From: Bacillota bacterium
GTDB taxonomy: Bacteria > Bacillota > Dethiobacteria > Dethiobacterales > Dethiobacteraceae
NCBI GenBank assembly: GCA_012523945.1
Contig: JAAYSO010000049.1
Location: 1-34,564 of the forward strand
Direction of reading: 5' to 3'
Length of the DNA: 34,564 nt
Shown here: positions 1 through 34,564 of the stretch, one piece after another
How positions within the stretch are numbered: position 1 is the first letter of the stretch
How the letters are laid out: each line of letters opens with the position of its first letter
Program-made: the position numbers and the translations under genes
Notes under the pieces: generated by a model
The model's database searches: none
The model's input: the letters and a program-made list of their open reading frames with translations, nothing else
What the model was told of the DNA's origin: nothing

Positions 1-14
1 AACAAGCTTCATTG

Positions 15-23
15 TGGTATAAT
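15..23 (+). promoter_or_regulatory. Extended -10 promoter element of the GDT1-family gene
   Basis: The bases TGGTATAAT form an extended -10 element (TGn plus a consensus TATAAT hexamer at 18-23). The -35 would lie beyond the left window edge. The predicted transcript start near 30 leaves a leader of only about 27 bases. That excludes a start codon at 12 and leaves no room for a manganese riboswitch between promoter and gene. Confidence 0.6.
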
Positions 24-56
24 ATAACAGTATCCTTACAGATTGGATGTGATCCT

Positions 57-620
57 TTGACAGCCTTTTTTGCCGCATTTTTGGCCACACTGCTGGCAGA
101 AATGGGAGATAAAACTCAACTTGTCACACTGACTCTTTCCACCCGCTACCCGCCGCTACGTGTCCTGGCCGGGTCGCTGGGCGCACTGGGCGTCATTACA
201 GGTATAGCAGTAATTCTAGGCGATTTTCTTGCCGAACTTTTGCCGACAAAAGTAACTATGATTGCCAGCGGCCTCTTTTTTTTGGCAGTAGGTATTTATC
301 TGGCCTCTTGTAAAGGTGAAGATGATAGCTGTGAAATTGAACATCCGCATAAGCATATTACTTTACAGGCTTTTATTATGGTGTTTCTGGCCGAGCTGGG
401 GGACAAAACACAACTGACAGCCATCGCCCTCACAGCAGCGTACGGCTCCCCGGTGGCAATATTTCTCGGTGCCATGGGCGGACAACTTATTAACCACAGC
501 CTTGCAGCTTATTTAGGTTCACGCTTTCTTTCCCGCCTGCCGGCTAGAATGATTAAATTGGGCAGTGCTTTGCTTTTCGTTTTGTTTGGCCTTATCTTTT
601 TAATTTCTGCTTTTCGTTAA
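57..620 (+). CDS. TMEM165/GDT1 (UPF0016) family membrane transporter
   Basis: This is a small polytopic membrane protein of about 187 residues. It consists of two homologous halves, each carrying the family signature E-x-G-D-K-T-Q (AEMGDKTQL near the N-terminus and AELGDKTQL in the second half). Characterised members of this family export Mn2+ or exchange Ca2+/Mn2+ for protons across the membrane; the metal specificity here is an inference. A short His- and acid-rich loop (HPHKH) separates the halves. I place the start at TTG 57 because GGATGTGATCC at 45-55 is a near match to the full anti-Shine-Dalgarno sequence at the right distance. The upstream in-frame TTG at 12 sits on top of a -10 promoter box. 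It is the only plus-strand intact gene and ends in a terminator shared with argS. Confidence 0.88.
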   Translation: MTAFFAAFLATLLAEMGDKTQLVTLTLSTRYPPLRVLAGSLGALGVITGIAVILGDFLAELLPTKVTMIASGLFFLAVGIYLASCKGEDDSCEIEHPHKHITLQAFIMVFLAELGDKTQLTAIALTAAYGSPVAIFLGAMGGQLINHSLAAYLGSRFLSRLPARMIKLGSALLFVLFGLIFLISAFR

Positions 621-621
621 A

Positions 622-653
622 AAATCGCTCCCGTCTACCAGGAGCGATTTTTT
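622..653. terminator. Bidirectional intrinsic terminator between GDT1 gene and argS
   Basis: A perfect 10-base-pair stem (AAATCGCTCC at 622-631 with GGAGCGATTT at 641-650) and a 9-base loop is followed by a T run to 653. The A run on the left gives a U tail on the minus strand as well, so it can serve both convergent genes. Confidence 0.85.
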
Positions 654-672
654 CTTGCCTACTTTAAATTTT

Positions 673-2367
673 TTACATTTCTTCCGGCGCGGCTATGCCT
701 AAAAGCCACAGTCCGTTAACCAGTACCTGTCTGACGGCATCAATAAGAGCCAGGCGCGCGTTACGCAGCTCCGGTTCAGCCTGTAGCACAGGGCACTGGT
801 GGTAAAACTTGTTAAATTCCGCTGCCACATCCACCACATAACGGGCAATAACGGAAGGCTTGTTAGCGGCAGCCGCCCGTATAATCATATCGGTAAAACG
901 GGCCAAAAGACCAATCACAGCCTGTTCCTCATCGCCTGTCAAAAGTGATGCGTCATAAGCGGCCGGCCAGCCTTCTGCTTTGCGCAGAATACTGCAGATA
1001 CGGGCATGAGCGTACTGGACATAAGGTGCAGTTTCACCGGAAAAATCCAGGACTTTGTCCCAGTCAAATTCAATATTTTTAATCCGGTCATTACTTAAAT
1101 CACCAAAAATGACTGCTCCGATTCCCACCTGCCGGGCAACTTCGTCTTTATTCTCAAGGGTGGGATTCTTTTCTTGAATAATCTCTTTGGCCAATTCGGT
1201 GGCACGGTCTAAAACGTCTTCCAAAAGGACCAAAGTACCTTTACGTGTAGACATTTTCCCTTCTTTAAAACGAATCAGCCCAAAAGGCACGTGTAGGCAC
1301 CGCTCGGCCCAGTCGTAGCCCATTTTTTTCAGCACAGTAAAAACTTGTTGGAAATGAAGTGCCTGGTCAGCACCTACCACATAAAGAGCCTTTTCAAACT
1401 TATATTTTTGGTAGCGGTAAATGGCGGCACATAAATCCCGGGTGGCATATAAGGTGGCTCCGTCTTGCTTCCGTAACAGGCACGGCGGCATCTCTTCAGC
1501 GCTTAAGTCGACTATGAGCGCCCCTTCCGATTGACTGACCAAGCCGGCTTCTTCCACCATCTTCACGGTGTCATCCAGCATTTCATTATAATAGCTTTCG
1601 CCTTGATAGGAATCGAATTCTACTCCAAGGATAGCATAGATCCGCTTAAACTCTTCCAGACTTAATTGGCGAAAACGCTGCCATAAAGCATAAGCTTCAC
1701 TGTCGTCGTCTTCAAGTTTTTTAAACCAAGCCCGTGCTTCATCATCCAGTTCGGGTCGGTTTTCTGCTTCACTGTGAAAACGGACATACAATTCATACAG
1801 ATGGTTAATAGCATTTTTCTCCAATAGCTCTTCGTTACCCCACATGCGATAAGCAACAATCAGTTTACCAAATTGTGTGCCCCAATCCCCTAGGTGGTTT
1901 ATGCCCACACAACGGTAGCCTAAAGCCTGATAAATGCGGTAAAGGGCATGGCCGATCACAGTGGAACGCAAATGCCCCACTCCAAAGGGCTTGGCAATAT
2001 TGGGGGCGGAAAAATCAATGACAATAGTCTTGTCTTTACCTATGCCGGTACGCCCGTATTGCTCTTTTTGCTGTAAAATGCTCTCCACCGTCATTTGCGC
2101 CAATTTTTTGCGCTCGCAAAAAAAGTTTAAATAGGGCCCTTTAGCCTCTATACGGGCAAAAAGTTCACTTTCCGGAAGTTTCTCTGCCAGTTCCGCGGCA
2201 ATGGCAGCAGGCGACTTGCGCAATGTTTTGGCCAGTTTAAAACAAGGAAAAGCAAAATCCCCCATTTGCGGGTTAGGCGGTGTTTCCAATTCCGCTGCAA
2301 TCTGTTCCGTATCTAAAGGCACATTGGCCTCAAGTAAACGAATTATTTCTTCCCGAAACATCTGCAT
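673..2367 (-). CDS. argS: Arginyl-tRNA synthetase
   Basis: Class I aminoacyl-tRNA synthetase that charges tRNA-Arg with arginine in the cytosol. The protein is 564 residues from the chosen start, normal for Firmicute ArgRS. Visible parts in order are the N-terminal additional domain, the HIGH-type signature GVGHLRST (about residues 129-136), the catalytic core, the KMSKS-type GKMSTRKGT (about residue 370) and the C-terminal DALR anticodon-binding domain. The start is the ATG at 2365-2367, preceded by AGAGGT. A longer in-frame start at 2430 would place codons on the -10 and -35 boxes of a good sigma-A promoter, so it is rejected. The gene is monocistronic, between its own promoter and the shared terminator. 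Confidence 0.97.
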   Translation of the reverse strand: MQMFREEIIRLLEANVPLDTEQIAAELETPPNPQMGDFAFPCFKLAKTLRKSPAAIAAELAEKLPESELFARIEAKGPYLNFFCERKKLAQMTVESILQQKEQYGRTGIGKDKTIVIDFSAPNIAKPFGVGHLRSTVIGHALYRIYQALGYRCVGINHLGDWGTQFGKLIVAYRMWGNEELLEKNAINHLYELYVRFHSEAENRPELDDEARAWFKKLEDDDSEAYALWQRFRQLSLEEFKRIYAILGVEFDSYQGESYYNEMLDDTVKMVEEAGLVSQSEGALIVDLSAEEMPPCLLRKQDGATLYATRDLCAAIYRYQKYKFEKALYVVGADQALHFQQVFTVLKKMGYDWAERCLHVPFGLIRFKEGKMSTRKGTLVLLEDVLDRATELAKEIIQEKNPTLENKDEVARQVGIGAVIFGDLSNDRIKNIEFDWDKVLDFSGETAPYVQYAHARICSILRKAEGWPAAYDASLLTGDEEQAVIGLLARFTDMIIRAAAANKPSVIARYVVDVAAEFNKFYHQCPVLQAEPELRNARLALIDAVRQVLVNGLWLLGIAAPEEM

Positions 2368-2401
2368 AAAAAAAGGACCTCTTTCTTTACTTTTTTGTCT
2401 T

Positions 2402-2430
2402 ATTATATCCAAATAGTGGCCAATCCGCAA
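2402..2430 (-). promoter_or_regulatory. Sigma-A promoter of argS
   Basis: On the minus strand TTGCGG (2425-2430) and a consensus TATAAT (2402-2407) are separated by exactly 17 bases. An inverted repeat (2418-2425 with 2434-2441) overlaps the -35 box. It could be the end of the upstream lipoprotein transcript or an operator. Confidence 0.7.
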
Positions 2431-2467
2431 GCAGATTGGCCGCTACCCGGTAAGAAGCAAAACTATT

Positions 2468-4516
2468 TTAATTTTCCATATTGATATAGTACGGCCGTCT
2501 GACTGCCAGTTCCCAGGGCTTATAGTGGGAAGGCTGATTGGGCTCATTGCCTTCCACCGTAAACTTTACTGTTGTAGTTTCCGGTAAATTCTCCACCAGT
2601 GATAAGGCAATGGCGTCACGTAACATGGCTGCCCGGGCTGCCGCCAGCGGCGTATTGGTCAAGGTACGGTTAAAAGAAGCTTCAAAATCGAGATAAACAG
2701 TATTTTTCTGAATCTGAAGTGAATTTAAAGTCACCTTAATACCAAACTTTTTATTATAGCTTTCAATTACTTTTTCCACAATTGCGCGTATCCGCGCTTC
2801 CCCTTTAAGGTCAGGCAAAGTTATTGTGTGCGGGCGCAAGTAAAAACGCATACCGGATCTATGAGGTAAAAAGATCAGATTTTCCCTGCTGTCTTTGCCG
2901 AAAGGCCGCGGAATAAACGCTCCTCCGATGGCAAGGCCTTCTTGACCGAATTTTTCCTGTTCCTTGCCATCCACAGTAAAGCGGATTTGTTTAATTGTAT
3001 CGATTTGAATGGAACTTATTGTATACAAGAGGGAATCTAAAACGCCTTGCAGAAACGCCGTGCCCGCTCTTTCATCCAGAGAAGCCGGCAAATCAATATA
3101 AACCGTGCCTTCACTTTCTGTCACCGTAATTTCGGCATCTTTAGGAATGGCACGTACCAGGCCGCTGTTTTGCGCCGGCCCCCTAATCAGTTCCTGTATG
3201 GTATCACGCAAAAGCGACTGGCTGTTTTTAATACTGCGCGTCACCGGGATCAAATATTCCGCATTTTCATCAAAAAAGAATAATTGCAGATGTGTTGCCC
3301 CTTCTTCCTTGGTAAAGACAACGGGGCGATAGTAATCAGTAATTACTTTGTCTGCGTAATCAAAGGACTGTGATTTTTCCGTTGTTTCCAAAAAGTAAAT
3401 ACTGCCGTCCTCAAGACCTACAACCAATGTGTTTGCCTGGGAAGCAAAAGCTATTTTTTGCGCCCTGCCTGCCACATTAAGGACATTTAGCTCACTTCCC
3501 TGCTGATCATATAGATAAATCTTGGTGACATCATCCTGATATTGTTGCCAGGAAGCAACCAACACCCGGTTGCCCTCGGCGCCCACCAGAATATCGGCAT
3601 CATTGGGCAGGCGTTTTTGCCACATTTTATTACCGTTAATATTTAAATAAAGCAGCTCTTCCTGTTGTATAGACTCATCCACCACCACGGCAGCAAGATA
3701 CATCCCGCTCTGTGCCATCTGCACAGATTTGATCCGGCCGCCAGCTTCATAATTCCAGATTGCCTCTGCATTACTGTTGTAGCAGATGATCTCACTATCG
3801 CTGGTACTGACAATAATCTGGCCGCTTTTATCTGTCGTCAGCTGCTGGTGCTGTTCTTTGACCCACAATAACTCCCCTTCTGCGGAAAAAGCGGCTAAAT
3901 AAGGAATCTCCTCTTCCTGCCAGTTCACAAAGAGAAGGTTTCCCTCTCCTACAACTATAGCATTAATGATTCCCGGCAGCTCTTTTTCCCAGCTTACTTC
4001 CCCTGCAGACAGTGCCACCAGGTGATCTGCTTCTTCTCCCCGGTTTAAACCTATAACCAAGTAATCATCCTTCAGGGAAGCCGCAATCTTGGCAACAGGA
4101 TCCTCAAATTGATGTGTATATAATTCTATTTGTTCAGGAGTCAGGACAATCAGCCGACCTCCTTCTGTCCCCACCGCCAGAAAGCGCCCGTTCGGATCTA
4201 AATATGTCTTTAACGGCACGGAGGAAAGTTCCTTTTCCCATAGTGCCGTACCATCATTCTGCAAAAGATAAACAACTTTAGCCGCCGTACCTACCACAGT
4301 CAGTGCACCATCGGCTGTCACTGCCAGATCTGTAACCTGCACATCACTGCTTTTGACGCTAAACTGGCCCACAGCCGGAGTTTCCCCCTTCTCATTGCCC
4401 GGCGCAATGGGCTCGATCGGTTTGCCTTCACTATACCTCATACGCGGACTACAGCCGGCCACACTTAAGAGGGCAATTAAAAGCAAAATTATTAAATTGT
4501 AAATCCTTCTTTTCAT
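2468..4516 (-). CDS. Lipoprotein with beta-propeller and two GerMN domains (LpqB-like)
   Basis: A 682-residue predicted lipoprotein. Residues 1-22 form a lipoprotein signal peptide (KRR, hydrophobic core, lipobox VAGC with Cys22). Residues about 50-380 consist of repeated PQQ/WD-like blades, recognisable by recurring motifs such as ALWEKEL, VSWEKELPG, ELLWVKEQ and AIWNYEAGG, suggesting a beta-propeller. Residues about 408-525 and 555-665 are two GerMN domains (for example the LRDTIQELIRGP motif and the second copy ending TTTVKFTVEGN). It should sit on the outer face of the membrane. The gene lies directly downstream of a response regulator and sensor kinase, as lpqB does behind mtrAB in actinobacteria, although there the GerMN part precedes the propeller. 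An accessory role in signalling or cell-envelope control is inferred; the exact function is unknown. Confidence 0.85.
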   Translation of the reverse strand: MKRRIYNLIILLLIALLSVAGCSPRMRYSEGKPIEPIAPGNEKGETPAVGQFSVKSSDVQVTDLAVTADGALTVVGTAAKVVYLLQNDGTALWEKELSSVPLKTYLDPNGRFLAVGTEGGRLIVLTPEQIELYTHQFEDPVAKIAASLKDDYLVIGLNRGEEADHLVALSAGEVSWEKELPGIINAIVVGEGNLLFVNWQEEEIPYLAAFSAEGELLWVKEQHQQLTTDKSGQIIVSTSDSEIICYNSNAEAIWNYEAGGRIKSVQMAQSGMYLAAVVVDESIQQEELLYLNINGNKMWQKRLPNDADILVGAEGNRVLVASWQQYQDDVTKIYLYDQQGSELNVLNVAGRAQKIAFASQANTLVVGLEDGSIYFLETTEKSQSFDYADKVITDYYRPVVFTKEEGATHLQLFFFDENAEYLIPVTRSIKNSQSLLRDTIQELIRGPAQNSGLVRAIPKDAEITVTESEGTVYIDLPASLDERAGTAFLQGVLDSLLYTISSIQIDTIKQIRFTVDGKEQEKFGQEGLAIGGAFIPRPFGKDSRENLIFLPHRSGMRFYLRPHTITLPDLKGEARIRAIVEKVIESYNKKFGIKVTLNSLQIQKNTVYLDFEASFNRTLTNTPLAAARAAMLRDAIALSLVENLPETTTVKFTVEGNEPNQPSHYKPWELAVRRPYYINMEN

Positions 4517-4606
4517 TTTATTTCCCTCAATATTTTACGTTTTGCGGCATTTTTCCCGCCTCTTCATATTATAACGGCAAACTTCATTTATACGTGTGAA
4601 GATTTG

Positions 4607-6049
4607 TTAATGATTATTAACGATGCGCCCTGTGGGCAGGGTTAATCTGGGTAGCGTAACAATAAATGTTGTACCCTGTCCCCCCGGTCCGTCCTCAATC
4701 CAGACTTTACCGTGATGACGTTTGACAATTTCCAACACTATGGATAACCCGAGTCCGGTGCCGCCTTGTTCCCGCGAGCGTGCTTTATCTACACGGTAAA
4801 AACGTTCAAATACTTTTTCCCGCTGATCATACGGAATACCGATACCTGTATCACTCACCGTTAATTTGAGCAGGTTAGGCTCCTGGACCAGGTTGACGTT
4901 AATCTGACCGCCTTCCGGCGTATACTTAATGGCGTTATCAACCAGGTTAAAAACAATCTGTTTAATCTGATGAGGTACCACAAAGGCTGAAGCTTTTTCC
5001 GCCAAATTATAGTCTAAAGCAATATTTTTGTCTTCCGCCCTTTTTTGCATGATCTCCAAAGTATCACGCAAAAGCGGCACCACATTTACGGTCATCATTG
5101 TATCTTCCGCCGCCAACCGGTCAAGGCGGGACAGATCCAGTAATTCTTCTACCAGATTAATTAAACGCTCCAGCTCCTGATCGATATCTGCCAAAAATTC
5201 ATCCTGTTCTTCTTGCTCCAGGGGGTATTCCCGCAAAGATTTCACCAGCAGGTTAAGGGACGTCAGCGGCGTGCGCATCTCATGCGAAGCATTGGCTACA
5301 AAATCCTTTAACTGTCTGGTACTTTCCTGGAGGCGATTGGCCATTTCGTTAAACTGTTTTGTCAGACGCCCAATTTCATCCCGGGAACGGACGGAAACAT
5401 ATTGTGACAAATCACCCGCCGCCATTTTTTCCGCCGCCACCGTTAATGATTCAATGGGATCAGTAATGCGGCGGGCTAAAAAATGCCCGATGAAACCGGC
5501 AAAGACAATAGTAAGAAGAATTAAAATAACAATATAATTCCGTAGGTCCTTTTGCACATCATATACTTCGGCCAGGGAGGAGGAAATGAACACGGCCCCT
5601 ACAACTTTTTCACCGCTTAAAACAGGTACGGCCACCTGCATCACCCAAGTTTCGCTCAATTCGGAATACTGGATGCTCCAGGCTTCATCTTCAAATCTCA
5701 TTAAAGCACGGGCAATTTCCATCCGGTCCAGTGTCGTTCCCACCAGCCCGTCCACACGCACCGAATCACCGAGCACACGCTGCTTATGGTCGGTAATCAA
5801 AATGCGGGCATTATTTTGTCTGGCCACCAGTTCAGCCTGGTTAGAAATATCCACAACATCCGGTGCCGCCTGCAGCTTGGTGGCGACTAAATCTCTCACT
5901 ACTTTTGCTGCACCTTGTAGTTTGGAGTATTCGTAGGCAAGGTAATAATTATTGAGAACATTAAAGAGGAAAAATGCTGCAAAGGCCATGACAGCCACTA
6001 TCAGCATGATATAAGTGGCTGTCAGCTTGGTACGGATACTGTTAAACAT
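4607..6049 (-). CDS. Sensor histidine kinase (PhoR/WalK-like)
   Basis: A 480-residue membrane sensor kinase. It has a transmembrane helix at about 10-32, an extracytoplasmic sensing region of about 135 residues, a second helix at about 171-193, a HAMP domain to about 243, then HisKA with the phosphorylation site VANASHEMRTPLT (His256). The HATPase domain shows the N box (VFNLVDNAIKYTPEGG), DTGIGIP, the F box FERFYRVDKARSREQGG and TGLGLSI. The gene overlaps the upstream response regulator by 8 bases (ATGTTTAA) and has GGGAGGGG as ribosome binding site, so the two are translationally coupled. The signal sensed is unknown. It is a different protein from the WalK at the right edge, though the catalytic cores are similar. 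Confidence 0.95.
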   Translation of the reverse strand: MFNSIRTKLTATYIMLIVAVMAFAAFFLFNVLNNYYLAYEYSKLQGAAKVVRDLVATKLQAAPDVVDISNQAELVARQNNARILITDHKQRVLGDSVRVDGLVGTTLDRMEIARALMRFEDEAWSIQYSELSETWVMQVAVPVLSGEKVVGAVFISSSLAEVYDVQKDLRNYIVILILLTIVFAGFIGHFLARRITDPIESLTVAAEKMAAGDLSQYVSVRSRDEIGRLTKQFNEMANRLQESTRQLKDFVANASHEMRTPLTSLNLLVKSLREYPLEQEEQDEFLADIDQELERLINLVEELLDLSRLDRLAAEDTMMTVNVVPLLRDTLEIMQKRAEDKNIALDYNLAEKASAFVVPHQIKQIVFNLVDNAIKYTPEGGQINVNLVQEPNLLKLTVSDTGIGIPYDQREKVFERFYRVDKARSREQGGTGLGLSIVLEIVKRHHGKVWIEDGPGGQGTTFIVTLPRLTLPTGRIVNNH

Positions 6050-6740
6050 TCTTCCCCTCCCGGAATTTATAACCTGCCCCCCAAACAGTGAGAATTAACT
6101 GCGGGGCAGCCGGATCCTGCTCTATTTTCTCCCGCAAATGGCGGATATGCACGTCTACCGTGCGCGCATCACCATAGTAATCATAACCCCAAACATGCTC
6201 CAACAATTTTTCGCGACTGAAAACACGACCGGGATTACTTGCCAGTAAACTTAACAGGGCAAATTCTTTACTGGTTAGATCCACCTCTTTATCACGCACG
6301 CGTACTTTCTGCTGCAATAAATCAATTTGTAAGTCTTGCAAACGGATATACTGCAAAGAAGCGGGATTGGTTGACCTGTTCTGGGAACGCCGCATAACCG
6401 CTTTGATTCGCGCCACCAATTCACGGGGATTAAAAGGTTTTGTCATGTAATCATCCGCCCCCAGCTCCAGACCAAGAATCTTGTCGATATCTTCTCCGCG
6501 GGCAGTTAGCATAATAATGGGGACTTCACTGGTTTTACGAATCCGGCGGCAAACCTCAAAACCGTCTATCTCCGGCAGCATTAAATCCAACACAATTAAA
6601 TCCGGTGCTTCCTGTTCAAAAATCTCCAAAGCTTCTTTGCCGTCATAGGCCACCAGCACTTCAAAATTCTCTTTTTGCAGGGCAAATTTAAGGCCCTTAA
6701 CAATGGTTTTCTCATCATCAACAACAAGAACCTTGGCCAT
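6042..6740 (-). CDS. OmpR/PhoB-family response regulator
   Basis: A 232-residue two-component response regulator. The receiver domain (1-120) has the acidic pocket DDE at 8-10, phospho-acceptor Asp52 (LDLMLPEIDG), switch Thr79 and Lys101 (TKPF). The C-terminal winged-helix DNA-binding domain (about 130-230) has the typical GRVFSREKLLEHVWGYDYYG and TVDVHIRHLREKIE motifs. It is the cognate regulator of the overlapping kinase. A GGGAGG ribosome binding site overlaps the end of the upstream uracil-DNA glycosylase gene, which stops only 12 bases before the start. The four genes 7406 to 2468 are therefore likely one transcription unit. Targets are unknown; neighbouring cell-envelope functions suggest envelope control, which is inference. 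Confidence 0.96.
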   Translation of the reverse strand: MAKVLVVDDEKTIVKGLKFALQKENFEVLVAYDGKEALEIFEQEAPDLIVLDLMLPEIDGFEVCRRIRKTSEVPIIMLTARGEDIDKILGLELGADDYMTKPFNPRELVARIKAVMRRSQNRSTNPASLQYIRLQDLQIDLLQQKVRVRDKEVDLTSKEFALLSLLASNPGRVFSREKLLEHVWGYDYYGDARTVDVHIRHLREKIEQDPAAPQLILTVWGAGYKFREGKNV

Positions 6741-6752
6741 GCTTAACCTCCC

Positions 6753-7406
6753 TTAAATCAGTGAACGATAAAAATCCCTGATTTTTTTCATATCCTCCCA
6801 CACCGGACGTTTTTTACGCTCATCCCGCAAAAGTGCCGCCGGGTGAAAAGTAGCCATGACGCGGGCATTAAATTTATCAAACCAGCGGCCGCGCACAACA
6901 GACACACGTGCTTCCGGCCCAATAATTGTCTGTGTGGCCAATGCCCCTAAACAAACAATTATTTGCGGTTTGATCAGTTCAATCTGTCGTTTTAAAAAGG
7001 GCAGACAAGCTGCCACTTCATCTTCTGTGGGCATGCGGTTGTGAGGCGGCCGGCATTTAACCACATTGGTGATATAGGTATCTTCACGGCGAATTTCTGC
7101 CGCCGCCAAAATTTTATCTAAAAGCTGTCCTGCTCTGCCCACAAAGGGAATACCTTGTCTGTCCTCATCAGCTCCGGGGCCTTCCCCCACAAACATAAGG
7201 ACTGCCTGCGGATTGCCTACCCCAAAAACTACCTGGGTTGCACCCCGGCGCAAACGGCAGCCTTGGCAGGATAAGGCTTCCTGTGTTAAAGCCGCAAATT
7301 TATCTGCTGGCCTCTCTTGCCGTACTATTTTTCTCCGTTTACCAACCGTGACCACAGGCACTTTTTGGGCCGGTACTAACAAATCAAATAAGTATCTCTC
7401 TTTCAT
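6753..7406 (-). CDS. Family 4 uracil-DNA glycosylase (Fe-S)
   Basis: A base-excision repair enzyme that removes uracil from DNA. The 217-residue protein shows the family 4/5 motif GEGPGADEDRQGIPFVG (about 74-90), the second active-site motif HPAALLR (188-194), and four cysteines, Cys47, Cys50, Cys118 and Cys134, in the spacing that binds a [4Fe-4S] cluster in UDGa enzymes. The first about 35 residues (basic, low similarity expected) are an N-terminal extension. The start at 7406 has AGGGTGA just upstream and an in-frame stop close behind. It leads the probable operon with the two-component system, probably only through co-transcription. Confidence 0.93.
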   Translation of the reverse strand: MKERYLFDLLVPAQKVPVVTVGKRRKIVRQERPADKFAALTQEALSCQGCRLRRGATQVVFGVGNPQAVLMFVGEGPGADEDRQGIPFVGRAGQLLDKILAAAEIRREDTYITNVVKCRPPHNRMPTEDEVAACLPFLKRQIELIKPQIIVCLGALATQTIIGPEARVSVVRGRWFDKFNARVMATFHPAALLRDERKKRPVWEDMKKIRDFYRSLI

Positions 7407-7503
7407 ATTGTCACCCTATCTTTAGTTCCACAAACAATAAAAATTCTCCTTTTTATCCACAGCTGAATTATCCCGTCCTGCACCGCTTAAATGCATATAG
7501 GAG

Positions 7504-7531
7504 AAAAAAAGAGAAGGCTTATTACCTTCTC
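7504..7531 (-). terminator. Intrinsic terminator after pdxS
   Basis: A perfect 7-base-pair stem (7511-7517 with 7525-7531, GAGAAGG/CCTTCTC) with a 7-base loop is followed on the minus strand by seven U residues (7504-7510). It closes the pdxS transcript. The rest of the gap 7407-7503 should hold the promoter of the glycosylase operon, but no convincing -35/-10 pair was found. Confidence 0.8.
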
Positions 7532-7573
7532 CTAAATCTATCTTATCCGCAAGTTTTTTACTAAAACCTGCCC

Positions 7574-8455
7574 TTAAACGCCCCGCTCCTGCATCCTTTC
7601 CTCCTGACGCAAAGCGCTGATATCCACACCGGACATGGCTTCACCCAGCCCCTTGGAAAGTTCAGCCAGGACTTTGGGATCGTCATAATGTTCTGTTGCT
7701 TCAACGATAGCCCGGGCGCGGGCTTTGGGGTCCTTTGATTTAAAGATTCCGGAGCCGACAAAAATCCCGTCACAGCCCAGCTGCATCATTAAAGCTGCAT
7801 CAGCCGGGGTGGCAATTCCGCCGGCAGCCAAGTTAGGTACCGGTAAGCGGCCCAAGCGCTTAACTTCCTTGACCAGCTCGAAAGGTGCGCCAATATTTTT
7901 GGCAAAAGTCATTAATTCTTCATCCGGCGTGTTTTGCAGTTTGCGGATTTCACTTAAAACCATACGGATATGCCGTACAGCTTCCACCACATTACCTGTA
8001 CCCGGTTCTCCTTTTGTCCGAATCATAGATGCACCCTCACCGATACGCCGTAATGCTTCGCCTAGATTACGGGCTCCGCAGACAAAGGGTACTTTAAATA
8101 AAGTTTTGTTAATATGAAACTCTTCATCGGCCGGTGTTAAGACTTCACTTTCATCAATATAGTCAACGCCTAAAGCTTCCAGAATTTGCGCTTCTACAAA
8201 ATGGCCAATACGGACTTTTGCCATCACCGGAATACTGACCGCATCCATAATACGTAAAACAATATCGGGATCTGCCATCCTGGCCACTCCCCCGGCAGCC
8301 CGAATATCTGCCGGCACCCGCTCTAAAGCCATTACAGCTACGGCCCCTGCCTCTTCAGCTATTTTAGCCTGCTCCGGTGTGGTCACGTCCATAATGACGC
8401 CGCCCAGCAATTCTGCCTGGCCAACTTTAACGCGTAAAGTGTCTTGTTCTGCCAT
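7574..8455 (-). CDS. pdxS: Pyridoxal 5'-phosphate synthase subunit PdxS
   Basis: The synthase subunit of the DXP-independent PLP pathway. It condenses ribose 5-phosphate, glyceraldehyde 3-phosphate and ammonia into pyridoxal 5'-phosphate. The 293-residue length is standard. Catalytic residues are visible: Asp23 (GGVIMDV), Lys80 (MAKVRIGH) forming the Schiff base, Lys148 (RTKGEPGTG) and the phosphate-binding [10 protein letters not shown] and FVGSGIF motifs. The usual partner gene pdxT, encoding the ammonia-producing glutaminase, is not next to it. The gene has its own promoter and terminator, so PdxT must be encoded elsewhere or ammonia used directly. Confidence 0.98.
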
Positions 8456-8504
8456 CCATAGATACCCCCTTCAAGACATGTCCCAGATTAAGATTTAGTA
8501 CCTT

Positions 8505-8533
8505 ATTTTACTATACTTTATAAATTTGGACAA
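8505..8533 (-). promoter_or_regulatory. Sigma-A promoter of pdxS
   Basis: TTGTCC (8528-8533) and TAAAAT (8505-8510) on the minus strand are 17 bases apart in an AT-rich gap, about 50 bases upstream of the ATG. Confidence 0.6.
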
Positions 8534-8562
8534 GTAAAATAGGAAAACAAAATACATAAGCT

Positions 8563-9621
8563 TTAAGCCGGAGTAAAACTGGTTTTTAACTGCGCTCTTT
8601 TTGCAGCCCGCTCTTCCGCCAGTTCCACCAGCCGGCGCAATAGTTCAGGAAAAGGAATGCCACTGGCTTCCCACAATTTCGGGTACATACTAATAGCAGT
8701 AAAACCGGGCAGGGTATTTATCTCGTTAATCCAGATCTTTCGCGCTTTTTCATCGACGAAAAAGTCAACACGGGCCAAGCCGGCACAGTCCAGCATTAAA
8801 AATGCTTTTATCGCCAACTCCTGCACCTGCTGTACTGTCTCAGGTTGGAGTTGAGCCGGAATAATCAATGCAGAACGATCATCAATATATTTAGCCTTGT
8901 AATCATAGAAATCATTACAGGGAACAATTTGTCCCGGCAGGGATGCCATGGGATCATCGTTGCCCAAAACACTGCATTCTATCTCACTGCCGGGCAAAAA
9001 TTTTTCCACAATAATCCGGTGATCATACTGCAGAGCTTCCTCCACCGCCGGCTCTAATTCAAACTGCTTGTAAACTTTACTGATGCCCACACTGGAACCT
9101 AAATTGGCAGGCTTCACAAAACAAGGAAACCCCAGCTTCGCCGCTATATCTTCCACCAGCTTGGTCCGGTCCTTTTTCCACTTGGTAGCCGTAAACCACA
9201 GATAATCCCCAACCGGCAAGCCGAAAGATTTGAGCACAGCTTTCATTAAAATTTTATCCATGCCCACGGCAGAGCCGGCAACACCGGCACCCACATAGGG
9301 AATGCGTGCCAGTTCCAGCAGCCCCTGGATCGTGCCGTCCTCACCGAAAGTCCCGTGTAAAACCGGAAAAACAACATCAATGGATACAATATTACCCCCG
9401 CTTTCACCGTCAAGCAGGTACAATCCGCCAATGGCGGGATCAGGCAACAGTGCCACACGGTTGCCATGAAGCTGCCATTCACCTTCTTTAGTAATAAATA
9501 CAGGCACAACTTCATAATCTTCAATTTGCTCCAGGCCCTCCATAACCGCCTGGGCAGAATTGACGGAAACTTCATGCTCACCGGAACGGCCGCCGTATAA
9601 TACTGCTATTTTTTTTATCAT
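8563..9621 (-). CDS. ddl: D-alanine--D-alanine ligase
   Basis: An ATP-grasp ligase making D-Ala-D-Ala for peptidoglycan precursors in the cytosol. The 352-residue protein begins with the signature LYGGRSGEHEVSV. It shows HGTFGEDGTIQGLLE, the ATP-grasp lid KPANLGSSVGISK and the metal-binding ARVDFFVDE ... WINEINTLPGFT. The YDYKAKY segment of the substrate loop matches normal D-Ala ligases, not the VanA/D-lactate group, so no intrinsic vancomycin resistance is suggested. The start is ATG with GGAGGAG eight bases upstream. It stands between an EF-G-2 gene and pdxS without close spacing to either. Confidence 0.96.
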   Translation of the reverse strand: MIKKIAVLYGGRSGEHEVSVNSAQAVMEGLEQIEDYEVVPVFITKEGEWQLHGNRVALLPDPAIGGLYLLDGESGGNIVSIDVVFPVLHGTFGEDGTIQGLLELARIPYVGAGVAGSAVGMDKILMKAVLKSFGLPVGDYLWFTATKWKKDRTKLVEDIAAKLGFPCFVKPANLGSSVGISKVYKQFELEPAVEEALQYDHRIIVEKFLPGSEIECSVLGNDDPMASLPGQIVPCNDFYDYKAKYIDDRSALIIPAQLQPETVQQVQELAIKAFLMLDCAGLARVDFFVDEKARKIWINEINTLPGFTAISMYPKLWEASGIPFPELLRRLVELAEERAAKRAQLKTSFTPA

Positions 9622-9677
9622 TTTTTCTCCTCCAACAAGCTTGCTAATGCAATGTATTCAAAATTACTGCAAAGTAT

Positions 9678-9737
9678 GAGCAAGCGAAGCGAAAGAGCAA
9701 GCGCCCTGTTGGTGCTTGCTCTTGTATCTTTTGCAGG
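9678..9737 (-). terminator. Hairpin region after the EF-G-2 gene with two alternative stems
   Basis: GCTTGCTC at 9714-9721 can pair with GAGCAAGC at 9695-9702 (about 11 pairs with one mismatch) or with a second copy of GAGCAAGC at 9679-9686. The main stem is followed on the minus strand by only a short broken U run, so termination may be weak. Confidence 0.4.
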
Positions 9738-9746
9738 ATGTTTACC

Positions 9747-11828
9747 TTATTCCTCATCCTGTGCTGCCTTTGCTTCAGCTATAATCTGTTCAGCTAAATG
9801 CGCCGGCACTTCCTCGTAATGATCGAACTCCATGGTGAAGGAACCACGGCCTTGCGTCATTGACCGCAAGTCAACAGAATACTTGAGCATTTCCGCCATG
9901 GGCACATGGGCTTTAATCACTTGGTTGCCACCTTTGGCTTCCATACCAAGGATGCGTCCGCGACGGCTGTTCATATCGCCCATAATATCACCCATGAACT
10001 GTTCCGGTACAGTTACTTCCACATACATTACCGGCTCCAGCAAAACGGGATTGGCTTGCTCCATACCTTTCTTAAAGGCAAGGCTGGCAGCAATCTTAAA
10101 CGCCATTTCCGAGGAGTCAACTGTATGGAAAGAACCGTCATACAAGCTGGCTTTAATGTCAACAACAGGATAGCCGGCCAAAACTCCTTGCTCCATAGCT
10201 TCCCGCAAGCCTTTTTCTACAGCGGGAATATACTGTTTCGGTACGGCACCGCCGAAAATATTATCTTCAAATACGAAGTATTCCCCGGAGGGTAGCGGCG
10301 AAAATTCAATCCAGACATGACCATACTGACCGCGGCCGCCGGATTGTTTCTTATGTTTCCCTTCCACTTTGGCCGTACCGCGAATAGTTTCTTTATAAGG
10401 AACTTTGGGCAGGGACAATTCTACTTCAACGCCAAACTTTTGCAAGAGTTTGCTGGTAATGATTTCCAAGTGCAGTTCGCCCATGCCGGATATTAAAGTT
10501 TGTTTGGTTTCTGTATTCCGCTCCAGACGGAAAGTGGGGTCTTCCTCCAAGAAGCGAGCTACCCCTTGCGCCACTTTTTCTTCTTCACCCTGTTTTTTCG
10601 GTACTACGGCGAAGGTGGTAACAGGTGTGGGGAAAGCAATAGGTTCAAGCTTAACCAGATTCTGCTTATCACACAGTGTATCACCGGTACCTGTGTCCTG
10701 TAACTTGGCCACGGCGGCAATATCACCGGCCGGTACTTGCTCCAGGTTAATCTGGTTTTTACCCAACATGGTAAAGACTTGTCCCAACCGTTCGTTTTTG
10801 CCTTTATTGGCATTATACAGCTGGCCGTCTCCTGTGACAGTACCGGAATAAACTTTAAAGTAGGTTATTTTACCCACAAAGGGGTCCACAAGAGTTTTAA
10901 AGACAAGAGCACTGACAGGCCCGTTGGCATCAACTTTAATCGCCACTTCTTCATCATCTGCATTGGTCCCTTTAACTTCCCCTGCATCGGCCGGGGAGGG
11001 GAAAGACGTGGCAATAGTATCCAACAATGGTTGTGTACCGGTATTAAGGGTAGCTGCACCACACAGAATAGGTACTACCTTCCCGGTAAGGATGCCGGTT
11101 CTCAGGGCTGCATTAATCTCGTCATCTGTCAGCTCTTCGCCTTCTAAATATTTCATGAGCAGGTCGTCATCACTTTCAGCAACCGCTTCAATTAATTTTT
11201 CCCGGTATTCCTCCACGGCATCGTTTAACTCGGCGGGGATTTCACCTTCAGTCATCTTCTTGCCGTTGTCACTGAAGGAATAAGCTTTTAGGGCAACTAA
11301 ATCCACAACGCCTGCAAAAGTATCTGCCGCACCGATGGGAAGCTGCATAGGAACAACATTCAGCCCGAAAAACTCCTGCAGTTGGGCAAAAACTTTACCG
11401 AAATCGGCATTTTCCCTGTCCATTTTGTTAACAAAAACCAGACGGGGCAGCTTATACTCATCAGCATAAGCCCAGAATTTTTCTGTTCCCACTTCAACCC
11501 CGGATGTGGCCGAAACTACCATCACAGCCGCATCGGCAACGCGTAGAGCACTGATAGTATCTCCAATAAAATCAAAATATCCCGGAGTATCGAGTAAATT
11601 GATTTTAACGTTTTTCCATTCAATAGGTGCTAAAGAAGTATTAATGGTAATCTGACGTTTAATTTCTTCCTGGTCGAAGTCAGTAGTAGTGGTACCGGCA
11701 TCTACCTTCCCTAAACGGTTAGTAGCTCCGGCGGTAAAAATCATGGCTTCGGCCAGAGAAGTTTTACCTGCTCCACCGTGAGAGATTAGAGCAACATTAC
11801 GGATATTCTCTGTCGTATAATTTTTCAC
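9747..11828 (-). CDS. Elongation factor G-like GTPase (EF-G-2 type)
   Basis: A translational GTPase of 693 residues with the full EF-G domain set: G domain (P-loop SHGGAGKT, LLDTPGYFDF, NKMD), domain II, and domains III-V with GGRGQYGHVW. Compared with canonical FusA, whose P-loop is usually AHIDAGKTT and switch I is rich in ERGITI, this protein has GGAGKTS and DFDQEEIKRQITINTS. These are features of the second EF-G paralogue found in clostridia and Thermus. It also stands alone rather than between rpsG and tuf. It may act in translocation or ribosome recycling under special conditions, but the role of such paralogues is not settled. The GTG start at 11826-11828 follows AAAAGGAGG with ideal spacing. 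Confidence 0.9.
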   Translation of the reverse strand: MKNYTTENIRNVALISHGGAGKTSLAEAMIFTAGATNRLGKVDAGTTTTDFDQEEIKRQITINTSLAPIEWKNVKINLLDTPGYFDFIGDTISALRVADAAVMVVSATSGVEVGTEKFWAYADEYKLPRLVFVNKMDRENADFGKVFAQLQEFFGLNVVPMQLPIGAADTFAGVVDLVALKAYSFSDNGKKMTEGEIPAELNDAVEEYREKLIEAVAESDDDLLMKYLEGEELTDDEINAALRTGILTGKVVPILCGAATLNTGTQPLLDTIATSFPSPADAGEVKGTNADDEEVAIKVDANGPVSALVFKTLVDPFVGKITYFKVYSGTVTGDGQLYNANKGKNERLGQVFTMLGKNQINLEQVPAGDIAAVAKLQDTGTGDTLCDKQNLVKLEPIAFPTPVTTFAVVPKKQGEEEKVAQGVARFLEEDPTFRLERNTETKQTLISGMGELHLEIITSKLLQKFGVEVELSLPKVPYKETIRGTAKVEGKHKKQSGGRGQYGHVWIEFSPLPSGEYFVFEDNIFGGAVPKQYIPAVEKGLREAMEQGVLAGYPVVDIKASLYDGSFHTVDSSEMAFKIAASLAFKKGMEQANPVLLEPVMYVEVTVPEQFMGDIMGDMNSRRGRILGMEAKGGNQVIKAHVPMAEMLKYSVDLRSMTQGRGSFTMEFDHYEEVPAHLAEQIIAEAKAAQDEE

Positions 11829-12101
11829 GCCAACGCCTCCTTTTAACTTTGCCGGAAATCAGGAAATCAAGCGAAACATAGCTTACTTCGACTATTACGA
11901 CAGCTTTTCCTGCTCAGGCTCTTAATATTTCTCGTTAAACCATATTTTATGTTATCTTTATACAAAATTACAAAAAACATACAGGGTTGATGCCTTATGT
12001 TTTTCATACAAATCACTATTTCGTACTCATCTTCCCTCCTTCTAATGTGTAGAGCATAACAGATTTGATCAAAATCTGTCCTTATTAAAGATTTTAAAAC
12101 A
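11829..12101 (-). other. Leader/intergenic region upstream of the EF-G-2 gene
   Basis: This gap carries no gene I can support. On the minus strand it holds a palindrome (ACAGATTT 12059-12066 with AAATCTGT 12072-12079). It also has an AGAAGGAGG ribosome binding site followed by a four-codon frame (ATG AGT ACG AAA TAG), and a possible promoter further downstream. A 47-89 codon open frame here has poor, Asn/Lys/Arg-rich composition and is probably chance or decayed. Confidence 0.4.
11944..11973 (-). promoter_or_regulatory. Possible promoter of the EF-G-2 gene
   Basis: TTGTAA (11968-11973) and TAAAAT (11944-11949) on the minus strand are 18 bases apart, about 115 bases before the GTG start. The region is AT-rich, so a chance match is possible. 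Confidence 0.35.
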
Positions 12102-12140
12102 AATTGAAAATTAGCGTGATGTTTGTTAAACACCACGCTA
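12102..12140 (-). terminator. Intrinsic terminator of the ilv operon
   Basis: A 13-base-pair stem with a single mismatch (12112-12124 with 12128-12140) and a three-base loop follows ilvC by 26 bases. On the minus strand the tail is AATTTTCAATTT, a moderately U-rich run. Confidence 0.7.
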
Positions 12141-12166
12141 TTTTGATTAAAGGCAATAAGTATAAA

Positions 12167-13171
12167 TTAAAAATCTTCCTTAGCATCAATCCAGGTCATC
12201 ATGCGACGTAATTTTCTGCCCACTTTTTCAAGTAGTTGTTCTTTTTCCAACCTGTCAGTGGCATTAAAGTAGGGACGATTGGCCTGGTTTTCCTGGATCC
12301 ACTCCAGGGCAAACTTTCCTGTTTGCACTTCGTGCAGAATTTTTTTCATTTCTTTGCGCGTCTCTTCGTTAATAACCCGCTTACCCCTGGTAAAATCGCC
12401 GTATTGGGCCGTATCAGAAACGGAGTAACGCATATATGACAGGCCACCTTCGTAGATGAGATCCACAATTAGTTTCAGTTCATGTAAACATTCAAAATAA
12501 GCGATTTCCGGCTGATAGCCTGCTTCCACCAGTGTATCAAAACCGGCTTTAATTAGTTCAGAGACACCGCCGCAAAGCACTGCTTGCTCACCAAACAAAT
12601 CGGTTTCCGTTTCTTCTTTAAAAGTAGTTTCAATGACACCGGCTCTTGTGCAGCCGATTCCTTTGGCATAAGCCAAACCGATGTCTTTAGCTTTACCGGT
12701 TGCATCCTGGTAGACGGCTAGAAGGCCCGGCACACCTGCTCCTTCGGTATATGTTCTGCGCACTAAATGACCCGGGCTTTTCGGTGCCACCATAATGACG
12801 TCTACATCGGCCGGAGGTACAATTTGGCCAAAATGAATATTAAAACCGTGAGAAAAAACTAAAGCGTCCCCTGCTTTTAAATTTGCTTTAATTTCTGCCT
12901 CATATACTTCCTTTTGTTTTTCATCAGGCAGTAAAATCTGTATCACATCGGCTGCTTTGGCCGCCTCCGCCACTGTCATTACTTTCAGGCCGGCAGCTTC
13001 AGCTTCCGCCCAGCGGGGACTGCCTTTGCGCAGACCTACAATGACATTAACCCCGGAATCATGTAAATTTTGTGCCTGCGCATGGCCCTGACTGCCGTAG
13101 CCCATAACGGCCACCGTCCGTCCTTCCAGCACAGCCAAATTTGCATCACTGTCATAATACATTTTTGCCAT
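12167..13171 (-). CDS. ilvC: Ketol-acid reductoisomerase
   Basis: Catalyses isomerisation and NADPH-dependent reduction of acetolactate or acetohydroxybutyrate in valine and isoleucine synthesis. At 334 residues it is a class I (short) enzyme. The Rossmann motif [13 protein letters not shown] (about 24-36) and the cofactor loop GLRKGSPRW are visible, as are the HGFNIHFG and VAPKSPGH segments and the C-terminal acidic metal-binding helices ([26 protein letters not shown]). It is the last gene of ilvEDBNC. The stop of ilvN directly abuts its ATG (TAAATG), and its ribosome binding site GGGGAGG lies inside the last codons of ilvN, implying translational coupling. Confidence 0.98.
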
Positions 13172-13675
13172 TTATTTTACCTCCCCATTTTTAATCGTTT
13201 TACTGCCCCGCAATAAGGCAATTTTACCGGTCCGTACAATTTCCAAAATCCCGTAATGGGATAATAACAACTGGATGGCTTCCAGCTTTTCCTCGTTGCC
13301 TGTAACTTCAATAATCAGCGATTGCAGTGAAACATCTATAATTTTAGCCCGAAATGTTTCTACAATCTGCTGAATTTCAGCACGACTGGAAGCAGGAGCC
13401 TTAACCTTAATCAGCACTAATTCCCGATCGACGGAAGGCTCTTGTGTCAGGTTGGATATTTTTATCACATTAACCAGTTTGTTTAACTGTTTATTTATTT
13501 GCTCCAATGTTTTTTCATCAGCATCTACTTCAATGGTCATGCGTGAAATTCCCGGATCCATTGTTCTCCCGACGGCAAGACTTTCAATATTAAAACCGCG
13601 CCTGGCAAACAATCCGGCCACACGGACCAGTACTCCCGGCTTATTTTCCACCAGTACTGCTAAAATATGCTTCAT
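13172..13675 (-). CDS. ilvN: Acetolactate synthase small (regulatory) subunit
   Basis: The regulatory subunit of acetohydroxyacid synthase, which binds the end product valine and stimulates the IlvB subunit. The 167-residue length fits. The N-terminal ACT domain (about 1-75) begins MKHILAVLVENKPGVLVRVAGLF and includes RRGFNIESLAVG; the rest is the ALS_ss C-terminal domain. The start is the ATG at 13673-13675, one base after the ilvB stop. A longer frame would run backward into ilvB, and its upstream residues are merely the ilvB sequence in another frame. The ACT domain suggests normal feedback control of the pathway. Confidence 0.97.
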   Translation of the reverse strand: MKHILAVLVENKPGVLVRVAGLFARRGFNIESLAVGRTMDPGISRMTIEVDADEKTLEQINKQLNKLVNVIKISNLTQEPSVDRELVLIKVKAPASSRAEIQQIVETFRAKIIDVSLQSLIIEVTGNEEKLEAIQLLLSHYGILEIVRTGKIALLRGSKTIKNGEVK

Positions 13676-13676
13676 T

Positions 13677-15350
13677 TTAATCCCCCCTGACCATTTCACT
13701 GATTGCATGGTTTGGTGGCACCATGGGGTAAACATTTTCTTCCGAACGTACTCTAAAATCTATCACTACAGGCCCCGGTGTGGCAAGGGCTTTTTCAATT
13801 ACCGGCACTACTTCAGCCGGTTTTTCGGCACGCAGGCCCACAGCACCAAAAGCCTCAGCCAGTTTGACAAAATCGGGGCTTTTTTGTATGTCCACCGCAG
13901 AATAACGCTTATTAAAGAAGAGCTCTTGCCACTGGCGCACCATACCTAAATACTGGTTATTAATAATTGCCACTTTAACCGGTATGTTGTACGCAACTGC
14001 CGTTGCCAGTTCCTGCAAATTCATCTGGAAGCTACCATCCCCGGCAATACAAAAGACGGTTGCTTCCGGTGCTCCGATTTGTAAACCGATAGAGGCCGGG
14101 AAACCGAATCCCATTGTGCCTAAACCGCCGGAGGTAATGAGGGAACGGGGTTTTTTGAAACGGTAGTACTGGGCCGTCCACATCTGGTGCTGGCCTACTT
14201 CCGTGGCAATTAAAGCTTCCCCTTTCGTCACACGATAAATCGACTCGATGACATACTGTGGCAAAATCTGTTCATTATCTTCCTGGTTATACTTTAGCGG
14301 AGCTTCTTCTCGCCACCCGGCAATACGTTCAAGCCATGGCTGATGTTCCTTGGGCTTAACTTTTTTCAGTAATTGTGTCAGTACCTGTTTGACATCACCC
14401 ACAATAGGCACATCAGCCTTGACATTTTTACCGATTTCAGCCGGGTCAATATCAATATGCACAATTTTGGCATGCTGGGCAAAAAGTTTTAAATTACCGG
14501 TCACACGATCGTCAAACCTGGCGCCAATAGCAACAATTAAATCTGCTTCATGCATGGCCATATTGGCCCAGTAGGTGCCGTGCATCCCCAACATTCCTAA
14601 AGCCAGGGGATGGTCGCTGGGAAAACCGCCGATACCCATTAAAGTAGTGGCTACAGGAATATCAGTGATTTCCGCCAACTCCAGCAGCAATTCGTGCGCT
14701 CCGGAGATTACAACCCCGCCGCCGGCATAAATAACAGGTTTCTTTGCCCGGGCAATAGCTTTTGCCGCCCGGTTAATTTGCCCCGGGTGACCTTCAAAAG
14801 TGGGATTATACCCGGGGATAAAAACTTCTTCAGGATACTTAAATTCTGCCTGCTGCTGCTGAATATCTTTAGGCAGATCGATCAACACAGGACCCGGGCG
14901 GCCGGTGGTGGCCAGGTAAAAAGCTTCCTTTATAATTCTGGGCAGATCCTTTACATTGGTCACCAGGTAATTATGTTTTGTAATGGGCAGGGTGATGCCA
15001 AACATATCGGCTTCCTGGAATGCATCTGTGCCGATTAAGGAGGTGGCAACCTGACCGGTAAAAACTACCAGGGGCACAGAATCCATATAGGCATTGGCAA
15101 TGCCTGTAACGGCATTAGTTGCCCCGGGACCGGAAGTGGTAAACACTACCCCGGGTTTGCCGGTTACTCTGGCATATCCGTCTGCCGCATGTACAGCGCC
15201 CTGTTCATGACGGGACAGATAATGTTTAATTTCACTGTCAAAAAGTACGTCATACAGATTTAAAACACTGCCACCGGGATAGCCAAAAACTATTTCTACA
15301 TTTTCTCTTTTCAGCGCTTCTATAACTATTTGCGCTCCTGTTAATTTCAT
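13677..15350 (-). CDS. ilvB: Acetolactate synthase large (catalytic) subunit
   Basis: A thiamine-diphosphate enzyme condensing two pyruvates, or pyruvate and 2-ketobutyrate, to acetohydroxy acids. The 557-residue protein shows the ThDP-activating glutamate in [16 protein letters not shown], the [14 protein letters not shown] loop, an FAD-binding middle domain ([16 protein letters not shown]) and the ThDP-binding motif [19 protein letters not shown]. The presence of the FAD-type domain and the partner IlvN make it biosynthetic acetohydroxyacid synthase rather than catabolic acetolactate synthase. It overlaps the ilvD stop by four bases (ATGA) and is followed after one base by ilvN. Confidence 0.98.
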
Positions 15351-17017
15351 GTCTGTCCCTCCTTAAAAACGGCTCCTGTGTTGGCACTGGTCACCAAGCG
15401 TGCATAACGAGCCAAGTATCCTTTTGTTATTTTTGGCTGTGGTAATTCAAGTTCATTAAGCCGTTTTTGCAGTTCTTCTTCACTAATGAGTAATTCCAAC
15501 TTACGTGCATGGATATCGATACTGATCAGATCGCCCTCATGTACGGCGGCAATCGGTCCCCGCTCCATGGCTTCCGGAGAAACATGTCCGATAGAGGCAC
15601 CGCGTGTAGCGCCGGAAAAGCGCCCGTCTGTAATCAGTGCCACATCTTTATCCAAGCCCATTCCCGCCACGGCTGAAGTAGGAGTCAGCATTTCCCGCAT
15701 TCCGGGACCGCCTTTGGGACCTTCATAACGGATTACAATAATATCGCCCTTATTAATTTTGCCGCTAAAAATTGCTGCTACCGCATCCTCTTCACTGTCA
15801 AAAACGCGTGCGGGCCCCGTCTTTTTCATCATTTCGGGAGCTACTGCACCCTGCTTAACTACAGCTCCGTCAGGTGCCAGGTTGCCCCGCAAAATAGCGA
15901 TACCACCGCTATCACTATAAGGATTATCAAAGGGACGAATAACATCTTCATCAAGAATCCGTGCTGCTGCCAGTTGCTCGCCAATAGTCAGGCCACTGAC
16001 GGTAAGGCAATCTATATGCAGGAAATCTTTTTCATTTAAGCGCTTCATCACGGCCTGAATTCCGCCGGCTGCAGCCAAATCTTCAATATGATTATCTCCC
16101 GCCGGTGCCAGTTTGCACAGCTGGGGGGTGCGCTCACTAATCTCGTTGATATAATCCAAATTAAGTTTAATGCCTGCCTCATGGGCAATGGCGGGCAGGT
16201 GTAAAACCGTATTGGTGGAACAGCCTAAAGCCATATCCACAGTTAAAGCATTAGTAAAAGCCTCGGCAGTTAAAATTTTATCCGGCGTTAAATTTTCACG
16301 CACAAGTTCCAGGACACGCATGCCTGCTTTTTTGGCCAAACGGATCCGTGCCGCCGCCACCGCCGGGACGGTACCGTTCCCGGGCAGTCCCATACCCAGT
16401 ACTTCCGTAATACAATTCATGGAATTAGCGGTAAACATGCCGGAACAGGAACCGCACCCCGGGCATGCTTCCATTTCCAGTTCAGCCAGTTCCGCTGCCG
16501 ACATCTTGCCGGCTTTAACACTGCCTACGGCCTCAAAAACACTGTTTAAATCCACCACATTTCCTCTGTATCTGCCGGCCAGCATCGGGCCGCCGCTGAC
16601 AAAAATTGCGGGCAGATTTAAACGGGCCGCTGCCATCAGCATACCGGGGACAATTTTATCACAATTGGGGATAAAAACCAGGCCGTCAAGGGGATGAGCA
16701 TTAACCATTATTTCCACAGAGTCAGCAATCAGTTCGCGGCTGGCCAAGGAATAATGCATCCCCTGATGATTCATGGCCAGCCCGTCGCAGACACCGATGG
16801 TGAAAAACTCCAGCGGTGTACCGCCGGCCAGGCGCACTCCTTCTTTGACCGCCGCCGCAATCTGATGCAGGTGTTTATGACCCGGAACAAAATCATTGGC
16901 CGAATTTACAATGCCAATTAAAGGCCGCTCGATCTCCTCCTTAACCATGCCCATGGCATATAATAAGGAGCGGTGAGATGCCCGTTCTACACCTTTTGTC
17001 ATTTTATCGCTGCGCAT
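15347..17017 (-). CDS. ilvD: Dihydroxy-acid dehydratase
   Basis: An Fe-S dehydratase converting dihydroxy acids to the 2-keto acids of valine and isoleucine. From the chosen ATG at 17015-17017 it is 556 residues. Cysteines that can serve the cluster or active site are Cys77 ([10 protein letters not shown]), Cys119 ([12 protein letters not shown]) and the [16 protein letters not shown] motif (185-200). The N-terminal segment reads [10 protein letters not shown], with glycine where [2Fe-2S] enzymes have a cysteine. This resembles the E. coli oxygen-labile [4Fe-4S] type and would fit an anaerobe. The start is fixed by AGGAGG seven bases upstream; the frame extends 16 codons further without a ribosome binding site. 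Confidence 0.97.
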
Positions 17018-17039
17018 ATTATTCCTCCTGCTCATATTT

Positions 17040-17915
17040 TTACGGATAAACCGGCTCCCCTTCAACCCCGGTCAAAGCACGAAAACGTTTAATGAGATCT
17101 TTCGTTACAGGCCCCGGTTTGCCGTCGCCGATTAGACGTCCGTCTACTTCCACCACAGGGATGGCTTCGGCAGCCGTGCCGGTGAGGAAACATTCATCAG
17201 CCACATACAGTTCATGCCGCGTAAAGGGCCTTTCCTGTACTTCGTAGCCGGCTTTTTTTGCTTCTTCTATGATAACCCGGCGCGTGATACCGGGCAGGGC
17301 ACCAAGATAGGTGGGCGGTGTAATAACAATATTATTTTTCACAATAAAAATATTATCAGCTGAACCTTCTGTGACATAACCTTCTTTATTCAGTACAATT
17401 GCTTCCGTGACACCGGCCCGGTTAGCTTCAATTTTAATCAGAATATTGTTTAAGTAATTTAGCGATTTAATTTGCGGATCTAAAGCATCGGGGGTATTAC
17501 GTCTGGTGGCTACCGTCACTACCGGCAAACCTTTCTCATATAATTCCTTCGGGTAAAGCACAATGGAACTGGCGATAATAACAGTGGTTGCCCGGGAACA
17601 ATTTTTGGGGTCCAGACCTAAATCCCCGGGGCCTCTGGAAACAACGGCACGAATATAAGCATCCTGCAGCTTATTTCTGCGAATAGTTTCCAGAATGGCT
17701 TCCTTCATTTCTTCATAACTTTCAGGTATCTCCAACATAATTGATTTGGCCGATTCATAAAAACGATCCAAATGTTCTTTCAGCTTAAAAACCCGTCCGT
17801 TATAAGCACGAATACCTTCAAATACTCCGTCCCCGTATAGAAAACCATGATCGAAAACGGAAATTTTTGCCTCTTCTTCCGGCACGTAATTACCGTTTAG
17901 ATAAATAATACTCAT
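17040..17915 (-). CDS. ilvE: Branched-chain amino acid aminotransferase
   Basis: A class IV PLP-dependent transaminase forming valine, leucine and isoleucine from their keto acids. The 291-residue protein has the typical N-terminus [31 protein letters not shown], the Schiff-base Lys150 in [11 protein letters not shown], and EGSADNIF with Glu183. The C-terminal phosphate loop is [10 protein letters not shown]. It is the first gene of the ilvEDBNC operon, directly behind the T-box leader; the start has AGGAGG nine bases upstream. D-amino acid aminotransferase belongs to the same fold, but the operon context favours IlvE. Confidence 0.95.
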
Positions 17916-17953
17916 CTTTACTGCCTCCTAAAAATTAACTAAATATTAAATAT

Positions 17954-18212
17954 AAAAAAACCTTCCGCCCCCAAGGGGCGAAAGGATTCCTTCCACGGTA
18001 CCACCCTTATTTACCGGCAATCACCGGCCTCTAGGTTTCCTGCAGATAACGGGCAGGTCCCGGCCACGCCTACTTAAGCCAATGTTCAGCGGGCTGCTCC
18101 GGGGTGACATTCTTTTTCGCCGCCTGCCGGTTCCCAGCACCCACCGGCTCTCTGAAAGGTCATACGAAAAATACTCTCCCCGTCATTGCTAATTTAGCAG
18201 CATAAAGTTTTG
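17954..18212 (-). promoter_or_regulatory. T-box leader of the ilv operon, predicted valine (GUC) specifier
   Basis: The minus strand contains the conserved T-box sequence AGGGTGGTACCGTG (17994-18007). It is followed by an intrinsic terminator (CCTTTCGCCCC paired with GGGGCGGAAGG, 17961-17985) and a seven-U tail at 17954-17960. Stem I is built by GGGG paired with CCCC and UUUUUCG paired with CGAAAAA. The enclosed specifier loop has the AGAGUA side and the GAAUGUCA side, and in the usual GAA-N-codon register it gives GUC (18106-18108), a valine codon. Uncharged tRNA-Val would therefore induce the operon. The T-box identity is certain; the specifier is read by eye. Confidence 0.93.
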
Positions 18213-18218
18213 AGACTT

Positions 18219-18247
18219 ATTATATCGAAGCAGGCAGCAGTTGTCAA
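18219..18247 (-). promoter_or_regulatory. Consensus sigma-A promoter of the ilv T-box operon
   Basis: A perfect TTGACA (18242-18247) and perfect TATAAT (18219-18224) on the minus strand with a 17-base spacer, immediately upstream of T-box stem I. Constitutive strong initiation fits control by attenuation. Confidence 0.93.
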
Positions 18248-18265
18248 TACAAAATATTTCCCGCC

Positions 18266-18310
18266 AAAAAAAGCTAACCCCTGCCTTTTATCTGCAGGGG
18301 TCAGCTTTTT
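18266..18310 (-). terminator. Intrinsic terminator of ribU
   Basis: A long stem AGCTAACCCCTGC with GCAGGGGTCAGCT, one mismatch and a nine-base loop. On the minus strand it is followed by seven U residues (18266-18272). It begins four bases after the ribU stop. Confidence 0.9.
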
Positions 18311-18313
18311 ATC

Positions 18314-18898
18314 CTAACCGGGATAGGAAGGAGAAGTTTTTTGCTTTTTCGCTTCAGCAGTTTGCAAACGCAGTACACGTGCCACTGATTTATATACGGC
18401 AAAGGTAATGATACTGTTAGCAAAAGCTTTAATTAAATTGAAAGGAATAATGGTGGGAATTAACATGGCCACTACCACTTCCCGCGGTGCTCCTAAAAAG
18501 CGTACTGTAAAAATCAAATTTAGCGGGATCATAAGCAAAGTCATGACCAGACTGCCGGCGATTAAAGCCGCCGCTGCGCCTTTTCTGGTTTTAAATTTTT
18601 GATAAATCAGGCCGGCAGCGATGACAAAGCCACCGGTGGCACAGATATGCATAATGGCCCCGATCCACCCGGAGCCGGCTGAAACAGTCATGGCCTGGAT
18701 GATGGAAACCACTACAGTCAAAATTAAGCCGCTGATGGGACCCAATAAGAAGGTACCAATAAGAATAGGTACATCGGCCATATCATACTCCAAAAAAGGA
18801 GCTGCCGGAAAAATAGGAAAACGCACCAGGTACATCAATAAAACTGACACTGCCGCCAACATAGCCAATGTTACCAAATGCTTTGTGTTCCTCTTCAT
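18314..18898 (-). CDS. ribU: Riboflavin ECF transporter S component
   Basis: A substrate-binding membrane subunit of an energy-coupling-factor transporter for riboflavin. The 194-residue protein has about six hydrophobic helices and the RibU signature FPAAPFLEYDMADVPILIG near residues 29-47. Energising ATPase and EcfT subunits are not in this window and are usually shared with other S components. An FMN riboswitch with terminator lies directly upstream, which agrees with riboflavin as substrate. The start has GAGGAGG at suitable distance. The C-terminal tail is polar and basic. The gene is monocistronic. Confidence 0.95.
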   Translation of the reverse strand: MKRNTKHLVTLAMLAAVSVLLMYLVRFPIFPAAPFLEYDMADVPILIGTFLLGPISGLILTVVVSIIQAMTVSAGSGWIGAIMHICATGGFVIAAGLIYQKFKTRKGAAAALIAGSLVMTLLMIPLNLIFTVRFLGAPREVVVAMLIPTIIPFNLIKAFANSIITFAVYKSVARVLRLQTAEAKKQKTSPSYPG

Positions 18899-18991
18899 AT
18901 TTGCCTCCTCTTTTATTCAGTACTTACTTCATGCTTAAGGGCCGGCGGATACATACACCTTACCCTGTATGCAGCCTCAACCGGGGGAAGC

Positions 18992-19020
18992 AAAATACCC
19001 CCGATTGCTATCGGGGGTAT
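18992..19020 (-). terminator. Expression-platform terminator of the FMN riboswitch
   Basis: A perfect 11-base-pair stem (18995-19005 with 19010-19020, ATACCCCCGAT/ATCGGGGGTAT) with a four-base loop is followed by UUUU on the minus strand. It lies 45 bases downstream of the aptamer. A CCCCCGG stretch just after it (18981-18987) could compete for the same G run. Confidence 0.8.
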
Positions 19021-19065
19021 ACTGAGTAACACTGCCGGAAAATACATTATACCTGCATTTATCCG

Positions 19066-19192
19066 CTTCTCCCATCCGGACTATACCGTCGGCGCCGGAT
19101 TCTAACCGGCTCAGCTGAATTCAGCTCGCGGGCTCATCGGCTCATACGGCCGCTTACCGCCGGTGGGGACTTGCACCCCGCCCCGAAGCATC
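19066..19192 (-). promoter_or_regulatory. FMN riboswitch (RFN element)
   Basis: Minus-strand sequence matches the conserved RFN blocks in order: GATGCTTCGGGGCGGGGTG, CCCCACCGGCGGT, GAGCCCGCGAGC, GCCGGTTAGAATCCGGC and CCGGATGGGAGAAG. FMN binding should favour the downstream terminator and repress ribU. Confidence 0.97.
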
Positions 19193-19198
19193 AATTTT

Positions 19199-19226
19199 AT
19201 TATACTATTTGTAGCTTTTTTGTCAA
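19199..19226 (-). promoter_or_regulatory. Consensus sigma-A promoter of the FMN riboswitch-ribU unit
   Basis: Perfect TTGACA (19221-19226) and perfect TATAAT (19199-19204) on the minus strand with a 16-base spacer. Transcription would start right at the aptamer. Confidence 0.9.
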
Positions 19227-19280
19227 TGCCGGTTTCTCTTTAAGCAGCTTAATTCGCGGCTACAGTCTTTTGCTTTTCTG

Positions 19281-20660
19281 TTAAGCGAGACGCCCGGCAA
19301 TAATACGGGCCACATAAACTCCGCTGGCACTGGCCTGTGACAAACCCCGCGTAATCCCGGCTCCGTCGCCAATGGCAAACATATTGGGAATTTCCGTTTC
19401 TAATTCTTTAGTCAGTTTAAGTCTGCTGCTGTAAAACTTTACTTCCACCCCATACAGCAAAGTATCGTTATTGGCGGTACCCGGTGCAATTTTATCGAGG
19501 GCATAGATCATTTCTATAATATTGTCTAAATGACGTTTAGGCAGCACTAAACTTAAATCCCCCGGTGTAGCATTAAGCGTAGGTTTGGTAAAACTTTGCG
19601 ACAGGCGATGTGCATTGGTCCTGCGTCCTTTAATTAAATCACCAAATCGCTGCAATAAAACACCACCACCCAGCAAATTAGAAAAGGAAGCAATTCTTTT
19701 CCCGTATTGATGCGGTTCATTAAAAGGTTCTGTAAAACGGTTACTGACTAAAAGAGCAAAATTTGTATTGGGGCTTTGCAGTTTCTTATCCCTGTAGCTA
19801 TGACCGTTAACGGTGATAATCCCGTCTGTATTTTCTGCCACCACATAGCCGTACGGATTCATGCAGAAAGTGCGTACCAAATCGCCATATTGCTTTGTGC
19901 GGTAAAGCAGTTTGGCTTCATACACTTCATTAGTGATGTCTTCAAAAATAACTGCCGGTAATTCCACCCTTACCCCTACATCAACCTGGTTATTTAAAAG
20001 GGAAAGACCCAGTTTTTTGCATTGCCCGGAAAACCAGTCTGAACCGGCCCGGCCGGGGGCGGCTATGAGAAAGCGGCAAGCAATTTGCCCTATGCTTGGC
20101 ACATCCAAAAGAAAACCGTCTTTGTCTATGATAATTTCCTCCACACGGGCGCGGCAAAAAATCCGGCATTTAGTCTGCAAATAGTCATAAATCTTCTGCA
20201 TCAGAATAAGATTGTTTTCCGTTCCCAAATGGCGCACACGCGCCTGTAGCAGGTGCAAATCATGTGCCAATGCTTTTTTTAGTAATTTATTATTGGTGGG
20301 GGTATAACTTTCTGCTGGTGCACCGAAAGACAGATTGATTTCATCAACATAATTAATCAGCTCCAGTACTTTTTCCTCCGGCAAGTATTCATTCAGCCAA
20401 CCGCCGAACTCCGCCGTAAAATTATATTTGCCGTCAGAAAAAGCACCGGCGCCGCCAAAACCGCGCATAATCCCGCAAGGATTACAGCGAACACAGCGAT
20501 CCGCCTTTTTTTGGTTAATGGGACACCGGCGTGAATAAATGTCGTGGCCTTCTTCAAAGATGGCAACACGGAGAGTAGGTCTGCATTTTGCCAGTTCATA
20601 CGCGGCAAAAATAGCAGACGGTCCTCCGCCAATAATAGCCACATCAAAATTCTTCTCCAT
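19281..20660 (-). CDS. FAD-dependent dehydrogenase-like protein (COG2509 type)
   Basis: A 459-residue flavoprotein of the uncharacterised FAD-dependent dehydrogenase group. It has an N-terminal FAD-binding Rossmann motif, VAIIGGGPSAIFAAYELA (about 7-24), and a C-terminal FAD-binding signature, NMFAIGDGAGITRGLSQASASG. Four cysteines, Cys46, Cys56, Cys59 and Cys62 (CPINQ...CVRCNPCGIM), lie before the GGAGAFSDGK motif. This cysteine pattern is family-typical and could hold a metal or Fe-S cluster, but that is not shown. The substrate is unknown. It has its own promoter and lies upstream of the riboflavin transporter gene, a possible but unproven flavin link. Confidence 0.85.
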   Translation of the reverse strand: MEKNFDVAIIGGGPSAIFAAYELAKCRPTLRVAIFEEGHDIYSRRCPINQKKADRCVRCNPCGIMRGFGGAGAFSDGKYNFTAEFGGWLNEYLPEEKVLELINYVDEINLSFGAPAESYTPTNNKLLKKALAHDLHLLQARVRHLGTENNLILMQKIYDYLQTKCRIFCRARVEEIIIDKDGFLLDVPSIGQIACRFLIAAPGRAGSDWFSGQCKKLGLSLLNNQVDVGVRVELPAVIFEDITNEVYEAKLLYRTKQYGDLVRTFCMNPYGYVVAENTDGIITVNGHSYRDKKLQSPNTNFALLVSNRFTEPFNEPHQYGKRIASFSNLLGGGVLLQRFGDLIKGRRTNAHRLSQSFTKPTLNATPGDLSLVLPKRHLDNIIEMIYALDKIAPGTANNDTLLYGVEVKFYSSRLKLTKELETEIPNMFAIGDGAGITRGLSQASASGVYVARIIAGRLA

Positions 20661-20686
20661 AGAAGCACCTCCTACCTGACAAACCT

Positions 20687-20720
20687 CCTGTATTATACAG
20701 GAAAAACCTTTTATTGTCTA
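20687..20720 (-). promoter_or_regulatory. Promoter of the FAD protein gene with a palindrome over the -10 box
   Basis: TAGACA (20715-20720) and a consensus TATAAT (20692-20697) are 17 bases apart on the minus strand. The -10 is centred in a perfect 15-base palindrome CCTGTATTATACAGG (20687-20701), apart from its central base, a plausible repressor operator. Confidence 0.65.
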
Positions 20721-20738
20721 TTGCCACCAAAAGCAACT

Positions 20739-20777
20739 AAAAAAGGCCCAATTCTGTTTTGACACAGAATGAGCCTT
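20739..20777 (-). terminator. Intrinsic terminator of the glycine betaine transporter operon
   Basis: A hairpin (20743-20757 with 20764-20777, one mismatch and one bulge) is followed by six U residues on the minus strand (20739-20744), about 30 bases after the receptor gene stop. Confidence 0.8.
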
Positions 20778-20808
20778 AATTTTCAACTTGAATTTACTTT
20801 ACAACCGG

Positions 20809-21669
20809 TTACTGCAGCCAGCTCTTCACTAAATCCCTGTTTTGCTCCAGCCAGACTTTAGCCGCTTCATTCTTATCATCATATTCTTCCATCAGGGAAA
20901 TCAAGCCGCCAAACTGTTCCGGTGTCAGATAGTAATTAGCCAAAAACTCATTTATTTCAGGATAATCATCGGCAAATCCCGCACGGGTAAAGGCATTTAT
21001 TGTTTCTTCCCCGCCGTAGACATTGGCCGGGTCTTCCAGGAACTTCAGGTCAAAGGTGCCAAATTTCCAGTGCGGAGCCCACCCGGTAACCACAATCCAC
21101 TCCTCATTTTCAATGGCAGTTTTTAATTCTGCAGCCATGGCGGCATCACTGCCCTCCATCAATGACAGCTCCAGATCATATACCTCAATGGCATTCTTTG
21201 TTGCTTCCATAATGCCGGCACCGGCATCAATCCCGGTGATACGTCCACCGAATTTATCTTTGTGCGCGTTTAATTCCTCAATAGAGTCGATCTCAACATA
21301 GGCCGGAACAACCAGCCCAATAGCAGCACCATTATATAAAGGTCCCAAATCCACCACATCATCCTGTAGTTTATCGAAATAAGACTGGTGAGTTAACGGC
21401 AACCATGCCGTCACCATAAAATCAATATCACCGGTGGCTACACTCTGCCACAGAATCCCTGCCTGCAAATCATGCAGATTCACCTTCACATCAAACTCTT
21501 CTTCCAATAGATTTTTCACCATATAAGAGTTAGCAGTAGCACAAGCCCAGTTCACATACCCTAGATCAATCTCTGCAGCACTTTTTTTCTCATTGGCACA
21601 CCCGGCAACAAATAGAGCAAGTACAAAAACAAAAACCAGTAATAAAACTAAATTCCTTTGCTTAAAAAT
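20809..21669 (-). CDS. opuAC: Glycine betaine/proline ABC transporter receptor lipoprotein, unusual start
   Basis: The extracellular substrate-binding protein of a betaine-type ABC importer. The mature part shows the OpuAC/ProX family segments VNWACATANSY, GDIDFMVTAWLPLTHQSY and VTGWAPHWKFGTFDLKFLEDP, with the tryptophans that form the cage for quaternary amines. Upstream of the first normal start (GTG at 21555) the frame continues through a perfect lipoprotein signal peptide: KQRN, a hydrophobic stretch and lipobox FVAGC. No ATG, GTG or TTG precedes it; an in-frame TGA lies at 21676-21678. The best candidate start is ATT at 21667-21669, ten bases after AGGAGG, giving 286 residues. A base error or small frameshift is the alternative. 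Third gene of the operon, 22 bases after the permease gene. Confidence 0.85.
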   Translation of the reverse strand: MFKQRNLVLLLVFVFVLALFVAGCANEKKSAAEIDLGYVNWACATANSYMVKNLLEEEFDVKVNLHDLQAGILWQSVATGDIDFMVTAWLPLTHQSYFDKLQDDVVDLGPLYNGAAIGLVVPAYVEIDSIEELNAHKDKFGGRITGIDAGAGIMEATKNAIEVYDLELSLMEGSDAAMAAELKTAIENEEWIVVTGWAPHWKFGTFDLKFLEDPANVYGGEETINAFTRAGFADDYPEINEFLANYYLTPEQFGGLISLMEEYDDKNEAAKVWLEQNRDLVKSWLQ

Positions 21670-21691
21670 GTCTTTTCAACCTCCTAATTTT

Positions 21692-22531
21692 TTAGTGAGC
21701 AATTTCTTTTTCTTTACGAGTCCCTTGAGTCAGCCGGTCCAAAATAATAGCAATAATCACAACGGCGATTCCGCCTTCAAAGCCTAAACCCACATCCAAA
21801 TTGGACAGACCGTTTAACACAACAGAGCCAAGTCCGCCGGCACCAATCATGGAGGCAATAACAACCATGGACAAGGAAAGCATGATACACTGGTTAACGC
21901 CGGCCATTATGGTCGGCAGAGCCTGCGGCAGCTCCACTTTTAACAGCATCTGGAACCAGTTTGAACCAAAGGCTTCACCTGCTTCTACCAGTTCTTTAGG
22001 CACCTGGCGAATAGCCAGATTCGTTAAACGAATGGTAGGCGGCATGGCAAAAATAACAGTTGAAATTACAGCAGGCACAGCCCCCATGCGAAAGATCATA
22101 ATCGCCGGAATCAGGTAAACAAAAGCAGGCATGGTTTGCATAAAGTCCAATACCGGATGTAAAAGTCGGTCTAAAATATCCGACTTGGCTGCTAAAATTC
22201 CTGTAGGAATCCCAATTAAAAGCGCCAGCAAAGTGGCTTCAATCACTAAAGATAAAGTAATAATGGTTTCCGGCCATAAATCTATAGCAGCAATGAAGAG
22301 AAGTCCTGCCAGAGTAAAAAGTGCAACTCTTTTACCGGCCAGGAAGTAGGCAATAACGGCTACCATAATAGCCACTAACCAGAACGGCGGCAGCTCCAGC
22401 AGGAATACTAACTGTTCATTTACCCATAAGAGAATTACTTTAATCCAATCAAAGGGTAAGGCAAATGTTACCCGCACGAAATCAACCAGAATTTCAAAAA
22501 AACCACCGACAGGAAGTCTAGGCACTTTCAT
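21692..22531 (-). CDS. opuAB: Glycine betaine/proline ABC transporter permease
   Basis: The membrane channel subunit of the betaine importer, about 279 residues. It has roughly seven hydrophobic segments and the conserved ProW/OpuAB loop GEAFGSNWFQMLLKVELPQALPTIMAGVNQ, the contact site for the ATPase. Other family motifs are QTMPAFVYLIPAI and FAMPPTIRLTNLAIR. It overlaps the ATPase gene by about 14 bases, so it is translationally coupled; GTG at 22534 is an alternative start three bases upstream. The N-terminal helical part before about residue 80 is as in OpuAB. Confidence 0.95.
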   Translation of the reverse strand: MKVPRLPVGGFFEILVDFVRVTFALPFDWIKVILLWVNEQLVFLLELPPFWLVAIMVAVIAYFLAGKRVALFTLAGLLFIAAIDLWPETIITLSLVIEATLLALLIGIPTGILAAKSDILDRLLHPVLDFMQTMPAFVYLIPAIMIFRMGAVPAVISTVIFAMPPTIRLTNLAIRQVPKELVEAGEAFGSNWFQMLLKVELPQALPTIMAGVNQCIMLSLSMVVIASMIGAGGLGSVVLNGLSNLDVGLGFEGGIAVVIIAIILDRLTQGTRKEKEIAH

Positions 22532-23717
22532 CACCCCTTTCCGGGATTAATGCCCTTAACACACTGCTCTTTACAATTACACCCATCAGCCTGCCGCCTT
22601 CACTGACTACCGCCACCGGTATAGACGACTTTAGCGTCAGTTCAATTAAATCCATCACACAATAATCAGGTTCAACTCTCACTACTTCATTTTCGCGCAC
22701 AATATTGCGGAGCGTTTGTTCGCCACGCCTAATTGCTGCTATGAGGTCATCAACAAAAACTATACCGGCAAGTTTCATCCCTTCTTTTGTAACCAAAATG
22801 GATTCAATCCCATGCTTCTTACATTCTTTCAGGGCCAGTCGCGGACCCTGGTTTATACCGACTGTTGTCCAGGGTTTAACCATAATATCAGCAGCCGTCA
22901 ATACTTCACTGCGGTTTACACCTTGCACAAAGCGACGAACATATTCATCGGCCGGATTAGTGAGAATTTCCTCTGCAGTACCGATCTGCACCGTCTGCCC
23001 GTCCTTCATCAGCATAATCCGATCCCCAAGTTTTAAAGCTTCATCCAGGTCATGCGTAATGAATATTATTGTTTTTTTCATTTTGGCTTGTAATTCGATT
23101 AATTCATCCTGCATGTCACTGCGAATCAGTGGATCTAATGCACTGAAAGCTTCGTCCATCAGTAGAATTTCAGGGTCATTGGCCAGAGCCCGGGCAATAC
23201 CCACACGTTGCTTCATGCCCCCGCTCAGCTGATCGGGATAGCTTTCTTCATATCCCTGCAGCCCGACCAAGGCCAAAGCTTGCTCTGCTTTTTCCTGCCG
23301 TATTGCTTTATCAACTCCTTGTACCTCCAGGCCATATTCTGTGTTAGCTAAAATGGTACGATTAGGAAACAGGGCAAAGTTTTGAAAAACCATACTCATC
23401 ACTGTACGCCGGGTTTGCAAAAGTTCTTTTCTATCCATTTCCAGGATGTTTCTGCCATCCAGTAATATTTCCCCGGCAGTTGGCTCAACCAGACGGTTAA
23501 GACAGCGCACAACAGTAGATTTTCCACTTCCGGAGAGCCCCATAATCACAAAGGTCTCTCCCTCTTCGACCTCAAAATTTGCATTATTAATGCCAACAGT
23601 TAAACCTGTTTCCCGGAAAATCTGCTCTTTGCTGCATCCCTCCTGTAAAAGTTTGAGTCCACGTTTAGGGTTAGAACCAAAAATTTTATATAACCCTTTG
23701 ACTACCAACTTACTCAT
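22518..23717 (-). CDS. opuAA: Glycine betaine/proline ABC transporter ATP-binding protein with CBS domains
   Basis: The ATPase subunit of the importer, 399 residues. Walker A is GLSGSGKST (60-68), Q-loop VFQNFALFPNRT, signature LSGGMKQRVGIARAL, Walker B ILLMDEAFSALD and H-loop ITHD, followed by two CBS domains from about 275 to 395 (ADIMVKPW... and VVRVEPDYCVMDLIEL...). In OpuA-type transporters the CBS pair senses ionic strength or c-di-AMP, so this system is probably osmoregulatory; that is inference. First gene of the operon, start ATG with GAGGAGG nine bases upstream, behind a structured leader. Confidence 0.96.
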   Translation of the reverse strand: MSKLVVKGLYKIFGSNPKRGLKLLQEGCSKEQIFRETGLTVGINNANFEVEEGETFVIMGLSGSGKSTVVRCLNRLVEPTAGEILLDGRNILEMDRKELLQTRRTVMSMVFQNFALFPNRTILANTEYGLEVQGVDKAIRQEKAEQALALVGLQGYEESYPDQLSGGMKQRVGIARALANDPEILLMDEAFSALDPLIRSDMQDELIELQAKMKKTIIFITHDLDEALKLGDRIMLMKDGQTVQIGTAEEILTNPADEYVRRFVQGVNRSEVLTAADIMVKPWTTVGINQGPRLALKECKKHGIESILVTKEGMKLAGIVFVDDLIAAIRRGEQTLRNIVRENEVVRVEPDYCVMDLIELTLKSSIPVAVVSEGGRLMGVIVKSSVLRALIPERGDESA

Positions 23718-23744
23718 TAATTTAATCCTCCTCGTTACAAAGCC

Positions 23745-23795
23745 AAAAAAAAATGTATGAAGAATTCATACATTTAAACACATAAATGTAAATTC
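23745..23795 (-). promoter_or_regulatory. Attenuator-like leader of the betaine transporter operon
   Basis: In the transcript, AAAUGUAUGAA pairs with UUCAUACAUUU (23751-23761 with 23765-23775, loop of three) and is followed by a run of U residues at 23745-23750, an intrinsic terminator placed before the ribosome binding site. An upstream segment GAAUUUACAUUU (23784-23795) can instead pair with the first arm of that terminator (AAAUGUAUGAAUUC, 23762-23775), with a two-base bulge, giving a mutually exclusive antiterminator. The sequence GTGTTTAAA occurs twice, 28 bases apart (23773-23781 and 23801-23809). What would switch the structure is unknown. Confidence 0.55.
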
Positions 23796-23816
23796 ACAAA
23801 TTTAAACACCTCTTAA

Positions 23817-23845
23817 ATTCTATCTTCCTTTAGCCTCTTAGTCAA
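23817..23845 (-). promoter_or_regulatory. Sigma-A promoter of the betaine transporter operon
   Basis: TTGACT (23840-23845) and TAGAAT (23817-23822) on the minus strand with a 17-base spacer, about 95 bases before the opuAA start. Confidence 0.7.
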
Positions 23846-23903
23846 AAAGGCTCACAGAGGCTCTCAGCAGCTAAAAGCTCCCGTAATCGCCTCCATTCAT
23901 ATT

Positions 23904-23958
23904 AGAATACTGAACCGGCAAATTGTTGCCGGATCGTCTCATATAGTCAAGAATACTG
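23904..23958. repeat. Direct repeat flanking a hairpin upstream of the betaine operon promoter
   Basis: AGAATACTG occurs at 23904-23912 and 23950-23958. Between the copies is a perfect 7-base-pair hairpin CCGGCAA/TTGCCGG (23915-23921 with 23926-23932). Position upstream of the -35 would suit an activator or repressor site; function unknown. Confidence 0.35.
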
Positions 23959-24044
23959 CTAAAGTTGAATTTTCCGTGGTAAATTCGCCTGTTACCATAA
24001 TAAAACATACCCGGGAATAAAAACAAATAGGTTAACTCCAGTGA

Positions 24045-24073
24045 TTGCCTCCGGCTCCCCGATGTACTATACT
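24045..24073 (+). promoter_or_regulatory. Possible promoter in front of the DUF454 remnant
   Basis: TTGCCT (24045-24050) and TATACT (24068-24073) on the plus strand are 17 bases apart. It may be the surviving promoter of the decayed gene that follows, or chance. Confidence 0.4.
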
Positions 24074-24092
24074 TGAATGCAAGTTAGATTAA

Positions 24093-24290
24093 ATGATGCG
24101 GGAGACCCTCCTGCCGGTGCTGCCCACTACGCCTTTTTTACTGTTAAGTTTCTTTTTCTTTACCAGAAGCTCCAGGCGCTGGCAACAATGGTTTGTGCGC
24201 ACAAAAATTTATAATAAATATTTAAAAACTTATTTTAGCCGCCCCCATCAGGCGGTTTTTACTTTTAAGCAAGATATTCCCTTGCCAAAA
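24093..24290 (+). pseudogene. Truncated DUF454 (YbaN-family) membrane protein gene
   Basis: The frame encodes LLPVLPTTPFLLLSFFFFTR and continues SSRRWQQWFVRTKIYNKYLKTY. This matches the core of DUF454/YbaN inner-membrane proteins, whose hallmark is LPVLPTTPFxLLA...FARSS. Intact members have about 25 residues of a first membrane helix before this motif and two more helices after it. Here an in-frame TAA lies at 24090-24092, just before the motif region, and no plausible N-terminus exists in other frames upstream. After about residue 65 the sequence runs into non-homologous residues and the folD terminator. It has no ribosome binding site. I read it as a remnant, truncated at both ends. Confidence 0.6.
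24239..24260 (+). terminator. Plus-strand hairpin with T run within the DUF454 remnant
   Basis: CCGCC (24239-24243) and GGCGG (24251-24255) with a seven-base loop, followed by five T residues. It would stop plus-strand transcripts coming from 24080. Confidence 0.5.
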
Positions 24291-24332
24291 TGTATACCTG
24301 GACTCAAGCAAAAGGTTGCAAGTAGCAAAGGC

Positions 24333-24394
24333 AAAAAATGCTCCCCTTGCGCAAGCCTACTCTTTATTTCAGGCAACTACGCAAAGGGGAGCAT
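24333..24394 (-). terminator. Intrinsic terminator of the fchA-folD operon
   Basis: A strong 11-base-pair outer stem (24338-24348 with 24384-24394), extended by GC and an inner GCCT/AGGC stem, followed by six U residues on the minus strand (24333-24338). It lies 24 bases after the folD stop. Confidence 0.85.
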
Positions 24395-24417
24395 ATTATA
24401 GTCGGTATTTTCCGGAA

Positions 24418-25281
24418 TTAAGCAAGATTGTTTAGCATTTCACACGCCATAATCGTATGTTTACAAAGTACTATAGTGGTAACGGAACCGACCCCGCCGG
24501 GTACCGGCGTAATTTTCTCCACAATGGGCTCCACAGAATCAAAATCAACATCACCGCAGTACTTACCCGGGCGGTCCGGATCGGGATTAATGCCCACGTC
24601 AATGACAATTTGTCCCGGCTTTACATAATCTGCATTAATCATTTTCGCCCGGCCGATGGCAGCCACCACAATATCTGCTTCCTTGCAAACGGCGGGCAGA
24701 TCTTTTGTCCGCGAATGGCAGATCGTGACGGTGGCATTTTCACGCATTAACAGCATAGCCACAGGTTTCCCTACCACCAGGGAGCGGCCGACCACGGTAA
24801 CCCTTTTCCCTTCCAGGGGAATCTTGTAGTGTTTTAAAATTTCCATACAGGCAGTAGGTGTACAGGGCGGGAAACCGGTTTCATCGTCGGCAAATACTTT
24901 TCCGGCACTGCCTAAAGTTAAGCTGTCCACATCTTTTTCTACCGGAATTAAAGCACGAATTTTCTTTTCATCCAATGACTTTGGCAGGGGTGAAAACATC
25001 AGGATGCCGTGAATATCCTGTTTTGCCCCGATTTCTTTAACAGCCTGTTCAAATTCAGCCTGTCCCACATCTTCGGGATACTCAAACACTTCATACGCCA
25101 AACCTATGGAATCACAGGTTTTCTTTGCCCCGCCTTCATAGTAGAGATCGTCCGGGCGGGCACCAACACGCACAATACCCAGCTTTGGTGTAATTCCCTT
25201 GGCTTTGAGCGCTTCAACCCGCTGCATTAATTCTTCTTTCATTGCTTGTACAACAGGTTTGCCTCTTAATTGTTCTGCCAT
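24418..25281 (-). CDS. folD: FolD-type methylene-tetrahydrofolate dehydrogenase, probably lacking cyclohydrolase activity
   Basis: A 287-residue FolD-family protein of tetrahydrofolate C1 metabolism. The NAD(P)-binding half is intact ([59 protein letters not shown]). In the folate site the E. coli-equivalent Tyr50 ([11 protein letters not shown]) and Asp121 (KDVDS) remain. However, the catalytic lysine 54 position is alanine, and Gln98 of the usual VQLPLP is phenylalanine (MFSPLP). Both residues are needed for cyclohydrolase chemistry in studied enzymes, so this is probably a dehydrogenase only. The separate cyclohydrolase gene fchA lies 40 bases upstream in the same operon. ATG at 25279-25281 is chosen because AGGAGG is seven bases before it; TTG at 25287 is less likely. 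Confidence 0.92.
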
Positions 25282-25321
25282 CTTCAATCCTCCTAAACTG
25301 GTATTATCAACTGCATCGCAG

Positions 25322-25954
25322 CTATTTTGTCAGCTTATTCAACACGAGTTCCAGCGTCTCATCGGCAATTCTTTTGCCTTCTTCCAGCAACTGATTCATT
25401 TCGGCTGTAGTTTCAGCCACAAATTTTTCGTCTTTAATAGTATTGGTATTTATAATCACATTTAAAGAAGCGCTAATGAGAGCTGCTTTCAAGAAAACTA
25501 CTCCACAGCCCACATCGGAAATGGCAATTTTAGTACCAATTTGTCCCATCCGCTCATGAATTTTAATGCCCTCATAAGCTTTACGCATTATTTCCATTGG
25601 TACAGAGCAAGCCAGTTTGGAACATTCCTCTAATTGTTTTTCTTTGTATTCTGCCTGTTCCGGTGTATCCTTGGGTAAACCGTATGCTTTCGAGAGCGGT
25701 TCAAAAACTTCGGCATCTTTATCAACCAATATTTTCAGTTCAGTAATTACTTTTGTTCCTTGCTCAACCAAAGATTTTACTTCATCTTCCACATCGGCAT
25801 ATCTTTTTTTGCCGATAGTTAAATTACCGACCATATTAGAGAGGGCCATGCCAATGGCACCGCCCAAAGCGGAAGCACCGCCACCGCCGGGGATTGGGGC
25901 TTTAGACGCCAAGGCATCCAGAAAATCACCACAGCTTTTTTCTATCAAAGACAT
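25322..25954 (-). CDS. fchA: Methenyltetrahydrofolate cyclohydrolase (FTCD C-domain family)
   Basis: A 210-residue helical protein of the formiminotransferase-cyclodeaminase C-terminal family. It interconverts 5,10-methenyl- and 10-formyl-tetrahydrofolate. The signature [27 protein letters not shown] (about residues 21-47) and the following [10 protein letters not shown] and [18 protein letters not shown] segments match FchA of clostridia and acetogens. The stand-alone cyclodeaminase is the other possible function, but its position next to a FolD without cyclohydrolase residues favours cyclohydrolase. The start has AAAGGAGG with good spacing. First gene of the two-gene operon fchA-folD. Confidence 0.93.
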
Positions 25955-25982
25955 AAAAACGCCTCCTTTACAATGTTTTCCT

Positions 25983-26262
25983 CTATGCCTGCTTTATATT
26001 TCTGCATAAAGCCTGAGATTCCTCTATAGGTTGCCACGAATCATAGCCGGCAATTACAAACTTCTTTTTTTAAATGCCTTCTCCACAGATTACCAAGTAT
26101 TTTTTCATAGTTTTTTCTATCGCTAACGGTTCCGGTATCATGCTTTGCTCGAAATCTATCCCCGAATCGGCCCTGCCTGCACTGGTCATTTACACCGCCC
26201 CGGCAAGTTTATGCCTGGCTACCTGCACTCCTTTGACAGCAAAAATCTTCTCCCTAATTTGT
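25983..26262 (-). pseudogene. Decayed reading frame with two in-frame stop codons
   Basis: The gap between rlmH and fchA keeps one minus-strand reading frame with protein-like composition over about 90 codons, interrupted by two TAA codons. The three pieces read FAVKGVQVARHKLAGAV, then MTSAGRADSGIDFEQSMIPE continuing PLAIEKTMKKYLVICGEGI, then KKKFVIAGYDSWQPIEESQA continuing LCRNIKQA, ending in TAG at 25983-25985. I do not recognise the family. The middle piece alone (39 codons, ATG start) could be a small protein, but no ribosome binding site precedes it. A plus-strand frame over the same bases looks less protein-like. Confidence 0.35.
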
Positions 26263-26278
26263 TAGTATTATTCTTATC

Positions 26279-26758
26279 TTACTTATGGTAGGGTTCACCC
26301 CGGTTAATTTTAAAGGCCCGGTAAAGTTGTTCTAAAAGCATCACGCGAAATAACTGGTGCGGAAAAGTTAAACGGGAAAAAGACAGGCGTAAATCAGCCC
26401 TGTCTTTAATTCTTTTGGCCAGACCTAAACTGCCACCAATGACAAAAGTTACATGGCTTTTTCCTCTGAGCGATAACCGGTTAAGGTGGCGTGCAAATTC
26501 TACGGAAGAAAACTGTTTGCCGTCAAGATCCAGGACAATTAAGTATGTTTGCGGGTTAATGAGTGCCTCCAGGCGGGCGGCTTCCTTTGCCAATATTTCT
26601 GCCTCCTGGCCGGCAGTGACTACAGGAGGCACCTTTTCATCTTTGATTTCAAAAATCTTGACACGGGCATAAGAACGTAATCTTTTCTCATATTCCTGCA
26701 GAGCCGCCTGCAAATAGTTTTCCCTGATTTTTCCCACAGCCAAAATTTGAATGTGCAT
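26279..26758 (-). CDS. rlmH: 23S rRNA pseudouridine1915 N3-methyltransferase RlmH
   Basis: A SPOUT-class methyltransferase acting on helix 69 of 23S rRNA in assembled ribosomes. From the ATG at 26756-26758 (GAGGAGG five bases upstream) it is 159 residues, the same length as staphylococcal OrfX. It has MHIQILAVGKIRENYL at the N-terminus, LDLDGKQFSSVEFA, the SAM-binding knot FVIGGSLGLAKRIKDRADLRLSFS, and the conserved end EQLYRAFKINRGEPYHK. The upstream eight codons of the open frame lack a ribosome binding site and are excluded. The 3' end corresponds to the sequence used as the SCC attachment site in staphylococci; no element is inserted here. Confidence 0.97.
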   Translation of the reverse strand: MHIQILAVGKIRENYLQAALQEYEKRLRSYARVKIFEIKDEKVPPVVTAGQEAEILAKEAARLEALINPQTYLIVLDLDGKQFSSVEFARHLNRLSLRGKSHVTFVIGGSLGLAKRIKDRADLRLSFSRLTFPHQLFRVMLLEQLYRAFKINRGEPYHK

Positions 26759-26802
26759 GAAAACCTCCTCAAAAACAGTCACATGTTAAAAAAACCTATC
26801 GT

Positions 26803-27708
26803 TTACAGAGCTTTTAACTTTTGCAAAACAAAAGGCGTAACATCAGTTAAATCGGCAAAAGGCGGCAAGTTGTCCCGGCCGGCACCGACCAAAAGGAGGG
26901 GAACGGGATTAAGTGTATGGGCGGAAGTTGTCATGTCCTCCAAATTACCATGGTCGCTGGTTAAAATAAATAAAGTTTGCTCTAAATTAATATTGTTTAT
27001 GATACCGGCTACAAAACTATCAATCGTAGCCAGGATCGAGGCTATTTTTTTTGTATCACGCTTATGGGCATAAATATCCGTGAGAAAATACTCATATAGC
27101 ACAAAATCAATTTGACGTGATTTCTCGGCTACAATATTTCCTGCTTCCTTCGGCTCAATCTGAGGAATATCAAAACCTTGCCGGCGGATAATTTCGTTTG
27201 TAATATCGGCATTAACAGCCTTTTTTTGTTTTAAATCGTCAAAGTCACGAAAATCCAATCCCGCATAATAGTTCAGCCAGGTGGTCACAGAATATGCTCT
27301 TTTTTCCGTACGGGGAAATTCAGTAAAAAAAGCAGGACTGTAGCTATTTAAAAATTCCGCCCTTTTACCCAGGGAGAGGATTTTCTTAAAAAGTCCTTCT
27401 TGAGCCAAAATTTCCCGTAAAGGCTCCGTAGGGAAACCCCGCACATGCCGTCCTACTGCTTGCGGCGCATTAATACCGGTAAAAAGAGTGGTTTGCCCCG
27501 TGGCACTTTGCGGTTCTCCCGGTACACCTAAAGTGGCATTCAATGCCAGGAGGGTGGCTTTTTCCTTGTTTGTGCCTACGGCTTCCAAAGTCAAAGGCTG
27601 TCCGCCCAGCAAGCTCCTTAAACAAGGCATGGGGGCGGCGGCAAGAGGGTTTTTATCATCGGCTGCAGCCAATCCCAAGCCGTCTATAAAAAATAGAATA
27701 ATGCGCAT
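26803..27708 (-). CDS. Phosphoglycerate mutase-like metalloenzyme (alkaline phosphatase superfamily)
   Basis: A 301-residue protein of the cofactor-independent phosphoglycerate mutase/phosphopentomutase-like metalloenzyme family. Metal-site motifs are visible: FFIDGLGL at the N-terminus, PQSATGQTTLFTG (the nucleophile Ser/Thr region), DIYAHKRD in the second half, and TSDHGNLEDMTTSAHTLNPVPLL near the end. It is shorter than true iPGM (about 510 residues) because the inserted transferase domain is reduced, so glycolytic mutase activity is doubtful; the substrate is unknown. ATG at 27706-27708 with GGGAG five bases upstream is preferred over GTG at 27723. It lies between the htrA terminator and rlmH, probably co-transcribed with rlmH. 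Confidence 0.82.
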   Translation of the reverse strand: MRIILFFIDGLGLAAADDKNPLAAAPMPCLRSLLGGQPLTLEAVGTNKEKATLLALNATLGVPGEPQSATGQTTLFTGINAPQAVGRHVRGFPTEPLREILAQEGLFKKILSLGKRAEFLNSYSPAFFTEFPRTEKRAYSVTTWLNYYAGLDFRDFDDLKQKKAVNADITNEIIRRQGFDIPQIEPKEAGNIVAEKSRQIDFVLYEYFLTDIYAHKRDTKKIASILATIDSFVAGIINNINLEQTLFILTSDHGNLEDMTTSAHTLNPVPLLLVGAGRDNLPPFADLTDVTPFVLQKLKAL

Positions 27709-27745
27709 CTTTTCTCCCTTCACCTGCTGGAAATTATTCTGTGCT

Positions 27746-27771
27746 AAAAAGACGGCTGCAGCCGTCTTTTT
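27746..27771 (-). terminator. Intrinsic terminator of htrA
   Basis: A palindromic hairpin GACGGC (27751-27756), loop TGCA, GCCGTC (27761-27766), flanked by five A and five T residues; on the minus strand it ends in UUUUU. It overlaps the last htrA codon region. Confidence 0.8.
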
Positions 27772-28948
27772 ATTGCAATTCTTCCGGAGTTTCTCCCAAA
27801 GTTACCTTCAGTTTAACTTCCTGGTCTTCACGTATGACCACCACTTCTACTTCTTCACCGATTTGATGCCGGTTAATGGCATCGCTAAGATCGGCAAAGA
27901 CTTTTGTTTGTTTCCCGCCTAAAGCTATTATAATATCGCCGGCTTTGATGCCACCCTGTTGTGCCGGGCTGTCCGGCACTACCCGCTGGACAATGACACC
28001 GTAATCCACCGGCAGGCGCAGTTGTTTTGCCAATACCTTATCAACATCGCCTCCGGAGTAAATACCCAGCCAAGGCCTGACAATGCGACCGTTTTCAATT
28101 AATTGTGTCGCAATATTTTTCACCATATTGGAGGGAATGGCAAAACCCATTCCTTCCACACCGGCTACTTTAATTTTGGCCGTATTGATCCCGATAACTT
28201 CCCCGTTCAAGTTTACCAGGGCACCGCCGCTGTTACCGTCATTAATGGCGGCATCCGTCTGAATAAAGTTAAAAGCCTGCTGACCGATATTAATGGTTCT
28301 TTTTTTGGCACTAATATGTCCCACGGTGACAGTTTGGGAAAATTCAAGTCCTAAGGGATTACCGATGGCGATGGCAGTTTCCCCCACGACAATTTTCTCG
28401 GAATCACCAAACTGTGCTGCCGGCAGTCCGGTTTTATTGATCTTCAGCACAGCCAAATCAGTGGCCAAGTCGCCTCCCACCAGTTCAGCCTGGATTTCTT
28501 CCTCTCCTAAAGTCACCCAAATTTCACTTGCACCGTCAATGACATGATTATTGGTCACAATATAACCGTCTTCACTAATAATGACACCGCTGCCCGTTGA
28601 ACGGTCGCGCAGGATTGTGCGGCCGTGAAGGATATCATAAACTTTCGCTTTATTGGTAATACCCACCACGGTGGGCACAACTTTTTGAGCCGCTCGGACA
28701 ATGGCTGTATCTTGATATTCCGGCAGATCCCTTTCCGTAAACGGAATTTCCTCCTCATCACCGGACGGGAAAATAATTTCAGGTGCAGGATCAGGCTGCA
28801 CATTGGCCTGTTCCGGTACAAAAAAGCGCATAGCAATATAAGCAACCACTAAACCGCCAATGACGGCGCCAAAAAGGGCAGAAAGAATTAATCCGGTTTT
28901 GCTGGATCTTCGCGGCTGCTGAAAATCGCTAAAAAAATCCATCATCAT
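27770..28948 (-). CDS. htrA: HtrA/DegP-like membrane-anchored serine protease
   Basis: A trypsin-like protease of 392 residues for quality control of exported proteins. A short cytoplasmic head is followed by a transmembrane anchor (about 19-42), then an acidic linker. The protease domain has the catalytic triad His135 (TNNHVID), Asp164 (ATDLAVLKI) and Ser240 (NDGNSGGALVN). One PDZ domain covers about 290-385 (YGVIVQRVVPDSPAQQGGIKAGDII). Three consecutive ATG codons begin the frame; the third (28942) has the best distance from GGGGGG. It has its own strong promoter and terminator. Its place beside walJ repeats the gene order of bacilli. Confidence 0.96.
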   Translation of the reverse strand: MMMDFFSDFQQPRRSSKTGLILSALFGAVIGGLVVAYIAMRFFVPEQANVQPDPAPEIIFPSGDEEEIPFTERDLPEYQDTAIVRAAQKVVPTVVGITNKAKVYDILHGRTILRDRSTGSGVIISEDGYIVTNNHVIDGASEIWVTLGEEEIQAELVGGDLATDLAVLKINKTGLPAAQFGDSEKIVVGETAIAIGNPLGLEFSQTVTVGHISAKKRTINIGQQAFNFIQTDAAINDGNSGGALVNLNGEVIGINTAKIKVAGVEGMGFAIPSNMVKNIATQLIENGRIVRPWLGIYSGGDVDKVLAKQLRLPVDYGVIVQRVVPDSPAQQGGIKAGDIIIALGGKQTKVFADLSDAINRHQIGEEVEVVVIREDQEVKLKVTLGETPEELQ

Positions 28949-28968
28949 TCCCCCCTGTTTAGACTGCT

Positions 28969-28997
28969 ATTTTAAATATAGCAAGAAGTTGTGTCAA
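28969..28997 (-). promoter_or_regulatory. Sigma-A promoter of htrA
   Basis: A perfect TTGACA (28992-28997) and TAAAAT (28969-28974) on the minus strand with a 17-base spacer, between walJ and htrA. htrA can thus be expressed independently of the wal operon. Confidence 0.85.
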
Positions 28998-29059
28998 AAA
29001 TATGAATTCCTAAGAAATTTTTCTACTCTAGCAGTATTTCCCCGAATTCATTTGCCATA

Positions 29060-29854
29060 CTAAACAAGCCGGAGATAACAACTGGGGGTATGACGCCTGG
29101 CTACCTGCACTGAAAACTGTTTTCCCGGCAGGTGACCTGATGCTTCCAAGCGATTGCAAACAGTATCATAAGCCAACTGCGGCAGATTATTCTGCTCACT
29201 TAAATGGGCCAAAATCACATATTTTGTTTTCGGTGTCAGGATTTTACGCAGATACTCGGCAGCCAAAGTATTGGACAAATGGCCTGTATTACCTTTAATG
29301 CGCTGTTTCAATGGCCAGGGATATGAGCCGTTCATAAGCATTTCTTCATCATGGTTAGCTTCCAGAATAATACAGTCAAGCTGCTGTAGGCGGTCCAATA
29401 TGTAGGGCGTTACATAGCCTAAATCAGTAACTAAAGCCGCCGCTTGCTTCCCGGAGCGAAAGATAAAACCGACCGGTCCGGCTGCATCATGCGGAACCGG
29501 AAAGGTCTCCACCAGCAAATCGCCTATTACCAGCCGTCCGCATAATGGCAGACGGCGGCAGTGTTCAGCGGCAATTTTACCTAACCTGTTTTTAGCCGCC
29601 TTCCAAGTAGGTTCAGTGGCATACAGCGGCAAACGGTAGCGCCGCGACATCACGCCGGCGCCGTAAATATGATCGTTATGGTCATGGGAAATTAGTAAAG
29701 CCTGTAGAGCCGTAGGTTCAGCACCTATTTCCGTTAATGCAGCCGCCAATCTTTTACCGCTAAGTCCGGCGTCAACAAGTAATTTTGTCTTTTCTGTTGC
29801 TACATAAACGGCATTGCCGGAGGAACCACTGGCTAGCATACAAATCTCAAGCAT
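29060..29854 (-). CDS. walJ: MBL-fold metallohydrolase WalJ (YycJ)
   Basis: A metallo-beta-lactamase-fold protein of 264 residues, homologous to WalJ/YycJ of bacilli, proposed to act as a nuclease linking cell division and DNA replication or repair. The metal motif HDHNDH lies at 57-62; further ligands are in PVPHDAAGPVGF, VTDLGYVTP, EANHDEEM and GHLSN. The start overlaps the end of the histidine phosphatase gene by eight bases. Its position downstream of walK-yycH-yycI supports the assignment. The C-terminal sequence QVARRHTPSCYLRLV is ordinary for the family. Confidence 0.93.
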   Translation of the reverse strand: MLEICMLASGSSGNAVYVATEKTKLLVDAGLSGKRLAAALTEIGAEPTALQALLISHDHNDHIYGAGVMSRRYRLPLYATEPTWKAAKNRLGKIAAEHCRRLPLCGRLVIGDLLVETFPVPHDAAGPVGFIFRSGKQAAALVTDLGYVTPYILDRLQQLDCIILEANHDEEMLMNGSYPWPLKQRIKGNTGHLSNTLAAEYLRKILTPKTKYVILAHLSEQNNLPQLAYDTVCNRLEASGHLPGKQFSVQVARRHTPSCYLRLV

Positions 29855-30467
29855 GAAAATCTCCTTTTAAATGGCATTTTTCATTAAAACAAAGTAAGCG
29901 GCGGCGGCCACGGCTGTTTTGTAAAACACTAACTGCTGCCGAGGCAAAAGTAAAAGGCCAGGGTCCGTTAAAATCAAGCCCTAAAAACTCAACCATTAAC
30001 GCATTTAAATAACGCCCATGGCTGATTAGTGCCACAGACGTCTCCTCTGCAGACAATAAAAGAGATAAACCTGCCTGCACACGTTTGCGAAATGCAGCCA
30101 GGGGCTCTGCCTCCGGAATTTCAATGGTACGTAAATCCGGCTGCCGGGCAGGAAAAATTGCAGGATAACGTACCGCAGCTTCTGCCCAGGTTAGCCCCTC
30201 CAACACCCCCCAGGAGTACTCCCGAAAAACAGGATCTGCCACAGGCTTAAGTCCTAAAAGAGCAGCTAAAGGGCGCGCCGTTTCCTTACTTCGGGTTAGA
30301 TCGCTGGTAAAAATGCGTCCCGGTTGATACTGTGCTATTAGTGATGCCAGTTTTTGTGCCTGGCGTTTTCCTTCTTCATTGAGGGGAATATCTAAAAAAC
30401 CCTGAAACCTACCTTCAGCGTTTGAAGCCGTCTGTCCATGACGGGCCAGAACAATCAGTTCAGCCAT
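29847..30467 (-). CDS. Histidine phosphatase family protein
   Basis: A phosphatase of the phosphoglycerate mutase/acid phosphatase branch, 206 residues. The catalytic RHG motif (LARHGQTASN, Arg9-His10-Gly11), a second arginine in SDLTRSKETA, a general acid in FREYSWGVLEG and the second histidine in LISHGRYLN are all present. Substrate cannot be told from sequence; members range from alpha-ribazole phosphatase to broad sugar phosphatases. It starts one base after the murA stop and overlaps walJ, so it belongs to the murA-walJ operon, which suggests but does not prove an envelope-related role. Confidence 0.9.
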   Translation of the reverse strand: MAELIVLARHGQTASNAEGRFQGFLDIPLNEEGKRQAQKLASLIAQYQPGRIFTSDLTRSKETARPLAALLGLKPVADPVFREYSWGVLEGLTWAEAAVRYPAIFPARQPDLRTIEIPEAEPLAAFRKRVQAGLSLLLSAEETSVALISHGRYLNALMVEFLGLDFNGPWPFTFASAAVSVLQNSRGRRRLLCFNEKCHLKGDFHA

Positions 30468-30468
30468 T

Positions 30469-31722
30469 TTACTCTATTTCCTTAATTTGCGCACCTAAGG
30501 CCGCCATTTTTTCGCAGATTTTTTCATAACCACGATAAATATGGTTAATATCACTGATGACAGTTTCGCCCTCAGCAATAAGACCGGCAATAATAAAAGC
30601 TGCACCGGCCCGCAGGTCACAAGCTTTGACAGGTGCTCCCGTCAAGCGGGTCCGCCCCTCAATTAAAGCCGTGCGACCTTCCACTTTAATTTTCGCACCC
30701 ATGCGCTTCAATTCATCCACATGTTTAAAACGATTTTCAAAAACATTTTCCGTAATGACACTATTGCCTTCCGCCTGTGTCAGCAGGACCATGGAGAGTG
30801 ACTGCAAATCAGTAGGGAAACCCGGGTAAGGAAAAGTTTTAATATCAGCAGCGGCAGGATAGGTGTTACCCAAAACGCGGATCTTATCGCCCGCTTCCTC
30901 AACCTCAATCTCCATTTCCCGCAGCTTGGCCGTGATGGGATCTAAATGTTTAGGAATCACATCTTGCAGTACGACGTCCCCGCCTGTGGCGGCGGCGGCA
31001 ATCATATAGGTGCCTGCTTCTATACGGTCCGGAATCACCGTATGGGTAACAGGTCCTAAATTATCCACCCCGGTAATACGGATCACATCTGTACCGGCAC
31101 CGCGGATCTTAGCACCCATGGCGTTAAGAAAATTGGCCACATCAACAATTTCAGGTTCTTTGGCCGCATTTTCAATTACTGTTTTCCCTTCCGCCCTGGT
31201 GGCAGCCAGCATAATATTGATGGTGGCGCCTACACTGACCACATCCAGATAAATATTGGTCCCTTTTAATTTTTTGGCTTCTACTTTAATTAAACCATGC
31301 TCTACATTGACGTCGGCACCTAAAGCCGCCAGGCCTTTAATATGTTGATCAATAGGTCTTGGCCCCAAGTCACAGCCGCCCGGCACAGGAACTTCCGCCC
31401 GTCCGTAGCGCCCCACAAGGGCACCTAAAAAGTAATAAGAAGCTCTTAACATTTTTACCAAGTCATACGGGGGCTGCCACCTGTTAAGACTTGAAGGATC
31501 AATTGCCAAGGCAGAAGGCGACTGCCAAATAACTTTCACACCTAAATATTTTAATATCTCCACAAGAACACGTATATCCTTGATATCAGGCAGATTATCT
31601 ATCCTCACAGGAGCTTCAGTCAGCAATGCCGCCGGGATCATGGCAACTGCAGCATTCTTGGCTCCGCTGATTTTCACCGTACCGGTCAGCGCGCTGCCAC
31701 CGGTTATATGGAGTCTTGCCAT
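30469..31722 (-). CDS. murA: UDP-N-acetylglucosamine 1-carboxyvinyltransferase
   Basis: Catalyses the first committed step of peptidoglycan synthesis, transferring enolpyruvate from PEP to UDP-GlcNAc. The 417-residue protein has SGAKNAAVAMIPAALL (Lys22-Asn23), the active-site loop VPVPGGCDLGPRPIDQH with Cys117, the residue attacked by fosfomycin, and FPTDLQ with Asp. It is inserted between yycI and the phosphatase/walJ genes, where bacilli have yycI directly followed by walJ. Firmicutes often have two MurA paralogues; which one this is cannot be told. AGGAGG lies ten bases before the ATG. Confidence 0.97.
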   Translation of the reverse strand: MARLHITGGSALTGTVKISGAKNAAVAMIPAALLTEAPVRIDNLPDIKDIRVLVEILKYLGVKVIWQSPSALAIDPSSLNRWQPPYDLVKMLRASYYFLGALVGRYGRAEVPVPGGCDLGPRPIDQHIKGLAALGADVNVEHGLIKVEAKKLKGTNIYLDVVSVGATINIMLAATRAEGKTVIENAAKEPEIVDVANFLNAMGAKIRGAGTDVIRITGVDNLGPVTHTVIPDRIEAGTYMIAAAATGGDVVLQDVIPKHLDPITAKLREMEIEVEEAGDKIRVLGNTYPAAADIKTFPYPGFPTDLQSLSMVLLTQAEGNSVITENVFENRFKHVDELKRMGAKIKVEGRTALIEGRTRLTGAPVKACDLRAGAAFIIAGLIAEGETVISDINHIYRGYEKICEKMAALGAQIKEIE

Positions 31723-31874
31723 AAACTCTATTCCTCCTGATCATTGCAACAATATTTTTGCGATAAAACTTTAAGCTTACAAATAGCTGTTTACCTTATT
31801 CAGGGGGGAAACTTATTAATAAATCTTAATATAGTATACTTCTTTTTCCGGAGAGGGAATTCCTCTAAACATCA
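31723..31874 (-). other. Gap between yycI and murA
   Basis: A 152-base AT-rich gap with no gene. The minus strand has TATACTATATT near 31833-31843, which could be a -10 region for murA, but no -35 box at a proper distance was found. A short palindrome around GGAATTCC lacks a U tail, so it is not a convincing terminator. Confidence 0.3.
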
Positions 31875-32720
31875 TTATAAATTAGAACCTTCCGTTTCTC
31901 CACTAAAAGCATTAATATAAAATGCTTTACCATCGGCTGTCGCAATCCTCCAAACCGGAGCAACTTCCCAGCGGCTGGCATTATAATCCTGACTGTAATA
32001 CCCCAGGGAAATATCCACAATAGTTTTATCGGTAAAATGCTGCGCTCCTTCCTCCACAAACTTTTCAATAGCAGTTAAAGCAGAAATAACAGTCACTTCC
32101 TGCTGGGCAAAGCGCAGCGGATTTACCTGGTCAATCTTAACATCTGTGACGTTACCGTCAACCAGATCGACTTCCGTAAGGCAAAAAAATAAAGGAAAAC
32201 CCTGGTATGTTTGTATAAAACGAAACCGCTCTTTCATACCGTCAACAACGACCAGATCAAAGCGCAAAGAATTATGCCAAAGATTTTTCTCGCGCAGATA
32301 ACGTTCAGCTATGGCCTTACTTGACTCCACGCCTATTGACTCACTGTCCTTGGCCTTATAGACAATACGGCCATTATCATAAACCACTAAAGTACTGTGT
32401 TCGCAAGCAAAGATTCTTTCCTGACCGCTGCGGCGCTGCTGCACTTCACATTCCGGGAAAAAAGTGTTTAACCAAAAGGAAAGGGGCCTGGTATACCTGG
32501 CCACATGCAATAATGCCAGTTGCGGAATTTGTTTAGGAATTGGGGTTTGCAAGCTAAAACCGTGTGCTTGCAATAATTCCCGCGCCTGCTCCGCCTGCTC
32601 GTTAGTGAGCACATCCCCTTGCCATAAGGACTTTGGATTTGCCCACAACTTGTAACCTAAAAAAATATTTAAACCTAAAAAAGCCACAATTAATAATGTT
32701 TTTGCCTTTGATAAATCCAC
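31875..32720 (-). CDS. yycI: YycI-like regulator of WalK
   Basis: A 281-residue membrane-anchored extracytoplasmic protein. The N-terminus MDLSKAKTLLIVAFLGLNIFLGYKLW is the single anchor helix and matches YycI. The exterior contains repeated PepSY/YycI-like folds, for example SRWEVAPVWRIATADGKAFYINAFSGE at the end. In bacilli YycI and YycH form a complex that modulates WalK activity in the membrane. The start is GTG at 32718-32720 with TAGGAGG four bases upstream, nine bases after the yycH stop. Low sequence conservation is normal; gene order carries much of the assignment. Confidence 0.85.
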   Translation of the reverse strand: MDLSKAKTLLIVAFLGLNIFLGYKLWANPKSLWQGDVLTNEQAEQARELLQAHGFSLQTPIPKQIPQLALLHVARYTRPLSFWLNTFFPECEVQQRRSGQERIFACEHSTLVVYDNGRIVYKAKDSESIGVESSKAIAERYLREKNLWHNSLRFDLVVVDGMKERFRFIQTYQGFPLFFCLTEVDLVDGNVTDVKIDQVNPLRFAQQEVTVISALTAIEKFVEEGAQHFTDKTIVDISLGYYSQDYNASRWEVAPVWRIATADGKAFYINAFSGETEGSNL

Positions 32721-32729
32721 AACTGCCTC

Positions 32730-34034
32730 CTACTCCAGCCACTTAATAAACTTGCCGGTATATCCATCCACAACAGCCTGCCTGTTTTCAAAGCGAAATA
32801 ACCAGGCAGGTTGGGCAAACGGCTGGACTTGATTGACATTATCCACATAATAGACCGGGTAAAGAGACAAAAGGTTATCATTGCCCGCCTGTAGCCGCCA
32901 CCAATCACCGGCGGCAGCCACGGCTTCCTCCGGCGAGATTAATGGCATTGCCTCCCCCACAGGAGTTGCCAGGAGGTAGACCTGACGGTTATAACTGACA
33001 ATTCCCTTCTCTGAACATACTATCGAAATAGGAGCCGATCCCACAAGGGTAAAACCTTTTTGGACAGTTTGAAAAGCTATTTCATGAGTATAAAAGTAGC
33101 GGCTGTTTTCAAAAGCCTGCCTGTTTGTTTTAATGCCTTTGAGATATAAATGGTCTGACCATCCTCCCAGTAAATGCAGGTACTGAGCTGTATCTTTGAG
33201 CAATTCAATGATTGTTAAAGGACGGGTACCCATTTCATTTTCAGGAATTGTGTACTCCAGTTCCCCATAAGGAAAAATTTGCAATCCTCTTTGCCCGTCT
33301 GTATAGATACGGGCTCCGTTTCTTTCTTCAATGCGGCGTACTGTAGCCATATTGACAAACATACTGTGTAGCAACTTATCATAATCTAACGGTTCCGGCG
33401 CTAAAGTATACCGGTTCATCACCGGCACTTCCCTAGGCACCAGGATACCTTGGGCCGGGAATTTCAATAAATCTGTTTCTTCCAGTCGGGCCAGGCGATA
33501 AACCTGCCCGGCGGAAAAAGCCACTTCCAGGCGATTCAGCCAGCCGTCAGGTAAGATAAGGCCACCCGCACGCCACCACTGCTCATTCTGATCTAAAAAC
33601 CACATCACATCATCATGGGCGGCATACCAGACTACAGTTTGCACCAGGTGATCTTTAAGCATTGTCGATGCAAACCATAAAGTCGGATCAACTTCAGTCA
33701 GAAATTCTATTTCTACTTTCAAGCCCGTTAAAATGCCGGGAGGATCACTTTTTTCCGGGAGCAACCCCGGCTGTAAAAGCTGCCTGGCCCGCTGCCACGC
33801 TTCACCATAATGCGGCAGCCACGGTGCCTGCTCGTAAACGGCATCTTCCTTCTGTAGACGCAAAAGAGGCAAAATCTGTTCTTGAATTGGCTTCAATTCA
33901 CCAAAAGTTAACTGCTCATACTGGGGTGAATCTGCCGTTTCCAGGCTTGGCTGGCCGAAAACCAGGCAATTTGTTAAATATAAACTTGATAAAACTAATA
34001 GAATCAGCACTATAGATTTTATGCGCTCGCGCAT
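32730..34034 (-). CDS. yycH: YycH-like regulator of WalK
   Basis: A 434-residue protein with an N-terminal membrane anchor (IKSIVLILLVLSSLYLTNCLVFG, about 5-27) and a large outer domain, as in YycH. It starts inside the end of walK (16-base overlap, ATGCGCGAGCGCATAA), so translation is coupled. With YycI it is expected to regulate the WalK kinase from outside the membrane. The cysteine at residue 23 is not in a good lipobox, so lipidation is unlikely. Assignment rests on gene order, size and topology as much as on sequence. Confidence 0.83.
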   Translation of the reverse strand: MRERIKSIVLILLVLSSLYLTNCLVFGQPSLETADSPQYEQLTFGELKPIQEQILPLLRLQKEDAVYEQAPWLPHYGEAWQRARQLLQPGLLPEKSDPPGILTGLKVEIEFLTEVDPTLWFASTMLKDHLVQTVVWYAAHDDVMWFLDQNEQWWRAGGLILPDGWLNRLEVAFSAGQVYRLARLEETDLLKFPAQGILVPREVPVMNRYTLAPEPLDYDKLLHSMFVNMATVRRIEERNGARIYTDGQRGLQIFPYGELEYTIPENEMGTRPLTIIELLKDTAQYLHLLGGWSDHLYLKGIKTNRQAFENSRYFYTHEIAFQTVQKGFTLVGSAPISIVCSEKGIVSYNRQVYLLATPVGEAMPLISPEEAVAAAGDWWRLQAGNDNLLSLYPVYYVDNVNQVQPFAQPAWLFRFENRQAVVDGYTGKFIKWLE

Positions 34035-34564
34035 TGATCTTTATCCTCCCCGGGTGGGGCTAAAGGAAGCTCAATTCTAATTGTTGCCCCTTCATTTAAT
34101 TGGCTCTGCATGGTAATAGCCCCTTGGTGCGCCAAAACTATTTCACGGGCAATGGCCAACCCTAATCCGGTACCGCCGTTATCACGGGAACGCGTTTTAT
34201 CCACGCGATAAAACCGCTCAAAAACACGTTCCGTTTCTTCCGCCGGAACGCCGATACCGTCATCAGTTACTAAAATTACCGCCTTCTCGCCGGTTTGTAA
34301 CAAACTGACGTCAATGCGGCCGTTTTCCCGTGTATATTTATAGGCATTAGAAATGATATTAAGTAAAACCTGTTTGATCCGGTCCCGATCCACCACGGCA
34401 AAAACTGTGACCTCAGGAAAGGTAACAGTTAAATGCCGGGAATGTGATTTATATTTAACTCTAAAATCATCCACAACTTCCTGAATAATCTCTGCCAGGT
34501 CATACTGTTTTTTATTCCAGCCCATTTGACGGTGATCCAGCTTGGACAGATCCAATAAGTCCTT
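34019..34564 (-). CDS. walK: Sensor histidine kinase WalK, 3' part (cut by window edge)
   Basis: The C-terminal 181 codons of a sensor kinase whose 5' part lies beyond the right edge. Visible are the end of the HisKA helix (DLLDLSKLD), and the HATPase domain with N box NIISNAYKYTRENG, DDGIGVP, FERFYRVDKTRSRDNGG and GTGLGLAI. The downstream yycH, yycI, walJ and htrA genes identify it as WalK, the essential cell-wall homeostasis kinase of low-GC Gram-positives. walR should lie just outside the window. Confidence 0.9.
   Translation of the reverse strand, partial: KDLLDLSKLDHRQMGWNKKQYDLAEIIQEVVDDFRVKYKSHSRHLTVTFPEVTVFAVVDRDRIKQVLLNIISNAYKYTRENGRIDVSLLQTGEKAVILVTDDGIGVPAEETERVFERFYRVDKTRSRDNGGTGLGLAIAREIVLAHQGAITMQSQLNEGATIRIELPLAPPGEDKDQCASA

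Follow-up and report, generated by a model that had tools for sequence, protein, structure and literature searches.

How is the glycine betaine transporter operon of this Bacillota bacterium controlled, and does the short RNA ahead of its first gene act as a switch? The locus lies in a stretch of 34,564 nt, analysed as a whole and hereafter called the window, in which leader, promoter and operon are all on the minus strand. An earlier note had assigned the operon to glycine betaine transport, and protein family matches agree. The first gene, opuAA/proV (22518-23717, start codon ATG at 23717), encodes the ATP-binding subunit of 399 aa and scores 442.6 bits against TIGR01186 for a cut-off of 326.6. 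It is followed by an opuAB-type permease gene (21692-22534), with ChoW/ProW family matches under the equivalog cut-offs, and by a gene of uncertain start for an opuAC-type substrate-binding protein (20809-21555), which matches TIGR03414 under its cut-off.

A consensus scan placed a sigma-A promoter, TTGACT-17-TAGAAT, ahead of opuAA, with the -35 element at 23840-23845, the -10 element at 23817-23822 and 10 matches out of 12 for the two together. Transcription would start near 23810. Downstream, at 23751-23775, stands the intrinsic terminator AAATGTATGAA-TTC-TTCATACATTT, whose AU-rich arms (23775-23765 and 23761-23751) form 11 perfect pairs around a 3-nt loop and run into a T9 tract (23745-23753, U9 in the RNA); hairpin and tract together lie 28 nt ahead of the opuAA start codon. 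The Shine-Dalgarno sequence AGGAGG follows at 23727-23732. The proposed succession of sigma-A promoter, AU-rich terminator and ribosome binding site was therefore confirmed. The hairpin is unique in the 34.5-kb window, being its sole perfect hairpin of at least 10 bp with such a T-run, and the 101-nt region gave z = -2.4 when folded as the plus strand. AU-rich hairpins are weaker terminators than GC-rich ones, and the opuA hairpin may halt few polymerases. Around the promoter, an inverted repeat, TTTAGCCTCTTAG / CTCAGCAGCTAAA (13 nt, 77%, window 23829-23875), flanks the -35 region, which AGCCTCT-N16-AGAGGCT likewise spans.

No Rfam 15 family matched the leader at its gathering score, the only elements found in the window being a T-box leader (18195-17971, minus strand) and an FMN riboswitch (19194-19060, minus strand) elsewhere. 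The suggestion that the leader matches no known riboswitch class is thus borne out.

Analysis of the leader itself revealed a direct repeat of 19 nt, 17 of them identical, with copies 28 nt apart. Copy 1, GTGTTTAAATTTGTGAATT, begins at about transcript position +2 (23791-23809), and copy 2, GTGTTTAAATGTATGAATT, includes the 5' arm of the terminator (23763-23781). The earlier note had described GTGTTTAAA repeats 28 bases apart; both are present at that spacing (23809-23801 and 23781-23773), inside a repeat that is longer than it had stated. A 17/19 repeat was equalled in 9 of 3000 dinucleotide shuffles, and no further copy occurs elsewhere in the window. Past the 19 nt, copy 1 runs on as TACATTTAT and copy 2, after CTTCA, as TACATTTTT. 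The leader thus has the look of a hairpin unit, some 28-32 bp in size, that was duplicated in tandem. A duplication of this kind would by itself allow the 3' part of copy 1 to pair across with the 5' part of copy 2, and this pairing is the very antiterminator that had been proposed.

This possible antiterminator joins TACATTTA (23783-23790) to TAAATGTA (23769-23776), the latter overlapping the terminator 5' arm, in a helix of 8 bp with a 6-nt loop. Since 3.1% of dinucleotide shuffles of the upstream part reach a Watson-Crick match of at least 8 bp to the terminator arm, the pairing stands out only slightly for DNA this rich in AT. Each repeat copy has a palindromic TTTAAA core, and these cores can also pair with each other, forming a larger 5' hairpin absent from the earlier note (23772-23807, 15 pairs including G-U), which coexists with a 7-bp terminator. 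At 37 °C, the predicted energies were -9.1 kcal/mol for the terminator, -5.9 for the antiterminator, -6.3 for the 5' hairpin that joins both copies, and -11.9 for this hairpin plus the 7-bp terminator. Predicted pair probabilities were about 0.01 for the antiterminator (about 1% occupancy) and 0.99 for the upper terminator stem, figures from which co-transcriptional kinetics could depart.

The claim of a mutually exclusive antiterminator consequently stands in part. An 8-bp helix can form on the first arm of the terminator, as an alternative to it; as a switch, the claim meets an energy difference that favours the terminator, an occupancy of about 1% and an origin as a by-product of duplication. 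A true attenuator, in which a protein, an ion or an RNA would stabilise this helix and disable the terminator under osmotic stress, draws on the overlap of the two helices, matched in 3.1% of shuffles, and on the ease with which temperature shifts AU-rich helices. Besides the low occupancy and the duplication, it is opposed by the roughly 20 nt ahead of the antiterminator, probably too little for a typical aptamer, and by the failure to find the antiterminator in the closest homologues (L032-L036), so that we consider it quite unlikely. More salt would stabilise the terminator, and simple ionic sensing would tend toward the wrong sign.

The nearest OpuAA proteins are those of two Clostridia metagenome-assembled genomes, L032 and L033 (74%), and a maximum-likelihood tree groups the window protein with those of L032, L033, L034 and L036. 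Neither the terminator helix nor the antiterminator helix of the window was found in the leaders of these four, and the conservation of both helices in relatives, which the earlier note had looked for, failed wherever a comparison could be made. As the contig of the genus mate starts inside opuAA, this comparison rests on more distant relatives. Near-identical leader DNA, sought in the window's own genome, its genus and a plasmid collection, returned nothing but the leader itself, and no close homologue of it was found. The L032 and L033 leaders do contain a hairpin followed by a U-tract, unrelated in sequence to that of the window, with energies of -15.0 and -17.4 kcal/mol for shuffle means of -7.2 and -9.9. 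A predicted terminator therefore recurs in the closest relatives, but with another sequence and without the antiterminator. These opuA leaders of another type (L032:2280-2500 and L033:2240-2500, plus strand) show a palindrome at the -10 element and a CCAGCT...AGCTGG terminator, the 3' arm of which could pair with an upstream CCAGC.

What the window does share with these two relatives lies over the promoter. The segment GATAGAATTTAAG around the -10 element is identical in the window, L032 and L033, over TAGAAT each time. In L033, it is half of a palindrome of 13 bp, GATAGAATTTAAG-N6-CTTAAATTCTATC, and at the matching position the window has a 7-bp dyad, AATTTAA-N7-TTAAATT (23799-23819), which extends across -10/+1 and may be a DNA operator. 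A repressor could bind this dyad, and perhaps also the repeats spaced by 28 bp, the hairpin being passive. The shared segment, palindromic over the -10 element in these relatives, argues for such an operator, as does the repression of opuA-type operons by BusR elsewhere (PMC8517857). The 13-mer is not strong evidence alone, however, because it includes the -10 consensus hexamer and because one unrelated leader has an equally long chance match elsewhere. BusR, a GntR-RCK_C repressor, recognises GAC-N22-GTC (PMC8517857). Homologues occur in the L032, L033 and L037 genomes, and none was detectable in the genome of the window or of its genus mate. GAC-N22-GTC is matched three times in the window, a chance number, and none of these matches is near opuA. 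Control of this opuA operon by BusR was rejected, as neither the regulator nor an operator site near opuA was found. With a dyad of only 7 bp and no candidate regulator identified, the operator reading is improbable. Dyads such as GTACAGTTTGAACTGTAC, possibly repressor operators, also occur upstream of opuAA in the Bacilli L038, L039 and L043.

When opuA leaders were surveyed across the class, terminators 28-39 nt ahead of opuAA came up in other members. That unrelated leaders repeatedly place a terminator directly ahead of opuAA favours attenuation as the way in which this operon tends to be controlled. It also weighs against a hairpin devoid of regulatory function, i.e. a stabiliser of the mRNA 5' end or a fixed terminator limiting leakage. 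The same anatomy would serve such a role, and nothing in the sequence demands regulation, but a stabiliser needs no U9 directly after a perfect stem. We regard this as a modest possibility, on the unlikely side.

We give about an even chance to the reading of the leader as a short 5' untranslated region of the opuA operon, under terminator control and with partial read-through. Transcription would begin near 23810, and the AU-rich hairpin and U9 would be expected to halt most polymerases some 60-66 nt further on, those reading through being predicted to yield the opuAA-opuAB-opuAC mRNA. The leader would have arisen when a hairpin unit of about 28-32 bp was duplicated in tandem, as the 19-nt repeat with 17 identities suggests, and copy 1 could pair either with the TTTAAA core of copy 2 or with the first arm of the terminator. 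The leader RNA would weaken the terminator only if something slowed or held the upstream copy. Expression would probably be set by partial read-through together with promoter control, the dyad over -10/+1 being partly shared with the closest relatives. Taken alone, the window leader is ordinary in kind and adds one more candidate attenuator in osmolyte transport.

The same survey led to a more important RNA. In eight class-level relatives, the terminator located 28-39 nt before opuAA lies inside a block of conserved sequence some 250 nt long, and a covariance model, R1, was built from these eight leaders. R1 detected 14 copies in 12 of 98 genomes of the class, one of which (G010) belongs to the family of the window, and gave matches in 32 of 398 genomes of the phylum, the two weakest (E about 0.009) not being relied on. 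A sample centred on G491 consisted largely of the same Bacillota genomes again. No match was obtained in 198 genomes of another phylum (that of L104), nor in the window or its genome. A derivation of the window leader from this RNA, as a remnant, was rejected, given the missing R1 match and the position of its OpuAA in a different OpuA clade: in the tree, the 12 OpuAA proteins whose genes carry the RNA lie apart from the window clade, 11 of them forming one clade.

The collected members number 40 (alignment A4) and include L005:1231-1477 (plus strand), L142, L147, L152, L160, L164, L165, L168 and L173. None of those scanned matched an Rfam 15 family at the gathering score; at relaxed E-values, seven loci returned just spurious snoRNA and miRNA matches. 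We found no published description of this RNA in the open-access literature.

Inspection of the downstream genes, assigned by reading translations where no library was run, showed that 39 of the 40 members precede genes for opuA, ablA, BCCT, OpuC-type, ectoine-type or polar-amino-acid ABC systems. The RNA stands before opuAA in 12 members and before the lysine 2,3-aminomutase gene ablA in nine, two of which were tested and both exceeded the AblA equivalog cut-off. Fifteen members precede an SBP_bac_3 ABC transporter; three of these transporters were tested, and that of L160 passed the EhuB ectoine cut-off. Two members are found before a BCCT transporter, one before an OpuC-type betaine ATPase exceeding the proV cut-off, and one (L181, a weak match) before another gene. 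These gene partners point toward osmotic adaptation. At L006:975-1475 (plus strand), a c-di-AMP riboswitch lies upstream of a member preceding opuAA, forming a natural tandem; a tandem of Na+ and c-di-AMP riboswitches has been described before ablA (PMC9337991).

The structure of this RNA was examined on alignment A4, which comprises 43 rows of R1 matches, including three short reverse-strand ones. The antiterminated form has 57 pairs, with 93.3% of cells paired and two-sided changes at 50 pairs; none of 500 shuffles did as well, and slid versions reached 31-43%. Relatedness among the sequences inflates such covariation counts, but the slid controls retain this relatedness and yet fall far below. 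A helix GCTT:AGGC, joining A4 columns 304-308 to 460-463, pairs in 99.4% of cells with 16 two-sided changes; as it is absent from the R1 structure, it had no part in shaping the alignment. A second helix links the segment ahead of the conserved GAACTGGGG to the segment past CACTCTAAC. It forms in each of the 37 non-redundant members, with a length of 4-7 bp, and its preference for its own partner was equalled in none of 2000 shuffled pairings. One helix is nested within the other, with an internal loop of conserved letters between them, and together they enclose a four-way junction whose three hairpins are contiguous; in our reading, the last hairpin resembles a kink-turn. In the alternative fold, a 13-bp terminator occupies the same 3' strand as the antiterminator, so that the two, both supported by covariation, exclude each other.

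Another antiterminator, pairing TTTAGGGTG with CACTCTAA, was considered for this RNA and dropped, as it is broken in L164 and L165. In six members of A4 (L154, L155, L156, L161, L162 and L177), the conserved internal loop has AAAGG-like / TAGT-like letters in place of AACTGG / TAAC, a joint change of its two sides. These members all precede SBP_bac_3 ABC operons and perhaps constitute a subclass with another ligand.

The architecture of the RNA is that of a transcription-attenuating riboswitch, with a direction of switching that we infer, and makes it a strong candidate for an undescribed riboswitch class. We think it probable that this Bacillota RNA of about 250 nt, not in Rfam 15, forms a new class of riboswitch that senses the osmotic state, be it through an ion, an osmolyte or else a nucleotide messenger. 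By transcription attenuation it would control a regulon for taking up and making osmoprotectants, comprising the opuA, BCCT and OpuC-type transporters of betaine, ABC transporters of the ectoine and polar-amino-acid types, and lysine 2,3-aminomutase (beta-lysine). If true, it would be a new class of RNA sensor linking the accumulation of betaine, ectoine and beta-lysine in Bacillota. Its gene partners, and the covariation behind both its terminator and its antiterminator, give it more importance than the window leader.

Among known systems, the window leader resembles transcription-attenuation leaders in its promoter, short length, terminator before the ribosome binding site and overlapping alternative hairpin, but this hairpin is weak, is not conserved and can be put down to the duplication, and a sensor domain is lacking. 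The c-di-AMP riboswitch (ydaO/yuaA, RF00379) controls osmolyte and potassium genes and, in the class relative L006, lies about 390-530 nt upstream of opuAA; the window leader is far too short for it, and neither the window nor its genome gave a match. BusR-controlled busA/opuA operons likewise encode a betaine ABC transporter, whereas in the genome of the window no BusR was found and no GAC-N22-GTC site lies near the promoter. For the RNA of about 250 nt, the proX motif (SRC-29-1), described with 17 representatives, mainly in Spiribacter, and with occlusion of the ribosome binding site (PMC8632094), is also a candidate riboswitch ahead of a betaine transporter gene; our RNA differs by its terminator and its occurrence in Bacillota, a separation made by description rather than by sequence. 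The Na+-I riboswitch (DUF1646 motif, PMC9337991) differs from our RNA, which is about 250 nt long, has a four-way junction and gives no Rfam gathering match, but both stand before ablA and osmolyte genes and both have an intrinsic terminator, a likeness to which the c-di-AMP tandem of L006 can be added.
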